A stretch of DNA of 64,000 nucleotides. Source: Reichenbachiella sp. (GTDB taxonomy: Bacteria; Bacteroidota; Bacteroidia; Cytophagales; Cyclobacteriaceae). The notes under the pieces are model-generated. The model was not told the origin of the DNA, searched no databases, and was given only the letters and a program-made list of their open reading frames with translations. The position numbers were made by a program, and so were the translations under genes. The stretch covers positions 3,024,001-3,088,000 of the forward strand of contig NZ_JAWPMM010000001.1 of the NCBI RefSeq assembly GCF_033344935.1, in the 5' to 3' direction. Shown here piece by piece: positions 1-64,000 of the stretch; position 1 is the stretch's first letter; every line of letters starts with the position of its first letter.

Positions 1-1221
1 TTTTATCAGTGCCAGTCCTTTCTCCGCAGATTTGTAATGGTAAATCTTCCAAAGCCTGACTGATAATACGCCTGACATAAAAATAAAAGTCATAATAAAT
101 GCCATTAACCAAGAAGTTTTAGCGTATTGCTCTTTTTCTGCTTTTTCTCTTTCATGATCCTGATACTTTGTGAGCAAGGCAATTTTCTCATCCTCTTTCT
201 TTAGCCAAGATTGATTTTGAATCAACGGTAAGGCCATGTCATTAATTAACATGGTATAATGTAAGAGACTATCTGGTTGATTAAGTTTTTCAAATGTCTT
301 CTTTAGTGCCTGATTAGTGATGGCCAATTCATTCATCTCACCCTTTTCACTATTATAAACCAAGCTATGCTTAAAACAATTCCAGGCTTTTTCATACTCC
401 CCTTTTTCATTGTATACTTTACCCAAATTATTATAGGTTATCCAGAGTTGATTGGCACTTGACTTATATGCTAACGATTTTTCAAGAAACTCTTCTGCCG
501 TATGAAAGTCACCTTTCTTCAAATAAACATTCCCCAAATTATTATAGAGTTGCCATGAATGAAAATTGGGATCATGAGTGAAAGGTAATATTTCTTCAAC
601 CTTTTTATACATTTCAATGGCCTGATCAAAATTACCAACTCTTCTTTGTGCAACAGCTATTCCATAATAACTATTCACTAGACCTCCAAAATCTTTTAGG
701 TCTCTATATATATCTACAGATTTCAACAAGAAGTCAACTCCTTCTTCCTCCCTATCTAGCATTTTCAAGGTTTTCCCTACACCATAATTGTAATGACCTC
801 GATCTTGAATGGTTGCATAATCTCCTAAACTAAGGGCTGTCTGAAAATGAATTAGTGCTTGATCATACAATTCACTTTCATAAAAGATCTGTCCAATTTC
901 ATTATGTAACCTCGAAACTCTTAATAAATCCCCCAATTCATTGGCTATTTCAATTGCCAAAAGGTAATCCTTATAAGCTAGCTTATTATCATCCTTTAAA
1001 TAATAAATAAACCCACGGAGGTATAACGATTTAACAGTCAATTCAGACTCATCACCGTCAATATTTTTGAAAACAAATTCTAATGACGTCAGAGCCTTTT
1101 TATAATCACCATCCTTATAAAGAGACATTGCTTTTTCGTACTCATTTGTAGCCTCAATAGTCAGTTCATCGGCACAAGAAAAAAGTACAAATACCAAGAA
1201 GAGTAGTTTTAATATCTTCAT
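1..1221 (-). CDS. TPR-repeat lipoprotein with C-terminal membrane segment (partial, runs off the window)
   Basis: The reading frame is open from an ATG at 1221 to the window edge (407 codons), so the C-terminus is missing. It begins with a lipoprotein signal, MKILKLLFLVFVLFSC, with a lipobox ending at Cys16. A long array of TPR-like repeats follows (repeated patterns of the type YEKAMSLYKDGDYKKAL and LYNNLGNVYLKKGDFHTAEEFL), and then a hydrophobic helix near residues 373-390 just before the edge. This is the usual N-terminal half of Bacteroidota TPR sensors, whose cut-off part is often a histidine kinase or a LuxR-type HTH domain. The output domain cannot be seen here, so function stays open. 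A TATCTTTG element at 1230-1237 on the same strand resembles a -7 box but lies very close to the start. Confidence 0.85.
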   Translation of the reverse strand, partial: MKILKLLFLVFVLFSCADELTIEATNEYEKAMSLYKDGDYKKALTSLEFVFKNIDGDESELTVKSLYLRGFIYYLKDDNKLAYKDYLLAIEIANELGDLLRVSRLHNEIGQIFYESELYDQALIHFQTALSLGDYATIQDRGHYNYGVGKTLKMLDREEEGVDFLLKSVDIYRDLKDFGGLVNSYYGIAVAQRRVGNFDQAIEMYKKVEEILPFTHDPNFHSWQLYNNLGNVYLKKGDFHTAEEFLEKSLAYKSSANQLWITYNNLGKVYNEKGEYEKAWNCFKHSLVYNSEKGEMNELAITNQALKKTFEKLNQPDSLLHYTMLINDMALPLIQNQSWLKKEDEKIALLTKYQDHEREKAEKEQYAKTSWLMAFIMTFIFMSGVLSVRLWKIYHYKSAEKGLALIK

Positions 1222-1292
1222 TTTGATATCAAAGATAGGTAGGGTTAGATTGATTTAGAGGAAGCAATTTTATTTTTGAAACATTTTATTTA

Positions 1293-1454
1293 TCACCCAG
1301 GCCCAGAAGTATTGTGGCCAGATGAGGTTTCACCTTGATTTGTCTTCTCCGGAACCACATTATCATAGATTTCGTCTGCCTGAGCGTCAGCACAAGAGGA
1401 TAATAAAGTACCTGCGAAAATAACTACTAGAAATAATGAACCTAATTTTTTCAT
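1293..1454 (-). CDS. Small predicted lipoprotein (53 aa)
   Basis: A short frame of 53 codons starts with ATG at 1454 and ends with TGA at 1293-1295. The product starts MKKLGSLFLVVIFAGTLLSSC, a clear lipoprotein signal with the lipidated cysteine at residue 21. About 32 residues follow, which are acidic and polar and end in a Ser/Gly/His-rich tail (SSGHNTSGPG). I recognise no family. The signal peptide, sensible codons and placement in a 420-nt gap between two genes on the same strand argue that it is real. The TPR lipoprotein downstream (start 1221) has a similar sequence just after its cysteine (CADE versus CADA). The two may be co-transcribed, with 71 nt between them. Confidence 0.6.
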   Translation of the reverse strand: MKKLGSLFLVVIFAGTLLSSCADAQADEIYDNVVPEKTNQGETSSGHNTSGPG

Positions 1455-1641
1455 AACTGTAATGTTTGGTATAACTGATTAATTTTCAATGCTGCATTTA
1501 GGTCGAAACCAGTCGGAAATTATTGAAATAGTGGTTGAAAAAACCTGTGTAGGTAGGTTAGAAATTAGGTTAGGTCGGTTTACCTTCAGTTTTTTTCTTT
1601 CAATATTTCCTCTTGGTTTCGGCTTAAAATCAAAATTTCAT

Positions 1642-2106
1642 TTAATATCTTGAAGGCGAGGTCGGTACCAATTTCAATTCTAATTGGGTGTAGCTGCTGA
1701 AATTCTTACCAGACAACAGCATATCCTCGTCATCAATTTTATAATACCAATTCACATTTATATCCATCCCATCCTCCTGATACTCCTTTAGTTGAGTCAT
1801 AAGAAGATACAGATAACGTGCAGAACTGGTATTGAAATATTCTAAACTAAGATTGACAGTCAATGACTTTCTTCCATCCGCCAAATAGAAGGCAAGCAGT
1901 TTGTCAACTTTATCATAAAATTCTCTTGGGTCCTCAGGGTGCGATGTCCCTTTGATAAGCAATGTACGGTTGGCCATCTCGAGCGCAACAAAAGGTGTCT
2001 CAGAAGTAGCTTTAATCACATAATTCCTAAACCTTCTTTGATCTACCGTAGTATTCAAATTTTCACTTCTCGGAATTGTGATTATACCCTCCATAGCTAG
2101 ACCCAT
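1642..2106 (-). CDS. SiaC-family (DUF1987) regulatory phosphoprotein
   Basis: The 154-residue product matches the SiaC/DUF1987 family from memory: a short N-terminal beta region, the LLIKGTSHPEDPREFYDKV motif (residues 49-67), and the family's phosphorylation-loop motif YFNTSSAR (90-97), in which Thr93 corresponds to the threonine phosphorylated in Pseudomonas SiaC. In that organism the protein is phosphorylated by SiaB, dephosphorylated by the PP2C phosphatase SiaA, and in its unmodified form activates the diguanylate cyclase SiaD. No SiaA, SiaB or cyclase gene is adjacent here, so this copy is an orphan whose partners must be elsewhere. The start is ambiguous: ATG at 2106, or ATG at 2094 (MEGIITIP), which fits the usual family N-terminus equally well. 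Confidence 0.8.
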   Translation of the reverse strand: MGLAMEGIITIPRSENLNTTVDQRRFRNYVIKATSETPFVALEMANRTLLIKGTSHPEDPREFYDKVDKLLAFYLADGRKSLTVNLSLEYFNTSSARYLYLLMTQLKEYQEDGMDINVNWYYKIDDEDMLLSGKNFSSYTQLELKLVPTSPSRY

Positions 2107-2258
2107 TAATTTTTCGTGTTTAATGATTATTCAATCTCAGTAACAAACTTTAATCGTTCATTACAGGATCAAAAGTATGGATGAAAGCGTTCGAGGACAA
2201 TAGGTACTGATACCCAAATTTCTTATAGGCAAATCACTTAGATTTATAAATTTACCGT

Positions 2259-2909
2259 CTACATGCGCTCTATTCCATGTTTTAAGGCAAATTTGGTTAG
2301 ACCAACTGCATTTTTAACTCCTGTCTTTTGTAGTAGGTTTCTACGATGGGCATCCACTGTACGAATGCTGATGTGAAGTTCATCAGCTATTTCATAATTA
2401 GATTTTTCTTCTACAATTAATTTTAGAACATCCAATTCTCTTGCGGTTAAGAAGTCGATAGGGTTTTCCTTCATTTTTTCTTCTTTTGTCTTAGAGAATT
2501 CAGACATAATCACTTTTGTAATTTCTTTACCGTGATACGCCTCCCCATTGTTTATGGCATCCAGGGCTTCCAATAACACCTTTCTTCCTGCATCTTTAGA
2601 GATATATCCATTGGCACCTGCCTGCAGCATATTTACGATGTGCTGTTCGTCGACATACATACTCATGGCCAACACCTTGGTGTCAATATTTTTTTCTTTA
2701 ATGGCCTTGGTACAGGCAACTCCATCGAGATTTGGCATATTGATATCTATCACAACAATATCCACTGAATGCTCTGATAAATAGTTGAGAGCTTCCACCC
2801 CGTCTGATGCTTCTGAAACTACATGATAATCGGATGATTCTGTAATTATGGCTTTGATACCATCTCTCATGATCTTATGATCATCCACTAATAAAATTTT
2901 AGTACTCAT
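2259..2909 (-). CDS. NarL/FixJ-type response regulator
   Basis: The 216-residue protein has an N-terminal receiver domain (acidic pair Asp9-Asp10, phospho-acceptor Asp55 in VVIDINMP, Lys in the SKDAGRK loop) and a C-terminal LuxR-type helix-turn-helix (LTARELDVLKLIVEEKSNYEIADELHISIRTVDAHRRNLLQKTG). It should act as a transcription factor activated by phosphorylation. The gene lies 2 nt downstream of the histidine kinase at 2912-4345 on the same strand, so the two form a two-component pair. Targets are unknown. The next gene downstream, the SiaC-like protein, is 152 nt away and may belong to the same transcript. Confidence 0.93.
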   Translation of the reverse strand: MSTKILLVDDHKIMRDGIKAIITESSDYHVVSEASDGVEALNYLSEHSVDIVVIDINMPNLDGVACTKAIKEKNIDTKVLAMSMYVDEQHIVNMLQAGANGYISKDAGRKVLLEALDAINNGEAYHGKEITKVIMSEFSKTKEEKMKENPIDFLTARELDVLKLIVEEKSNYEIADELHISIRTVDAHRRNLLQKTGVKNAVGLTKFALKHGIERM

Positions 2910-2911
2910 TG

Positions 2912-4345
2912 TTAGATTGAAATTTCTATGGTTATGATTGATCCTTTGTTTGACTCGAAGTCAATTTTGCCACCTAGGTATGCCACCCGGTTGGCCATAT
3001 TTTTTAGCCCTAAACCAGCCCCTCCTTTAATATCACTGATTTTTTTAAAACCAACACCATCATCTTCTATACTAATGTAAACATAATCAGGATGTCTAAT
3101 AACCTGTATAGTAGCTGTTTTGGCTTGAGCATGCTTTAGAATATTGTTTACGCCTTCCTGACAAATTCTATAAATATTAGTTTCGAATTCCTCTTCAAAA
3201 CGTTCATCAATATCATTGTGAAAAAAAATGAATTTCACATCTGATGACCGGTCCACCTGACTGATCATTGTTTCGAGAGCAGGAATCAAACCGTAATCGA
3301 CGAGCGCAGGTGGCATGAGATCATGAGAAATAGTCCTACTCTCCTGAATAGCCCCAGCCACCAAATCAGAAACACTCTTGACTCTGTCCTCAAAATCGGC
3401 GCCCTTATTTAACTCCAAAAGTGTATCAAGCTCCAGACGTGCTACTGAAAGTGTTTGCCCTAAACTATCATGTATTTCAGAAGCAATTCTTTTTCGTTCA
3501 CTGTCTTTAGCTTTAATCATAGCTCTGATTCTTAAAAGCTCTGCCATTTTCTCCTTATGCACATTTTTTACTACACCAATAACTCTCTCCGCTATTCCAT
3601 CAGCAGTCGCATGAAGTACACCTTCAATTCTCAACCAATAATAATCTTCATTGGTATTCTTAAACTGAAAATCAATGGTAAACTTTTCATTCGGTTGTTT
3701 ATTCATCATCAGTCTATCCTCCAAACTTACCCTGTCCGATGGGTGAATTCTATCCAGAAAAAAATTTGGACTATTCCCCATTTCTTCTTTCTGATAGCCA
3801 AATACTTTATAAACCGCACCAAACCATAAAATTCTTTTCTTAGCTACCGAATAATCCCACGTAACTTCATCCAATGATTCTAGTACAGATGCATTGAATT
3901 CACTTAAACTTTCTCGCTCTTTAATCACTCTACTTTTCTCGAGTTCAACCGACAATCGTTGGCCGACCACATGAACCAAAGAATAGTTTTCTATACTAAA
4001 ATCCTCCAATTTTAGTACAGGCAGTATAATCAATGCAATCACCTTTGAATGGCTATCCAAACATGGAAATACATAGTAATCAGTGCCAGGAACAATATTA
4101 ATCAACCTTGTATCTCGGAAGACATTGGAGGGTTTAAGCGTAGGTTCCGTAATAGATGATACTTCACCGTATAATTTCTCATTATATATCGACTGACCTT
4201 CATTGGAAACTTTTCCCTTAGACAAAAGACGCTCTATTGTTAGTTCTGATTCTCCAACACTTAGGATCGCAGCATTTTTCACATGAAGTAAATCACTGAT
4301 GACCTTCAAAGTCTTGTCGTATATAAGATCTATGCTACCGCTCAC
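2912..4345 (-). CDS. Cytoplasmic GAF-PAS sensor histidine kinase (HisKA_3 type)
   Basis: The 477-residue protein has no signal peptide or membrane segment, so it should be cytosolic. An N-terminal GAF-like region (about 1-140) is followed by a PAS domain (about 150-265, with the PAC-like tail FKNTNEDYYWLRIEGVLHATADGIAERVIGVVKNV). A HisKA_3 dimerisation helix comes next, with the phospho-acceptor His292 (SERKRIASEIHDSLGQ), and then a HATPase_c domain (N box ICQEGVNNILKHA, G box EDDGVGF, GAGLGLKNM). This architecture pairs with NarL-type regulators, and one is encoded 2 nt downstream. The start codon is GTG at 4345; an in-frame TAA 9 nt upstream rules out a longer form. The ligand cannot be predicted. 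Confidence 0.92.
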   Translation of the reverse strand: MSGSIDLIYDKTLKVISDLLHVKNAAILSVGESELTIERLLSKGKVSNEGQSIYNEKLYGEVSSITEPTLKPSNVFRDTRLINIVPGTDYYVFPCLDSHSKVIALIILPVLKLEDFSIENYSLVHVVGQRLSVELEKSRVIKERESLSEFNASVLESLDEVTWDYSVAKKRILWFGAVYKVFGYQKEEMGNSPNFFLDRIHPSDRVSLEDRLMMNKQPNEKFTIDFQFKNTNEDYYWLRIEGVLHATADGIAERVIGVVKNVHKEKMAELLRIRAMIKAKDSERKRIASEIHDSLGQTLSVARLELDTLLELNKGADFEDRVKSVSDLVAGAIQESRTISHDLMPPALVDYGLIPALETMISQVDRSSDVKFIFFHNDIDERFEEEFETNIYRICQEGVNNILKHAQAKTATIQVIRHPDYVYISIEDDGVGFKKISDIKGGAGLGLKNMANRVAYLGGKIDFESNKGSIITIEISI

Positions 4346-4574
4346 TTTTCTTTAATTGAAAGAAAGAATCATACTGCGAAAAAAGTCGAAAAACTAATGA
4401 AAAAGGAAGTAGTAAAAGGCTGCAAGCTGGTCATCTGGTCTCAAAAGGCTGATTTTTAATTTGAAGCAGAAATTAGCAAAAACCAAAATACTTATTAAGT
4501 GATCTGTGGAATTTATTCACAGAAACTTTGGTTCAAGTTTTAAAAATTCTTTCCATTCTCTCTCTTTATTACTC

Positions 4575-4582
4575 TAATTTCG
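4575..4582 (+). promoter_or_regulatory. Candidate -7 element for hrpB
   Basis: TAATTTCG matches the Bacteroidota -7 box (TAnnTTTG) except for one base. Initiation would be expected near 4590, giving a leader of under 20 nt before the TTG start at 4607. No clear -33 box is visible, so this is only suggestive. It does argue against translation starting further upstream. Confidence 0.35.
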
Positions 4583-4606
4583 CAGCTGACCAAGAAAATA
4601 TTCGCC

Positions 4607-7105
4607 TTGTCATTCGATTTTAAAAACATAGACTTACCCATTGTTGAATCTGTAGAGGAGATTCGCAATAATTTCTCAACACATAATACTCAAATAGTAA
4701 ATGCGCCACCTGGTGCAGGAAAGAGCACTTTGCTACCGCTAACTTTTCTTGACCAACCTTTGTTGAATGGGCAAAAAATAATGATGCTTGAACCCAGGCG
4801 ATTAGCGGCAAGAACTGTTGCTACTCGAATGGCCGAATTGCTGGGTGAGAAAATTGGACAAACCGTCGGATATCGCATACGATTCGAAAACAAAGTCTCT
4901 GATCAAACGCAAATAGAAGTACTCACAGAAGGCATTCTCACTCGCATGATTCATAGCGACAACTCTTTAGAGGGAGTAGGCGTGGTTATATTTGATGAAT
5001 TTCATGAGCGTAGTATTCATGCCGATGTTGCATTGGCATTGTGTCGGGAAGCTCAACAGGTACTGAGACCTGATTTAAAAATACTCATCATGTCTGCGAC
5101 ACTAGACATGCCACAACTAAGCAGTATGCTACAATGTCCAGTGGTAAAAAGTGAAGGGCGACAATATCCTGTTGATGTAAAATATACTGGCGACACAGAC
5201 ATGACGTTACTTCCTGAATTAACTGCTAGAGTTATCACTCAGGCTGTCAAAGAGAATGAGGGTGACGTGTTAGCCTTCTTTCCTGGTCAAGGAGAAATTA
5301 GAAAATGTGAAGAAATACTAAGAGGTAGACTCAAAGGTTTTGCTATTCACCCACTCTACGGCCAACTGCCGCATGGTAAGCAGATGGCAGCCATTATGCC
5401 AAACAGAAATGGCAAGCGAAAAGTAGTCCTAGCTACTTCAATCGCTGAAACCAGTTTAACCATAGAAGGAATCAAAATCGTAGTAGACACGGGATTCGGA
5501 CGAACATCAAAGTTTGACCCAAAATCAGGTCTCTCTCGTTTACATACCATTCAAATATCTAAAGACTCAGCTGATCAGCGTGCCGGCCGAGCCGGACGTT
5601 TGAGTGCTGGAGCTTGTTATCGAATGTGGTCCAAAGCAACTCAAGACCGACTGGAACTACATGCCTCCCCTGAAATATTAGAAGTGGATCTTTCGTCTTT
5701 GGCTCTAGACTTAGCCAAGTGGGGTATTTTGGATCCAAATCAACTGACTTGGCTCACGCCACCTCCATCAGGCACCATGCAGCGCGCATTAGCTTCATTG
5801 CATGAACTACATGCGCTCACCAATGGTCGAATCACTCCCCATGGTGAAAGGATGCATGCACTCCCCTGTCATCCCAGAATAGCTCATATGCTAATCGAGG
5901 CCGAAGAACAAGAGCTTTTAAGTCTAGCTACCGATATTGCTGCTCTCATTGAAGAAAGAGATCCCATGGGACCTGAAGCAGGCATTGATATCAACGAAAG
6001 AATTATCGTGCTGCGTCGTCTTCGATCGGAAAATAGGCTGAGTAGAAAGTTCAGTAGAATTGAAAAAATTGCCGAATCCTATCGTAGAATGTTTGACCTG
6101 CAAGAAGTGGATAATTCTCCAGTCGATCCCTATGAAACTGGCCTTCTATTGGCACAAGCCTACCCTGAGCGAATCGCCTTTGCCAGACCTGGAAACAATG
6201 CTCAATTCAAGTTGTCCAATGGCAAAATTGCCATGGCAGGACATCGGGATGATCTCGCACACGAATCCTGGCTGGCCATTGCACACATGGACGCCAGAGA
6301 AGGCATGGGGAAAATATTCATGGCATCCCCGCTGAACCCTAAGGATTTGGCTCCAATGGTCAAAAGCTTGGAAGTCATTAAGTGGGATACTAAGGATGGT
6401 GGCTTGATTGCGAATAAAGAATTGAGAATTGGTAGTATTGTTCTTCAATCTGTACCCCTACCGGATCCTGATACTGAACATTTAGAACAAGCCATATGTG
6501 ATGCAGTGAAGTCTGAAGGTCAGCACTTGCTCAACTGGGATGATGATGTGATTCAGTGGCAAAACAGAATACTTAGCCTTAGACGTTGGAATCCACAAGG
6601 TCATTGGCCAGATGTTAGCCAAGCGTACTTACTTTCAACAAATGAAGAATGGCTAAAACCCTATTTGAATAAAATCAAAAGGCCTGAAGACTTAAAGAAA
6701 ATCAACCTTAAAGAAGTACTCCATTATCATCTACCTATGGACCAACAAAGTCAATTGGATCAATTGGCCCCTGAAAGAATTGAAGTGCCTAGTGGATCGA
6801 ATATCAAAATTCAATATTTCCTTGATGGCGCCCCACCTGTTTTGGCCGTCAGATTGCAAGAACTCTTCGGACTTTTGGAAACACCAAAAGTGAACAACGG
6901 CTCTATTCCGTTATTGATTCACTTATTGTCTCCTGGGTTTAAACCTGTGCAAGTCACATCTGACTTGAAGAGCTTTTGGTCAGATGCCTATTTCGAGGTA
7001 CGTAAAGAATTGAAGAGACGATATCCAAAACATGCCTGGCCTGAGAATCCGTTGGAAGCAAAAGCCATCAGCGGTGTCGATCATTCTAAAAAGAAAAAAC
7101 CCTGA
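4607..7105 (+). CDS. hrpB: ATP-dependent DExH helicase HrpB
   Basis: The 832-residue protein has the full DEAH/HrpB layout: Walker A PPGAGKST (residues 34-41), DEFH box at 130-133 (FDEFHERS), SAT motif (IMSATLD), motif VI QRAGRAGR, helicase-associated domains, and the HrpB-specific C-terminal domain ending about 20 residues before the stop. HrpB proteins are typically a little over 800 residues, so this copy is full length. The start is TTG at 4607: the first in-frame ATG lies around codon 59, past the Walker A motif, and so cannot be the true start. Its RNA substrate in bacteria is poorly defined. The gene stands alone on this strand, divergent from the histidine kinase and convergent with moeZ. 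Confidence 0.95.
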   Translation: MSFDFKNIDLPIVESVEEIRNNFSTHNTQIVNAPPGAGKSTLLPLTFLDQPLLNGQKIMMLEPRRLAARTVATRMAELLGEKIGQTVGYRIRFENKVSDQTQIEVLTEGILTRMIHSDNSLEGVGVVIFDEFHERSIHADVALALCREAQQVLRPDLKILIMSATLDMPQLSSMLQCPVVKSEGRQYPVDVKYTGDTDMTLLPELTARVITQAVKENEGDVLAFFPGQGEIRKCEEILRGRLKGFAIHPLYGQLPHGKQMAAIMPNRNGKRKVVLATSIAETSLTIEGIKIVVDTGFGRTSKFDPKSGLSRLHTIQISKDSADQRAGRAGRLSAGACYRMWSKATQDRLELHASPEILEVDLSSLALDLAKWGILDPNQLTWLTPPPSGTMQRALASLHELHALTNGRITPHGERMHALPCHPRIAHMLIEAEEQELLSLATDIAALIEERDPMGPEAGIDINERIIVLRRLRSENRLSRKFSRIEKIAESYRRMFDLQEVDNSPVDPYETGLLLAQAYPERIAFARPGNNAQFKLSNGKIAMAGHRDDLAHESWLAIAHMDAREGMGKIFMASPLNPKDLAPMVKSLEVIKWDTKDGGLIANKELRIGSIVLQSVPLPDPDTEHLEQAICDAVKSEGQHLLNWDDDVIQWQNRILSLRRWNPQGHWPDVSQAYLLSTNEEWLKPYLNKIKRPEDLKKINLKEVLHYHLPMDQQSQLDQLAPERIEVPSGSNIKIQYFLDGAPPVLAVRLQELFGLLETPKVNNGSIPLLIHLLSPGFKPVQVTSDLKSFWSDAYFEVRKELKRRYPKHAWPENPLEAKAISGVDHSKKKKP

Positions 7106-7120
7106 CTATGTCAGGGTTTT
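7095..7120. terminator. Bidirectional rho-independent terminator between hrpB and moeZ
   Basis: A 7-bp perfect stem (CCCTGAC 7100-7106, GTCAGGG 7110-7116) with a 3-nt loop has a T run on the plus side and an A run on the other, so it can stop transcription both ways. The hrpB stop codon (7103-7105) lies inside the left arm. The convergent moeZ gene ends at 7148. Confidence 0.85.
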
Positions 7121-7147
7121 CCTTGTTTAATATTTACTAAAAATTTC

Positions 7148-8287
7148 TTAGTACTTGGCCATCTCCGGATCCAATTCTTCGGCCCAAGCCAAAATACCCC
7201 CTTTGAGATTGTATAGGTTTTTGAACCCTAATTTCTCGAGTTCAACAATGGCATCAGCACTTCGCTTGCCACTACGACAATGAACCACCACATCCACATC
7301 AGAACGGATTTCATTCACGTGGTCTGAAATCTCACCCAAAGGAATCAATTTGCCTTCTAGGTTGGCAATGTCATATTCATAGCCTTCACGGACATCTATG
7401 AGCTGAAAATCCTTCTTAGTTGCCTTCCATTGACTCAATTCTTCTACCGTGATTTCTTTGACTACTTTCTCTTCTTCTTTGTCTCCTATTCCACAGAAAA
7501 TTTCATAGTCAATCAATTCCGTTACTGCAGGCGTGTTCTTATTCTTATGAATTTTCATTACACGTGTCTCAAACGAGAGTGCATCAAACAAAAACAATCG
7601 ACCGGCCAATGGGTCGCCAACACCGCTCACTACCTTCAGTACTTCATTCGCTTGCAACGATCCGATAATGCCTGGTAACACACCTATCACACCACCTTCT
7701 GCACAACTAGGTACTAATCCTGGTGGTGGTGGAGTTGGGAATAGGTCTCTATAATGCGGACCATACTCACCATCTGCTTTTTTATAATTGAACACAGATA
7801 CTTGACCTTCGAACCTGAAGATTGAAGCATACACATTCACTTTATCCAAGATCACACAAGCATCGTTCACTAAATATCTTGTTGGGAAATTATCCGTACC
7901 ATCTGCCACCACATCGTAATCCTTAACAATATCTAAGGCATTCTCAGAAGTAAGCATGGTGTTGTGCACAGTGAAATTGACATGCGGATTTAGCTTCTCT
8001 AAACGAGCTTTCGCTGCCTCTGACTTGGGTTTGCCTACATCATCAACAGTAAACAAGACCTGCCGTTGCAAGTTGCTATCGTCCACCACATCAAAATCCA
8101 GGATACCAATATTACCAACTCCTGCAGCTGTTAGATAAAGGAGCAAGGGACTTCCCAATCCTCCAGTACCCACTACCAGAACTTTGGCCTCTTTGAGACG
8201 CCTCTGCCCTTCTATATTGAACTCCGGTATAATCAAATGACGGCTATACCGTTCGAGTTCTTCTTTTGAAAAATTCACTTCTGCCAT
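7148..8287 (-). CDS. moeZ: MoeZ-like E1 enzyme: ThiF/MoeB adenylyltransferase fused to rhodanese
   Basis: The 379-residue protein joins a ThiF/MoeB adenylation domain (GTGGLGSPLLLYL nucleotide loop, DFDVVDDSNLQRQ, SCAEGG with the conserved cysteine) to a C-terminal rhodanese domain (about 280-375, active loop CRSGKRS). The domain order and the sequences PPPPGLVPSCAEGG and ELIDYEIFCG resemble mycobacterial MoeZ. The two zinc-binding CxxC pairs of classical MoeB are absent: GPHYRDLF stands where MoeB has GPCYRCLF. MoeZ activates the C-terminal glycine of a sulfur carrier by adenylation and then loads sulfur through the rhodanese domain. Here the carrier would be the CysO-like protein encoded 10 nt upstream. 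It is the last gene of the cysM-mec-cysO-moeZ operon, before the terminator at 7095-7120. Confidence 0.9.
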   Translation of the reverse strand: MAEVNFSKEELERYSRHLIIPEFNIEGQRRLKEAKVLVVGTGGLGSPLLLYLTAAGVGNIGILDFDVVDDSNLQRQVLFTVDDVGKPKSEAAKARLEKLNPHVNFTVHNTMLTSENALDIVKDYDVVADGTDNFPTRYLVNDACVILDKVNVYASIFRFEGQVSVFNYKKADGEYGPHYRDLFPTPPPPGLVPSCAEGGVIGVLPGIIGSLQANEVLKVVSGVGDPLAGRLFLFDALSFETRVMKIHKNKNTPAVTELIDYEIFCGIGDKEEEKVVKEITVEELSQWKATKKDFQLIDVREGYEYDIANLEGKLIPLGEISDHVNEIRSDVDVVVHCRSGKRSADAIVELEKLGFKNLYNLKGGILAWAEELDPEMAKY

Positions 8288-8297
8288 GGTTATGGAT

Positions 8298-8576
8298 TTA
8301 TTGGATTCCTCCTGCTATAGCAGGAATAATGCTAATTACCGAACTGCTGTCTACCTTGGTATTTTCGTTTTCCAAAGCATTGATATCTTCGTCTCCTACA
8401 TAGATTCTGATGAATTGACGGATCTTGCCTTCCCCATCAAAAATGTGTTTGTTCAAATCAGGAAACTGCTTAGCCAAATCTTCAACAGACTGCTGAACAG
8501 TAGATCCGTTTGACTCTACTGAAGCCTGATTATTTGTAAATTTTCTTAAGGGTGTTGGTATAATAATATTTGCCAT
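8298..8576 (-). CDS. cysO: CysO/MoaD-like ubiquitin-fold sulfur carrier protein with GGIQ tail
   Basis: The 92-residue protein has the MoaD/ThiS beta-grasp pattern (IIIPTPLRKFTNNQASVES, FIRIYVGDEDINALENENTKVDSSSVISIIPAIAGG). The segment IIPAIAGG is very close to the end of mycobacterial CysO. In this family the terminal glycine of Gly-Gly is converted to a thiocarboxylate that donates sulfur to CysM. Here the frame continues for two more residues, Ile-Gln, before TAA, so the glycine is not free in the primary product and would need trimming. The JAMM peptidase encoded 7 nt upstream is the obvious candidate. Operon position between mec and moeZ supports the assignment. Confidence 0.9.
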   Translation of the reverse strand: MANIIIPTPLRKFTNNQASVESNGSTVQQSVEDLAKQFPDLNKHIFDGEGKIRQFIRIYVGDEDINALENENTKVDSSSVISIIPAIAGGIQ

Positions 8577-8583
8577 GATGCTA

Positions 8584-9009
8584 TTAATTGCTCTTTAATA
8601 ATTCTTCTTCAAATTGATTTTCTTCATTCAGTTGCCAAGAGGTTGTCTTTTCAACTTTTGTTTCATTGACCGAAGCAATGATGTACGAAAAGAAAGGTAC
8701 CGCTTGCTTCAAGTCATGCTCGGAAGGAATCGCTGGATGCAATGGATGTGAGTGATAAATTCCCAAAAGTTCCAACTGATTCGCTAAAGCATATTGCTCC
8801 GCTTTCATGTAGTCCAACGGATTCACCTCAAATCGTCTTCGTTGATCCCCTTCCTTGCTGTTTTCTAACGGTCCATACTCCGTCACAGTTTTAATATCTC
8901 CTTCTGATTTGCCGTAGAAAAAACCTACACATTCATTAGGGAAATCAGACAACGCATGACGATGCATTTCTTTTAGAATTTCTTCTGATACTTGAATTTG
9001 TTTCTTCAT
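8584..9009 (-). CDS. mec: Mec-like JAMM/MPN+ zinc metallopeptidase
   Basis: The 141-residue protein is a stand-alone JAMM domain with all expected ligands: Glu26 (NECVGFFYG), His86 and His88 (YHSHP), Ser96 and Asp99 (PSEHD). In Mycobacterium tuberculosis, Mec releases cysteine from the CysO-cysteine adduct made by CysM; a related JAMM protein, QbsD, trims two residues from a sulfur carrier to expose Gly-Gly. Both roles are possible here, because the neighbouring CysO-like protein carries two extra residues after Gly-Gly. The gene is 1 nt from cysM upstream and 7 nt from cysO downstream, the same order as in the well-studied system. Confidence 0.9.
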   Translation of the reverse strand: MKKQIQVSEEILKEMHRHALSDFPNECVGFFYGKSEGDIKTVTEYGPLENSKEGDQRRRFEVNPLDYMKAEQYALANQLELLGIYHSHPLHPAIPSEHDLKQAVPFFSYIIASVNETKVEKTTSWQLNEENQFEEELLKSN

Positions 9010-9010
9010 T

Positions 9011-9940
9011 TTAAAACAAAGACTTAATCACTTCACTATACTTTTCTGCATTATCAGGGAAAAGGGTTACAATAACTCCCTCATCTATTTCTTCTGCCAA
9101 TTGCAACGCACCTTTTAGGTTTGCTGCTGCTGACGGGCTGATCATCAACCCTTCTTTCTTCGCAGCCAATTTTAAAGTTTCGTAAGCGTCGAAAGTATCC
9201 ACATTCATGAAGCGATCTGCCAACGATGGATCATAGATTCCAGGCACCTTGGCCGTCTCCATATCTTTCCATCCTTCTAGCCCGTGCAAAGCGCCATCTG
9301 GCTGCAAAGCAATCGTGGTAATGCCTTCATTGACCTCTTTCAGTCTTTTACTTATTCCCGTAAAAGAACCTGTAGTACCTAAGCCTGTCACAAAGTGTGT
9401 CAGGCTTCCATTTACTTTTGAAATGATCTCCTCACTTGTGGTATCATAGTGCGCCTTCCAGTTGTTTTCGTTTCCATATTGATCAGCCAGGAAATATTTA
9501 TCTGGTTCGTTTTGGTAAAGCTCAAGTGCTTTCTCCTGTGCTTCGTCAGTTGAGCCAAATTTAGAAGTATAAACAATCGATACTCCCAGTCCTTTCAAAA
9601 GCATTTTTCGTTCCCAAGAAGCATTCTCTGGCAAACAAATAGTTACTGGAATACCAAGCCTGGCACCGATAGTTGCATATGCTATTGCTGTGTTACCACT
9701 TGATGCATCTAAAAGTATTTTTCCTTGACCTAAGTCTCCGTTGAGTACCGCCTGCTTTATGATATTGTAAGCAGGTCTTGCTTTCACACTACCACCGAAC
9801 TGCATCCATTCCAATTTGGCTAAAATGCGCACGGATTTTTTAGGCGAGATGTGCTGAAGCTCATACAAGGGAGTGTTTCCTATGTGATTACCAAGGGCTA
9901 AAACACTTTCAACAATTTCTGATTCTTGACTGATTACCAT
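9011..9940 (-). CDS. cysM: CysM-type PLP-dependent cysteine synthase
   Basis: The 309-residue protein is a fold-type II PLP enzyme. The lysine that binds PLP is Lys53 (GGSVKARPA), the substrate loop is SSGNTA (residues 81-85), and the phosphate-binding loop is GLGTTGS. The genetic context (mec, cysO, moeZ) indicates the CysM branch, which takes sulfur from a protein thiocarboxylate rather than free sulfide. In mycobacteria the acceptor is O-phosphoserine; whether that holds here cannot be read from the sequence. The gene is preceded by a leader with a poly-cysteine reading frame and a terminator ending about 25 nt before its ATG, so expression is probably controlled by attenuation. Confidence 0.92.
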   Translation of the reverse strand: MVISQESEIVESVLALGNHIGNTPLYELQHISPKKSVRILAKLEWMQFGGSVKARPAYNIIKQAVLNGDLGQGKILLDASSGNTAIAYATIGARLGIPVTICLPENASWERKMLLKGLGVSIVYTSKFGSTDEAQEKALELYQNEPDKYFLADQYGNENNWKAHYDTTSEEIISKVNGSLTHFVTGLGTTGSFTGISKRLKEVNEGITTIALQPDGALHGLEGWKDMETAKVPGIYDPSLADRFMNVDTFDAYETLKLAAKKEGLMISPSAAANLKGALQLAEEIDEGVIVTLFPDNAEKYSEVIKSLF

Positions 9941-9963
9941 TGTAAATATTGAGGTTTTAAAAC

Positions 9964-10000
9964 GAAAAAGGCCTTACTCAATTTGAGAAAGGCCCTTTTT
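9964..10000 (-). terminator. Attenuator terminator upstream of cysM
   Basis: On the minus strand an A-rich left arm AAAAAGGGCCTT pairs with AAGGCCTTTTT, with an inner stem CTCA/TGAG and a 3-nt loop; only one T/T mismatch and one bulged G interrupt it. A U run follows directly. It lies between the poly-Cys leader ORF (stop at 10030) and the cysM ATG (9940), where it would end transcription before the operon. It cannot be the end of lhgO, because about 130 nt of leader with the Cys-rich frame lies in between. Confidence 0.85.
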
Positions 10001-10029
10001 ATATTTTTATCGTATGATATTTCTATAAA

Positions 10030-10086
10030 TTATAAACTTTCCCATAAACACCAATTAGGTGCACAACAGCAACAACATGCCATCAT
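10030..10086 (-). CDS. Poly-cysteine leader peptide of the cysM operon
   Basis: Eighteen codons from ATG (10086) to TAA (10030-10032) read MMACCCCCAPNWCLWESL: five consecutive cysteine codons and a sixth further on. A terminator starts 30 nt after the stop codon, and the operon behind it encodes cysteine synthesis. This is the arrangement of classical amino-acid attenuators, in which scarcity of the charged tRNA stalls the ribosome in the leader and prevents the terminator from forming. No standard gene finder would report so short a frame. The second ATG (10083) is an equally possible start. No clear Shine-Dalgarno sequence is seen, as is normal in this phylum. Confidence 0.8.
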   Translation of the reverse strand: MMACCCCCAPNWCLWESL

Positions 10087-10109
10087 CGCGTTTTGAATTG
10101 TGTTTATGG
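10042..10109 (-). promoter_or_regulatory. Long-range leader hairpin enclosing the poly-Cys codons
   Basis: The arms CCATAAACACAATT (10109 down to 10096) and AATTGGTGTTTATGG (10056 down to 10042) pair over 14 bp with one bulge. The loop holds the leader start codons and all five consecutive Cys codons. The 3' arm overlaps by 3 nt a segment UGGGAAAG (10044-10037) that can pair, with one G-U wobble, with CUUUCUCA in the left arm of the terminator. A ribosome stalled on the Cys codons would leave that segment free; one at the stop codon would cover it. The pairing is seen in the sequence; the switch is inferred. Confidence 0.6.
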
Positions 10110-10257
10110 TACTTTTTGTTTTCAATGTCTGAATTTTGAATTCTTCAACGCAAGTTTCTTTGATAAGTTTATGAATTCATAATTTTTAATTAAAAAAATT
10201 ATGCAACCGCTAATTATTTAACGTTTTGGTAAACAAACCTCTCAGTTATTAACAATT

Positions 10258-11451
10258 TCAAAATCTTTTAATGACTCGACTGGCAATTTCATCGCCAATA
10301 GCTAATGAGGATGTTGCCGCAGGTGAAGGCGCATTACAAACATTCACAAAATGGTCATTTTCTAAAATATGAAAATCATCCAACAAACCACCAGAGCGAT
10401 CACAGGCCTGAGCGCGTACACCAGCACCTCCAGTTTCCAAATCAGATTCTCTGATGTCAGGAATAAGTTTCTGCAAGGCTTTTGTAAAAGCTGCTTTAGA
10501 AAATGAACGGTACATCTCTCCAAAGCCAGTTTTCCAATATTTCATAGCGACTTTTTGAAAACCTGGCCAAGCCAAAGTTTCTAGCAATTCAGCAACATTG
10601 ATATCCAATTTAGTATATCCTTCACGAGCAAAAGCCAATACGGCGTTGGGTCCTGCTTCTACCCCTCCATTCATCATACGAGTGAAGTGTACGCCCAAAA
10701 AAGGAAAGTTTGGATCAGGAACTGGATATATAAGATTCTTAACTAAATGTTTACTTGATTCTTTAAGCTGATAGTATTCGCCGCGAAAAGGTACAATCTT
10801 GAGATCCGGCTTTAGTGGCGTCATTTTAGCTACTTTATCCGAATAGAGCCCAGCGCAGTTCACAATCAACTTCGCTTGGTATTCATTGTTATTTGTAACC
10901 ACCTCACTCGATGAACCCTGATGGTCGACCTTGATGACCTTTTCGTTGTAGAAGATAGCAACACCTGCTTCGAGCAATTTACTCTCTAGTTTTTTACATA
11001 CCTCTTTGTAATCAATGATTCCTGTTTGTGGCACATAAATTCCTTTGACGCCAGTGACGTAAGGTTCATGCTCTTTGATTTCTTCAGGAGTGAGCCAAAG
11101 CATATTCTTTAGACCATTTTGCTCTCCTCTTTCAAACAAGGTCTCCAAATATGGTATTTCATGATTGTCAGTAGCCACTACGACTTTCCCACACAGATCG
11201 AAATCAACCCCTTCTGTTCGACAGAAATCTAACATCAAATCATATCCTTTGATGCAATTGGTTGCTTTAAGACTTCCAGGTTTATAATAGAGGCCAGAAT
11301 GTATAACGCCACTATTGTTGCCCGTTTGGTGATGGGCAGGACCGGACTCCTTCTCTAATATGGTTATGGAAAGATTAGGTGATTGTTGTTTGACCTGCCA
11401 GGCAGTAGCCAATCCTACAATCCCTCCTCCTATTACTATGACGTCTTTCAT
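10258..11451 (-). CDS. lhgO: L-2-hydroxyglutarate oxidase LhgO
   Basis: The 397-residue flavoprotein begins with an FAD-binding Rossmann motif (VIGGGIVGLATAW) and belongs to the DAO superfamily. The segments HHQTGNNSGVIHSGLYYKPGS, FRGEYYQL, FPFLGVHFTRMMNGGVEAGPNAVLA and GGAGVRAQA are typical of LhgO. LhgO oxidises L-2-hydroxyglutarate to 2-oxoglutarate, repairing or recycling a by-product, and in Enterobacteria passes electrons to the quinone pool. The gene sits 58 nt downstream of msrB on the same strand and may be the last member of that transcript. It is followed by about 170 nt before the cysM leader ORF. Confidence 0.93.
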   Translation of the reverse strand: MKDVIVIGGGIVGLATAWQVKQQSPNLSITILEKESGPAHHQTGNNSGVIHSGLYYKPGSLKATNCIKGYDLMLDFCRTEGVDFDLCGKVVVATDNHEIPYLETLFERGEQNGLKNMLWLTPEEIKEHEPYVTGVKGIYVPQTGIIDYKEVCKKLESKLLEAGVAIFYNEKVIKVDHQGSSSEVVTNNNEYQAKLIVNCAGLYSDKVAKMTPLKPDLKIVPFRGEYYQLKESSKHLVKNLIYPVPDPNFPFLGVHFTRMMNGGVEAGPNAVLAFAREGYTKLDINVAELLETLAWPGFQKVAMKYWKTGFGEMYRSFSKAAFTKALQKLIPDIRESDLETGGAGVRAQACDRSGGLLDDFHILENDHFVNVCNAPSPAATSSLAIGDEIASRVIKRF

Positions 11452-11509
11452 AAATGCTCGCGAATGAGTGGCGAAAATAATTAATGAAAGACGAAATTCT
11501 TAATAGGTT

Positions 11510-11893
11510 TTACTTTTTGGTGAATTTCAAAGCCACGGAATTGATACAATACCTTTGACCAGTTTCGGTTGGTCCATCATTGAATACATGACCTAAATGG
11601 CCGCCACAGTTTGAACAAGTAATCTCAGTGCGCATCATGCCATGTGATTTGTCAAACGACTCCTTCACAGCCGTCTTATCAATGGATTGATCAAAACTTG
11701 GCCAACCACATCCAGAATCAAACTTGGCATCTGAAACGAAGAGTTCTTGTTGGCATCCGGCACACAAGTACTTTCCTTCTTCCTTATGATCATTGTATTT
11801 TCCTGTAAAGGGTCTTTCGGTTCCTTTCTGTCTTAGAACGTAATACTCTTCTTCTGAAAGACTTTCTTTCCACTCATCTTCTGACTTATCCAT
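11510..11893 (-). CDS. msrB: Peptide-methionine (R)-S-oxide reductase MsrB
   Basis: The 127-residue protein is a complete stand-alone MsrB. Two zinc-binding CxxC pairs are present (Cys44/Cys47 and Cys93/Cys96), with the GCGWPSFDQ motif and the catalytic Cys116 in [11 protein letters not shown]. It reduces the R-epimer of methionine sulfoxide in proteins. No signal peptide is present, so it should be cytosolic. Its ATG lies 2 nt after the stop of the outer-membrane barrel gene, so the two are translationally close and probably co-transcribed, an odd pairing of a cytosolic repair enzyme with envelope proteins. Confidence 0.96.
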
Positions 11894-11895
11894 TT

Positions 11896-12771
11896 TTATA
11901 AATTAAAATATACACCTACATCATAAGAAGGATTGGCAAATATCAACTTAGCTGAATAAACTGCCCCATAGTTAAAAGTTGCACCGAAATTTTTAGTAAT
12001 GTTATAAGCCACCTCATAGGTGTATCCTACATACTCAGCATTGTTCGAAAATATACTCGCACCATTTTCTACTGTTGAATCACCATTTTGCAATGAGTTC
12101 AACCAGCGCAGCTTGTATACTAAAATCAACTTCTCTTTAATCACAGCTCCTAATTCAAAATTCACTCTGGTTTCATCAGAGAATCCGTTTGTTCTATTAT
12201 TGAACTCCGCACCCAGGCTAACAAATGCATTCACACTACCAACTGTTTTCGAGGTACTCGCAGTCAGTCCGACAATTTGGTTGAATTCACCATCACCTGT
12301 AAGTAATGGAACCGTATTTTGGTCATTAGGGTCATATTCACTCTTTCCTAGTGGTAGCCCTAACCATAGGTGAGCACTGAGAACAAAAGGTTTATTAACT
12401 ACCAATCCATACTTTAATCCTATATCAGTATCACCAATTGAGTTAATCGCCCTTCCAGGAATATTCACTTCTCCGGTGGTTCCAGAAACCACTTCGTTGT
12501 GATACGAACGACTGAAGAATGGAAAATAGATTTGTCCATTTAGGCGGTCTGTAATTCCATATTCTCCATAAAAGCTGGTATTAAATGTTCCCATGGTTAC
12601 GTTAGGATCTGTCTCTCCAGTATCCGTATAGTGCTTATCTGCCACTACCCACCATTGACCAATTTTGAAATACCCACTTCCCTTGGCATGAACCCATCCA
12701 CCTCCGGCTAATAAATCATTGGAAAGAATTAGCATTGAAGATAAGACAAGTGTGAACTTTAATAATTTCAT
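11896..12771 (-). CDS. Outer-membrane beta-barrel protein, possibly MetA-pathway/porin-like
   Basis: The 291-residue protein has a cleavable signal peptide ([22 protein letters not shown], then [19 protein letters not shown]). The rest consists of alternating amphipathic strands ending in an aromatic-rich C-terminus ([13 protein letters not shown]), as expected for an outer-membrane barrel. The overall pattern ([38 protein letters not shown]) recalls the group annotated as MetA-pathway of phenol degradation, a name that says little about function. It lies between a DM13 lipoprotein (9 nt upstream) and msrB (2 nt downstream). Substrate unknown. Confidence 0.75.
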
Positions 12772-12780
12772 AAGTTTAGA

Positions 12781-13461
12781 TTAGTCTAGAATTTCGCCAT
12801 GCCCTACTTTGACATTGAATGGCTTGCAAAAGTATAAGAGATAGGCATAGGTATCGACGGTTAGATTTTCCTCAGCAACAGTGTAGCTATGGGCACCTGA
12901 GAATATAGTTACTTCTCCGATTTCTAGAGCTCCACTAACTGTACTGGGGTTATTTGAAAGATAAACATACAAACCGGGTAATGCCTCAGAAGCGACATAG
13001 TTATCAGCTATCAATATTTCAACTCCGCCTTCAGTATTGTTTACAACAAAATCCCCGCTTAGTTCATAACTACTTGTGGTAGCAATTGTGCCCGATTTAT
13101 CTCCAGAGGTCAAGAGAATAGTTTCGTCAGCTGCCTCTACAGTGATTTTATCCATTACTTGATCATTAGCAATGAGGATTACTGAAATTTCTGACTGGCC
13201 CATTTCCAGAGCCATAAGACCACCATTTTCATCTACCTCCAAAATTGTGGCATCACTGCTTTCCCAGCGTACATCAGTATCTTCTGGCATACCAACATTA
13301 TTAAGGTATCGGTACATCAGCTCATAAGACTCTCCAACTTTGAGGCTCATTACGGGGTTTGTAATTTCAATTTTTTCAGGGACAAGATCATCTATTACGT
13401 CCGTACCAATACATCCGGTAACAGCAAGTAGGAAAAATATGACTTTAGAAATCTTCTTCAT
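12781..13461 (-). CDS. Lipoprotein with Big2-like and DM13 domains
   Basis: Starting at the ATG at 13461 (a TTG 9 nt upstream is less likely), the 226-residue product opens with a lipoprotein signal, MKKISKVIFFLLAVTGC. Residues about 28-110 look like a Big2-type immunoglobulin-like domain (LKVGESYELMYRY, VRWESSDATILEVDENGGLMALEMGQSEISVI). The C-terminal part, from SGDKSGTIATTSSYELSGDFVV to YFCKPFNVKVGHGEI, resembles the DM13 domain. The cysteine in the FCKPF segment is the residue proposed to be redox-active in DM13 proteins. The gene lies 9 nt upstream of a barrel gene and shortly before msrB, which fits a redox-related envelope function, but that is inference. Confidence 0.75.
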   Translation of the reverse strand: MKKISKVIFFLLAVTGCIGTDVIDDLVPEKIEITNPVMSLKVGESYELMYRYLNNVGMPEDTDVRWESSDATILEVDENGGLMALEMGQSEISVILIANDQVMDKITVEAADETILLTSGDKSGTIATTSSYELSGDFVVNNTEGGVEILIADNYVASEALPGLYVYLSNNPSTVSGALEIGEVTIFSGAHSYTVAEENLTVDTYAYLLYFCKPFNVKVGHGEILD

Positions 13462-13507
13462 AGAAATCAAAACAAATCAACTAACAAAAAGTTCCTTGAC
13501 TGGGAGA

Positions 13508-14302
13508 CTATTCTTCTTGAAAATGGTGACGTTGAAATATATTACCGGGTGTCACCCTAAAATTAGAAACACCCCTCACGTTTTTACATTTTACTTCTAG
13601 GTCATCAAACCCAAATACGTAGACATTCATTTCTACATTAAGATCAACATTATGGGTAAAAGCTTTTTTGAGCAGCCCCCAATGACTCTTAAAGTCTTCT
13701 TTTTCTCTTCTAGTCATTTTTCCAACACTTTCATGAATGGTGTTCGTTGAAATGAATGTTTCATCCAATTCCAGTTGAACTTCTCCCATGCTGGTATTTG
13801 ATTCATCTAATGCCTGATCATAAATATGCTCGGCTAAGAGTGCATGATTTTTAATTGAAAGTAGACTTGACTTGATTGAGTCATTTTTAAAATCATCGTA
13901 AGGGAATTCTCTTTCGAGCCAGATATCACTCACCTCTAGTACTGAAAACAAGATCGTATCGTAAACCGCCAAGCTGTAGATGCTAATTGGCACCAAAATC
14001 ATAGTGAAGTTTTGGTGCTCTGTAAAATGCTTTACATAAATATCCACATCATCTCCAATCTTGACGTCACTTCTCTTCAGATCCTTCGCCTCTTCATGAA
14101 TATGCCTTTCCTTCTCTAAAAACTGATTAAGAAATTGTTTTGAATAAGCTAGTTTATGGACAATCTCCTCAACCTGTTCCAGGTGATTATCTTTGATATA
14201 CTCTTCCATCGACTCTCCAACCTCGGCATATCTGTGCTGACCCAACACACCAAAATAGGAAAAGCAACATCCAATAAAAAAACATATAGTTCTTGAGCCC
14301 AT
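13508..14302 (-). CDS. Secreted protein of unknown function
   Basis: The 264-residue product has a signal peptide (MGSRTICFFIGCCFSYFGVLGQ) and is otherwise soluble, alpha-rich and charged; no family is recognised. It contains a stretch YVKHFTEHQNFTMILVPISIYSLAVYDTILFSVLEV that may pack as a hydrophobic core. It is the first gene of a same-strand run with the DM13 lipoprotein (46 nt downstream), barrel and msrB, so it probably belongs to the same envelope function. Confidence 0.65.
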   Translation of the reverse strand: MGSRTICFFIGCCFSYFGVLGQHRYAEVGESMEEYIKDNHLEQVEEIVHKLAYSKQFLNQFLEKERHIHEEAKDLKRSDVKIGDDVDIYVKHFTEHQNFTMILVPISIYSLAVYDTILFSVLEVSDIWLEREFPYDDFKNDSIKSSLLSIKNHALLAEHIYDQALDESNTSMGEVQLELDETFISTNTIHESVGKMTRREKEDFKSHWGLLKKAFTHNVDLNVEMNVYVFGFDDLEVKCKNVRGVSNFRVTPGNIFQRHHFQEE

Positions 14303-14449
14303 CTATCAAATTGTTTGCACCACTTTTTCAACTTCAGATAGCCTTATACTAAACTTGAATAAAGCACATTCGAAAATTAACAAATCATTCCTCTTAAGAA
14401 CAAAGGAATAACGAATTTACCTGAATGTAAGTTTGAACAAAGTGTTTGG

Positions 14450-15586
14450 CTAAACAATTTTCAGCGCCAGCATACATTTAGTGTTGTCTCCACTAAGTAT
14501 TTCGTCAATTTGAGTGGCTTGATTTTTCAATGGCTCCTTTGAGTAACTTTTTAGCATTTGCAAAAAGTTCTTACCTTCAACCTTAGGATCGTCAGATGGA
14601 ACTATTTGATTTACCATTTCCTTAGAAACCATGTAAATAGTAGATACTTTATCAAAGGTTTTTTGTTCTATACTGCCATCAAAATCATTGAGATCAATGG
14701 CCTCACTAGATCCCTTTACAGACTTAAGCTCGCCACCGTCTTGAGAACAATAGATATCTTGGTTAGCGCCAGAATAAGTAACTTTATTTGACTTGTTATC
14801 GACAATAACTACAGCAATATCAAATGAGCCTATATCTCCATAAGCACCAAAACGAGATTTAATTTTTGACGCCAGATTTTTAATGATGTCGGTTCCTTTC
14901 AATGTTCCATCCTTATAAACGATCTCAGTTAAGCTCATATTTATATATGAATTCAAAGCGATCGCATTCATTTTAGAGTTAGCTCCATTATAAAACGCAG
15001 CAATCGACTTATCTCCCACGTTACCGAACCAATAGCCATGTTTATTAGATTTATTCTTGTCATAAATCGCAAACCCATCCTTAAATATCTCCTTTAATCG
15101 ACCTTCATCAGGAAGGAATGAAAAGGCTAAATCGGCTGCATCCACTCCGTCTTTCCCAGACTTCGATTTATCTTCTAAGTGTTTCTTCTCAAGCGCCTTA
15201 TCAAATTCAACTTTTAACTGATCTCTATCCCATGGTTTAACCAAGTATTTATCTAATCCGAATTCATTTACTGCCCTTATAATCGCACCAATATCACTAA
15301 AACCAGTCATTATCATTCGAACGATGCTTGGGTGTTTTGGAACTATTTTCGCCAATAAGTCCACACCGGACATACGTGGCATTTGCTGATCAGTAATGAT
15401 TAGATCAACTTTTTTATCATTCAATATCTCTAAGGCATCAAAACCATTCAGTGCTGTAAACACATTGTAGTCTCTTTTAAATGCATGCTGAAAAATTCTA
15501 AGATTTACCGGCTCATCGTCCACATACAAAATACTGTACTTTTTAACGCTTTCCTTACGTTGTGGACGTTGTAATACTAATTCCAT
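14450..15586 (-). CDS. Response regulator fused to a degenerate SpoIIE/PP2C-type domain
   Basis: The 378-residue protein starts with a receiver domain (VDDE at 22-25, phospho-acceptor Asp66 in IITDQQMP, VKPWD). The remainder has the outline of a SpoIIE-type PP2C phosphatase: a FGNVGDKSIAAFY segment in place of the usual GDVSGHG motif, KVTYSGANQDIYCSQDGGELKSVKG in place of the LxYANAGHxP region, IYMVSKEMVNQ where active enzymes read LYTDGLxE, and a final GDNTKCMLALKI instead of DDITLxxI. All the metal-binding aspartates I can align are lost, so it is probably a pseudophosphatase that binds a partner rather than cleaving phosphate. It follows the TPR kinase by 1 nt, its evident partner. Confidence 0.85.
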   Translation of the reverse strand: MELVLQRPQRKESVKKYSILYVDDEPVNLRIFQHAFKRDYNVFTALNGFDALEILNDKKVDLIITDQQMPRMSGVDLLAKIVPKHPSIVRMIMTGFSDIGAIIRAVNEFGLDKYLVKPWDRDQLKVEFDKALEKKHLEDKSKSGKDGVDAADLAFSFLPDEGRLKEIFKDGFAIYDKNKSNKHGYWFGNVGDKSIAAFYNGANSKMNAIALNSYINMSLTEIVYKDGTLKGTDIIKNLASKIKSRFGAYGDIGSFDIAVVIVDNKSNKVTYSGANQDIYCSQDGGELKSVKGSSEAIDLNDFDGSIEQKTFDKVSTIYMVSKEMVNQIVPSDDPKVEGKNFLQMLKSYSKEPLKNQATQIDEILSGDNTKCMLALKIV

Positions 15587-15587
15587 A

Positions 15588-18290
15588 TTAACCTAATTTC
15601 AAGTTTTCTTCTTCTTCTAAAATCTTATCATCAATTTCTAACTTCTTAGGTAGATTAATGATAAAAGTGGTTCCCACACCCATTTTACTCTCTACTCTAA
15701 TAGTTCCTCTGTGTTTTTCAATTATACCATGAGAAATTGACAAACCTAACCCAGTACCCTTACCAATCTCTTTGGTAGTAAAGAATGGATCAAAGATCTT
15801 GTCCTTAACATCATCTGGCATCCCTGTTCCATTATCCGAAATTCTAATTTCAATGGAATCATCATTCAAATTAACTGTTTTTATCTTGATTTCTCCAGCT
15901 TCGTCAATGGCATCAATTGCGTTATTAATTAAGTTAACAAAAACTTGATTTAATTGACCTGGAAAACACTGAATTGGCTTGAGCGTCTCATCCATTTCCT
16001 TTACAATCTCAGTCTTGTTTTTGTACTTGTTTTTCAATATCAAAAGTGCGGAATCAAAACTCTCATTGATATCTGTTTCTTTGACTTCTGCTTCATCATG
16101 TCTTGAGAAACTTCTAAGTCCATTGACAATTTCCGTGATCCTTACGATACCATAGCGGACATCATCCAAGAGCTCCTTACTTGAATCACTTAACTCAGCC
16201 AGAACGTCCTCATCCTCCTCTAGAACAGCAGCGTATTTTTTTATTTCTTCAAACGAATCCAAGCCCAATACTTTCTGGTAATTTTCAATAAAGCTCTCTA
16301 TCTCGCCAAAGTTCTTGGTAAGTGATTGCACTCCACTAGATACAAAGTTGATTGGATTATTTATCTCATGCGCTATACCAGCTGTCAAAAGACCTAGCGA
16401 AGACATCTTTTCAGCTTGTACAAGGTGAACCTGAGTATTTTTCAAGTCCAGGTTTGTTTTTTCTAACTGCTCCTTAATTGCCTGTTCCTTCTTCAATAAA
16501 ACCTTCAAATTAACGTGCGCCTTTTTAAGCTTATTGTTCATTGCTAACATAGCCTCTGAACTCTTTTTCAGCTGAATGTTCCTATTTAGAATCGTCTTTT
16601 GTTGTTCTGCTAAATTCTGATTTTGCTCTCTAATAGTCTTACTATTATTATACGTTCGGAAAAAAGCTACGCCTAAAATAGCGAGAATGACAACGGTGGC
16701 CCCAATAGCCATAAAATACAACATTCTTGCTTGACGATCACTCTCAATTTTTTGTGCTTGAAGCTCGGTTTGCTGTCTTAATATTTCCCGTTCTTTCTCA
16801 ATTAGCTCGAGCCTCTTTTCTCTCTCCTCTTCACTTAGTTTTTGTAATTCCGCATCCAATTGAAGTCTCTCTAATTCAGCTTCACGAGTGCTTGCCTCAA
16901 CAGTCTTTTCGGTCAGGAGCAATTCCTGTTTAGCTCTCTCGGCTTCCAAGCGCTTTGCCTGTAATTCCTGAGCTTGCAGCTTGGCTTGTTGCTCTATGAG
17001 CTCAATATCTTTAAGTTTTTGCTGGGCCTGCAATTTTTCTCTTTCTTGGGCTAGTTTTCTATTTTCACTAGTAGAGATTCGAGCTCTTGCTTCTTGCTCA
17101 TAACTCTCGGCTAAATTTTCCTTCGCTCTGGATAATTTTGAATAATTCTTATCTGGATCACCAATTTGCAACCTTACCGCCTCGTACATAGAACGATATT
17201 TTGCCTCCTGATCATCATTTCCTTTCTCTTGGTTGATCAGGGCTAACATTCTATAAGTATCGAGCAACGTAACCCTGGTATTTCTTTCTATACCAATTTC
17301 TTCAGCCTTGTTCAAATTGTTCGCCGCAACTCTCAAATCCCCTCGATCAATAGCCAATTCCGCCATCTGATTATAGTTACGAGCCATTCCTTCTGGATTT
17401 CTTTTCTTTTCATTCGAAGCCAGGGCCATTTCAAAACTTTCAATTGCTTTATTGTAATTTTCGTTGGATGCGTAAGCCTTCCCCAAAGTCTCTAACGACA
17501 TGGTATTTTGGCCATCAATGCTCACTGATATATTGGCAAACTTCAAAGCATTTTTGTTGTCGCCAGTTTTGATAAATTGCAAGGCCAAATTTCTAGTTGT
17601 ATTCGAAAGGTTAGCATTGTTCCCTTTATCTTTTATTCTTTCATAATAGGACAATCCATACTTGGTAGATTGCTCTGCATTATTAATTTTTATATTATCT
17701 AGAAAAAGTTGCTTTTGCGCTGAACTAATATATGAGTACAAGCTTTCAGAAATAGCTAGTTTATGAAGTGTTTCAAAGGTGGCGATGGACTTATCAAACT
17801 GATTAGAATTACTATAGTTATAACCAAGTGCTTGTATAGCGCTTGCTTTTTCCCTTTTCTTGCCTAGATTTTCAAAATTTGAGATTGCTCTTTGATAGTA
17901 GTCACTTGCCTTTTCATAGGCACCCATACTTGAATAAGTATTAGCAAGCGCCAAATTTCCTTTTCCTAGATTGGCTTGATCATCCTGACGTTCGGCTGTA
18001 AGAATTATAGCCAGAAAGGAAGAAACAGCATTTTTGTAATCTTTTTTGGAAAGGTAAATTTCCCCTATAACTTCTCTAAATTGAATAATCAATTCTTGAT
18101 TACCCAAAGACTCTGCCTGATCAAGTCCTAATAGGGCATGACCTATTGCTCCTTCTAAATTTCCTCTTTTCTTATTGTAATTTGTTTTTTCAAGAAGGGA
18201 AACGGCCTCATTATAACTTGCCTGCTGTGCAACTACAGTATGTTGGCAACACATGATTAGTATCGCAAAAATGACCACCGTAAATCTCAT
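15588..18290 (-). CDS. TPR-containing transmembrane sensor histidine kinase
   Basis: The 900-residue protein has a signal peptide ([21 protein letters not shown]) and TPR repeats in the periplasm (about 25-370). A long Gln/Glu/Lys-rich coiled coil (about 395-520), one membrane helix (about 523-545) and a second coiled coil (about 550-630) follow. The HisKA helix has phospho-acceptor His641 ([16 protein letters not shown]), and the HATPase_c domain has its N box near 790 ([10 protein letters not shown]), DNGTGMP at 819-825 and GTGLGLSI. The order implies a periplasmic sensor whose signal passes through coiled coils to a cytosolic kinase. Only 1 nt separates it from the response regulator downstream. 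The 18291-18684 gap carries its promoter, which I could not pin down. Confidence 0.95.
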
Positions 18291-18684
18291 AACTCAATTT
18301 GCTTCGTTACTCTATTTCAAGAGTCAACCTTGGAGAACATAAAAAAACTTACCTGAATATCAATTTTCCAATATTAGCTCAACTTAGATTGACTATACAA
18401 GTATGATCTTTTTACTGACATTTCAAAAAGATTATGGACAATATATAACCAATATTCGACCAATTCAACAAATCCTTCTATGAATAAACCGTAGATTTTG
18501 AAATCAATAATATCTCCAATATTTACTTAGAAATAATAACTTGCACTATTCTAATATCAATTATAATCTGGTATATATAAAATTTCTTATTCGGTTTCCT
18601 TACCTGCTACATAGGTCGCAAATAGTTTTTTTGATTTACTGATTAATTCGCATTATGTTTATTACACATTATTAACTAAACACT
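18291..18684. other. Divergent intergenic region (394 nt)
   Basis: This AT-rich stretch separates the TPR kinase (minus) from a secreted protein (plus). I see no convincing coding frame, RNA gene or strong hairpin. Promoters for both genes must lie here, but no clean TTTG-N19-TAnnTTTG pair stands out. Confidence 0.6.
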
Positions 18685-19212
18685 ATGAAACGCTTATTAA
18701 TTCTTGCTCTAATCTTCATTGGAGTAAACTTTGCCTCTCAGGCTCAAAATGAATCAGAAAACATAACCTCGATTATTGATGACCTCACGGCAAAGTGGGA
18801 TAAAGAAGCCGCTAATATGGGTAAGTATGATGGACTAGCGGAATATTGTACAAATCGAAGTTACCGAATAGAAATGGTTAGACTTCTTAACAAGATTCAT
18901 CACTATGACACCGTTCTATACCAAACCGTAAAAGCAAAGTTCGATGAGAATAGCGATGCTGAGGCAAAAGCAACTCTGAGTGACATAGAACATGTCGAGG
19001 AAAAATATACAACCAAAAATTTCTTAGATTTCCTGCACAAAGAATGTAATCAATTCAATGATGTTGAAAAAAACTACGGAAAAAAAGGTGGTAGCAAATA
19101 TGAGAAGGAAACTGCTGCTCTAGAAAAAGAAGCAGGCAAATATATAGAGGTAATTACACAACGAATCGACCTCATTGATGAACATGTTCATCACCTCAAA
19201 GGCCTTGATTAA
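18685..19212 (+). CDS. Secreted helical protein of unknown function
   Basis: The 175-residue protein has a signal peptide (MKRLLILALIFIGVNFASQAQ) followed by a charged, mostly helical region (for example FDENSDAEAKATLSDIEHVEEKY and KYEKETAALEKEAGKYIEVITQRIDLIDEHVHHLKGLD). I recognise no family. It contains two cysteines (in EYCTNRS and HKECNQF) that could form a periplasmic disulfide. It is a monocistronic gene divergent from the TPR kinase and convergent with a small membrane protein gene 2 nt away. It might be linked to the kinase by position only. Confidence 0.7.
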   Translation: MKRLLILALIFIGVNFASQAQNESENITSIIDDLTAKWDKEAANMGKYDGLAEYCTNRSYRIEMVRLLNKIHHYDTVLYQTVKAKFDENSDAEAKATLSDIEHVEEKYTTKNFLDFLHKECNQFNDVEKNYGKKGGSKYEKETAALEKEAGKYIEVITQRIDLIDEHVHHLKGLD

Positions 19213-19214
19213 TT

Positions 19215-19586
19215 CTAACTATAAAAACTCTTTTCTTTCTTTTTAACAAAAATTTGACGGAAGCTGTTACCGGTGAATGCGCCTAAGGCACCTGCCATTC
19301 CACCAATAATGGCTGTGATGATTATGAGCATGCTAACGTCATCCACTGGAAAGATTTGAACCATTTTATTCGACATAATCGAATTAGTTTCTACATCAAC
19401 TTTCCAGGCCATGACCATCCACACTAGGCCTACTCCCATAAAACCACTTAGAAACGCATTAAAATTATTGCCAGGCATAAAGAATGCAACTAATGCTGCT
19501 GCAATAATGGCAAGCCACCATGGGGCAATCAATCCCAGTAGATAGGTTAGTGTTGAAATCAATATAAGTCTAAAAATAAAAATCAT
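19215..19586 (-). CDS. Small integral membrane protein, unknown function
   Basis: The 123-residue protein has about four predicted membrane helices (MIFIFRLILISTLTYLLGLIA; WWLAIIAAALVAFFM; NAFLSGFMGVGLVWMVMAW; MLIIITAIIGGMAGALGAFTG) and a short basic C-terminus (KKKEKSFYS). No family is recognised. Its ATG overlaps the stop codon of the penicillin-acylase gene by 1 nt (TGATG), so the two are translationally coupled. Convergence with the gene on the other strand leaves only 2 nt between them. Confidence 0.75.
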   Translation of the reverse strand: MIFIFRLILISTLTYLLGLIAPWWLAIIAAALVAFFMPGNNFNAFLSGFMGVGLVWMVMAWKVDVETNSIMSNKMVQIFPVDDVSMLIIITAIIGGMAGALGAFTGNSFRQIFVKKKEKSFYS

Positions 19587-22009
19587 CAGTTCTCTGGTTG
19601 AAGGTTTTGTGTGAAAATCACTTGCTCAGATTCTTGAGACAAGGAGTTTAAAAATAAGAGGGGTGCGTAATTTTTTGAAGCCCAGTCTTCTATCATATGA
19701 CCGTAGGTTGGATTCCCTGGGTTTCCACTTTGACTTCCAGGATATATCCCCCACGCCTTAGGTCCTTGTGGATCCAACTCCACCACCATTCGCCAACTCG
19801 GACCATGACGGCCACTCGCGGCGTTCACAATATTATTATATCCCCCAATTTTCACTTGATCAAAGGAGAACGGCTCTAACCCCAAAAGATGCTTTATTCT
19901 AGTGTTTTTATATAGGTACCAAACATACTCGCTATCGTTAGCATCTTTCCATTGCTCAAGTTTCTCCAGAGCTGTTGAGAATGATACATTAACCAAATCT
20001 CCCAATGTTTCTTTATCTGGAGTGGACTGGATGTCAAAAAACTTACTTGACGAATCATTAACCATCAGATAAATAGTGTTGTACACATGAGGTTTACTTA
20101 GTTCTACTTTTTGATTCTCAAATTCATCCCAAACCAATTCATATAACTCGTCCCACCAAACTTGGTAAACCGTTGGGGCAATCCATTCAGGCTCGGCAAA
20201 ATAATCCCATTGTTTGAGCAGGTGAAATATCTTCTCCTTCTCCCCCGTCATATTCGTAGTATCTAAATAATTCAACATTAATGGTAAACTTTCAGACGCT
20301 CTATAATTGTAATTGTCATTCTGCAAACGGATCATCTCTTTAACGGTCACTCTATTTAAAAGCGCCAAACGCTCATTAATTCTTCTGTTCCTATAAAACT
20401 CATAATTATAATCATAAGCATAATATGGATACGTTGAATCCACAGGATGTTGATTAGCTGAACTTACAAAACCTCTTTCTGGATTTTTAACAGTGGCATT
20501 GTGTTCATAAGGAATAATCGATGACCACTCTTGCTTGGAATCTCTTCCGTCTAACAGGAATTTACCTTGCCCTGACCATTTCGCAGGAAATTTGCCCTGA
20601 ATCGTAAGTGCTATATCCCCCGTCGTACTGGCAAAAGCAAAATTCTGTGGTGGCCCTGTGTAATACTTAAAGGCTTCTAAGAATTCATCATAATTCCTAG
20701 CTCTGTTCACTTCATATAAAGTCTTCAATTCTCTCGAGCCGTCATGAGCCGTCCACTTCATGGCCAAGTTTATTTTATTGCTATCTCCAAGAAAATTACG
20801 ATCATAGGCTACTGGCCCGTAATGAGTATATACCAGGGTATCATAGAAATCATCACTTTCTCTTACTTTAAAGCGCTCTACCACCTTTTCGGTTTTTAGC
20901 CACTTATCATCATATTGATATTCTTCTCTTTTTTCATTTCTGAACTTGATGTTATACCAATCCACTACATCTCGTTTGGCATTTGTGAGCCCCCATGCAA
21001 TAGAGTCATTAAATCCTATGATCACATTTGGTGCTCCTGGTAATGAGGCCCCCATGGTGTTAATGCCTGGGGCATTCAACTGAACTACATACCAAATGGA
21101 TGGAAGGTTTAAACTCAAATCGGGTTCATTCGCCAGAAGCACTTTACCATTAGCCGTACGCTCGGCAGATACTACAAAATTGTTTGAACCATTCCTTGGG
21201 TCAGGTTTCTCAATAGTTTCTGTAGTAAAAACCTGAGGAAATGACACCTCTGGCTCTTCAATAGGAGCAGAATCAAAACCCCATTCCGTACCAGCTGGAA
21301 TTACCGGATCTATTTCAGCATAAGATTCTGGGAATAATTTATTAAAATCTTCCAACCCAAAGACCTGCAAGGCATTAGTATTTTCTAAGTCATTTTCTCC
21401 TCTCGACAACATATCTGCCATGTTCTTCAATAACAACATAACTTTCAAATTCGACCATTGCTCAGGAGCATAATCCAATAACTTATATTCAATTGGGTAA
21501 TCCTCATAATCCAATTGATCGATCAAATAGTTAATACCATCCGTATAGCCTTGAATCATGTTCATGATTTCAGGGTCTTTTTGAGCTACTTCCAAGGACT
21601 TTTTTGCACCATAAGTCAGCCCCTTCCTCCTCTGAATTCTGTCAAACTTTAATTGACTCTCTCCAACTATTTCAGCCGTTCGACCAGCTGCTGCCAACAC
21701 TTGAAATTCCATTTGCCATAATCGATGGAAGGCCGTCACATAACCCTGCGCAAAGTAAAGGTCATAGTCATTTTGAGCGAAGATGTGTGGAATATAGTAG
21801 TCGTCAAACTTAATGCTCACTGGCGCCTTCAGTTGTTCTGCCTCTAATACAGATGGAATACTTAACCCCTCTGATTCTCCATTTTGCCAAAAGCCTGTAA
21901 ATGGACTAAGAAAGCTGCCTAAAGGAGGAATTTTGTCTTGCTTAAAATTGAGATAAAAGAAAAAGATCAGTGTTAGACCTAACGCAAAAATGAATCTGAT
22001 TAATTTCAT
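19586..22009 (-). CDS. Penicillin acylase-family (S45) Ntn hydrolase
   Basis: The 807-residue precursor begins with a membrane or signal segment (MKLIRFIFALGLTLIFFFYLNF). It matches the penicillin amidase family: an alpha-subunit region (DDYYIPHIFAQNDYDLYFAQGYVTAFHRLWQME), then the self-cleavage point at the GSNNFVVS motif, where the serine becomes the N-terminal nucleophile of the beta subunit. The expected downstream landmarks also appear (LLANEPDLSLNLPSIWY, NFAFASTTGDIALTIQGKFPAKW, GGYNNIVNAASGRHGPSWRMVVEL, GNPGNPTYGHMIEDW). Relatives act on penicillins, acyl-homoserine lactones or other N-acyl amides; which applies here cannot be read from sequence. The small membrane protein is coupled downstream. 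Confidence 0.92.
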   Translation of the reverse strand: MKLIRFIFALGLTLIFFFYLNFKQDKIPPLGSFLSPFTGFWQNGESEGLSIPSVLEAEQLKAPVSIKFDDYYIPHIFAQNDYDLYFAQGYVTAFHRLWQMEFQVLAAAGRTAEIVGESQLKFDRIQRRKGLTYGAKKSLEVAQKDPEIMNMIQGYTDGINYLIDQLDYEDYPIEYKLLDYAPEQWSNLKVMLLLKNMADMLSRGENDLENTNALQVFGLEDFNKLFPESYAEIDPVIPAGTEWGFDSAPIEEPEVSFPQVFTTETIEKPDPRNGSNNFVVSAERTANGKVLLANEPDLSLNLPSIWYVVQLNAPGINTMGASLPGAPNVIIGFNDSIAWGLTNAKRDVVDWYNIKFRNEKREEYQYDDKWLKTEKVVERFKVRESDDFYDTLVYTHYGPVAYDRNFLGDSNKINLAMKWTAHDGSRELKTLYEVNRARNYDEFLEAFKYYTGPPQNFAFASTTGDIALTIQGKFPAKWSGQGKFLLDGRDSKQEWSSIIPYEHNATVKNPERGFVSSANQHPVDSTYPYYAYDYNYEFYRNRRINERLALLNRVTVKEMIRLQNDNYNYRASESLPLMLNYLDTTNMTGEKEKIFHLLKQWDYFAEPEWIAPTVYQVWWDELYELVWDEFENQKVELSKPHVYNTIYLMVNDSSSKFFDIQSTPDKETLGDLVNVSFSTALEKLEQWKDANDSEYVWYLYKNTRIKHLLGLEPFSFDQVKIGGYNNIVNAASGRHGPSWRMVVELDPQGPKAWGIYPGSQSGNPGNPTYGHMIEDWASKNYAPLLFLNSLSQESEQVIFTQNLQPEN

Positions 22010-22186
22010 ACAATCGAATTACCAAAAAGCTGGATTGAAAAAGGCACTAATATATAACACATTAGAGAAGCAAGCAACAAATTAACTATTGAGGATACAA
22101 AGAAAACTGATTCAGTTTTTAGTCATAGTAGAAATCTTTTTGTCTAAGTTTTTTTTATTATTATTGAACATAATTAGATTTACAGA

Positions 22187-23668
22187 ATGAAGAAAGCTTC
22201 AGTCATAGGCAGTGGAATAAGCGGACTAGCTGCCGCAGCCAGTTTAGCCCACCAGAATATCTCAGTTGATGTATTCGACAATCAAACTTCAGCAGGCGGA
22301 AGATGCAGGCAATTCACTCAAGATGGATTTGCCTTTGACATGGGACCAAGTTGGTATTGGATGCCAGATGTCATGGAAAGATTTTTCAAAAGATTCGGTC
22401 ATTCTACCAGCGACTACTTTGAATTAAAGCATCTCGACCCTGGTTTTCGAGTCTTCTTTGGTAAAGACGATACGATTGACATACCAGCAAATCTTTCCAA
22501 GCAAAAAGAGCTGTTTGAGTCGATAGAAACTGGAGCAGGAGAAAAACTTGCTGAAGTACTTGCTGACTCAAAGATCAAATATGATGTAGGTGTAAATGAA
22601 CTGGTTTATAAACCCTCGGAATCAATATTCGAATACTTCTCACTTCCGCTTCTTCTAAAAATGCTACAATTGGGAGTAACCAATTCCTTTCATACCTATA
22701 TAAGAAAGTATTTCAAAGATCCTCGTTTATTAGCCTTGATGGAATTTCCTATTCTTTTTCTGGGTGGCACAGCCAAATCCACACCATCACTATATAGTCT
22801 AATGAACTATAGCTGCTTCTCTCAAGGAACCTTTTATCCTATGGGCGGTTTTAGCAAATTATCCGAAGCCATGCATGGTTTGTGTACTGAATTAGGTGTC
22901 AATTTTCATTTCGATGAGACTATTGACCAAGTGGATCATTCAAAGGGACTTATCAACTCAATCAAAGGAAAACCTGTTCAGGGCTTAATTTCATCAGGAG
23001 ACTATCATCATTTTGAAGAGCACATCTTACAAAATGGAAGTAAAAATTATGATACTAAATATTGGGACAAAAAGACCCTATCCCCTTCTGCACTAATTTT
23101 TTATCTTGGAGTAAATGGAAAGGTGAATAACCTCATTCACCATAATTTGTTTTTCGATGAGTCCTTCGACCAACATGCAGAAGAAATTTACAACGATCCC
23201 CAATGGCCCAATAAGCCCCTGTTCTATGTCTGCTGTCCTTCCAAAACGGACCCTAGTGTAGCTCCTGAATCAGATGAGAATTTATTTGTCTTGATGCCAC
23301 TTGCCCCTGGATTAGAAGATAATGAAGAACTCAGGGAGGAATACTATGGTAAGTTGATGAAGAGATTGGAAGAATTGACAGGTGAATCCATAACAAACCG
23401 AATCAAGGTAAAAAAGTCCTACTGTATCAATGACTTCAAAAAAGATTACAATTCTTTCAAAGGCAATGCTTACGGACTTGCCAATACATTAATGCAGACA
23501 GCCTTTATGCGTCCAAAAATGAGCAACAAGAAAATAAAAAATCTATTCTATTGTGGTCAACTTACTGTTCCTGGTCCTGGTGTGCCACCAGCAATCATAT
23601 CAGGTCAAGTAGCTGCTGCTCAATTATTATCGTATTTCAACAACGACAGTTATGAAAAGTATTTATGA
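22187..23668 (+). CDS. crtI: Phytoene desaturase CrtI
   Basis: The 493-residue flavoenzyme opens with an FAD-binding motif (MKKASVIGSGISGLAAAASLA, then a basic FAD fingerprint GGRCRQF). It ends with the CrtI C-terminal signature (LFYCGQLTVPGPGVPPAIISGQVAA). Length and motifs fit bacterial phytoene desaturases, which introduce four double bases' worth of desaturation, turning phytoene into lycopene. It is the first gene of a carotenoid operon and overlaps crtB by 17 nt. A TAGATTTA sequence shortly before the ATG could be a weak -7 box. The gene is divergent from the acylase gene. Confidence 0.95.
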   Translation: MKKASVIGSGISGLAAAASLAHQNISVDVFDNQTSAGGRCRQFTQDGFAFDMGPSWYWMPDVMERFFKRFGHSTSDYFELKHLDPGFRVFFGKDDTIDIPANLSKQKELFESIETGAGEKLAEVLADSKIKYDVGVNELVYKPSESIFEYFSLPLLLKMLQLGVTNSFHTYIRKYFKDPRLLALMEFPILFLGGTAKSTPSLYSLMNYSCFSQGTFYPMGGFSKLSEAMHGLCTELGVNFHFDETIDQVDHSKGLINSIKGKPVQGLISSGDYHHFEEHILQNGSKNYDTKYWDKKTLSPSALIFYLGVNGKVNNLIHHNLFFDESFDQHAEEIYNDPQWPNKPLFYVCCPSKTDPSVAPESDENLFVLMPLAPGLEDNEELREEYYGKLMKRLEELTGESITNRIKVKKSYCINDFKKDYNSFKGNAYGLANTLMQTAFMRPKMSNKKIKNLFYCGQLTVPGPGVPPAIISGQVAAAQLLSYFNNDSYEKYL

Positions 23669-24488
23669 CGAGGTAGCCATTGCTTCCAACAAGTTGATCA
23701 CAAGAAGGTACAGTACCAGTTTTTCGCTGGGTATATACTTTCTTGATTCAAAAATCCATAAAGACATTTACGCCATATATGGTTTTGTAAGGCTAGCAGA
23801 TGAGATTGTTGATTCTTTTCATGGCTATGATCAAAAAGGAATGCTCGATCAAATCAGAAGCGAAACTCAATTGGCAATCAAAAATAGCATCAGTATAAAT
23901 CCTGTCCTTCATGCATTTCAGTTGACGGTCAACAAGTATCAAATTGAATGGGAATTGATTGATACATTTCTAAAAAGTATGGAGATGGATTTGATTCAAG
24001 AAGTTCATGACCCTGAATCATTTGACAACTATGTATTGGGCTCCGCTGAGGTCGTTGGTCTCATGTGTCTGCGTGTATTTACCGATAACAATAATGAGCA
24101 ATATCAAAACTTAAAAGCGTCTGCCATGAAACTAGGTTCAGCGTTTCAAAAGGTGAACTTTTTACGAGATTTGAAAGATGATTACGAAGGTTTGGGAAGA
24201 AGTTATTTCCCTGAAATTGACTTGACTAGATTTTCCAGCGAGGATAAAGCCAAAATTGAGAAAGATATCGCAGCAGATTTTGATGACGCACTAGTTGGGA
24301 TTAAAAACCTGCCAAAATGCGCCAAACTAGGTGTTTATCTTGCTTACATCTATTATCGCACGTTGTTCAATAAAATAGCAAAATTAAGTCCCAGCAAAGT
24401 AATGCAGGAACGCATTAGAATTCCAAATTATTTTAAATTTGGTCTGATGTTCGATTCAATAATTAGGTATAAACTCAATTTGATTTGA
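23652..24488 (+). CDS. crtB: Phytoene synthase CrtB
   Basis: The 278-residue protein is a squalene/phytoene synthase. It has the two aspartate-rich motifs that bind the Mg-diphosphate groups: DEIVD at residues 50-54 (GFVRLADEIVDSF) and RDLKDDYEGLGRSYFP near residue 180. It condenses two GGPP molecules into phytoene, the substrate of the upstream CrtI. Start and end overlap its neighbours (17 nt with crtI, 4 nt with the next frame), showing tight translational coupling. No GGPP synthase gene (crtE) is present in the window, so the precursor must come from elsewhere in the genome. Confidence 0.95.
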   Translation: MKSIYDEVAIASNKLITRRYSTSFSLGIYFLDSKIHKDIYAIYGFVRLADEIVDSFHGYDQKGMLDQIRSETQLAIKNSISINPVLHAFQLTVNKYQIEWELIDTFLKSMEMDLIQEVHDPESFDNYVLGSAEVVGLMCLRVFTDNNNEQYQNLKASAMKLGSAFQKVNFLRDLKDDYEGLGRSYFPEIDLTRFSSEDKAKIEKDIAADFDDALVGIKNLPKCAKLGVYLAYIYYRTLFNKIAKLSPSKVMQERIRIPNYFKFGLMFDSIIRYKLNLI

Positions 24489-24937
24489 CAACGTTCACTT
24501 TTCTACTCATGTTCAATTTCATTATTCCTGATGGCACAGATTCATTAAGAAATCAGTATTTACAAGCAGCTGTGGACAAAAGTAAAATCGAATCATTTAA
24601 ATCAACTTGTTCACAAACTAAATTGAAGCACCCTACTCATTTGGGATACTGCACGATGATTCACTTTCTAGAAGCAAAAAATGCACTGAACCCATATAGA
24701 AAACTTTCTGAGTTTAATACTGGGAAGAAAACTCTGGATAGTTTAATTGAAACGAACAATGAAAATATCGAACTCAGATATCTGCGTCATTCCATTCAGG
24801 ATCGAGTACCTAGCTTCCTAGGATATAATGATCAACTAGAAAATGATCAAGAATTTATGTCGATAAAGCTGAATTCAATCTCTGATTCATCGACATATCA
24901 ATTAATTTACAATTACTTAAACAGCGAAAATAAATAA
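24485..24937 (+). CDS. Uncharacterised protein inside the carotenoid operon
   Basis: The 150-residue product starts at a TTG that overlaps the crtB stop (TTGA); an ATG at 24509 (MFNFIIPDG) is an alternative. A short hydrophobic N-terminus (FTFLLMFNFII) may be a signal or membrane anchor. The rest is soluble, with motifs such as HFLEAKNALNPYRKLSEFNTGKKTLDSLIE and NIELRYLRHSIQDRVPSFLGYND. No enzyme family is evident. Its place between crtB and idi, with overlap on one side and 3 nt on the other, suggests a role linked to carotenoid synthesis or membrane deposition, but nothing in the sequence proves it. Confidence 0.7.
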   Translation: MTTFTFLLMFNFIIPDGTDSLRNQYLQAAVDKSKIESFKSTCSQTKLKHPTHLGYCTMIHFLEAKNALNPYRKLSEFNTGKKTLDSLIETNNENIELRYLRHSIQDRVPSFLGYNDQLENDQEFMSIKLNSISDSSTYQLIYNYLNSENK

Positions 24938-24940
24938 CAC

Positions 24941-25462
24941 ATGGAAGAGGTAGTGTTGGTCGACGAAACTGATAAAGTTGTAGGAACTTCCGAAAAATTG
25001 GCGGCTCATAAAAATGGTCAGTTACACCGAGCTTTTTCAGTTTTTATATTCAATTCGAAGGGCGAAATGCTGTTGCAAAGGCGGGCACTCAACAAATACC
25101 ATTCAGGAGGACTATGGACCAATGCCTGCTGCAGTCACCCTAGACCTCATGAAGACACTTTGGACGCTGCCCACCGAAGATTAAAAGAAGAATTGAATAT
25201 GGAAGCAAACCTTACTTTTCTATTCTCTTTTTTATACAAGGCTGATTTCGAAAATGGACTAATAGAACATGAATTGGATCATGTTTTTGTTGGGACCTCT
25301 GACACCAATCCTGAGCTTAATCCCGATGAAGCCATGGAATATAAATACATAGCTACTTCAGATTTAGTTGAAGACATTGAGCAGCATTCAGGAAATTATA
25401 CGGTTTGGTTTAAAGAAATCGTGAATGAAGTTATAGACAAATACGCGAAAAATGTGGATTAA
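24941..25462 (+). CDS. idi: Isopentenyl-diphosphate delta-isomerase, type I
   Basis: The 173-residue Nudix-fold enzyme has the IDI-1 landmarks: HRAFSVFIFN, LLQRRALNKYHSGGLWTNACCSHPRPHE with the catalytic cysteine (Cys64), AAHRRLKEELNM, and the glutamate region IEHELDHVF (Glu111). It interconverts IPP and DMAPP and so feeds prenyl chain growth for the carotenoid operon. It is 3 nt downstream of the uncharacterised gene and overlaps crtZ by 11 nt. Confidence 0.95.
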   Translation: MEEVVLVDETDKVVGTSEKLAAHKNGQLHRAFSVFIFNSKGEMLLQRRALNKYHSGGLWTNACCSHPRPHEDTLDAAHRRLKEELNMEANLTFLFSFLYKADFENGLIEHELDHVFVGTSDTNPELNPDEAMEYKYIATSDLVEDIEQHSGNYTVWFKEIVNEVIDKYAKNVD

Positions 25463-25910
25463 AAATATTGTCATCTTAATACTTACTGCCTGTTTTATGG
25501 AGTTTGTTGCCTGGTTTACACATAAATATGTGATGCATGGCTTCCTTTGGTTCTTACATAAAGATCATCACGACAAAACTTCAAAGGGCTTTTTTGAAGA
25601 CAATGATTTCTTTTTTCTACTTTTTGCTATTCCGGGAATTTCACTAATCTATTTAGGGAAAAACAACCCACTCGAAGATATCAGACTATGGATTGGGTTG
25701 GGAATTACCTTGTATGGTTTTTTATACTTTTCGGTTCATGACATTTTCATTCATCAGAGATTTAAATGGCTGAGAAATACAAACATCAAGTATTTCAAGG
25801 CTATCAGAAAAGCCCATAAGGTCCATCACAAACACCTAACTAAAGAAGATGGTGAATGCTTTGGTATGCTAGTGGTACCAAAGAAATATTTTAATGAACA
25901 GAAGAAGTAA
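25452..25910 (+). CDS. crtZ: Beta-carotene 3-hydroxylase CrtZ
   Basis: The 152-residue membrane protein belongs to the fatty-acid hydroxylase/CrtZ group. Histidine clusters of the di-iron site are all present: HKYVMH (24-29), HKDHH (36-40), HDIFIHQR and HKVHHKH. It is predicted to hydroxylate both beta-rings of beta-carotene at C3, giving zeaxanthin. Overlapping start with idi and a 7-nt gap to the cyclase gene place it firmly in the operon. No crtW-like ketolase is nearby, so astaxanthin is not expected from this cluster alone. Confidence 0.94.
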   Translation: MWIKNIVILILTACFMEFVAWFTHKYVMHGFLWFLHKDHHDKTSKGFFEDNDFFFLLFAIPGISLIYLGKNNPLEDIRLWIGLGITLYGFLYFSVHDIFIHQRFKWLRNTNIKYFKAIRKAHKVHHKHLTKEDGECFGMLVVPKKYFNEQKK

Positions 25911-25917
25911 GCTGTAG

Positions 25918-26625
25918 ATGAAATCCTATACTTACCTTCTAATAGATGTTTTCACCGTCCTTATCCCCTTTCTTTTTAGTTTCCATCCAAAACTAAGATT
26001 CGATAAAAAGTGGTCTTCTTTTTTTCCATCTATGGCATTGGTCGCAATGATATTTTTAATCTGGGACGTTTATTTTACCTCCATTGGCATATGGGGCTTT
26101 AATCCAGAGTATTTAACTGGTATTTATATCCTAAACCTTCCTTTAGAGGAGATTCTATTTTTCATTTGCATACCCTATGCATGCGTCTTTACTTATCACT
26201 GCTTCGACATACTACAAATTCAACCATTTCCTAATCAAACTGGCCGATGGATTAGCCTAGGACTCATTATTGGTCTGGGTGTTTTATTGGCTTTCAACTT
26301 TGGGAAATTTTATACTACAAGCACATTTGTCTTACTATTAGCCACACTCATCTATTTGGAATGGATTTCGAAAAAAAATCTCACCCATTTCTATTTCAGC
26401 TACCTAGTCCTGCTGATTCCATTTGCCATTACTAATGGAATCCTGACTGGCTCATTCATACCCAACGAAGTAGTTTGGTACAACGATCAGCACAATATGG
26501 GATTTAGGTTAGGTACCATTCCATTCGAAGACATATTCTATGGCATGCTCCTCATCTTATGGAATGTTCAATTAATGGAATTTTTCTATATGAGAAATCA
26601 ATCAAAAAGCTCAGCTGCTGGCTGA
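25918..26625 (+). CDS. crtYcd: Lycopene beta-cyclase of the CrtYcd membrane type
   Basis: The 235-residue polytopic membrane protein contains two lycopene-cyclase-domain repeats, as in fused CrtYc-CrtYd proteins of Bacteroidota. Each has the acidic motif: LNLPLEEILFFICIPYACVFTYH in the first half and GTIPFEDIFYGMLLIL in the second. It closes both ends of lycopene to make beta-carotene, the substrate of CrtZ, although crtZ precedes it in gene order. The last 28 nt overlap the 3' end of pafA on the other strand, so transcripts of the two genes meet head-on. Confidence 0.92.
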   Translation: MKSYTYLLIDVFTVLIPFLFSFHPKLRFDKKWSSFFPSMALVAMIFLIWDVYFTSIGIWGFNPEYLTGIYILNLPLEEILFFICIPYACVFTYHCFDILQIQPFPNQTGRWISLGLIIGLGVLLAFNFGKFYTTSTFVLLLATLIYLEWISKKNLTHFYFSYLVLLIPFAITNGILTGSFIPNEVVWYNDQHNMGFRLGTIPFEDIFYGMLLILWNVQLMEFFYMRNQSKSSAAG

Positions 26626-28232
26626 CCTGTACAACCTGAAGGAAACTTGATATTCAACAAAGTACTGATCGTGGGTGCGATGTCAGTAATTGGGTGATAA
26701 TTGACTGTACTTCCCTTTTTGATGCCCCAGCCATAAAATAACATGGGCACATGCGTATCATAAGAGTATCCCGTACCGTGATTCGTGCCTTTGTGGTACA
26801 AATTGTAATCGCTCAACCACCCTGGCAGCAAGGTGTAGGCCACATCACCACTAGCTTTGCTATTGATACCAGCTGAAAGCATACCTACATCTAGATTGGT
26901 ATCGTGGTATCTTTCAATTTCTCGAGTATCATAGGCAGAACTTACGCCTTCCATTTCTAATAATAAATCAACGATGTACTTTTTTACTTCAACCTGATCA
27001 ATATTCTGATCTCTTAATAAATCATGATTCAAAAACACCTGACGGTTGCTAATGTTTTCGATGATTCCAGTTGCCGAAAATTTCTCGTCTACTGACTTTT
27101 TAAGTAATGGTTGATTTTGCTTATTGTCAAAATAATTTACAGACTGCTTTTGCTCATTTAGGTATTTAGGCAGTTCAGCAATTGCATGGTCAGCGGTCAA
27201 AAAAACAGTCCATTCACCTTCACCTACTTGCTCATCCAAATAATTAAATAACCGATCTAAATCTCGATCTAGCCGTACATATGTGTCTTGAATCTCTTTA
27301 GAATATGGACCAAACTCATGCCCAATCTTGTCTGTAGAAGAAAAACTAATAGCCAAAAAGTCTGTGATTTCATCCTTTCCCAGTTGTTCTTTTTCAATTG
27401 CTAGTTCAGCAAAGTCAACCAAAATGGTGTTTCCATAAGGTGAATAAACTAGTGTATTATGAACTCCAAAAGTCTTTCTTATTGAATTCAATTTATATGG
27501 GAATGTGGGCTCCAAATCCATAAAAAAGGCATTCTCATAATCTCGATTGTCACGGGCTGATTCGACATAAGTGTTTATATCCATCAATGTTTCCCATTTT
27601 CCATTGGTGTATTGAGTAGATAATTTTCTGGAATTAAATTTCCCTACCCAATCTGGAAGAACATTAGTATAAAATGAGCTAGTCATGAAATTTCCAGATG
27701 CCTCGTCAAACCAATAAGCACCATCAGGATTATGTCCTGCTGGAAGGATTGAACCTCTGTCTTTCAATGAAAGACCAATTACTTTTGATCTATTTTGATA
27801 ATGAATTTTCAATTCATCTGTAATGGTACTACTCAATAAATTACGCGGAGACCTTTGCCCAATCTTACCTGAACCACCTACTCCACTTGCATCCAAATCC
27901 TCAACACAGTAAATCATTTTATTCTGTACCTTTTCATACCAGTCATTGGCTATTACACCATGTACTCTTGGTGTAGTGCCTGTATATACCGAAGCATGCC
28001 CAGGTCCAGTCTTTGTTGGGATATAATTGAAATGTGCATTTCTGAATGAGAAACCTTTCGAGGTCAGTCGCTTAAAGCCTCCATCCGTATAGTGTTCATC
28101 AAAGCGATGAAGAAACTCGTACCTCATTTGATCCACCACAATACCAACCACCAATTTGGGTTTATCAGTACTTTGAGAAGAAACAGAAAACAAAGGCAGG
28201 GTTAGCAGGATTAAAAGAATGAAGTTCCTCAT
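26598..28232 (-). CDS. pafA: PafA-type alkaline phosphatase
   Basis: The 544-residue exported enzyme has a signal peptide (MRNFILLILLTLPLFSVSSQ) and the active-site set of PafA from Elizabethkingia: nucleophile Thr75 (PTKTGPGHASVYTG), Asn96 (NDWYEK), Lys157 and Arg159 (SLKDRGS), plus metal ligands in DQMRYEF, STDKIGHEFGPYS, TADHAI and NHGTGYSYDTHVP. Spacings of these residues match PafA, which hydrolyses phosphate monoesters and, unlike PhoA, is not repressed by phosphate in its original host. It should work in the periplasm or outer membrane. Its 3' end overlaps the crt operon by 28 nt without any functional link being obvious. Confidence 0.92.
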   Translation of the reverse strand: MRNFILLILLTLPLFSVSSQSTDKPKLVVGIVVDQMRYEFLHRFDEHYTDGGFKRLTSKGFSFRNAHFNYIPTKTGPGHASVYTGTTPRVHGVIANDWYEKVQNKMIYCVEDLDASGVGGSGKIGQRSPRNLLSSTITDELKIHYQNRSKVIGLSLKDRGSILPAGHNPDGAYWFDEASGNFMTSSFYTNVLPDWVGKFNSRKLSTQYTNGKWETLMDINTYVESARDNRDYENAFFMDLEPTFPYKLNSIRKTFGVHNTLVYSPYGNTILVDFAELAIEKEQLGKDEITDFLAISFSSTDKIGHEFGPYSKEIQDTYVRLDRDLDRLFNYLDEQVGEGEWTVFLTADHAIAELPKYLNEQKQSVNYFDNKQNQPLLKKSVDEKFSATGIIENISNRQVFLNHDLLRDQNIDQVEVKKYIVDLLLEMEGVSSAYDTREIERYHDTNLDVGMLSAGINSKASGDVAYTLLPGWLSDYNLYHKGTNHGTGYSYDTHVPMLFYGWGIKKGSTVNYHPITDIAPTISTLLNIKFPSGCTGQPAAELFD

Positions 28233-28322
28233 TATGTAAGTTTAAATGCGCTTAATTTTTGCTGACTCGAAATTAATTCAACAATGACAAATCGTATTAT
28301 CTCATTATTAAGAAATTAAAAT

Positions 28323-28330
28323 TAATTTTG
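28323..28330 (+). promoter_or_regulatory. Candidate -7 element for the CCA-transferase gene
   Basis: TAATTTTG fits TAnnTTTG exactly. Initiation near 28337 would give a leader of about 10 nt before the TTG start at 28348. No -33 match is seen at the right distance. Confidence 0.4.
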
Positions 28331-28347
28331 AAGCAAAGCTTTACTCA

Positions 28348-29757
28348 TTGAATTTAAAATCACACCTCTTACCCGAAGAAGTCTTCTCCGCTGTAGCCAA
28401 GTGCGCCACTAAAATCAACCTTGATGCCTACGTAATTGGTGGGTTCGTACGTGACATCATTCTCAATAGACCATCCAAAGATATAGATTTTGTTTCTGTA
28501 GGCAGTGGAATTAGTCTAGCTAAAAAAGTAGCTCAGGAATTGAACTGCAAAAATCTTTCCGTCTTCAAAAATTTTGGCACGGCCATGGTGAAGTATAAAG
28601 CCCATGAGCTTGAATTTGTAGGGGCCAGAAAGGAATCTTATCAAAGAGATTCAAGGAAACCAATTGTAGAAGATGGCACACTCGAAGATGACCAAAACCG
28701 ACGAGATTTTACCATCAATGCATTAGCCATCAAACTCAGTGATGATGGGTATGGTGAATTAGTTGATCCATTTGACGGAGTGAATGATTTGAAAAAGAAA
28801 ATTATCCGTACGCCACTCGATCCTTCTATTACTTTTTCTGATGACCCTTTGAGAATGATGCGTGCAATACGTTTCGCTAGCCAACTCAATTTTGATATTG
28901 AAGCCAATACCTTTGATTCGATCATCAATCAAGCGGATCGGATTAAAATAGTCTCAAAAGAGCGAATCATAGATGAGCTCAATAAAATCATCTTATCTCC
29001 TACTCCGAGTTATGGATTCAAATTATTATTTCAAAGTGGGCTACTTCACTACATTTTTCCAGAAATGATAGCCCTACATGGAGTGGAAACAAGAGAGGGC
29101 AAATCTCATAAAGACAACTTCTATCATACGTTGCAAGTCTTGGACAATATCTCAGAAAATACCAATTATTTGTATTTACGTTGGGCTGCCATATTGCACG
29201 ACATAGCCAAACCACCAACCAAAAGATTTCACAAAAAGGCTGGCTGGACATTTCATGGTCACGAGGACAAAGGCGCACGCATGGTGCCTACCATTTTCAA
29301 GCGCATGAAGTTACCAATGAACGACAAAATGAAGTATGTCCAAAAGTTGGTTAAGCTCCATTTGAGGCCCATAGCACTCGTAAGAGACGAAATTACCGAT
29401 TCCGCGATTAGACGACTATTGTTTGAAGCAGGAGATGACGTTGATGATCTTATGACGCTGTGCAACGCAGATATCACAACCAAAAATCCGAATAAAGTAA
29501 AACGATATCTGACCAATTTTAAAAAGGTGAAACAAAAACTCGTGGAGCTTGAAGAAAGAGATAAGCTTCGCAACTTCCAACCACCAATCTCAGGAGAAGA
29601 GATCATGAAGCGTTATAATTTACAGCCTTCAAGAATCGTTGGAGAAATAAAAAATGAAATCAGGGAGGCTATACTCGAAGGAAAAATAGACAACAACAAA
29701 GAACAAGCAGAAAGCCTAATGCAAGAAATCGCAAAAGCCAGAGGATTGGAAAATTGA
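28348..29757 (+). CDS. cca: CCA tRNA nucleotidyltransferase with HD domain
   Basis: The 469-residue protein has the class II nucleotidyltransferase head: [11 protein letters not shown] (31-41), KDIDFV with the catalytic Asp45 and Asp47, and [12 protein letters not shown]. The RNA-binding region and a C-terminal HD domain follow ([20 protein letters not shown]). It adds or repairs the 3' CCA end of tRNAs; the HD domain may remove phosphates from damaged ends. The start is TTG at 28348, as no ATG or GTG precedes the conserved fold in frame. The gene is followed 38 nt later by a TPR protein on the same strand. Confidence 0.93.
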
Positions 29758-29795
29758 CCTTAAGCCAGTAGCTTGCACACTCTCAAAAAAGAATT

Positions 29796-30500
29796 ATGAA
29801 GAAAATACTATTTATTTTGGTTGTATGGGGAGGAATTCTTCAAAGCAACAACACTACCGCCCAATCTGTTGATTCACTCAATTTTATCGATGTCGATGTT
29901 CAGAAAAACGCTGCCATTTACCAATTGGCTATGCAGTTTAATGATCCATCAGTAGCAAGAATGGCGCTTTACAATTTGCTCTTTTTTAGCAATAATCAAT
30001 CTGCAGTGCTGGATTCCTTGGCTTATATGTATTATGAAATGAACCAGATGCCATCTGTAGCATTAGTAACTAGAGAAAATCTAAAAATCAACCCTGATAA
30101 TCAGGTAGCTCTTGAGCTAGGGGCGATTGCGTTCAATCAACTCGGTGCCAAGGATCAAGCATTAGAGAATTATGAAAAGCTCTTTCTGAAAAATAATGAT
30201 AGCCGCACCCTCTATCAAATTGCATTCATGCAATACGAATTAAAGAGGTATACAGAGTCTAGCACTTCAGTAGATATCCTTCTAAAAAGAACTGATATTG
30301 ATGAATTAAAAATGCGATTTTCCAAACTAGATAAATCACAGCAGGAAGTATCTATGCGAGCGGCGGTTCTCAATTTGCAAGGCTTGATTGCTCAAGGAAA
30401 AAATGACATACCAAAGGCAAAAGAACTCTTCCTTGAAGCATTGAAAGTAGCACCAGGATTTGAACTGGCTCAAGTCAATTTGAGCAAAGCTGGAAAGTAA
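29796..30500 (+). CDS. Secreted TPR-repeat protein
   Basis: The 234-residue product has a signal peptide (MKKILFILVVWGGILQSNNTTAQ). It then has three or four TPR units (VALELGAIAFNQLGAKDQALENYEKLFLK, TLYQIAFMQYELKRYTESSTSVDILLK, LNLQGLIAQGKNDIPKAKELFLEALKVAP). Such periplasmic TPR proteins act as scaffolds; no specific partner is evident. A terminator follows 21 nt after the stop, so it ends the cca transcript. Confidence 0.85.
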   Translation: MKKILFILVVWGGILQSNNTTAQSVDSLNFIDVDVQKNAAIYQLAMQFNDPSVARMALYNLLFFSNNQSAVLDSLAYMYYEMNQMPSVALVTRENLKINPDNQVALELGAIAFNQLGAKDQALENYEKLFLKNNDSRTLYQIAFMQYELKRYTESSTSVDILLKRTDIDELKMRFSKLDKSQQEVSMRAAVLNLQGLIAQGKNDIPKAKELFLEALKVAPGFELAQVNLSKAGK

Positions 30501-30520
30501 CTCAGGACTAAAAAATGTAA

Positions 30521-30553
30521 GAGTCAATCCAATGATGGATTGGCTCTTTTTGT
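30521..30553 (+). terminator. Rho-independent terminator after the TPR gene
   Basis: GAGTCAATCCA (30521-30531) pairs with TGGATTGGCTC (30536-30546) over 11 bp with one G-T wobble and a 4-nt loop, followed by TTTTTGTTT. Confidence 0.88.
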
Positions 30554-30591
30554 TTAAAACCGAATCTTTAAAAAAGTGGTGATCATAAACG

Positions 30592-30605
30592 TACACCCTG
30601 GTGTA
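30592..30605. promoter_or_regulatory. Palindrome TACACC-CT-GGTGTA, possible operator
   Basis: A perfect 6+6 palindrome lies 124 nt upstream of the permease start at 30729 and downstream of the previous terminator, so it belongs to the permease's own control region. A regulator dimer could bind here; none is encoded next to it. Confidence 0.35.
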
Positions 30606-30681
30606 GCAATAATGGACGTTTTGTTTTTCAAACAAAAAACCATTCACTGTAACTCATTGGCGATCTGAAGCTTACACTTTC

Positions 30682-30697
30682 TGGCATTCTAATTGGC
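30682..30697 (+). promoter_or_regulatory. Imperfect sigma-54-like promoter for the permease gene
   Basis: TGGCATTCTAATTGG resembles the -24/-12 consensus TGGCACnnnnnTTGC. The GG of the -24 element is right, but the near-invariant C of the -12 GC is a G at the exact spacing. Initiation would fall about 20 nt before the ATG at 30729. This is a weak call. Confidence 0.25.
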
Positions 30698-30728
30698 AGT
30701 CCCCTGAACGTATTACAAAACTCAACCA

Positions 30729-33113
30729 ATGTTAAAGAACTATTTAAAAACCGCACTCAGGTACTTAGGGAGACAAAAAGGATATACAGCTCTAAATATT
30801 ATTGGACTTACTATTGGAATTTCTTCCAGCCTTATTATCATTCTATATCTGCACAACGAGCTTAGTTTTGATCAATATCACGAAAAAGCAGATCGAATCT
30901 ATCGGGTCAGCTCAGACATAAAAGAAACTGATGATGCTTTCCGCTGGGCTGTAACACAAAATCCGTTGGGTCAAAAATTGGTTTCCGAATTTGCGGAGGT
31001 AGAGCAATATGTGAGGTTTGCCGATAATGGAAGGACAGAACTAACCATAGGCGACATTAGCTATTTCGAAGAAAAGGTATACAATGTAGATTCTACGCTA
31101 TTCGATGTTTTTACTTTCAATTTTATTCTAGGAGATCCCCAAACAGCTTTGGGCGCACCCAAATCCATTGTTTTGAACAAAACGGTAGCGGATAAAATAT
31201 TTAAAGGAGAAAACCCTATTGGTCAATCTTTGAGAGTTGATGGTGGAGATTTGTTTCAAGTCACGGGTGTGTACAAAGACATGCCAAAAAATTCTCACCT
31301 AATTGCTGATGTTTTAATCTCAGTGGATAACCGCCCTAACATGGCCAATAATAATTGGGGTGGATTCAACATTTTCACCTACATCCTACTGAGCCCTACT
31401 GCAGATGCAGAAGCTTTTGAGATAAAACTTGATGAAGTAATTCAGGAGCACGTGGCTCCTATTTTTGCTCAGTTCAACATCACCATAGTTTATGAATTGA
31501 TTAACATCAAAGACATACACCTCTACTCAGATTTTCAAGGCGAACCAGAACCTCTCGGAGACATTACTTATATCTATATATTCTCTGCAGTCTGTGTATT
31601 TATGGTTTTTATAGCTTGCATTAACTATATGAATTTGGCTACGGCTAGATCAGTAAAGCGAGCCACAGAAGTAGGCATTCGAAAGGTGATGGGTGCAGGT
31701 CGTCAGTTGCTCATTGGACAGTTTCTCACCGAATCAGTTCTGATTACCATTTGTTCATTTGCCTTAAGCCTTATATTGGTAATCATTAGTATTCCTATCA
31801 TCAACAATGCTCTAGGAATCAATCTTCAATTATCCATGCTGGCGCAGCCTACATTGATCGGTGTCATGCTACTCATTCTATTGATTGCTGGCATATTTGG
31901 CGGGAGCTATCCTGCCTTTTATTTATCAGCATTTCTTCCAGCTGAAGTACTCAAGGGAGGAAAAAGCAAGCGCTCTGGCAATGCCTTCCTTAGAAAAACA
32001 CTAGTTGTCATTCAATTTTCGATTTCCATCTTCATGCTTATTGGTACTGGAATCATTTATGATCAAATGCAGTTTGTGAGCAATAAGAATCTTGGATTTG
32101 ATAAAGATCAGGTGGTGACATTCACATTTACTAATGGTGAACAACGAGCCAAGTGGGACGTACTCAAAAATAAAATAATGCAAGATCCCAATATCAAAAG
32201 TGCTGCAACTTCTAATTCGAGGCCGGGTCAAGGGTTTAGTAAAAATTTGATGAGAGTAGAAATGGAAGAAGGCGGATTTGAGGAAAAAGGAGTAAACATG
32301 TATGGAGTAGATTATGACTACTTCCCTACCCTTAATATTGATTTTACTGAAGGAAGAAATTTCTCTAGAGAATTTCCTTCGGACACAGCCACCGCAGTGA
32401 TCATTAATGAAGCAATGGCCACCAGATTCAAATGGTCAAATCCCATTGGCAAACGCTTTCAGATGATGGGTGGCCCAGATACCACTACTTATTTCAAAGT
32501 GCTTGGTGTTGTGAAAGACTTCCATCAACAGTCTTTGTACAATCCAATAGAACCTATCATGTTCTTCCCAAGACTAAACAACAATAATGCGTTGGTGAAA
32601 ATTGAGAGAAATCCAAAGGAAGCAGTTTCTTCCATTAAACAAAGCTGGGCTGAGGTATTTCCAAATCTACCGCTTGACTATACCTATTTGGACAAAGACT
32701 TTCAGGAGCAATATGAAACCGATCAGCTTAGAGGCAGTTTATTCCTTGGTTTTTCATTAATGACGATTGTTATTTCTTGTATGGGTCTATTAGGATTGGC
32801 ATCTTTCACTGCCGAACAAAGAACTAAAGAAATAAGCATACGCAAGGTGTTAGGTGCTAATGTTGGTGGGTTGATTCAGCTACTGATCAAAGACTTTTTG
32901 ATCTTAGTATACATTGGGGCCATACCGGCCTTTGCTGTGGCTTGGTACTTTGGGCAAAACTGGTTGCAAAATTTTGAATATAGCGTAGAAATCAATTATC
33001 TAATTTTTGTCGGGGTGTTACTTGTGACTATGGCAATAACAATTCTGTCTACTGGATACTTTGCTCTACGAGCAGCTACATCAAACCCAGCCGATAGCTT
33101 AAAATATGAATAG
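30729..33113 (+). CDS. MacB/FtsX-type ABC transporter permease (orphan)
   Basis: The 794-residue protein has the duplicated Bacteroidota FtsX/MacB layout. An N-terminal helix (ALNIIGLTIGISSSLIIILYL) precedes a large periplasmic MacB_PCD domain (about 45-280), a three-helix FtsX domain with the VGIRKVMGAGRQLLIGQFLTESV signature, a second periplasmic domain, and a second FtsX domain with EISIRKVLGANVGGLIQLLIKDF. It ends in ATSNPADSLKYE. These permeases work with a separate ATPase in mechanotransmission or efflux, but no ATPase gene is adjacent. The gene is flanked by its own control region and an inverted repeat, so it is probably monocistronic. Confidence 0.9.
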   Translation: MLKNYLKTALRYLGRQKGYTALNIIGLTIGISSSLIIILYLHNELSFDQYHEKADRIYRVSSDIKETDDAFRWAVTQNPLGQKLVSEFAEVEQYVRFADNGRTELTIGDISYFEEKVYNVDSTLFDVFTFNFILGDPQTALGAPKSIVLNKTVADKIFKGENPIGQSLRVDGGDLFQVTGVYKDMPKNSHLIADVLISVDNRPNMANNNWGGFNIFTYILLSPTADAEAFEIKLDEVIQEHVAPIFAQFNITIVYELINIKDIHLYSDFQGEPEPLGDITYIYIFSAVCVFMVFIACINYMNLATARSVKRATEVGIRKVMGAGRQLLIGQFLTESVLITICSFALSLILVIISIPIINNALGINLQLSMLAQPTLIGVMLLILLIAGIFGGSYPAFYLSAFLPAEVLKGGKSKRSGNAFLRKTLVVIQFSISIFMLIGTGIIYDQMQFVSNKNLGFDKDQVVTFTFTNGEQRAKWDVLKNKIMQDPNIKSAATSNSRPGQGFSKNLMRVEMEEGGFEEKGVNMYGVDYDYFPTLNIDFTEGRNFSREFPSDTATAVIINEAMATRFKWSNPIGKRFQMMGGPDTTTYFKVLGVVKDFHQQSLYNPIEPIMFFPRLNNNNALVKIERNPKEAVSSIKQSWAEVFPNLPLDYTYLDKDFQEQYETDQLRGSLFLGFSLMTIVISCMGLLGLASFTAEQRTKEISIRKVLGANVGGLIQLLIKDFLILVYIGAIPAFAVAWYFGQNWLQNFEYSVEINYLIFVGVLLVTMAITILSTGYFALRAATSNPADSLKYE

Positions 33114-33118
33114 AATTC

Positions 33119-33157
33119 TCAATCATCGGATTGCTCAAAGAGCAATCCGATGATTGA
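33119..33157. terminator. Perfect 18-bp inverted repeat between convergent genes, likely bidirectional terminator
   Basis: TCAATCATCGGATTGCTC (33119-33136) and its exact complement (33140-33157) are separated by AAA. There is no proper U run on either side. It starts 6 nt after the permease stop codon and ends 5 nt before the stop of the gene on the other strand, so it fits a shared stop or an RNA end-protecting stem. Confidence 0.7.
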
Positions 33158-33161
33158 CTTT

Positions 33162-34388
33162 CTAAAAATACCAGCCCAATTCAAACTTTAGGAAATCATC
33201 TTCTCTGAACAAATAAATAAACTCCTCATCACTCACATTCTGAAACAATCTCATCTCGACACTGGCTTTGAATGCATCACCAAATCGACGATTACCTTCT
33301 AAACTAATAAGACGAGTACTTCGATTGACATCCAGTATAGTTCCAAATAAGAATTCTGTGCTTTGCACATCGTTGAAAGCCAATCTACCACCCAAGAACA
33401 CATCACTCTGCAAACTGCCCAAAGCGATATCTCCACGATCGTCATATAAATATTCTCCCAAGAGCCCTAAATCAACACCGCTCCCTCCTATATTCCCAAA
33501 TGTGTATTCTATTCCTACGTCCAAAGCTTTCATATCCTGAATGTCACTTTTCCTAATGATGGATTCGAATTTCCAAAGTATGGGCCCTGTGGTCGCTTGA
33601 AGGTCTAAACCTGTTTGATGAATCACAGGATAAATCCCTAAAAGCGTTCCATCGTTTTGGATGCTTACAATCGGTTCTCTGCCCGTACCGTAAAAATGGG
33701 AGACACCAATATCGACTGGACCAAAATAATGTGACCAGCGAATGGCACCCTCTGGTCTTGACCTCCCCATATCACTTTCGAAAGTCAGCTCATTAGTTTG
33801 TATAGGATCTGGTGTTCTTAATCTGCCGTCTACACCAGGGAAGCTTCTTTTTCGAAACAGCGACATAGCAAAAAGATCAAAGGTTCCAAAGTTGGTGATA
33901 TAGGAATAATGAGCCATGAGTTGCCCCAACTTTTGTTCACCATCAAAGGTCTCCAAATTGTCCGTCTGATTGATAATATCCACCAAATGTGCTGCTTCTG
34001 TCACCCCCCAATAAATTTTCTTAAGTCCGAAACTGAATTCCCAATTGTTATTCACAGTTTGAAAATACAGCTCCCGAATGTCTAAATGATTTCGTTCGGA
34101 GTCCGTAAAATCCACTCGACCAAAACCTGTAAAATTCAAGATATACTTACCGCCTTGCCACTCTATATAGTATTCCGGCTGAATGCTCATGGCAGGAAAG
34201 TGGTCCTTTTGCCCAGGATATAATCCTTCATTCAAAAAGTACCTGTACTCAAAACTTACATTGCCCGAAAACTCTGTGTAGACATCTTCTGATTGGGCTT
34301 TCGCTACCAAAGACAGAAAAAGGAATACAGCGAGCAAAGTCGCTCGCTGTATAGTAAAAAACCAATCTAAACTACTCGTATTTTTCAT
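33162..34388 (-). CDS. Outer-membrane beta-barrel protein of the RND export cluster
   Basis: The 408-residue protein has an N-terminal signal region (helix ATLLAVFLFLSLVAKAQ). A series of amphipathic strands with many aromatic residues follows, ending in FLKFELGWYF, typical of an outer-membrane barrel. The family is not certain; in proteobacteria a DUF1302-like barrel often accompanies an MMPL-type RND protein and a LolA-like lipoprotein-sorting protein, and the same trio occurs here in order. It follows the LolA-like gene by 2 nt. A role as the outer-membrane station for a lipid or hydrophobic cargo is inferred from this context. Confidence 0.78.
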   Translation of the reverse strand: MKNTSSLDWFFTIQRATLLAVFLFLSLVAKAQSEDVYTEFSGNVSFEYRYFLNEGLYPGQKDHFPAMSIQPEYYIEWQGGKYILNFTGFGRVDFTDSERNHLDIRELYFQTVNNNWEFSFGLKKIYWGVTEAAHLVDIINQTDNLETFDGEQKLGQLMAHYSYITNFGTFDLFAMSLFRKRSFPGVDGRLRTPDPIQTNELTFESDMGRSRPEGAIRWSHYFGPVDIGVSHFYGTGREPIVSIQNDGTLLGIYPVIHQTGLDLQATTGPILWKFESIIRKSDIQDMKALDVGIEYTFGNIGGSGVDLGLLGEYLYDDRGDIALGSLQSDVFLGGRLAFNDVQSTEFLFGTILDVNRSTRLISLEGNRRFGDAFKASVEMRLFQNVSDEEFIYLFREDDFLKFELGWYF

Positions 34389-34390
34389 GG

Positions 34391-35176
34391 CTATCTACCA
34401 GCTCTTATTAGGCTATTTTGAGAAAAATCGGCTTCGGCCAGTGCTACATTAAACTGATAGTCTTCGAACTTTAATGTCGTTTCTTTACCGGTTTGATGGT
34501 TAACCATTAAGAACTCCCCTGCTCTCCAATGTTTGCCCAAATACACTTTGTAATCTGAGTATGTAAGCGTTTTCAGCAACTCATCCTTTCGGTCGTAAAA
34601 CTCAACTTTTTCTTGTCTGTAGTTCTCTTTATTTATCCATACCAACTGGCGTGTATAGCCAGATTTTGGATCTACGGGATCTCTTTCGATTACATAAGCT
34701 GCTTCACCATTGATGTTGTCTTCCTTAATGTATTTGTAGGTATATTTTTCCACTTCCTGTGAAGACAAATCTTCGTAAGCAAACTCACTACCCATAAAGG
34801 GCCCTGATTTGTTATCAGAAGAAATCCTTTTTACTCTTTTTATAGATGGCAAATACAACCATTGGTCGTCCGACCCTTCCTTGTGTGTATAAGTCAAAGT
34901 AGCGGTACCTTTCACATCACGAGGGCTATTAAACACGATCAAAGACTTATCTCCGTCTTCGATTAATTCAAGCGTCTGGTTAGATAGAAACCTTGTACTT
35001 TCCTGCCCATGCTTATTCTTGAGCGTCATCGTCAGATTAACTTCCGAACTCCCAAAACCTTCATCGTACTTTGAAGCATCTTGAGCTATTTTTAGTCCCT
35101 TTTGTTCTGGAGTTTGTGCCCAGGCCATAGATCCTCCGATCAAAAGCAAGGCTATTGTTTTTATTGTCTTTTTCAT
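34391..35176 (-). CDS. LolA-like outer-membrane lipoprotein-sorting family protein
   Basis: The 261-residue secreted protein (signal MKKTIKTIALLLIGGSMAWAQ) has the sequence pattern of the PF17131 group: LTMTLKNKHGQESTRFLSNQT, FNSPRDVKGTATLTYTHKEGSDDQWLYLPSIKRVKRISSDNKSGPFMGSEFAYEDL and YDRKDELLKTLTYSDY. These are LolA-fold proteins that carry hydrophobic cargo in the periplasm. It lies between the RND exporter (57 nt upstream) and the barrel gene (2 nt downstream), so it may be the periplasmic shuttle of that system. Confidence 0.88.
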   Translation of the reverse strand: MKKTIKTIALLLIGGSMAWAQTPEQKGLKIAQDASKYDEGFGSSEVNLTMTLKNKHGQESTRFLSNQTLELIEDGDKSLIVFNSPRDVKGTATLTYTHKEGSDDQWLYLPSIKRVKRISSDNKSGPFMGSEFAYEDLSSQEVEKYTYKYIKEDNINGEAAYVIERDPVDPKSGYTRQLVWINKENYRQEKVEFYDRKDELLKTLTYSDYKVYLGKHWRAGEFLMVNHQTGKETTLKFEDYQFNVALAEADFSQNSLIRAGR

Positions 35177-35233
35177 AGTTATGTGATTAGTTGGGTCGGA
35201 CCGAAGCCCGACCCATTATTAAAACTGATATAA

Positions 35234-37630
35234 TTAAGCCGGACTTAGTTGTCCTGAATTCACAGATGTAGTTTGGCCACCTGTTTTAGTTTTTGTGCTT
35301 TTGCCAATATTGAGCAGAAGTGCCGGTAGCAGTAAGAAATCCAGTGCTAAAGCGAATGTGATAATCAGTACAGTCACCTTAGCCATCCCACTATTCATCC
35401 CAAAGCTAGACTGCGCGAGAATCGCAAATCCAGCTACCAGAACTATGGTAGTCACCACTAATGCCTTACCTACTGTGTCAAAGGCAAATCGAACCGCCTC
35501 TTCTTTAGACTTATTCAACTCTCTGCGTGCACGCAAATACTTGGATAGAAAATGAACTGAATCATCTACTATTATTCCTAGCGTCATGCCAAACACAATA
35601 GAAATACCAACGTTGATGATGCCGTTCGTCACACCCCACACACCGAAACCAACTGCAACTGGTAGTAGATTCGGAATCAGACTGATCAACCCATGTCTGA
35701 AACTTCTTAGCACGAACATTAAGATCACGGATATCAAAATCAAGGCCGCAATACTTCCATTCATCATACTATCCACTTGTCTTTTCGTCAAATGCGAGAA
35801 CATAGTAGCCGTACTGGTAGCATCCGAATACATTTCACTAGGTGCATTAGCTCTCAACCAATTCTGGGCTTCCTGCCCCAAGGCAATAAATTCCTTCGAT
35901 GACAAGTTTGTGGTCGTAGCGATTAGCCTGGTTTCCGATTTGTCTACATTGATTTGATTGTTCAAATCCAAACCAAACGGTAGAGACATTTCATACAATA
36001 ATAAAAATTGTGCAGCCTCTTCCCTACTATCCGGCACCCTATAGTAGCTCAAACTATCTCCGTGCATACTTTTATTTATGCGACGAGCGATTTCTGAAAA
36101 AGCACTTACATGTACTACTTCGGGCTTGGCTTCTAGCCAGTATTCAAACTCTTCTAACTTTTTCAAGTAGGTAGGATCATTGATACCTCCTTCTTCGCCT
36201 GAGCCCAGCGAAAACTCCAAAGTATAAATACCCGTCAGGTTTTCAGATATAAAATCTGTATCCTGTCTGAACTGTACTTCTTGATCAAAGTACTTGATAA
36301 ACTCTTCGTTGAATTCATTTTTGGTAATCAAAAGCGTAATCAATAAAGAAGCCGCCACAGAACCCCAAAGCACTTTCTTGTCATTTCTAATTACAAACTC
36401 AGCCAATCGACCAAAGAATGAATTGATCTGGATATCAGATTCATCTGTCTTCTTCACTTTTACTCTAACGGGTAGAATGGCCATCAAGGCAGGCAAAGTG
36501 AAAATCGAATAGGTAAATGCTCCCAACATTCCGACGGAAGTAATATTTCCTAAATCATGAAAAGGAGGCGAATCGCTAAAATTCATTGATAAAAACCCTA
36601 TCACGGTAGTGAGACTGGTGATCATCACAGGTAAAAAGTTGACTCTGATACTTTCTACTAATGCATCATGTTTGCTCAGCCCTTTGCGCATACCCTGCAT
36701 AAAAGTGATGAGTAAATGGATACTATCCGCTACTGCTAAAGTCATGATAATAGTAGTCGCCGCCGAAGAAGGAGGCGTAAGCATGATGCCGAACCAACCG
36801 GCAAAACCCATCCCCGTCATAATAGACATGATGATGACCAACAAGGTGGCAAATGTTCCTGAAAGGGTTCGAGTAGTGATGAATATTGTGATGATCACTA
36901 TCAAAAACATCAACGGCACCAACGACTGCATGTCTCCATAAGCTGATTCTTGAAAAGCCCCAGAAAGCATGATCATTCCCGAAAGATATGTTTTCAGATT
37001 AGGGTTTTCCTGCTCGAATTTAGCTGTCAAATCACGCACATGAGCAATGATCTCTGAGCCCTCTTCCATATTCTTACCCGGCAGCTGAACGGTAATATTC
37101 ACAGCCGTGAGATTAGCGTCCTCATTGATTAATCGATCCTTTAACAAGATCTCATCTATGGCGATTTGTTTGACTGATTCGATTTCATCCGGTGCATATT
37201 CGACGGAATTCTGAATCAAATCATCGACATACAAATCATCGGCTACTGCCTTGGTATGTTGGAAATTGGTAATGGCATCTACCCTTGTTGAATATGGAGT
37301 TTGCCACGAATCTGCAGTTAGTTTTTCTACGGCAGCTAATGTTTCCTTTGTAAAAATCTTCCCATCCTTGGGCTCTATGACTATGAAAACATTGTCATCT
37401 TTAGTGTACTTATTCTGTAGCGCATCAAACGCCAACATCTGAGGATTATCATCACTAAAGAACACATGATAATCACTATTGAAGCCTACGTTTCGGCCTC
37501 CACTTCCAATTATAGCAGTGAGCGTCAAACTCCCTACTAGTACTAACCACCTCCACTTAATTACCCATTTAGCGAAGCTGATCACTTTCTTTTGTCCCTT
37601 TTCCTGGAACTCATTGATTGCTTTTGTCAT
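35234..37630 (-). CDS. RND/MMPL-family exporter
   Basis: The 798-residue integral membrane protein has the duplicated RND plan: a first helix (WVIKWRWLVLVGSLTLTAIIGSG), a periplasmic loop (about 50-215), helices 2-6 with a sterol-sensing-like core (AATTIIMTLAVADSIHLLITFMQGMRKG). The pattern repeats, with a second loop and helices 8-12 (NVGISIVFGMTLGIIVDDSVHFLSKYLRARREL). It belongs to the MMPL group, whose members move lipids, hopanoids or other hydrophobic compounds. Operon order (marR, this gene, LolA-like, barrel) suggests transport of a hydrophobic cargo to the outer membrane. The cargo is unknown. Confidence 0.9.
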   Translation of the reverse strand: MTKAINEFQEKGQKKVISFAKWVIKWRWLVLVGSLTLTAIIGSGGRNVGFNSDYHVFFSDDNPQMLAFDALQNKYTKDDNVFIVIEPKDGKIFTKETLAAVEKLTADSWQTPYSTRVDAITNFQHTKAVADDLYVDDLIQNSVEYAPDEIESVKQIAIDEILLKDRLINEDANLTAVNITVQLPGKNMEEGSEIIAHVRDLTAKFEQENPNLKTYLSGMIMLSGAFQESAYGDMQSLVPLMFLIVIITIFITTRTLSGTFATLLVIIMSIMTGMGFAGWFGIMLTPPSSAATTIIMTLAVADSIHLLITFMQGMRKGLSKHDALVESIRVNFLPVMITSLTTVIGFLSMNFSDSPPFHDLGNITSVGMLGAFTYSIFTLPALMAILPVRVKVKKTDESDIQINSFFGRLAEFVIRNDKKVLWGSVAASLLITLLITKNEFNEEFIKYFDQEVQFRQDTDFISENLTGIYTLEFSLGSGEEGGINDPTYLKKLEEFEYWLEAKPEVVHVSAFSEIARRINKSMHGDSLSYYRVPDSREEAAQFLLLYEMSLPFGLDLNNQINVDKSETRLIATTTNLSSKEFIALGQEAQNWLRANAPSEMYSDATSTATMFSHLTKRQVDSMMNGSIAALILISVILMFVLRSFRHGLISLIPNLLPVAVGFGVWGVTNGIINVGISIVFGMTLGIIVDDSVHFLSKYLRARRELNKSKEEAVRFAFDTVGKALVVTTIVLVAGFAILAQSSFGMNSGMAKVTVLIITFALALDFLLLPALLLNIGKSTKTKTGGQTTSVNSGQLSPA

Positions 37631-37731
37631 TAGTATCTGGTTATTGAATGAGCGGACGCTCTAAACCTATCGTATAGATCGCCCTGGTTGGGTGACTATT
37701 ACGACAACCAAATACTATGGTTTCAATATAT

Positions 37732-37744
37732 TACGAATTTCGTA
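37732..37744. promoter_or_regulatory. Palindrome TACGAA-T-TTCGTA upstream of the RND gene, candidate MarR operator
   Basis: A 6+1+6 perfect palindrome lies in the 133-nt gap between the end of marR (37764) and the start of the exporter (37630). MarR regulators bind short palindromes near the promoters they control, usually somewhat longer than this, so the assignment is a guess supported by position. Confidence 0.4.
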
Positions 37745-37763
37745 TTATCTCTCCGTGGAAATA

Positions 37764-38225
37764 TTATTTTGCAGTGGGTACGTAGTTGACCAAATTCTCT
37801 GAAATACGCTCTAGCAAATGAATCAATTCTCCTTGCTCCTTTTCAGATAGACCACCCAACATCGCTCCGCCCATGTGGTGTAAAGTACTTTGTAGCAGGT
37901 TAAAAGAGTCTTGACCAAACTTACTTAAACCAATCTTTATCGTACGCCTGTCTTCTTTTGAATGATAGCGCTTTAGATACCCTTTTTCCACCAACTTATC
38001 AATCACTCCGGTGGTTGTGCTCACAGGGATTCCTAAGTAACCGGCAATATCACGCATGATAACATCATGATTTTTTCCTACAAAGGTCAAAACTGAAAAA
38101 TCACGCTTACTGATATCCTTGGATAGTTCTATACAGGTATTATCAGCCTCTTGCATTTTCATCAATAGGACTTCCAAGCATTGTGTAAACTTACAAATCT
38201 TGTCATCTAATAATCCTTCCTTCAT
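37764..38225 (-). CDS. MarR-family transcriptional regulator
   Basis: The 153-residue protein has the winged-helix plan of MarR: ISKRDFSVLTFVGKNHDVIMRDIAGYLGIPVSTTTGVIDKLVEKGYLKRYHSKEDRRTIKIGLSKFG, in which the wing carries the DRR motif, followed by a C-terminal dimerisation helix pair. MarR proteins usually repress neighbouring transport genes until a small ligand binds. Here it is the first gene before the RND exporter cluster on the same strand, so it probably controls it. Three cysteines in the N-terminal third (Cys11, Cys16 and Cys30) could allow redox sensing, but this is speculative. Confidence 0.92.
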   Translation of the reverse strand: MKEGLLDDKICKFTQCLEVLLMKMQEADNTCIELSKDISKRDFSVLTFVGKNHDVIMRDIAGYLGIPVSTTTGVIDKLVEKGYLKRYHSKEDRRTIKIGLSKFGQDSFNLLQSTLHHMGGAMLGGLSEKEQGELIHLLERISENLVNYVPTAK

Positions 38226-38264
38226 AGCGCTCTCAGTACTCTTTTGAATTGAACATATAATTTA

Positions 38265-38294
38265 CAAAGATAATTGAATTCCCCCGTCACGAAA
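38265..38294 (-). promoter_or_regulatory. Candidate promoter for marR
   Basis: On the minus strand TATCTTTG (38272 down to 38265) is an exact -7 match, with TTTC 18 nt upstream (38294-38291) as an approximate -33 box. Initiation near 38258 gives a leader of about 33 nt. Confidence 0.5.
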
Positions 38295-38452
38295 ATCAAC
38301 TACTCTACATCATGTATTGTCAACCTACTCTAACCACAACAAATTTGGACTAATAATTCAACTCAAAATATTGATACAATTGTACTTTCACGATGTCTAA
38401 AAGCAATATTCAGCTATTTTATGTCTTGAATTGTACTTTTTCTACATTTTCT

Positions 38453-38483
38453 TTTGTTTATTTAATATGAATATTTATATTTG
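38453..38483 (+). promoter_or_regulatory. Consensus Bacteroidota promoter for the 52-aa gene
   Basis: TTTG (38453-38456), 19 nt, then TATATTTG (38476-38483): both boxes and the spacing are exact. Initiation near 38490 gives a leader of about 37 nt before the ATG at 38527. Confidence 0.75.
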
Positions 38484-38526
38484 AATTATAATAATTCACA
38501 GTTATCATTATTTAAACCAATTACCC

Positions 38527-38685
38527 ATGTTACAGGCACTATTCTCTCGAACTAAAGACACCAGCCAATCACTCAAGTTAAAATTCAACAAAAACGAAAA
38601 ATCGTGGGTTGTTTTAAAGGGTCACAGCATCATGTTCATTGGTGGCGAAGATCAGTGCAAGACCTACATCAACAATTTTTCCTAA
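38527..38685 (+). CDS. Small protein of unknown function (52 aa) with its own promoter and terminator
   Basis: The frame runs from ATG (38527) to TAA (38683-38685). The product is hydrophilic and slightly basic, with no signal peptide or membrane helix: an N-terminal LFSRTKDTSQSLKLKFNKNE, then strand-like KSWVVLKGHSIMFIGG and a tail with one cysteine (EDQCKTYINNFS). I recognise no family. It is not just a chance frame: a consensus promoter precedes it and a good terminator follows 13 nt after the stop, so it is an independent transcript of about 220 nt. The gene stands divergent from marR, with no other gene on this strand. Confidence 0.7.
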   Translation: MLQALFSRTKDTSQSLKLKFNKNEKSWVVLKGHSIMFIGGEDQCKTYINNFS

Positions 38686-38698
38686 CAAAGACATTAAA

Positions 38699-38724
38699 AA
38701 AGGGATCCTAAGATCCCTTTAATT
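38699..38724 (+). terminator. Rho-independent terminator of the 52-aa gene
   Basis: AAAGGGATC (38699-38707) pairs perfectly with GATCCCTTT (38712-38720) around a 4-nt loop; TTT and AAT follow. Confidence 0.75.
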
Positions 38725-38809
38725 ATTATTTGCTTCAAATGGTCTATTTTGAGTTAATTCAACTTAGAATAGACTTCCCCTGCTCCACCTAATCAGCTTT
38801 AGAGAGAAG

Positions 38810-38836
38810 ACACATTTCAATGAATGTGTTTTTTTA
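38810..38836. terminator. Second hairpin with T run, near the 3' end of ppc
   Basis: ACACATT (38810-38816) pairs with AATGTGT (38823-38829) and seven T follow on the plus strand. It faces the 3' end of ppc (38847), so it may serve both as a back-up stop for plus transcription and as the ppc end. Confidence 0.55.
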
Positions 38837-38846
38837 TGCCTTTAAA

Positions 38847-41612
38847 TTAGCCAGTATTCCTCATGGCACTGGCAATTGCATTGATTGTCAACATCAATTC
38901 TCTCTGCATAGCACTTACATCCTTACCATTTGCTTTATCCTTTCTCCATTGCTTGAGTAAATCAATTTGCTTGTCATGCAAATGAGCCATCAACGGGGAT
39001 CTTAAATGATTTGAGAAATAATGATTTACTCTTCTTACCTGAATTTCCTCGCCCAATAGATCCAATAACAACTCACGAGTCAATTGTAATTCAGAAAGAA
39101 ACATTTCTGAAAACTCCTTTTTCACTTTATCATCTTCCACCAACTCCGCATAGGCCTCAATGACACTTTCGTCTGTTGCCGCCAAACTTGTATCGACGTT
39201 AGTAAGGACATATCTTATAAATGAATCCTTCTTAGTAGCCTCTTTGAATTTTTTGTAATCTTCAGGATTTGAATTCTTTAGGTTATTCAACGAAGTACCT
39301 ACTCCATACCAGCTAGTCATATGAAACCTGGACTGGCTCCAAGAGAACACCCAGGGAATCGCTCTAAGATCATCTAAAGAATTTGCCCCAGTACGCTTTG
39401 CTGGCCTCGATCCTATCTTACTAGTTTCTATGGCATCAATAGGTGTCGCTTGTCTAAAGAACTGAATAAACCCATCATGATGAGTAAGCGCCTCATAATG
39501 CGCTTTACTTTGTTTCGCTAAATGATCCAATACTTCCGCCAATGGATGGTATTTTCTTTCACTCTTTTCATCCATTATTGTTTTGGACAATGAGTTGGCT
39601 ACCAAAAGCTCAAGGTTATATTCAGCGTTGACTTTATTTTCGTACTTCTGAGCAATAGTTTCTCCTTGCTCTGTCAATCTCACATTGCCCTGAATGGCTT
39701 GATATGGCAGCGCTTTTATGAAGTAATGTGTAGGACCAGAACCTCTACTGATTGAGCCTCCTTTGCCATGAAAGAAGGTGATTTTAACACCATTATTTTC
39801 TCCTATCTCGCTCAATTTAAATTGAGCCTTATATAGGTTCCACTGGCTGGCGATGATTCCTCCATCTTTATTACTATCGCTATAACCCACCATTACTTGC
39901 TGGCGCAGGTTTCTATAGTTTCTAACCTTTCTGAAATGCTCCAAACTTCTTTTGGTAAAACCGTGATTTAAGAAGCCTTCCAAGATCACCGGACCATTTT
40001 CTAAATCTTCTATCGTTTCTAGCAATGGAACCACAGGGATTTCGCAAACTAGGCCTTCTTCGATTTGCTTGGTCAAGCCAGCTTCTCTTGCCAGTAGATA
40101 AACCGCCAACAAATCAGAAAGTGAACGTGTCATACTGACAATGAATGATCCAATACCTTCTCCTCCATACTTAGAAACGTGTGCCTCGACTACTCGATAG
40201 CAAGACAATACAGCTTGTGCATTTTCTCCCAATTCAGCACTCTGATGAGTGAATGGTCTATTTGACTTTAATTCATTATTTAGAAAGTCCAGTCTTTTTT
40301 CTTCACTCCATTCTGAGAAATTCGTTTCTTCGAACTGTGCGGCTTCGAGCAATTGCTCAATAGCTTTATCATGGAATGCACTATTTTGACGTATATCTAG
40401 TTTGGCCAAATGAAAGCCAAAAGTTTGTACGTTTCGAATCGTGATATTTACGTCGTCGTAGGCAATTGACTTAGCTCCATAACTCAACAAGCTCTTTTTG
40501 AGTAAATCAAGATCTTCAAGCATCTGGTATGCAAATCTATAGCTACCTGCATGCTCTGAAAGTTGGGTAGCATGGCCACGCTGCGTATCTACTGGCAGTT
40601 TAGCTAAAATCAAATTAGAAAACTGTCGGAATGCTTCTCCTTTGTTTCGTTCTAATGCCTCTTGCCCAATTTCTCCCAATTCAGCCACCATCTCTTCAAT
40701 TCGTGAATTGAGTTTAGGATCGCATTCATTCAACTCACAAGCAAAGCTTAATTGTTTCACAAGGGCAATTAACTTTCTTCTGATTACCACAAATGCATTC
40801 AATCGCAGCGTTTCTAAAGTCTCTGCTGTCACCGAATCTGTTACCAATGGATGACCGTCACGATCACCGCCCACCCAGTTGCCAAAACTAATTTTCGGGA
40901 AACTGTGATGATCTAGTAAATTTTGTTTTGAAAGTCCACACGCCTTCCAAGCCTGAATCAATCGCCTATCCAATACTGGAATCACTTCAGGGAATACATT
41001 TACTAAATAATGGATGATATTTCTAAGCTCAGAACTAAGATCAGGTTTCTCCATGTAGATCTCACCGGTCTTCCATAGCCTATAAAGGGTCAACTTGATA
41101 TTATGACGAATATTCATCAGTTCTTTTTTAGAAAACATTTTGTTTTCTAAACTGACGAGTAACAAATACAAATCTCTATGATGATCGAGAACAGTCGCTC
41201 GTTTGGCCTCAGTAGGGTGCGCAGTGAGCACAGGCTCAATTTGCATTTGAGGCATTTTGTCCAGAATAACCTCTTCGGTTACTCCTTCATCCAATAAATT
41301 TTTGATGTTGTTAGCAAACAATCCACTTACCGAGGTGAAATCCTTTTCATTTTCCACCGCACGGCGATGCTGTACTGCACCATTGACCTCAGCCATGTTC
41401 ACCAGCTGAAAAACAAGCGAGTACATTTGTATGTGCTTGTCAGACATCTGAGCACCCTTTTCAAAAGGATACTTGTTAATAAATGGAATTTCATTAGCAA
41501 TGGCTTCTTCACCATTATCTATTAAAACCTCTTTCAAACACTCTAGTAAAAACTCAAAATCCTCGTATGGTTTTCCAAGTCTTTCCTTTACCTCTGCTAA
41601 TATTGAATTCAT
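38847..41612 (-). CDS. ppc: Phosphoenolpyruvate carboxylase
   Basis: Starting from the ATG at 41612 (a TTG two codons earlier is less likely), the 921-residue enzyme has the PEPC landmarks: VLTAHPTEAKRATVLDH with the catalytic histidine, NWVGGDRDGHPLVT, VGYSDSNKDGGIIASQW, FFHGKGGSISRGSGPTHY, RPAKR and an RNTG C-terminus. It makes oxaloacetate from PEP and bicarbonate, replenishing the citric acid cycle. The gene is monocistronic, facing the small protein gene at its 3' end and a lone receiver protein at its 5' end (238-nt gap with no other gene seen). Confidence 0.96.
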   Translation of the reverse strand: MNSILAEVKERLGKPYEDFEFLLECLKEVLIDNGEEAIANEIPFINKYPFEKGAQMSDKHIQMYSLVFQLVNMAEVNGAVQHRRAVENEKDFTSVSGLFANNIKNLLDEGVTEEVILDKMPQMQIEPVLTAHPTEAKRATVLDHHRDLYLLLVSLENKMFSKKELMNIRHNIKLTLYRLWKTGEIYMEKPDLSSELRNIIHYLVNVFPEVIPVLDRRLIQAWKACGLSKQNLLDHHSFPKISFGNWVGGDRDGHPLVTDSVTAETLETLRLNAFVVIRRKLIALVKQLSFACELNECDPKLNSRIEEMVAELGEIGQEALERNKGEAFRQFSNLILAKLPVDTQRGHATQLSEHAGSYRFAYQMLEDLDLLKKSLLSYGAKSIAYDDVNITIRNVQTFGFHLAKLDIRQNSAFHDKAIEQLLEAAQFEETNFSEWSEEKRLDFLNNELKSNRPFTHQSAELGENAQAVLSCYRVVEAHVSKYGGEGIGSFIVSMTRSLSDLLAVYLLAREAGLTKQIEEGLVCEIPVVPLLETIEDLENGPVILEGFLNHGFTKRSLEHFRKVRNYRNLRQQVMVGYSDSNKDGGIIASQWNLYKAQFKLSEIGENNGVKITFFHGKGGSISRGSGPTHYFIKALPYQAIQGNVRLTEQGETIAQKYENKVNAEYNLELLVANSLSKTIMDEKSERKYHPLAEVLDHLAKQSKAHYEALTHHDGFIQFFRQATPIDAIETSKIGSRPAKRTGANSLDDLRAIPWVFSWSQSRFHMTSWYGVGTSLNNLKNSNPEDYKKFKEATKKDSFIRYVLTNVDTSLAATDESVIEAYAELVEDDKVKKEFSEMFLSELQLTRELLLDLLGEEIQVRRVNHYFSNHLRSPLMAHLHDKQIDLLKQWRKDKANGKDVSAMQRELMLTINAIASAMRNTG

Positions 41613-41856
41613 CCCCAATTAAATTATGAATATTTTATAAAATTGGGCTTATTGTTGTTAAATGTTACTGCAATTTAGAGAAATATTGCAAGGACTCATA
41701 AAATAATTTAGAATTGTTAAACAATAAACATATCAAGATTGCATTGAAAATATTCTAGATGAAGAACTAATTTGTGAAAGTAAATTTCGATTACTTAAAT
41801 AAATTGGTTAAGATTGAACTGCATTTTTAATTAACACTACACCACCACTACTATTC

Positions 41857-42216
41857 ATGGAAAAATATAGATGCGTTGCAATTGATGATGACTTGGTTTA
41901 TCTCGAAATTTTCAAAAAATTGGCTGAAAAAGTAGATTGTATAGACTTGGTGGGCACCTTCAGTAGTGCAATAGATGGAGCCGTAGGCGTATCCAAACTG
42001 AAACCGCAAGTATTATTTTTGGATATCGAAATGCCGTACCTTGATGGTTACGAAACAATTTCAACATTAGAAGAGAAACCAAAAATTGTCATCGTTTCTT
42101 CTCATCTTGAATATGAGACTGATGAGCTCAAAATCGACGTAAAAAAATACGTTAGAAAGCCATTCGAAGGACCAGAACAACTAGAAGAAATTGTAAAAGA
42201 AGTGATGGAAGCATAA
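41857..42216 (+). CDS. Stand-alone receiver-domain protein
   Basis: The 119-residue protein is a single receiver domain: DDD acidic triad at 10-12, phospho-acceptor Asp56 (LFLDIEMPYLDGYE), the Ser/Thr switch region IVIVSSH and the KPFEGPEQL lysine. Nothing follows that could bind DNA. The DIEMP signature and the segment after it resemble the receivers of LytTR regulators, so it may be a receiver that lost its output domain or works as a phospho-relay or sink. No kinase gene is adjacent. It ends in a hairpin that contains its stop codon. Confidence 0.88.
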   Translation: MEKYRCVAIDDDLVYLEIFKKLAEKVDCIDLVGTFSSAIDGAVGVSKLKPQVLFLDIEMPYLDGYETISTLEEKPKIVIVSSHLEYETDELKIDVKKYVRKPFEGPEQLEEIVKEVMEA

Positions 42217-42225
42217 TCCATCACT
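42201..42225. terminator. Hairpin across the stop codon of the receiver gene
   Basis: AGTGATGGA (42201-42209) and TCCATCACT (42217-42225) form a perfect 9-bp stem; the TAA stop lies in the 7-nt loop. No U run is present. It lies between convergent genes (the glycosidase gene ends at 42234). Confidence 0.55.
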
Positions 42226-42233
42226 CCTCATCA

Positions 42234-44486
42234 TCATCTAACCCAAAAATCCTTTTTCATAGTATTTTGAGCATTCGCTCCAACAAATACTGAGAACTGC
42301 CCTGACTCAAGAACAAACTCATTTTCAGTATTGTAAAATTTCAAATCTGACGAACTGAGCGTCAGCTCTAATGTTTTGGTTTCTTTTGGATTCAATACAA
42401 CCCTTTGAAACTTTTTCAACTCCTTCACTGGCCTAGTGATAGTTCCGACATGATCACGAATATAAAGTTGCACTGTTTCTACACCAGGTAAGACACCTGT
42501 GTTGGTCAATTCAAAGCTCACTTTCAATTCACCATTTGAGTTCAAGCTATCCTCAGAAACCTTGAGGTTGTCATACTCAAAACTGGTATAAGACAAACCG
42601 TAGCCGAATGGATATTGCGGTCTAAACCCGTCGTCTAAATAGTGTGAGTTGTTACCTAAAGAACTCTGCCAAGCTCCGATAGGAATATCATCAATCCCAA
42701 CAAAAGATTCTTCACGAGCCGGTCGACCAGTGTTTTTATAGTTATAGTAGATAGGCACCTGGCCTACCGACTTTGGCCAGGTTACCGGAAGCCTTCCTGA
42801 AGGATTATAATCACCCAGCAATACATCTACAATGGCAGGCCCTCCCATCGTTCCGGGGTGCCATGCCATCAAAACGGCATCTACATCATCCAGAATATTT
42901 TCTAATACGATTGGTCTACCTGCTTGAATGATCAGAACAATTGGCTTTTTTGTCTTTTTCCTTATTTCCTTGATCAACTCCTCTTGAGCACCTGGCAAAT
43001 TGATGTGTGCGCGACTGTGAGCCTCTCCTGAAAGAATGGCTTCTTCCCCTGCAAAAAACAAAACGATATCACTTTGTTTGGCAGCGTTTACGGCACTTGA
43101 AAATTGAGCAGTCGAGCGATCTCTACTATAGTCCAATCCTGCGGCAACCTTCACTCTATTAGCGGTCAATTTTTCTTTCAAGGATGTCAAAGGTGTCACG
43201 GAATCATCCTGATCCCCATCAAATATCCATGTACCTAGCTGATCTAAGGGCGCGTTCGCTAAAGGGCCAATCACAGCTACTTTTTGCGAAGTCTTTAAAG
43301 GTAAAATGTCCTCCTCGTTTTTCAGCATCACTATACTCTGCAATGCCGCATCTTTAGCTTTTTTCAGATGGTCTTCGGATAAAACTACTTCTTCATTATC
43401 TATTCGATAAGGCTGTTCGAACAATCCCATTCTAAATTTCACTCTCAAAATGGCTCGCACCATTCGATCTAATTGATTCACATCCAGTTTGCCTTCATCA
43501 ATGAGTTCATGAAGGTGATTATCATAAGATTGGCTGGTCATTTCCATATCTACGCCAGCACGTGCTGCTTTGTATGCTGCATCCTTTTCGTCAGCACAAT
43601 AACCATGAGCAATCATTTCTGTTACCGAATTCCAGTCACTCACAACAAACCCATCAAATGTCCATTCCTTCCTTAAAACCTGATCCAATAAAAATTGATT
43701 TCCAGAAACCGGCACGCCATTCAATTCATTGAACCCAGACATGAAGGTTTGAACTCCAGCGTCTATTGCTTTTTTGAATGGGGGCAAATACACATTACGA
43801 AGTAAAGGCTCATGAATAATGGCGGTATTGTAATCCCTTCCTCCTTCTGCTGCACCATATCCTACAAAGTGTTTGGCGCATGCCACCATGCTTGAAGGGT
43901 CAGTCAAATCATCTCCCTGAAACCCTTTGACATAGGCAGCTGATAATTCAGAAGCCAAAAAAGGGTCTTCTCCAGGGGACTCAGCAATTCTCCCCCATCG
44001 AGGATCTCGAGAGATATCCAACATCGGAGCAAAAGTCCATCGTACGCCATAAGTACTTGCCTCTACAGCCGCCACTCTCGCACCCGCTTCTACCAATTCC
44101 GGATTCCAGGTAGCCGCCTGCCCCAATGGAATAGGGAAAATGGTTTTAAATCCGTGAATCACATCTCTCGCGAAAATGAGCGGAATGCCATTTGGACTTT
44201 CTTCCACGGCTATTCTTTGAAGTTCATCTACGAAATCTTTATTCATCACATTGATCAATGACCCAACTCTCCCTTCTCTGACTGCCGTTTTCAGCTCTTC
44301 AGATAAAGCACCTTTTATTCGGCTTGAGGTACCTCGTTGTGCGGTTTGCCCTATCTTTTCAGTTAGTGACATTTTCGACATGATCGAATCTATTTTTTGC
44401 TCTAGTGGATCTTGAGACACTTGCTGACTTGATTCACAGCCAAACAAAGAAACCGTAATAATGAATAGTGGAATGATTCTCCTCAT
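42234..44486 (-). CDS. bglX: Beta-glucosidase BglX-type, glycoside hydrolase family 3 lipoprotein
   Basis: From the ATG at 44486 (a TTG 9 nt upstream is less likely), the 750-residue protein begins with a lipoprotein signal (MRRIIPLFIITVSLFGC). It has the GH3 N-domain (DVIHGFKTIFPIPLGQAATWNPELVE, WTFAPMLDISRDPRWGRIAESPGEDP, KHFVGYGAAEGGRDYN), the nucleophile aspartate in GFVVSDWNSV, the alpha/beta sandwich (LPLKTSQKVAVIGPLA), and a C-terminal fibronectin-like domain (VQLYIRDHVGTITRPVKELKKFQRV). It releases glucose from beta-glucosides or short beta-glucans at the cell envelope. It is monocistronic, with a gap of about 120 nt to the next gene upstream. Confidence 0.93.
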   Translation of the reverse strand: MRRIIPLFIITVSLFGCESSQQVSQDPLEQKIDSIMSKMSLTEKIGQTAQRGTSSRIKGALSEELKTAVREGRVGSLINVMNKDFVDELQRIAVEESPNGIPLIFARDVIHGFKTIFPIPLGQAATWNPELVEAGARVAAVEASTYGVRWTFAPMLDISRDPRWGRIAESPGEDPFLASELSAAYVKGFQGDDLTDPSSMVACAKHFVGYGAAEGGRDYNTAIIHEPLLRNVYLPPFKKAIDAGVQTFMSGFNELNGVPVSGNQFLLDQVLRKEWTFDGFVVSDWNSVTEMIAHGYCADEKDAAYKAARAGVDMEMTSQSYDNHLHELIDEGKLDVNQLDRMVRAILRVKFRMGLFEQPYRIDNEEVVLSEDHLKKAKDAALQSIVMLKNEEDILPLKTSQKVAVIGPLANAPLDQLGTWIFDGDQDDSVTPLTSLKEKLTANRVKVAAGLDYSRDRSTAQFSSAVNAAKQSDIVLFFAGEEAILSGEAHSRAHINLPGAQEELIKEIRKKTKKPIVLIIQAGRPIVLENILDDVDAVLMAWHPGTMGGPAIVDVLLGDYNPSGRLPVTWPKSVGQVPIYYNYKNTGRPAREESFVGIDDIPIGAWQSSLGNNSHYLDDGFRPQYPFGYGLSYTSFEYDNLKVSEDSLNSNGELKVSFELTNTGVLPGVETVQLYIRDHVGTITRPVKELKKFQRVVLNPKETKTLELTLSSSDLKFYNTENEFVLESGQFSVFVGANAQNTMKKDFWVR

Positions 44487-44551
44487 AGTTTTCAATTTTC
44501 ATCAAAATTCCAACAATTAACTGCTAACCTACCATGAGATTTATAACATAA

Positions 44552-44583
44552 AAAGGGGGTAATTCTTTAGAACTACCCCCTTT
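44552..44583 (-). terminator. Rho-independent terminator of the DUF2807 gene
   Basis: AAAGGGGGTA and TACCCCCTTT form a 10-bp stem with an extended inner helix, and TTTTTATG follows on the minus strand. It ends transcription of the gene at 44608-45297 before the glycosidase gene begins. Confidence 0.85.
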
Positions 44584-44607
44584 CTTTTATTTAGCGAAAA
44601 ACTGTAT

Positions 44608-45297
44608 TTATCTTTTTTGAATTCTACCTCCCAGATTGCTATCTGCCAATACCTTATCAGGGTCCCCTTTGTAATATATTGCTCCTCCCGAACCTGCATC
44701 TGCATCCAATCTATTTTTCACAAACACTTCACCTGAGCCTCCTGAGCTTGCCTCAGCTTTGATTGTAGTACAGACTAAATCATACCCTTCGTATCTTCCT
44801 GCTGAACTCACTTCTAAATCGAGAGAGCTACAGGTACCAGCAACTTCGACATTACCTGCACTGCTCACCTCTACTTGCAATTCTTCAACTTCCAATTCCA
44901 ATTCCATTTGCCCGGCGCTACTGGCATTAAGTTCAAATTCTTTGGCTTTAATAATTGATTTAGAGAAAACTGATGCTGCCGAGTTTACGGAGATTTCATC
45001 AATTTCCTTATAAGTCAATCGAACAACAACTTCTCCTCTATTGTTAGAATTATTTCGATTCGAATTCTTGCGTTCAATATTCAACTCTGAACCTCTGACT
45101 TCGGTAATCACATCATCCAGATCTATATCATCTACTTCAATAACGGCTTCATTTTTATCGCCTTGAGTAATGATGAGTTCAATCGCCTCTCCTACTTCAA
45201 TCGAACTGAAATCATCCAATTTTCTAGTTTCTTTTTCTTGTGCAACTCCCAGAGTAGCTACCGAGAGCAAGATTGCGAGCATGATCATTTTTTTCAT
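44608..45297 (-). CDS. Head GIN domain (DUF2807) secreted protein
   Basis: The 229-residue protein has a signal peptide (MKKMIMLAILLSVATLGVAQ) followed by a DUF2807 beta-helix: repeated short strands with Ser-Ala-Gly turns (ELNASSAGQMELELEVEELQVEVSSAGNVEVAGTCSSLDLEVSSAGRYEG, IKAEASSGGSGEVFV, DADAGSGGAIYYKGDP). The closing line resembles the family's usual GGSIxK ending (LGGRIQKR). These proteins are common in Bacteroidota and are probably envelope or adhesin-like; a precise role is not known. It has its own terminator. Confidence 0.9.
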   Translation of the reverse strand: MKKMIMLAILLSVATLGVAQEKETRKLDDFSSIEVGEAIELIITQGDKNEAVIEVDDIDLDDVITEVRGSELNIERKNSNRNNSNNRGEVVVRLTYKEIDEISVNSAASVFSKSIIKAKEFELNASSAGQMELELEVEELQVEVSSAGNVEVAGTCSSLDLEVSSAGRYEGYDLVCTTIKAEASSGGSGEVFVKNRLDADAGSGGAIYYKGDPDKVLADSNLGGRIQKR

Positions 45298-45441
45298 AGT
45301 TGTGTACTTTGAGTTTTAAAATTTTAAACCAAAGACCCAATCAAATATTAAGGGTTGCATCAATTACTATTAAATGCAGTTAATCTTTTTTTGATTTAAC
45401 AATCAGTTTTCCATTTATAGCTAAAAATATTGATTGACATC

Positions 45442-45449
45442 TAAATTTG
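45442..45449 (+). promoter_or_regulatory. Candidate -7 element for truC
   Basis: TAAATTTG fits TAnnTTTG exactly, about 42 nt before the ATG at 45492. No -33 match is seen at 19 nt, so support is partial. Confidence 0.4.
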
Positions 45450-45491
45450 TGACTTGTATGATATCAAAAAGTCACTCATCAGAAAAGTAGC

Positions 45492-46187
45492 ATGCTAGAG
45501 ATACTCTTTCAAGACGAGCATTTTGTGGCAATCAACAAACCACATGGACTATTGGTGCATCGATCTAAAATTGCCACCAACACAGATGAGTTTGCTGTTC
45601 AACAACTACGCAACCAAATTGATCAGCATGTGCATCCTGCCCACAGATTAGACCGAAAAACCAGTGGTGTACTACTCTTTGCGCTAACTAAACCAGCCTT
45701 ATCTGCCATTCGCGAAGTATTTGAAAAAGAAGAGATACATAAGACCTATTGGGCCATTCTTAGAGGATATTCAGAACCTGAAGGCATGATTGATTACGCA
45801 CTTACCAATGACAAAGGAAAAGTACAGGAAGCGCAAACCGCCTACTCCACAATTAATAGGGCTGAAATAGATATGCCCTTTGGAAAACATCCTACTTCCA
45901 GATACTCCTGGGTAGAAGCCAAACCAAAAACAGGACGCATGCATCAACTTAGAAAGCATTTTGCACATATTTTCCATCCTATTATTGGTGATCGACCTCA
46001 TGGCTGCAACAAACAGAACAAACTGTTTCTAGAAAAATGGAATATGGGAACCATGCTTTTGCATGCACGAGCATTGAGTTTTGTTCATCCAATAACCAAC
46101 CAAAAGATTGACATCCAGGCCAATCCTCACGCAGAATTTCTTAGAATGATTGATACCTTGGGTTTTGACAAAAGCCTACTGACCTAA
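45492..46187 (+). CDS. truC: tRNA pseudouridine(65) synthase TruC
   Basis: The 231-residue protein belongs to the RluA-type pseudouridine synthases and resembles E. coli TruC along its length (MLEILFQDEHFVAINKPHGLLVHRS; HPAHRLDRKTSGVLLFAL with the catalytic Asp54; KTGRMHQLRKHFAHIFHPIIGDRPHG; LLHARALSFVHP). TruC modifies U65 in tRNA-Ile and tRNA-Asp. The last 12 nt overlap the 3' end of the flavoprotein gene on the other strand. Confidence 0.9.
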   Translation: MLEILFQDEHFVAINKPHGLLVHRSKIATNTDEFAVQQLRNQIDQHVHPAHRLDRKTSGVLLFALTKPALSAIREVFEKEEIHKTYWAILRGYSEPEGMIDYALTNDKGKVQEAQTAYSTINRAEIDMPFGKHPTSRYSWVEAKPKTGRMHQLRKHFAHIFHPIIGDRPHGCNKQNKLFLEKWNMGTMLLHARALSFVHPITNQKIDIQANPHAEFLRMIDTLGFDKSLLT

Positions 46188-47393
46188 TTTACCGGCTACA
46201 AACCCAGTGGACCAGGCTGCTTGGAAATTGAAACCGCCAGTGATTCCATCAATATCCAATACTTCTCCGGCAAAGAACAAGCCTGGTAGCTTTCTGCTTT
46301 GCATCGTATTGAAATCAACTTCTGACAAGTCCACCCCACCACACGTCACAAATTCTTCTTTGAACGTGGTTTTTCCTTCTACTGTATACTCGTCGTTCAA
46401 TAGAATGTTTATCAATCGGTTTTTGTCTTTCTTTTTCACTTCTGCCCAAATTGTACCTTTATCCAGGTCAACCCTTTCTAACAAATAATCCCAAAGCCGG
46501 TTAGGAATATCAATTGGTTTTGCATTGAGTATTTTCTTTTTTGATTCTCTCTCCGATACACTTAATACTTGCTTTCTGAGTTCCTCTTCATTCATTCCAC
46601 TTGTCCAATTGACCTGAGCCTTAAAGTTGTAATTCATGTCAAAAAGTTGGCGTGCACCCCAAGCCGACAACTTCAACACTGCTGGTCCACTTAATCCCCA
46701 ATGTGTTACCAACACGGGTCCTTCTTGAACCATTTTAGTTCCTTGAATTTTCACAACCACATTAGGAACTGCTAGACCCATTAGAGCTTTGAGCTTCTTT
46801 TCTTCAGGAATATTAAAAGTAAACAGTGATGGCACAGGTTCTACAATCTTGTGTCCCAATTGACGCAACCAATCATAACCAGTGGATTTTGGGCTACCTC
46901 CAGTAGCAATGATCACAAAGTCAAAATGCTCTTCCCTTGTAGAATCAAAACTAAGCTTAAAGCCTCCATGAGATTGAGGCATCAATTCGCTTATGCTGCT
47001 TTTCATCAGTATTGATATCCCTAATATTTCCACCTCCTTGCGCAAGCAGTCAATGATTGTTTGAGAGTCGTCAGTGATTGGAAACATCCTCCCATCTGCT
47101 TCAGCCTTCAACTGAACTCCTTTCCCTTCAAACCAGTTAATAGTATCTTGTCTATTAAAGTAATTGAAAGTCTTCTTTAATTGTTTTTGCCCTCTAGGGT
47201 AATGGCGCAAAAAGTCGGCTTGTTGCTCGCAAGCATTGGTCACATTGCACCTTCCACCACCAGAAACTTTTACTTTTGCCAGTGTCTTGGTTGATTTTTC
47301 AATAATAGTTACGCTTGCGTCAGGATGATGTGCTTTACATGAAATGGCTGCAAAAAAACCTGCAGCTCCTCCTCCAATTACCGCTACTTTCAT
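46176..47393 (-). CDS. BaiN/RdsA (HI0933)-family FAD-dependent oxidoreductase
   Basis: From the ATG at 47393 the 405-residue protein starts directly with the FAD motif (MKVAVIGGGAAGFFAAISC); a start 30 nt upstream would add ten residues unlike the family. The signatures KVSGGGRCNVTNAC, GGSPKSTGYDWL, PVLVTHWGLSGPAVLKLSAWGAR, FVTCGGVDLSEVDFNTMQSRKLPGLFFAGEVLDIDG and GGFNFQAAWSTG are those of the HI0933 family. The reaction in this organism is not known; one relative, BaiN, acts on bile acids, and another on rRNA modification intermediates. The 3' end overlaps truC by 12 nt. Confidence 0.9.
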   Translation of the reverse strand: MKVAVIGGGAAGFFAAISCKAHHPDASVTIIEKSTKTLAKVKVSGGGRCNVTNACEQQADFLRHYPRGQKQLKKTFNYFNRQDTINWFEGKGVQLKAEADGRMFPITDDSQTIIDCLRKEVEILGISILMKSSISELMPQSHGGFKLSFDSTREEHFDFVIIATGGSPKSTGYDWLRQLGHKIVEPVPSLFTFNIPEEKKLKALMGLAVPNVVVKIQGTKMVQEGPVLVTHWGLSGPAVLKLSAWGARQLFDMNYNFKAQVNWTSGMNEEELRKQVLSVSERESKKKILNAKPIDIPNRLWDYLLERVDLDKGTIWAEVKKKDKNRLINILLNDEYTVEGKTTFKEEFVTCGGVDLSEVDFNTMQSRKLPGLFFAGEVLDIDGITGGFNFQAAWSTGFVAGKLGQ

Positions 47394-47437
47394 ATGGGAG
47401 TGTCTATTTTGGAATAAAGCCAATATTAGAACTAATT

Positions 47438-49086
<1,649 letters not shown>

Positions 49087-49147
49087 TATTTATCATCAAA
49101 TTAGTTGACTCAACACTCAGATCAACCGTTTAGCACAATGTAATAAG

Positions 49148-51451
49148 TTGAAGCAAAGAAGAAGAGTTTTCTTTGCCGACTTATTGATTAAACAACGAAT
49201 CTTGAGCAAAACATTACTATACACGTTTCTGATAAGTATGTCTATGCTGCCATGTTATGGGCAGGATTTAGTATACCAAATCAAAAAAACAAATATTCCT
49301 ATAAAAATTGACGGCGTATTGGATGAAGCCATTTGGGAACAGGTCGATGTAGCTCATAATTTCTTCCAATATTTCCCCAACGACAGCTCAGAGGCCGAAT
49401 CACAAACTGAAATTCGAATGACATACGATGATCAGTTCTTATATTTTTCGGCTAAAATGTATAACAAGTCAGAGGATCGTGAATATGTAGTTCCTTCCTT
49501 ACGAAGAGATTTCGATGGCAGCCAAATAGATGCAATATCTTTTATATTTGACACCTTTCAAGATAATACCAATGCTTTTCAGTTTGGCGTTAATTCCTAT
49601 GGTGCTCAACGCGAAGGAATGATGGCCGGTGGATTTGGAGGTACCTCCTGGTCATGGGACAACAAGTGGTATGCAGAAGCTAAGCAATACCCTGGGTACT
49701 GGATAGCTGAGGGGGCGATTCCATTCAAGTCTCTTCGATTTAAAGAAGGTAAAGATCAGTGGAACATCAACTTTTTCAGGCAGGACAGTGAGTTTGGTGA
49801 ACAATCTACCTGGAACAAAATACCAAGAAATTTCAGCATTACTTCGTTAGCTTTTACTGGCATATTGCAATGGGATCAGCCACTGAAGAAACCGGGGTCT
49901 AATATTTCCCTCATCCCCTATGTGGCCGGTGAAACCAGTAGAGATTATGTCAACGACAATCAATCAGGGCCCGAGTCCAAAATGAATATCGGTGGAGATG
50001 CTAAAATTGCCATAAGCTCAGGACTCAATCTAGACTTGACAGTCAACCCTGATTTCTCTCAAGTAGACGTGGATCAGCAGGTCACAAATCTGGATCGATT
50101 CGAATTATTCTTCCCTGAAAGAAGACAATTTTTTCTAGAGAATGCAGATTTATTTTCAAACTTCGGCCACCCCTATTATGCAAAATCTTTCTTTTCAAGA
50201 CGCATAGGTATCGTACGAGACACCGTTTCAGACCCCAATAATTCAAGAGTGATCCCAAACAAAATTCTTTATGGCGCCAGGCTTAGTGGCAAGCTCGATA
50301 ATAATTGGAGACTTGGCTTGATGAACATGCAAACCGAAGCCCTAGAAGACATCAACCTTCCGGGATACAACTACTCCGTGGCTGCCATTCAACGAAAAGT
50401 TTTTGCACGATCTAATGTTGGTGCCATCTTCGTGAACAAACAGAGCTTTGACGATCTCAATGACAATCCAAATTTTGACCCAAGTCATTTCAATCGTGTT
50501 CTTGGATTTGATTACAACCTAGCCACAGCAGACAATAAATGGGTTGGTAAGACCATGTATCAACAATCTTGGGATAGCGACACCCTGGACTCCGAAGAAT
50601 ATGCTCATGCGCTTTGGATAGCCTATAAAGGTCGGAAATGGGAAGTAGAATGGGCTCACACCATCGTTGGTGACAATTTCAATGCAGAAGTTGGATTTGT
50701 GCCGCGAAATGGTCTATTCAGAATTGAAAACATTCTCGCACGCAATTTTTACCCAAAAAATGGAATAGTCAATTTTCATCAAACCCAACTCTATTTAGAG
50801 ACTTTATGGGGTGACACAGAATCTTCTGGGCAAACAGTCAAATCTGATCAGGTCATGTCAATTAATGAATACCTGCAATTTCAAAACACCTCTGAATTCA
50901 GTATTTCATTAGGTAAAAGATTTACTTATTTGTTCAATTCATTCGACCCTACGAATACTGATGGCCAACCACTACCAGCTGACAGCCATTACGACTACTA
51001 CTATGTCTGGGCAAGATTCGATTCTGATGAAAGGAAAGTATTTTCATACAGTGTCGTTGGACAAGCCGGTCAGTATTTCAACGGAAACAGGTATCGATTA
51101 GGGGGAGAATTGAGCTATAGGATTCAACCCATCGCGGCATTCAACATCAATGTTAATTACAATAAACTAATCATGCCTGATCCTTACAACAATGCCGACC
51201 TATTATTAATCGGATCAAGAATCGATTTGACGATGACCAAGAAACTATTCTTCACATCCTTCTTGCAATACAACACCCAAGCAGAAAACTTCAATATCAA
51301 TACCAGGCTGCAATGGCGATTTAAACCAGTATCGGATTTGTTTATAGTCTATACCGACAATTATGCCACTATGGATACCAATCAAGAATTCAATCTGCAA
51401 GAAAAGAATCGAGCACTGGTAATTAAGCTCACTTACTGGCTAAACCTCTAA
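49148..51451 (+). CDS. DUF5916 family protein: CBM9-like domain plus outer-membrane barrel
   Basis: The 767-residue protein has an N-terminal export signal (LLYTFLISMSMLPCYGQ). A carbohydrate-binding CBM9-like domain follows (IPIKIDGVLDEAIWEQVDVAHNFFQYFP, EIRMTYDDQFLYFSAKMY), and then the long DUF5916 region predicted to form a C-terminal barrel (VDQQVTNLDRFELFFPERRQFFLENADLFSNFG, C-terminal VIKLTYWLNL). The start is a TTG at 49148; a second TTG at 49202 (SKTLLYTFLIS) gives a neater signal peptide and is quite possible. Family members are outer-membrane proteins common in Bacteroidota; substrate unknown. Confidence 0.85.
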   Translation: MKQRRRVFFADLLIKQRILSKTLLYTFLISMSMLPCYGQDLVYQIKKTNIPIKIDGVLDEAIWEQVDVAHNFFQYFPNDSSEAESQTEIRMTYDDQFLYFSAKMYNKSEDREYVVPSLRRDFDGSQIDAISFIFDTFQDNTNAFQFGVNSYGAQREGMMAGGFGGTSWSWDNKWYAEAKQYPGYWIAEGAIPFKSLRFKEGKDQWNINFFRQDSEFGEQSTWNKIPRNFSITSLAFTGILQWDQPLKKPGSNISLIPYVAGETSRDYVNDNQSGPESKMNIGGDAKIAISSGLNLDLTVNPDFSQVDVDQQVTNLDRFELFFPERRQFFLENADLFSNFGHPYYAKSFFSRRIGIVRDTVSDPNNSRVIPNKILYGARLSGKLDNNWRLGLMNMQTEALEDINLPGYNYSVAAIQRKVFARSNVGAIFVNKQSFDDLNDNPNFDPSHFNRVLGFDYNLATADNKWVGKTMYQQSWDSDTLDSEEYAHALWIAYKGRKWEVEWAHTIVGDNFNAEVGFVPRNGLFRIENILARNFYPKNGIVNFHQTQLYLETLWGDTESSGQTVKSDQVMSINEYLQFQNTSEFSISLGKRFTYLFNSFDPTNTDGQPLPADSHYDYYYVWARFDSDERKVFSYSVVGQAGQYFNGNRYRLGGELSYRIQPIAAFNINVNYNKLIMPDPYNNADLLLIGSRIDLTMTKKLFFTSFLQYNTQAENFNINTRLQWRFKPVSDLFIVYTDNYATMDTNQEFNLQEKNRALVIKLTYWLNL

Positions 51452-51521
51452 TCGAAAGAGATTTAATCAAACTCCCCTTAATTGCTAATAATCAGACAGA
51501 TAAACAGATCTATTTCCATTT

Positions 51522-51597
51522 TTCCTAAATCTCTAATAGAATCGCATATAGATGCGCTAAGAAAATCCCCTAAATCGTATATAGCATCCCCCTAAAT
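51522..51597. repeat. Short direct repeats CCTAAAT at 22/45-bp spacing
   Basis: The core CCTAAAT occurs at 51524, 51569 and 51591; the last two copies are part of CCCCTAAAT and lie exactly 22 bp apart, the first copy 45 bp further upstream. The spacing is close to two and four helical turns. The repeats lie 80-155 bp upstream of the OmpA-type gene and could be a regulator-binding array. A looser copy, CCCCTTAAT, is at 51474. Confidence 0.45.
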
Positions 51598-51643
51598 ACG
51601 CTGAACAACGGCATTTCATCCAACATTTCATTCTTTTTGTTCT

Positions 51644-51672
51644 TAGGTTTGTTTACTCATTCATTGAGTAAA
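51644..51672 (+). promoter_or_regulatory. -7 box and 5'-UTR hairpin before the OmpA-type gene
   Basis: TAGGTTTG (51644-51651) is an exact -7 box without an obvious -33 box. Directly after it, TTTACTCA (51652-51659) and TGAGTAAA (51665-51672) form a perfect 8-bp hairpin ending 5 nt before the ATG at 51678, so the mRNA 5' end and ribosome landing site would be folded. Confidence 0.45.
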
Positions 51673-51677
51673 TCAAC

Positions 51678-53675
51678 ATGAAAAGGTATTTAGTATTGGT
51701 ATTGGTGCTTTGCTTACCCTCAATTTCTCAGGCTCAGGTCAATGAGGAGAAGTTGAGCAAAAAGCAATTAATTGAAAAGGCCGATTACTACTTCTTCAAA
51801 GAAAATTTTGGAAAAGCTTTGGAGTTGTATACTCAACTGATGGAGGACTATCCAAAGAACCATTACATTCAATACCACTCCTTCGTCGCTTACCATCTAT
51901 CCACTGGCCGCGGTAGTGACATGACCCCACTAAAAGAATATGAAGAAAACGAAGGCATCACCGACAAATTCTACAATTATTGGCTAGGGAGAATACACTA
52001 TGGAAGGTATGAATTTGAGTTAGCCGAAAGGCACTTTCAGGCATTCTTGGATATGGACATCTACAAGACCAATGAAATAAAGAAAGAGTCTGAACAATTG
52101 TTAAAAAGCACTCAAAGAGCGCTAGCATTTTACTCCAATGTCAACGATTTCGAAGTGGAACCTCTCGCTACTCCGCTTAATTCCGAATACGATGATGTAT
52201 CTCCAGCTTTTTACTCTGGGCACGATGAATTACTTCTTGTTTCGTCAAGACCAGCAGCCATGAAGGTAGATCAGTTTCAGTTATTCTATAGCCTTAAATC
52301 AAACAACCAATTTAGCACACCTAGGGTACTGAGAAATCTAGGTACTTTAGATGAAAACAATACAAAAATAGAGGTAGTCAATAATGATGGTAAGCTATTT
52401 CTTTATAAAGAAGACAATGGAGGAGACCTCTATTTTTCGGAGCCGCTATCATCGGGCTGGAGCAATTTACAAGAGTTCAATTCTGAGCTACGCGATCATC
52501 TAGTGGAATCACATTTTTTTATCAATGATGATGAAACCGTCATCTATTTTGCCTCAAACAATGAGGATGGGAATCTCGATATTTTTCAGTCTACGTTCGA
52601 CCCTGCCAACAACAGCTGGTCATCTCCCCTTCCCATATTGGGCGACATCAACTCTGACTTCAATGAAGACCATCCGTTTTTGTCGCAGGACGGAAAGACG
52701 TTTTACTTCAGCTCTGATAGACCTGAGTCGATTGGCGGATATGATATCTTCAAATCAGAAGTAGATCCACTAACGGGCCTTTGGAGTACGCCAGTCAATT
52801 TGGGGTATCCCATCAATTCAATAGATGATGAAATCAACTTCCAATTGAACGCGGATAATATTTCAGGTTTTCTAAGCTCAAACCGATTACACGGCCAGGG
52901 AGGCTATGACATTTATTATTTCCACAAACAGGGAAAAGTACTTGCTTCAGGAACAGTCTATAACCAGCTCACTCTTCAGCCTATTCCTGATGCAAAAGTG
53001 GTATTCCATCCGAAAAAATATTTGGATGAATCCTTCACGGCAAAGACCAATAACTTTGGAACCTTTGAAATAGAAGTTTTTGAAAAAGAAAAATTTCGAG
53101 CAGAGGTTTATCTCAGAAATCAGATCCTATATACCACCGAGGTGTACACCCAGCACGATGAACACCACAAATCTTTTGAACAAAATTTTTATGTGGAAGT
53201 GCCAGACCATTTTAATGAAGAAACGAACTTTGCCACTCTCTATCAAGGGGAGAATAATTCAAAACCACAATATGAAAAGCTAGAGATGATCGGGAGCAAA
53301 TTTCGATCAGGTGAAAAAGTAATTCTTAACAATATTTATTTTGACCTGCACGCGACAACCTTTCAACAGGAATCGATTCCTACACTGAAGAAAATTCATC
53401 AAGTCATGACAGAAAATCCCAATTTGGTCGTAGAAATCGGAGGTCACACCTGCAACATCGGCTCGCATGAAGTCAACTTACAGGTATCAAAGGCTCGGGC
53501 AGAAAGTGTAAAGGCCTTCCTTATATCAAAAGGAATTTCATCCAACAGACTGGTTACTGTGGGTTACGGAGAGTCTCAACCTTTAGCTTCGAATGACGAT
53601 GAAGAAGAAGGTAGGAGTCTGAATCGCCGAATAGAATTGAGAGTGCTCAATCAAACGCTTTCCTTTTATAAGTGA
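51678..53675 (+). CDS. OmpA-family protein with TPR and PD40 repeats
   Basis: The 665-residue protein has a signal peptide (MKRYLVLVLVLCLPSISQAQ) and TPR-like repeats (LIEKADYYFFKENFGKALELYTQLMEDYP; LGRIHYGRYEFELAERHFQAFL). PD40 beta-propeller blades follow (DDVSPAFYSGHDELLLVSSRP, ESHFFINDDETVIYFASNNEDGNLDIFQS, DHPFLSQDGKTFYFSSDRPESIGGYDIFKSE), then a CarboxypepD-like domain (ASGTVYNQLTLQPIPDAKVVFHP) and a C-terminal OmpA peptidoglycan-binding domain (about 550-660, with LNRRIELRV). Such proteins anchor envelope machinery, for example gliding or type IX secretion components. It is the first of several envelope genes here. Confidence 0.92.
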   Translation: MKRYLVLVLVLCLPSISQAQVNEEKLSKKQLIEKADYYFFKENFGKALELYTQLMEDYPKNHYIQYHSFVAYHLSTGRGSDMTPLKEYEENEGITDKFYNYWLGRIHYGRYEFELAERHFQAFLDMDIYKTNEIKKESEQLLKSTQRALAFYSNVNDFEVEPLATPLNSEYDDVSPAFYSGHDELLLVSSRPAAMKVDQFQLFYSLKSNNQFSTPRVLRNLGTLDENNTKIEVVNNDGKLFLYKEDNGGDLYFSEPLSSGWSNLQEFNSELRDHLVESHFFINDDETVIYFASNNEDGNLDIFQSTFDPANNSWSSPLPILGDINSDFNEDHPFLSQDGKTFYFSSDRPESIGGYDIFKSEVDPLTGLWSTPVNLGYPINSIDDEINFQLNADNISGFLSSNRLHGQGGYDIYYFHKQGKVLASGTVYNQLTLQPIPDAKVVFHPKKYLDESFTAKTNNFGTFEIEVFEKEKFRAEVYLRNQILYTTEVYTQHDEHHKSFEQNFYVEVPDHFNEETNFATLYQGENNSKPQYEKLEMIGSKFRSGEKVILNNIYFDLHATTFQQESIPTLKKIHQVMTENPNLVVEIGGHTCNIGSHEVNLQVSKARAESVKAFLISKGISSNRLVTVGYGESQPLASNDDEEEGRSLNRRIELRVLNQTLSFYK

Positions 53676-53682
53676 TATTTCA

Positions 53683-53713
53683 TTTGTTCTAATTTGCTTG
53701 GTTTATACCTTTG
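53683..53713 (+). promoter_or_regulatory. Consensus Bacteroidota promoter for the DUF481 gene
   Basis: TTTG (53683-53686), exactly 19 nt, then TACCTTTG (53706-53713): a perfect pair. Initiation near 53720 leaves a leader of about 14 nt before the ATG at 53734. Confidence 0.75.
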
Positions 53714-53733
53714 CATCTTAATAGATATCCTTA

Positions 53734-54756
53734 ATGAAAAGAAGCACTCTTTTTGTCCTTTTTATCCTTTCTTCATTTGTTTCTTTTAGTCAGAATCAGG
53801 ATACCGTGTACATGCACAACAATCAGATTTTGATTGGAGAAATTAAAGAACTTGAAAATGGAGTGTTGAAGATTGAGACAGAATATAGTGAAGATGATTT
53901 CAGTGTGGATTGGGACGATGCAAAGTCTCTTAAAACAAATACCAGTTTCATTATTATGCTATCGCATAACTACAGATTTACTGGAACCATTTCTCCAGAC
54001 CCGAACAACAGTGATTATTTGATATTATACCCACAGGAAGGTTCGAAAATGTTCGCCAAGACTGTAGAAATAGTCTATCTGAAATCACTTGAAGATGCGT
54101 TCTTGGATCGAATATCTGCCAATATAGATGCCGGCCTTTCGATTACCAAAGCCAGTGATACTAAACAACTAAATGTTTCTGGGGGCATATCTTACTTAGA
54201 CACCAACCTACAGTCAGATTTATATGTCAATGCGCTATCCAATGTTGTACAGGATACAATTGTAACAGAACGGGACAATTATGGCGCAAGCCTAAAAGTG
54301 TTCTTTGCTCGAAAATGGTATGTCCTTGGTGCGGCGGATTTCCTGAAAAGTGATGAGCAGAATCTTGACATTAGAACTACTGTCCAGACGGGTATCGGAA
54401 GGGATATCATTAGAAACAATAAAATGTATTTAGTCACTGCGACAGGACTAGCGCTCAACGCTGAAAAATATTCTCATGAAGACGACGCTTCTGGAGAAAG
54501 CATGGAAACTTTTGCGGAAATTGAATATAAAGCTTTCGGAATAAAGGACTTTACACTGAGTACTAAAGTTCAGTACTTTACCATTTTAGCTAACAGAAAC
54601 AGACAAAGAGTAAATGTCACATTTGACATCAAATATGACCTCCCTCTTGATTTTTATATTGGTGCAAATGTTACATACAACTACGATTCCAATGACGAGA
54701 CCACAGGATCGCCTTCAGATTATGTAATTAAAAGCAGTGTAGGCTGGAAATTCTAG
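53734..54756 (+). CDS. DUF481 outer-membrane protein
   Basis: The 340-residue protein has a signal peptide (MKRSTLFVLFILSSFVSFSQ) and an N-terminal domain with repeated short strands (DTVYMHNNQILIGEIKELENGVLKIETEYSEDDFSVDWDDAKSLKTN). The C-terminal part is a DUF481 barrel (about 130-340) ending in VIKSSVGWKF. Family members are salt- or acid-induced outer-membrane proteins in proteobacteria; here the function is unknown. The gene has its own promoter. Confidence 0.88.
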   Translation: MKRSTLFVLFILSSFVSFSQNQDTVYMHNNQILIGEIKELENGVLKIETEYSEDDFSVDWDDAKSLKTNTSFIIMLSHNYRFTGTISPDPNNSDYLILYPQEGSKMFAKTVEIVYLKSLEDAFLDRISANIDAGLSITKASDTKQLNVSGGISYLDTNLQSDLYVNALSNVVQDTIVTERDNYGASLKVFFARKWYVLGAADFLKSDEQNLDIRTTVQTGIGRDIIRNNKMYLVTATGLALNAEKYSHEDDASGESMETFAEIEYKAFGIKDFTLSTKVQYFTILANRNRQRVNVTFDIKYDLPLDFYIGANVTYNYDSNDETTGSPSDYVIKSSVGWKF

Positions 54757-54784
54757 CTCGCCAATAATATTTTTAATCAGCATC

Positions 54785-55504
54785 TCACTTTTTACTTCCT
54801 GGACAATCCAAATAGGATACCCTTGAAACATCACGATCTATCTTCTTGTAATGAAATTCTGTATTTCGGAATAGGCTAAAATTAAGAGAGAAGTAAAATA
54901 CGTTGCTATCCAAATTCTGATAAGGCATCACCTCTACTCCATTCACCACCTCCCTATATGACTTATTATGAAAATTGGTCAGGTAGTATTTAAACTTCAA
55001 ACTTATGCCAGAATAAAATTGCACTCCCGCAAACAAGGCATGATATAGTGATGGCACCCTACTGCTAAAATAAACGCTGAATTTATCCTCCTTCTTCTCA
55101 TTGACAAAAGTCTTTTCTTTATAGTTGAATGGAATCTCCAATTCATAACCACCAAACAACATCATGCCATTGGTATCTCCTAGCTTCAAACCCACAGGAA
55201 TTCCAATATTGTATGTCCTAAACTTCTTTCTAATCTGGGCACTGTCAGGGTCGTCCCAAATAAAACCAACATTTCGCATCGCTACCCCGGAGTAAATCCC
55301 AAAATTTTCGTTAAGATCTTTATTCACATTCATCTGAAAGTTAAACACAGGACTAAATCGTATAGCACCATCGTTGTCCGTTCCACCAAAGGAAAATATC
55401 CATTCCCCGCCAGTAGTTACATAGGTGTCTCCAGTTTGTGCATTTGCTAGCTGGGTCGAAAAAATGAATGTCAGTATAAAAAGGTATTGGGCTTTAAATT
55501 TCAT
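54785..55504 (-). CDS. Outer-membrane beta-barrel protein, unknown function
   Basis: The 239-residue protein has a signal peptide (MKFKAQYLFILTFIFSTQLANA) and alternating strand pattern (GDTYVTTGGEWIFSFGGTDNDGAIRFSPVFNFQMN; GIPVGLKLGDTNGMMLFGGYELEIPFNYKEKTF) typical of small barrels. The C-terminus, DVSRVSYLDCPGSKK, is not the usual aromatic barrel end. No specific family is recognised. It lies convergent with the DUF481 gene (28-nt gap) and divergent from the TPR pair. Confidence 0.75.
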   Translation of the reverse strand: MKFKAQYLFILTFIFSTQLANAQTGDTYVTTGGEWIFSFGGTDNDGAIRFSPVFNFQMNVNKDLNENFGIYSGVAMRNVGFIWDDPDSAQIRKKFRTYNIGIPVGLKLGDTNGMMLFGGYELEIPFNYKEKTFVNEKKEDKFSVYFSSRVPSLYHALFAGVQFYSGISLKFKYYLTNFHNKSYREVVNGVEVMPYQNLDSNVFYFSLNFSLFRNTEFHYKKIDRDVSRVSYLDCPGSKK

Positions 55505-55762
55505 TGGTCAGAGTCATATGATCGAGGAGCAAAGATATATACATCAAAACCTTCTTCGTTTTTCTTCAGATAAAAAAATCACTCAACTTTTGACTATTTA
55601 ATCTCAAAACATAGGAATTTCTCTTATTCCCAATCCGTGTAAATCCGTAATTTTCAGCCTTTTATCTCAGTATTCATTGCTATCCGTTATTATTATGGGG
55701 AGTTTTGCGCTTGTAATTGACTAGAAGGCGACACTAAGTCGCTGACGAAAAAATACAAAGCT

Positions 55763-56620
55763 ATGAAAAAAGCCACCTTTACTTTACTTACTATCGTTCT
55801 TGTGCTACAATCCTTTATGGTATGTGCACAAACTGAAAACTATAAAAAAGGCCTCGAAGCCATGCAGAGCAATCGCTACCATGAAGCCATGGTGCGTTTC
55901 ACTAAGGTAGTTGAGGATGAAAAATTCGAAATTTCTGGGAAAGAGCTTTCTCAGGCTTATGCTTATTTAGCAGTTATTAGAACAGCTTATCTTGAAAAAG
56001 ATCTACAAAACATTCAGTTCAATAACATCATAGCCAAACAAGGTCAAATTCAACAGACCATTCAAGAAATGGTACGCGCAGTAAAGTTTCAAGACAGCAA
56101 CACCAAATCCATGGTAGATGATTCCAAGCAAACACTTGTTGAAATTTCCTCACGTGCGTTGAAAGTAATTGGAGATTCTTTGATGACCTACGACGAAAAT
56201 CAAGCAAACGAGACAACTGATTTTTTAGCCAGGTTTGCCATTCAGCAATTCGGTGAATTAGAAGGTATCGCAGTTGATAACTGGGAACTTCACGATATAC
56301 TTGGTTTGGCTCACTTCTTTATTGGGGAGGATGTAAATGCCATGTCTGAATTCAAAAAAGGTCGTGAGCAATTCTCTAAACTGACGGAGCAACCTAGAAG
56401 TACTTTACATCTGAAAAACTTTATCATTAGTGCCAACTATTATTTTAGTGTTGAGAATAATAAAAAAGAAACCCAGAACGTCTGTAAACAAGGTAGCTCC
56501 TACACTTCCGTTCTAATTAATAGTCTCAACGACAATGAAATGAACGAAATTCTTAGATTGAATAAGATTGAGAATCGTTTTCGTTCATATATGACCCGAA
56601 TCAACGACTCCAATAACTAA
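55763..56620 (+). CDS. Secreted TPR-like protein (first of a related pair)
   Basis: The 285-residue protein has a signal peptide (MKKATFTLLTIVLVLQSFMVCAQ) and TPR-like helices (YKKGLEAMQSNRYHEAMVRFTKVVED, AYAYLAVIRTAYLEK, LHDILGLAHFFIGEDVNAMSEFKKGREQF). It shares order and residues with the next gene (FxxGxxAxxxxxYxxAxxxFTxxxxxxxxxxxGK, DLLGLxxxxxGxxxxAxxxF), so the two look like tandem paralogs that have diverged. Function unknown; both are probably periplasmic. The upstream 258-nt gap holds a small hairpin (GCGAC/GTCGC near 55730-55744) and no other gene. Confidence 0.8.
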   Translation: MKKATFTLLTIVLVLQSFMVCAQTENYKKGLEAMQSNRYHEAMVRFTKVVEDEKFEISGKELSQAYAYLAVIRTAYLEKDLQNIQFNNIIAKQGQIQQTIQEMVRAVKFQDSNTKSMVDDSKQTLVEISSRALKVIGDSLMTYDENQANETTDFLARFAIQQFGELEGIAVDNWELHDILGLAHFFIGEDVNAMSEFKKGREQFSKLTEQPRSTLHLKNFIISANYYFSVENNKKETQNVCKQGSSYTSVLINSLNDNEMNEILRLNKIENRFRSYMTRINDSNN

Positions 56621-56679
56621 CATAAGGGTTCACTCAATTCCAAAACAACATACACTTAAGTCAAACCGTACATTCAAGG

Positions 56680-57513
56680 ATGAAAATTCTTCATAAACTC
56701 TGCTTTCTTTTTTTAATTATTGATTTTTTTTCAATTCAATATGCATGTGCTCAAGATCAATTCTATGAAAATGGTATGGCTGCGTATGAAAAGAAAGACT
56801 ATGAAACTGCTTTATTGAGTTTCACACAAGCGCTGGATAACAAGTACCTGATGAAAGGCAAAGATGTGCCACGTGCCTACAACTACAGAGCTAAAACAGT
56901 AGCTGAATATTTTAGCGTAATGCTAAGCAACAACAATTCAAAGTTCATCTCCGACAACCCTAACATCCTGGTCAATGCATTTGAAGATCTTGACCAAGCC
57001 ATTCGATTTGACGACGGTAAGTGTTCTGATCTTATTGCGGATACTAAAGGCGACCTTTTGAATGTTACTTTCCAGTTTGGAAAAACTATTGCAGATTCAT
57101 TAAGAATAGATCGAGGTTCGAATGATCCAAAAACCGACAGTTTAGTTGTGTTGGTAATAGACGAACTACTTATTCTTAAAAACCTTATCGGAGAGTCTTA
57201 TGAAATCGATGATTTACTGGGTCTATTGCAATACAAGCAAGGAAACATCGAAGAGGCTATCAACTATTTCATACAATCGGAGAAGCTATATCAGCAAAAT
57301 CCCCCGATATCTGCTGACTACAATCATGTGTACAATTATTACTATAGCGGTTTAATAAACTATTCCAAACTTCACGACTTTGATCAAGCATTAGTTGATG
57401 TAAAAAAAGCTAGAAAATTCGTCTACGACAATTTTAATGGCAATGAAGAAGCGACAGCCCTAGATGCTAAAATGGAAGCCTTAGAGTTTCAAATTAAACT
57501 TCTTAAGGAATAA
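56680..57513 (+). CDS. Secreted TPR-like protein (second of a related pair)
   Basis: The 277-residue protein (signal region MKILHKLCFLFLIIDFFSIQYACAQ) repeats the design of its upstream neighbour: an N-terminal TPR (FYENGMAAYEKKDYETALLSFTQALDNKYLMKGKDVPRAYNYRAKT), a central helix bundle, and a later TPR (DDLLGLLQYKQGNIEEAINYFIQSEKLY; NHVYNYYYSGLINYSKLHDFDQALVDVKKARKF). It follows by 59 nt on the same strand and is probably co-transcribed. The gene ends 1 nt from the stop of the kinase gene on the opposite strand. Confidence 0.8.
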   Translation: MKILHKLCFLFLIIDFFSIQYACAQDQFYENGMAAYEKKDYETALLSFTQALDNKYLMKGKDVPRAYNYRAKTVAEYFSVMLSNNNSKFISDNPNILVNAFEDLDQAIRFDDGKCSDLIADTKGDLLNVTFQFGKTIADSLRIDRGSNDPKTDSLVVLVIDELLILKNLIGESYEIDDLLGLLQYKQGNIEEAINYFIQSEKLYQQNPPISADYNHVYNYYYSGLINYSKLHDFDQALVDVKKARKFVYDNFNGNEEATALDAKMEALEFQIKLLKE

Positions 57514-57514
57514 A

Positions 57515-59764
57515 TTAAACCACTGCCTCCTCTACGGCAGATTTGAATCTTACGATGAAGCTGGTCCCTTTGCCTACTTGGCTTTCACAGCTTATTTCTG
57601 CTTCCATGGCATCAACAAACTTCTTAACTATAGACAGCCCCAACCCAGTGGACTGTTCGTTATCAGTCGGTTTGGCGCTTAGTTTCTGAAACTTAGTGAA
57701 CAATTTAGTTTGATCCTCTTCACTAATTCCAGGACCTTCATCTCGAATAATCATGGTTTCACTACCCTCTTCTTGAAAGACATTCAGAAAAATGTTTTTT
57801 CCAGATTCTGAAAACTTTAACGCATTAGACAGTAGGTTTTCGATGACTTGCAATAAATAATTATAGTCTGCAAAAATGAAATGCTTTTCTGTATCCAATT
57901 TACTATGAATGGTAATCGACTTCTTGCTAGCCAAGAGTTCAAAATTGCCTGCGACAAAATTCATGGTCTGACCTAAGTCAACCTTCTTTAGGTTAAGATT
58001 TACCTTCATGTCCTCTACAACGCTGACATCCAATACCCGATCGATCATATCTCGCATACGCTCCATCGTATCATCTACCAAATGGAAGTAATGGCTTTGT
58101 TCGGGTGTCAAACTAGCCTTCTCCATTTTCACCAGTGAAATCAAACCTTTGATATTGTTTAGTGGGCTTCTTAGGTCGTGAGCAACCACTCCCATTAATG
58201 TATTTTTCTCTTCATTGAGAGCCGTTAGCTTTTTATTATGGTTCTGAAGCAAGTAGTACGACCTACCCAAACTAACCGCAAGAAGTGTAGTAAGCACTAA
58301 TACCACTAAAATGCTATTTTGAAAAGACTGTTCCTCGCGAAGCTCTTCATTCAATCGCATCTCTTCAGCCATTTTATTGTATTCCAGAGATTCCATTTCT
58401 CTTCGAAAATCATATTCAGCAGTCATCCTGGCAATTTTTTCAGTTGACTGCGCATTGAACAGCGAATCCTTGAGGTTACTGTACAGCTCCTGATATTTTA
58501 GTGCATTTTTATAATCATTGATGGATCGATAGTGATTATAGAGCTCCTTCGTTGTTTCTTTCATCTCAGACAGGTAGTTTGATTTTTCACTTAGCCGTAG
58601 TGACTTTTGCAATAACTCAATTCCCTTTCTATAGTTTCTTTGTTTTAACGATAGAAGGCCCATATTTCTATAGATGCTGGTTTGGCACCCAGTCATTTCA
58701 CAGGTATTTGCCCACTGCATGGCCTGATCATAATAATACTGTGCTGAGTCATATTTTTTCTGCCAGACCATTATTTCCCCTAGTCCTTCATAAGAATAGG
58801 CCAAATCGCAATTTGCCTCCTCATTCAATTGAATAGCATGCGCCTGCCTCACCAATTGGGCAGCACTAAGCGTGTCACCTTCCTCCATATGGACAATTGA
58901 TAAGTTGTTCATGATCATGGCCTCATCCATTTTTAAATTGGTAGCCCTTGCCATTTCCATACCCTGAGCAAAGTATTCCTTGGATTGATCCGCTTTCCCT
59001 AATTCATGATAAATAGTTCCTAGGTTATTGGCCAAAATGAGTTTAGCTTCCTTATCATTCTTCTTATCGATAATTTCATAGGCCTTCAGGTAATACGCCA
59101 ATGCCTCTGGGTATAATCCCATTTCATCATACACTATGGCCAAACTGTTATAGGATATCCAAGCGCTATCTGCTCTTTCGGGTTGATTGTAATAGTCATG
59201 TGCAGACTGCAGATGTCTTAATGCTGCCACATTGTCTCCATTTATATTCAATAAGTTCCCTAAATACAAATTGTATAAAGCTGAACTCGAGCGGTCATTG
59301 ATAGAATCAGATAGTTGGATGGCTAGGTTATAACATTTTTTTGCGGAGTCAAATTGATGAGTTTGCTCCATGTAAAAAGCCAGATAGTTGATGGATTTAG
59401 CTTTCAATCTGGTTTCATCAATCCCTTCAAATAGCGTTGTTGACTGATGTATATATGAAATAGCAGAATCTGATATCTGATGATTAACATAAGCTCTACC
59501 CAAACTTTGGTAAACCCTACCTCTCAATAGTGTTTCATCATCTTTATCAAGTAGCTCTAGTGCAGATTTGGCATATGCCAGTGATTGCTCAGCTTCTGTA
59601 GCTTCTGCCGACAGATTGAGATAGAGCAATATTTTATCTGTACGACTATTGGTTTTTTGTAAAACACCAATCAAACTATCCATTGATGCTTGTCCACACA
59701 CGGCAAAGCCGCAACACATCAAAAGAATGAAAACAATGTTAATTGGCCTTTTCTTCTTAGTCAT
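57515..59764 (-). CDS. TPR transmembrane sensor histidine kinase
   Basis: The 749-residue protein has a signal region (VFILLMCCGFAVCGQA), a periplasmic TPR array (about 40-440), and a membrane helix (about 483-505, SILVVLVLTTLLAVSLGRSYYLLQ). A HisKA helix with His529 (MGVVAHDLRSPLNN) and a HATPase_c domain follow (N box NLLSNALKFS, DEGPGI, STGLGLSIVKKFVDAM). No response regulator gene is adjacent. It lies downstream of a 57-residue gene and another TPR kinase on the same strand, so the three may share a transcript. Confidence 0.93.
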   Translation of the reverse strand: MTKKKRPINIVFILLMCCGFAVCGQASMDSLIGVLQKTNSRTDKILLYLNLSAEATEAEQSLAYAKSALELLDKDDETLLRGRVYQSLGRAYVNHQISDSAISYIHQSTTLFEGIDETRLKAKSINYLAFYMEQTHQFDSAKKCYNLAIQLSDSINDRSSSALYNLYLGNLLNINGDNVAALRHLQSAHDYYNQPERADSAWISYNSLAIVYDEMGLYPEALAYYLKAYEIIDKKNDKEAKLILANNLGTIYHELGKADQSKEYFAQGMEMARATNLKMDEAMIMNNLSIVHMEEGDTLSAAQLVRQAHAIQLNEEANCDLAYSYEGLGEIMVWQKKYDSAQYYYDQAMQWANTCEMTGCQTSIYRNMGLLSLKQRNYRKGIELLQKSLRLSEKSNYLSEMKETTKELYNHYRSINDYKNALKYQELYSNLKDSLFNAQSTEKIARMTAEYDFRREMESLEYNKMAEEMRLNEELREEQSFQNSILVVLVLTTLLAVSLGRSYYLLQNHNKKLTALNEEKNTLMGVVAHDLRSPLNNIKGLISLVKMEKASLTPEQSHYFHLVDDTMERMRDMIDRVLDVSVVEDMKVNLNLKKVDLGQTMNFVAGNFELLASKKSITIHSKLDTEKHFIFADYNYLLQVIENLLSNALKFSESGKNIFLNVFQEEGSETMIIRDEGPGISEEDQTKLFTKFQKLSAKPTDNEQSTGLGLSIVKKFVDAMEAEISCESQVGKGTSFIVRFKSAVEEAVV

Positions 59765-59807
59765 TAACTTTCACATTTGATTCCGCACACAGGTGGATGA
59801 AAAAGGT

Positions 59808-59981
59808 TTATTTCTTTTCCTTCTTTTTCCCTCTGCTCTTTGTCCATTCCAATGCTCCTTCATCAAACTCTTCAGCCACATTTTTATCCAACCCCCCAAT
59901 TTTGGTTGGGTCTACATTGGTGATTTCGTTGTCATCCAGACCTTCAAGCGGATTATCTATTTTTTCTACTTTTTTACTCAT
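59808..59981 (-). CDS. Small acidic protein of unknown function (57 aa)
   Basis: The frame runs from ATG (59981) to TAA (59808-59810). The product has an acidic middle (NPLEGLDDNEITNVDPTK, AEEFDEGALEW) and a basic Lys-rich end (KSRGKKKEKK), no signal peptide and no membrane helix. I recognise no family. It fills the gap between two TPR kinases on the same strand (44 nt after one, 43 nt before the other) and could be a small connector in their pathway. Plus-strand frames over the same bases are weaker. Confidence 0.6.
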   Translation of the reverse strand: MSKKVEKIDNPLEGLDDNEITNVDPTKIGGLDKNVAEEFDEGALEWTKSRGKKKEKK

Positions 59982-60025
59982 GATAATTACTTTTTATCCC
60001 AAACGCTTAAATCTTTAGTATGCTA

Positions 60026-61834
60026 TTAGATACCCAAATATTCCTTTTTCATATTTTCAATGATAGGTAGTAATATAACGAATTTCGTCCCTTTATTTAG
60101 CTCACTGACCAAACTAACTTCTCCTTCCAGTTTCTCTACAGCCGATTTTAGGATGAACATTCCTAAGCCAGATCCCTGCACATCGTCATTAGCTCTATAG
60201 AACATATCAAACACCTTCTCCTGATACCTTGGGTCAATGCCAATGCCATTGTCTTCAACAACGATACACATATAATCCTCTGCCGTTTGCATGACCTTAA
60301 TATTTACAAATGGATCATCTATATCCTGCCTGGAGTATTTTATACTATTTTCAATCAAATTCTGAATAATGGTATTCATCAAACTACGATCTGATTGAAT
60401 CTTCATATTTTTTTCAATGTCTATTGAAAATTCAATTTTGCCAAATCCCGGTAAATAATTGAAAGATTCGATACAATCTGAAACGATCTCATCGAAGTCA
60501 ATAATGGTCTTTGATAGTTGCCAATCTCTCACTTTTGAAAGCTCTAGTAAATCAATGATAGTTTGATTGATTCGCGTTATTCTATGATGATACAAATCAA
60601 AATATTTCAGTGCCTGTTCATCGTGAATTTCGGATTTGACCACATCGTAGAGGCCCATCAAAGAAGAAATGGGGCCTCGTAAATCATGAGACACCCGTGA
60701 AGAAAACTTATCAAGCTCTTCGTTTTTCTTTTCTACTACCAGGTTATTCTCTCTCTGAATTCTGGCCTCAGATTCAAGGGATTCCATCTTCCACATCGAC
60801 TCCAGGCTTTTTATTTTACTCTTTGTTTCAGAGTTGATCACCTGTTCTTTATAATCATGGTATTTGATATGATAAGCCAAAGCTTCAGCCTGATCGTTTT
60901 CATTCATAGCGATATTGAACAATTCAAAATAAGCCTTATACATAATTTGCTTATTATCAATTTGCTCTCCCACTTCTATCGCATCATGAAAGTACTTTTT
61001 GGCTTCATCATAATGATTAGTTGCCAGACTCACTTGCCCAAGTTTGGTCAGCGCCATACCACAACCCATTTTTTCACCCACCTCACTGTGTACTTTTAGA
61101 CTGGTCTGAAAAAACTCTTCTGCCTCTTTATATTCATTGAGATGCAAATGAATCTTACCCTTGCCATACCAGGAAAAAGCTAGTCCTCGTCTATCTCCAG
61201 TTTCCTTCTTCAGACTTATGCTAGTATTGATTGACTCCAACGCATTTTTGTAGTCGCCTTTTTTGAGATATAAACCAGAAAGTGGATTACATGCGTTGGA
61301 CTCTCCGTTTTTGTCATTATTGAGATGACTCAATTCGCGACATTTGACATAAGTCTCCAATGCCTTATCCAACTCACCAAAAGCTTCATAGATAAAACCA
61401 ATGGCTTTTAGTGTCTTAGACTGACCTATAAAATCTTCCGTTTCCTTTTGCAGACGCAGGCATTCATACAAATGCTCTAGCCCCTTATGATATTGTGTGG
61501 ATTTGTATTCAATGCTTCCGATGTTGTAGAGCGCATCGGCCATACCTTGCTTATCATTCAGCTTTCTGTAGGCCGTCAAAGCCTCTTCAGAATGTTCTAA
61601 TCCTGCCAGATGATCTCCCATGATCATATAGAATAAACCCAATTGACAGGAGCATCTGGCTAATCCTAGTTCATAGCCTAAGGCTTCACTTTTTACTTGC
61701 GCTTGTAGGGTTAAATCTATCGAATTCTTCACGTTGCTTACGCGAGAATCCATAGCATACTTGAGCGTGGAATCCACGCTTTTTATTTGAGCCTCATGGT
61801 CGAGGGATGGCTCTTTTTGGATCTTGGGTTGCAT
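60026..61834 (-). CDS. Cytoplasmic TPR histidine kinase
   Basis: The 602-residue protein lacks a signal peptide and membrane helix. Six or seven TPR units (about 40-330; YNIGSIEYKSTQYHKGLEHLYECL, LSGLYLKKGDYKNALESINTSI, YGKGKIHLHLNEYKEAEEFFQTSL) lead into a coiled coil and a HisKA helix with His383 (FSSRVSHDLRGPISSL). The HATPase_c domain has NLIENSIKYSRQ, EDNGIGID and GSGLGMFILKSAV. It should sense an intracellular partner through the TPRs. No regulator gene is adjacent. A 208-nt gap upstream contains a weak hairpin near 61927-61968, possibly the end of the helicase transcript. Confidence 0.92.
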   Translation of the reverse strand: MQPKIQKEPSLDHEAQIKSVDSTLKYAMDSRVSNVKNSIDLTLQAQVKSEALGYELGLARCSCQLGLFYMIMGDHLAGLEHSEEALTAYRKLNDKQGMADALYNIGSIEYKSTQYHKGLEHLYECLRLQKETEDFIGQSKTLKAIGFIYEAFGELDKALETYVKCRELSHLNNDKNGESNACNPLSGLYLKKGDYKNALESINTSISLKKETGDRRGLAFSWYGKGKIHLHLNEYKEAEEFFQTSLKVHSEVGEKMGCGMALTKLGQVSLATNHYDEAKKYFHDAIEVGEQIDNKQIMYKAYFELFNIAMNENDQAEALAYHIKYHDYKEQVINSETKSKIKSLESMWKMESLESEARIQRENNLVVEKKNEELDKFSSRVSHDLRGPISSLMGLYDVVKSEIHDEQALKYFDLYHHRITRINQTIIDLLELSKVRDWQLSKTIIDFDEIVSDCIESFNYLPGFGKIEFSIDIEKNMKIQSDRSLMNTIIQNLIENSIKYSRQDIDDPFVNIKVMQTAEDYMCIVVEDNGIGIDPRYQEKVFDMFYRANDDVQGSGLGMFILKSAVEKLEGEVSLVSELNKGTKFVILLPIIENMKKEYLGI

Positions 61835-62042
61835 TATTTTAAAATTTGGAAGACAGTCTTCAACAAGTTTTAATAAAATAATACAGGCGGACTTTAAATA
61901 TACATGTTAAAACCCATCCTATCAAAGGGATATTGAAATAAATATTAAAATATTTCAAGTCAATACCCTTATTGTTCAATTCACAACAACATTAAACCGT
62001 TGTGCGCAACAAGATAACTATTTTTCGAGCCAATTGACGGGA

Positions 62043-63776
62043 TTATCGTCTCCTTCCTCCTCCAGATCGGCCTTGTCGGCCTCCTGATCTGCCTGACCCA
62101 GAAGGCCTACCAGATGAACTACGGCGTTTTCTATCCTGATATCCTCTTTGATTGGATCTTCCTGATCTTGGAGGTTCATCATCCTGGTTTACGCGAAGTT
62201 CACGACCCTCGAATTCGTAGCCTTTGAACTTACCCATGACATCTTTGGCAATGTCCTTATCCACTTCAAAATAAGCTCTTTTTTGCTGCAGTTCGATTTT
62301 TCCGATTTGTCCTTTCTTGGCTCCAGATATATCACAAATCATATGTAATAGTTCTGCATTAGAGATGTCATCGATCTTGCCTAAGTTGATAAACAATCTA
62401 GCATGCTTGCCATCGCCTCGATCTCTATCTCGGGCTTCCTTGGCACGACTGCCTTCTGCTTGATTCAGATCACCACTATTCGAAATGCTTACTTTAGATA
62501 ACTCCAGCGCCAACAATTTATCAACTAGCTCCTCTTTGGACAAAGAAGCAAACATCTCCTGCGCCTGTTGTTTAAGATCCGCTGGCAATTCCTTTTTTAT
62601 TTCATAGTCAGCAATCAACTTCAAAGAATTATCCATTCTAGAAGACATCACTTCGTCAGCGGTTGGGATCAATTCCTTTTCGAATTTAATCTTCAAACGT
62701 CTTTCGATCTCTCCGATTCTTCTGACTTCCCCTTTGCTCACTAGGGCAATTGAAATCCCTTTTTTACCTGCTCTTGCTGTTCTACCACTTCTGTGTGTGT
62801 AGAATTCCAACTCGTCTGGAAGTCTATGGTGAATCACATGAGTCACATCATTCACATCAATTCCTCTGGCAGCTACATCAGTAGCTACCAACATCGACAA
62901 GGTACCATCCTTAAACTTTCTCATGACAGAATCACGCTGCTTCTGAGTCAAATCCCCATGAAGGGCCTCAGCGCGATAGCCGGCTCTACTGATATCATCA
63001 GCCAAGTTCTGTGTATCGATTTTAGTTCGACAAAACATCACACCATAAAAGTTTGGATTCACATCCAACACTCTTTTGATGGCCTCAAGCTTGTCGCTTA
63101 CTTTCACCACCAGGTATTGGTGAGAGATATTTTTATTGACTTCTACCCCACTTTTCACCGAAACTTCCTTCGGATCATTCATGTAGGTATTCACAATACT
63201 TTTGATCGCCGATGGCATGGTAGCAGAAAACAACCAGGTAGTCTTACCAGCTGGTGTATCCGCTAAGATCTTATTCAGCTCTTCTTTGAAACCCATGTTG
63301 AGCATCTCATCCGCTTCATCGAGCACGACATAGTCTAGGGCTTTCATACTGATCACCTTTCGATTGATTAAATCCACCAATCGGCCCGGAGTAGCTACTA
63401 CCACTTGCGGTTTAGCTTTGAGCGCTTTGATTTGATTGGTGATCGCTGCACCACCAAAAACAACCTCTACCTTTAGTTTAGGCTTGTTTTTAGAAAAGTT
63501 CTTTAATTGCTCGGCGATCTGTTGAGCCAATTCACGTGTAGGTGCCAGCACTACGGCCTGACAAGTATTAGAATCTTCGTTTACTGCCTGAAGCAGTGGC
63601 AATCCAAAGGCAGCGGTCTTTCCCGTACCTGTTTGCGCCAAGCCAATAAAATCTTGCATAGAGTCAAGTAATATTGGAATGGCCTCTTGCTGAATCTGTG
63701 TGGGTTTAACAATGCCTAAATCGGTGAGCGCATCAACCAAACGTGGTTCGAGCCCGAGTTCTGAAAAAGTATTCAA
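62043..63776 (-). CDS. DEAD-box RNA helicase with DbpA-like RNA-binding domain and RGG tail
   Basis: From the TTG at 63776 (MNTFSELGLEPRLV, the usual family N-terminus; a TTG 36 nt upstream would add twelve unrelated residues) the enzyme has 577 residues. It shows the Q motif (KPTQIQQEAIP), AQTGTGKT, PTRELAQQ, TPGRLVDL, DEAD in VLDEADEMLNMGF, SAT, and HRSGRTARAGKKG. A middle domain and a DbpA-type RNA-recognition domain follow (ARLFINLGKIDDISNAELLHMICDISGAKKGQIGKIELQQKRAYFEVDK). The tail is rich in Arg, Gly and Ser. It remodels rRNA or mRNA, often at low temperature (CsdA/DeaD type). A structured leader precedes it. Confidence 0.93.
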   Translation of the reverse strand: MNTFSELGLEPRLVDALTDLGIVKPTQIQQEAIPILLDSMQDFIGLAQTGTGKTAAFGLPLLQAVNEDSNTCQAVVLAPTRELAQQIAEQLKNFSKNKPKLKVEVVFGGAAITNQIKALKAKPQVVVATPGRLVDLINRKVISMKALDYVVLDEADEMLNMGFKEELNKILADTPAGKTTWLFSATMPSAIKSIVNTYMNDPKEVSVKSGVEVNKNISHQYLVVKVSDKLEAIKRVLDVNPNFYGVMFCRTKIDTQNLADDISRAGYRAEALHGDLTQKQRDSVMRKFKDGTLSMLVATDVAARGIDVNDVTHVIHHRLPDELEFYTHRSGRTARAGKKGISIALVSKGEVRRIGEIERRLKIKFEKELIPTADEVMSSRMDNSLKLIADYEIKKELPADLKQQAQEMFASLSKEELVDKLLALELSKVSISNSGDLNQAEGSRAKEARDRDRGDGKHARLFINLGKIDDISNAELLHMICDISGAKKGQIGKIELQQKRAYFEVDKDIAKDVMGKFKGYEFEGRELRVNQDDEPPRSGRSNQRGYQDRKRRSSSGRPSGSGRSGGRQGRSGGGRRR

Positions 63777-63807
63777 TCTGAAAATCTTATGATAAGCTGC
63801 AAAGGTA

Positions 63808-63965
63808 GGCAATTAATAGCCCTGCGCTATCAATTGCCCATAAGATTCTCTCTTTGAGGAAAATTATCCCAGAATTATTGCCCTTGTTGGTGTTGTCCAC
63901 CAACAAGCCTCCACATCCAGCTACTTGCACGAATTTCTCAGAGTTCTCTAACGAGTAACTCTGAG
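63808..63965 (-). promoter_or_regulatory. Structured leader region of the DEAD-box helicase gene
   Basis: Three hairpins line up on the minus-strand leader. (1) 63808-63820 with 63826-63838, 13 bp with one G-U wobble around a 5-nt loop, 31 nt before the start at 63776. (2) 63883-63892 with 63898-63907, 10 bp perfect. (3) 63937-63945 with 63957-63965, 9 bp perfect with an 11-nt loop. None has a U run on the minus strand. Long folded 5' leaders are known for cold-induced RNA helicase genes; the promoter lies outside the window or is not recognised. Confidence 0.5.
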
Positions 63966-64000
63966 GGAGTAGTTGAATCAAATGCCTTAAAATTCTCTAA

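Follow-up and report, generated by a model that had tools for sequence, protein, structure and literature searches.

The locus

The window, the whole stretch of 64,000 nucleotides of the Reichenbachiella genome that was analysed, contains on its minus strand a four-gene operon of the cysM-mec-cysO-moeZ type, which is preceded by a short reading frame with five Cys codons in a row (table 1). The genes are named by type and gene order because they score below the curated cut-offs against the NCBIfam models for cysM, SAMP1 and MoeZ. The association of the frame with this gene set extends to other genomes: in the fetched stretches of the 95 leader loci described below mec is present in 89, cysO in 88 and moeZ in 86. 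An lhgO-type gene is located upstream of the window leader on the same strand.

The poly-Cys frame, the terminator and an 8-bp alternative pairing between the end of the frame and the terminator 5' arm, which the initial annotation had described in front of the cysM-type operon, are all present in the sequence. The terminator hairpin stops 25 nt short of the cysM ATG (9940). The 14-bp hairpin that was said to enclose the Cys codons (the 1:2 hairpin) is also formed by the window leader as described, with one bulged G (p 0.045). The entire region 10130-9940 folds with a z of -3.5 relative to 200 shuffles, none of which folded equally well. Among the Rfam 15 families (T-box, SAM, amino-acid leaders) none scored above its gathering score in window positions 9000-11500, and an Rfam 15 scan of 13 cysM loci likewise gave no family at the gathering score. 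Further upstream, the heptamer ACTTGCG at 10155-10149 resembles by eye ACTTTGCG, which is similarly placed in L010 and L012, and could be a -7 promoter element.

Table 1. Features of the poly-Cys leader and the downstream operon (positions in the window)
Feature	Position	Strand	Basis
Leader ORF, MMACCCCCAPNWCLWESL and stop	10086-10030	minus	sequence; poly-Cys frame in 95/120 non-duplicate orthologous upstream regions
Leader start codons (two ATG)	10086-10084 and 10083-10081	minus	sequence
Five consecutive Cys codons, TGT TGT TGC TGT TGT (proposed sensor)	10077-10063	minus	sequence; no run of at least 4 in shuffles
Sixth Cys codon	10050-10048	minus	sequence
Leader stop codon, TAA	10032-10030	minus	sequence
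1:2 (protector) hairpin, left arm	10109-10096	minus	sequence and folding; p 0.045 for the window leader
1:2 hairpin, right arm (overlaps segment 2)	10056-10042	minus	sequence and folding
Antiterminator strand (segment 2), TGGGAAAG	10044-10037	minus	window alone E -9.2, p 0.16
Partner of the antiterminator (segment 3), CTTTCTCA, within the terminator 5' arm	9991-9984	minus	alternative-pairing test
Intrinsic terminator: hairpin AAAAGGGCCTTTCTCAAATTGAGTAAGGCCTTTTT (9999-9965) and the T-rich stretch after it	9999-9959	minus	-17.4 kcal/mol
cysM-type cysteine synthase (PALP)	9940-9011	minus	Pfam, NCBIfam
mec-type JAB/JAMM peptidase (Prok-JAB)	9009-8584	minus	Pfam
cysO-type ThiS/MoaD-like sulphur carrier (ThiS)	8576-8298	minus	Pfam
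moeZ-type adenylyltransferase/rhodanese (ThiF and rhodanese)	8287-7148	minus	Pfam, NCBIfam

Conservation of the cysteine codons

Regions upstream of genes of this cysM type were drawn from four partly overlapping sets of genomes: 59 relatives, 390 from the order, 395 from the phylum and 295 from the family. To these were added 80 loci from a wider genome-contig collection, the best among at least 580, and because of this selection the leader frequencies given here are not census values. Removal of 10 duplicates from 130 loci left 120 upstream regions, and 95 of these contain a short frame in which at least three Cys codons follow one another. The Cys run, whose conservation among relatives had been proposed as a test of the initial annotation, is thus conserved, with the congener L007 as an exception. 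Leaders are found in records named as Reichenbachiella, Chitinophagaceae, Saprospiraceae, some Flavobacteriales, Fodinibius and other Balneolales, as well as in L114, a metagenome-assembled genome titled Rhodopirellula, where a binning error is possible. The longest runs reach 9 Cys.

To gauge chance, the 400 nt in front of 117 cysM orthologues (L106, L131 and L148 excluded) were shuffled in 20 rounds. Runs of at least three, four and five Cys codons occur in 91, 76 and 58 of the 117 regions; the shuffles average 2.1, 0 and 0, and the opposite strand has 7, 1 and 0. A chance origin is rejected, with no run of four or more in 20 rounds of shuffling against 76 of 117 observed. The same DNA read one frame back gives TTG and CTG codons for Leu, and this alternative is rejected on two grounds: every one of the 377 Leu codons in that frame is a YTG, as arises from TGY read out of register, and Leu codons of other kinds are absent; and the interruptions of the run preserve the Cys frame.

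In the remaining 25 of the 120 regions the frame is absent (L007, L016, L086, L089, L092, L093, L105, L106, L109, L111, L123, L127, L131, L132, L135, L138-L142, L144, L146, L147, L155 and L168). Two of these regions are cut short (L106, 70 nt; L131, 0 nt), seven belong to records titled as other phyla (L132, L138, L140, L141, L144, L146 and L147) and L142 is titled 'bacterium'. The congener L007 has the operon without the leader, and besides it 19 leader-less loci have mec in the fetched stretch together with a full upstream region. No poly-Cys frame lies on the coding strand in the 600 nt ahead of the more distant cysK/cysM types (L017-L030).

Terminator and antiterminator

The 95 loci contain 113 leader frames, not counting one extra frame of L063 that lies at the same place in another register. 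A T-tailed hairpin follows 101 of these frames, and the pairing test covered every one of the 101. The segment behind the Cys run pairs with the terminator 5' arm better than its own shuffles do (mean z -2.60), the pairing reaching p<=0.05 in 72 leaders and p<=0.01 in 35, whereas the control pairings of the same segment with the 3' arm and of the segment before the Cys run with the 5' arm give mean z values of only -0.24 and -0.14. Both the terminator and the alternative pairing, which the proposed check among relatives also named, are conserved in the family. When similar leaders were collapsed, which reduced the set from 101 to 86, the mean z was -2.66 and 62 of the 86 had p<=0.05. In 82 of the collapsed leaders an in-frame ATG stands ahead of the Cys run, and the terminator hairpin lies a median of 29 nt past the stop codon.

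The specificity of the pairing is seen when the arms are swapped among the 86 leaders: cognate pairs average -13.75 kcal/mol and exchanged ones -9.80, and the cognate average was not attained once in 5000 permutations. The 5' arms fall into groups, CCTTTC in 41 leaders, CTCCAC in 13, CCCTTC in 9, and others, and the segments behind the Cys run change to match. This is a three-way compensatory change, which involves the 5' arm, the 3' arm and the antiterminator.

By shuffling, the antiterminator alone is not significant in 29 of the 101 leaders, including that of the window (p 0.16). The shortness of the 8-bp pairing had been named as a weakness of the proposal; this is correct for the window, whose antiterminator is among the weaker members of its family, but it is not typical of the collapsed leaders.

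For 12 of the 113 frames no terminator was detected (L084, L097, L098, L104, L129, L137 with two frames, L149 and L151-L154). Nine of these loci have a frame that ends directly after the Cys run, one or two residues separating the run from the stop in L084, L097, L098, L129, L149 and L151-L154. The frame of L150 also ends after the run, and this leader was tested with a doubtful hairpin (p 0.57). Most of the seven terminator-less cysM leaders that were inspected have a short hairpin after the stop codon and then a pyrimidine-rich stretch, where perhaps Rho-dependent or translational control operates.

Ribosome position and the choice of structure

Between the last Cys codon and the start of the main antiterminator helix the median distance is 15 nt, with at least 9 nt in 84 of the 86 leaders. 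The midpoint of the helix lies a median of 11 nt ahead of the stop codon and falls between 18 nt before and 12 nt after the stop in 53 leaders, outside these limits in 33. The effect of ribosome position was simulated with a simple footprint model that folds only the RNA ahead of the ribosome, takes the terminator loop as the end of the transcript, and allows neither for base pairs formed across the ribosome nor for the timing of its release. With the ribosome at the middle Cys codon, upstream RNA in the model holds the 5' arm in 85 of 86 leaders, and with the ribosome at the stop codon in 19. A clear switch (difference >0.3) is predicted for 73 of the 86 leaders, against 23% of segment-shuffled trials. 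The values for the window are 1.0 at the Cys codons and 0.0 at the stop, which agrees with the earlier claim that the segment would be free in the one case and covered in the other. In the simulation without a ribosome, upstream RNA holds the 5' arm in 64 of the 86 leaders.

Four congeners, L004, L005, L006 and L008, have an antiterminator that starts about 10 nt past the stop codon. The two of them that are in the collapsed set, L004 and L008, show no switch in the simulation, and therefore another element, perhaps the 1:2 hairpin, must act there; 11 further collapsed leaders do not switch in the simulation either. An equivalent of the 1:2 hairpin is significant (p<=0.05) in 16 of the 86 collapsed leaders, among them the window and L008, and it is rejected as a general element on this count. 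The hairpin that the initial annotation drew around the Cys codons is present in the window but is a local feature.

Other poly-Cys leaders and tandem copies

Runs of five Cys codons were searched for in 29 relatives, and the matches listed were followed up by reading 30 loci and 20 fetched stretches. Poly-Cys frames also precede two other kinds of genes. One is a gene of the nitrite/sulfite reductase family (Pfam NIR_SIR; the best NCBIfam match, NirA, is below cut-off), for which 35 loci were found and 30 read, 16 of these 30 with a poly-Cys frame. Terminators follow 17 of the 19 reductase frames, and the antiterminator is significant at p<=0.05 in 11 of the 17, with a mean z of -1.85. The genome of the window itself has such a second leader, MNICWMCCCCMLSYSGRYTFNELLKTRS (L247, the same place as L031), about 170 nt upstream of the reductase gene at 181,648 (G000:C1). 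It has the same design as the cysM leader, and its antiterminator CGGGAGA (p 0.02) is situated about 40 nt ahead of the stop, which places it behind a ribosome at the stop codon and not under it. In L229 and L241 a terminator-less poly-Cys frame and then a terminator-type one precede the reductase gene, and a SAM-I riboswitch is present in the same stretch.

The other kind is a gene for a MetY-type enzyme (Pfam Cys_Met_Meta_PP; NCBIfam OAH_OAS_sulfhy just below cut-off, the protein being partial). Here 36 loci were found and 30 read, and a poly-Cys frame lies within 600 nt in 17 of the 30, the Cys run being mostly at or near the stop codon. Behind the frames of these 17 loci a single hairpin with a T tail was detected, a weak one in L265. 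With the exception of L271, all of the 30 metY loci (29) have an Rfam match to the SAM-I riboswitch ahead of the gene on the coding strand, and in L259, L261, L264, L270, L284, L286 and L287 terminator-less poly-Cys frames lie downstream of SAM-I and before metY. The frame and the riboswitch could together form a two-signal leader. No metY match was found in the genus of the window at the E-value used.

Before cysM, two poly-Cys frames occur in tandem at 18 of the 95 loci, and in 17 of the 18 each frame has its own terminator, L137 having none. Two complete attenuators can be read in series at L011, L014, L062, L064, L070-L073, L077, L081, L082, L087, L088, L116, L124, L130 and L133.

Within the window's genome, 56 matches to TGY4 led to 30 loci and four further stretches that were read, the remainder being mostly one repeat array. 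The counts leave out the intergenic runs L045 and L226, which no in-frame ATG precedes. Three members of the genus (L188, L191 and L224) have a frame ending in SGSNCCCCC(C) and a stop between genes that look, by eye, like murI and nuoH; it overlaps the end of murI, no terminator was detected after it, and it was likewise left out. In L201 (G040) some 200 nt separate a poly-Cys frame from a downstream gene whose N-terminus, judged by eye, is that of a TonB/SusC-like receptor.

The cysM attenuator is probably one part of a sulphur-assimilation regulon. On balance we lean towards the wider proposal that poly-Cys frames control a cysteine-starvation regulon in many Bacteroidota. The frames would be of the terminator type before cysM-mec-cysO-moeZ and nitrite/sulfite reductase genes, in some cases in series, and terminator-less before metY, where SAM-I lies upstream.

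Mechanism and alternatives

The window element very probably acts as a ribosome-mediated transcription attenuator, with cysteine supply as its signal. The attenuator interpretation of the initial annotation is supported by the conserved Cys run, the conserved terminator and the co-varying antiterminator, and by a geometry that in a simple model fits ribosome footprints. When Cys-tRNA is scarce, the ribosome would stall at the Cys codons of the leader; the segment about 15 nt downstream would remain free and pair with the emerging 5' arm of the terminator, and with this antiterminator formed RNA polymerase would continue into cysM-mec-cysO-moeZ. With ample cysteine the ribosome would reach the stop codon and mask the segment, and the terminator would form. 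We infer that control is exerted by charged tRNA-Cys, on a leader with a promoter and transcription start, a translated frame, ribosome stalling and a response to cysteine.

Three other explanations of the same frame have to be considered. The poly-Cys frame could govern access to the cysM start site, the hairpin and T tail being incidental, in line with mycobacterial poly-Cys frames that secondary reports describe, for M. smegmatis, as acting at translation. Such translational attenuation would suit the nine cysM leaders whose Cys run stands beside the stop and for which no terminator was detected, and also the metY frames, where L265 provides the only, weak, terminator-like hairpin. It is nevertheless improbable for the window element, given that a terminator-type hairpin and T tail follow 101 of the 113 frames and that the partner which covaries is the terminator 5' arm.

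The other two explanations ascribe the effect to the peptide. The nascent poly-Cys chain might itself stall the ribosome through thiol, persulfide or metal chemistry in the exit tunnel, and in this way sense redox state or sulphide rather than tRNA charging; the outcome at the RNA would be identical, and the runs of up to 9 Cys speak for it. However, outside the run the peptides vary widely between genera, and the run itself is interrupted in several leaders (CCTTFCCC, CCCSCCC, CCPCCCC), which makes nascent-chain sensing quite improbable. Alternatively the peptide might act in trans by binding metal or RNA, action in trans being known for the leader peptide peTrpL (PMC7298713, as far as the available part of that source describes it), and the terminator would then merely end the transcript of the upstream lhgO-type gene, which is on the same strand. 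Against this stand the presence of lhgO in the fetched stretch of just 14 of the 95 leader loci and the variation of the peptide while the RNA pairing is preserved, and we regard this possibility as extremely improbable. Transcription attenuation by ribosome position is the reading that we prefer.

Comparison with known systems

In the trp and his attenuators a leader peptide contains codons for the product of the pathway, antiterminator and terminator compete, and the position of the ribosome decides between them. The poly-Cys leaders resemble them in each of these respects: the leader ORF contains a run of product codons, a terminator precedes the first gene in the window and in 101 of 113 family frames, an antiterminator competes for the 5' arm in the family (the window alone having p 0.16), and in the model ribosome position is decisive, the 5' arm being held in 85 of 86 leaders on the Cys codons and in 19 of 86 at the stop, with L004 and L008 as exceptions. 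They differ in responding, by our proposal, to cysteine and not to Trp or His, in that a significant 1:2 hairpin occurs in only 16 of 86 leaders, and in that at some loci two complete attenuators stand in series.

Poly-Cys attenuation that responds to cysteine was reportedly described in M. smegmatis by Canestrari in 2020, as other papers cite it. Actinobacterial poly-Cys leader frames before cysteine genes are described in the available parts of PMC1262725 and PMC4633059, and cysteine-responsive attenuation in M. smegmatis is presented as translational in those of PMC13236596, PMC9094748 and PMC9031893. The likeness lies in the runs of Cys codons before cysteine genes; the difference, apart from the other phylum, is the translational control there and, in the accessible text of PMC1262725, the lack of conserved terminator hairpins at such frames. 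The mycobacterial type of translational attenuator, a leader without a terminator, does not describe the window leader, which has a terminator and a co-varying antiterminator. The cysM leaders of the Fodinibius-like kind and those of metY are nearer to the actinobacterial frames than the window leader is. The uORFC-8-2 motif (PMC8632094), according to the part of the paper available, is likewise a computed Cys-codon leader with an end resembling an intrinsic terminator, with two Cys codons before cysS and in Rhodobacterales only; the window leader, with five Cys codons, a cysM operon and relatives in Bacteroidota, is distinct from it. Within Bacteroidota, leader-peptide attenuation has been suspected upstream of amino-acid operons of Flavobacterium psychrophilum (PMC9723704); the phylum and the kind of operon are shared, but the available part of that source names no Cys leader.

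Significance

No report of poly-Cys leaders in Bacteroidota was found among the matches listed in the literature searched, which covered few subscription journals and no supplements and is therefore no proof of novelty. The more novel parts are the tandem form and the apparent regulon. In the sources found, and to the extent that their text was available, cysteine attenuation with experimental backing is that of mycobacteria and acts at translation. If our reading is true, the bacteria represented in records of Cytophagales, Chitinophagales, Saprospiraceae and some Flavobacteriales would possess a protein-free cysteine sensor that operates on transcription, and single and tandem leaders would offer natural designs for comparison. 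If the regulon is real, serial attenuators would multiply and sharpen the response, and one metY mRNA would read both SAM and cysteine. The poly-Cys frame would also serve as a marker by which sulphur genes, and the way they are regulated, could be found in genomes whose annotation omits short frames, and its position before the CysO-CysM-type operon would support a role of this operon in cysteine supply beyond the actinobacteria.
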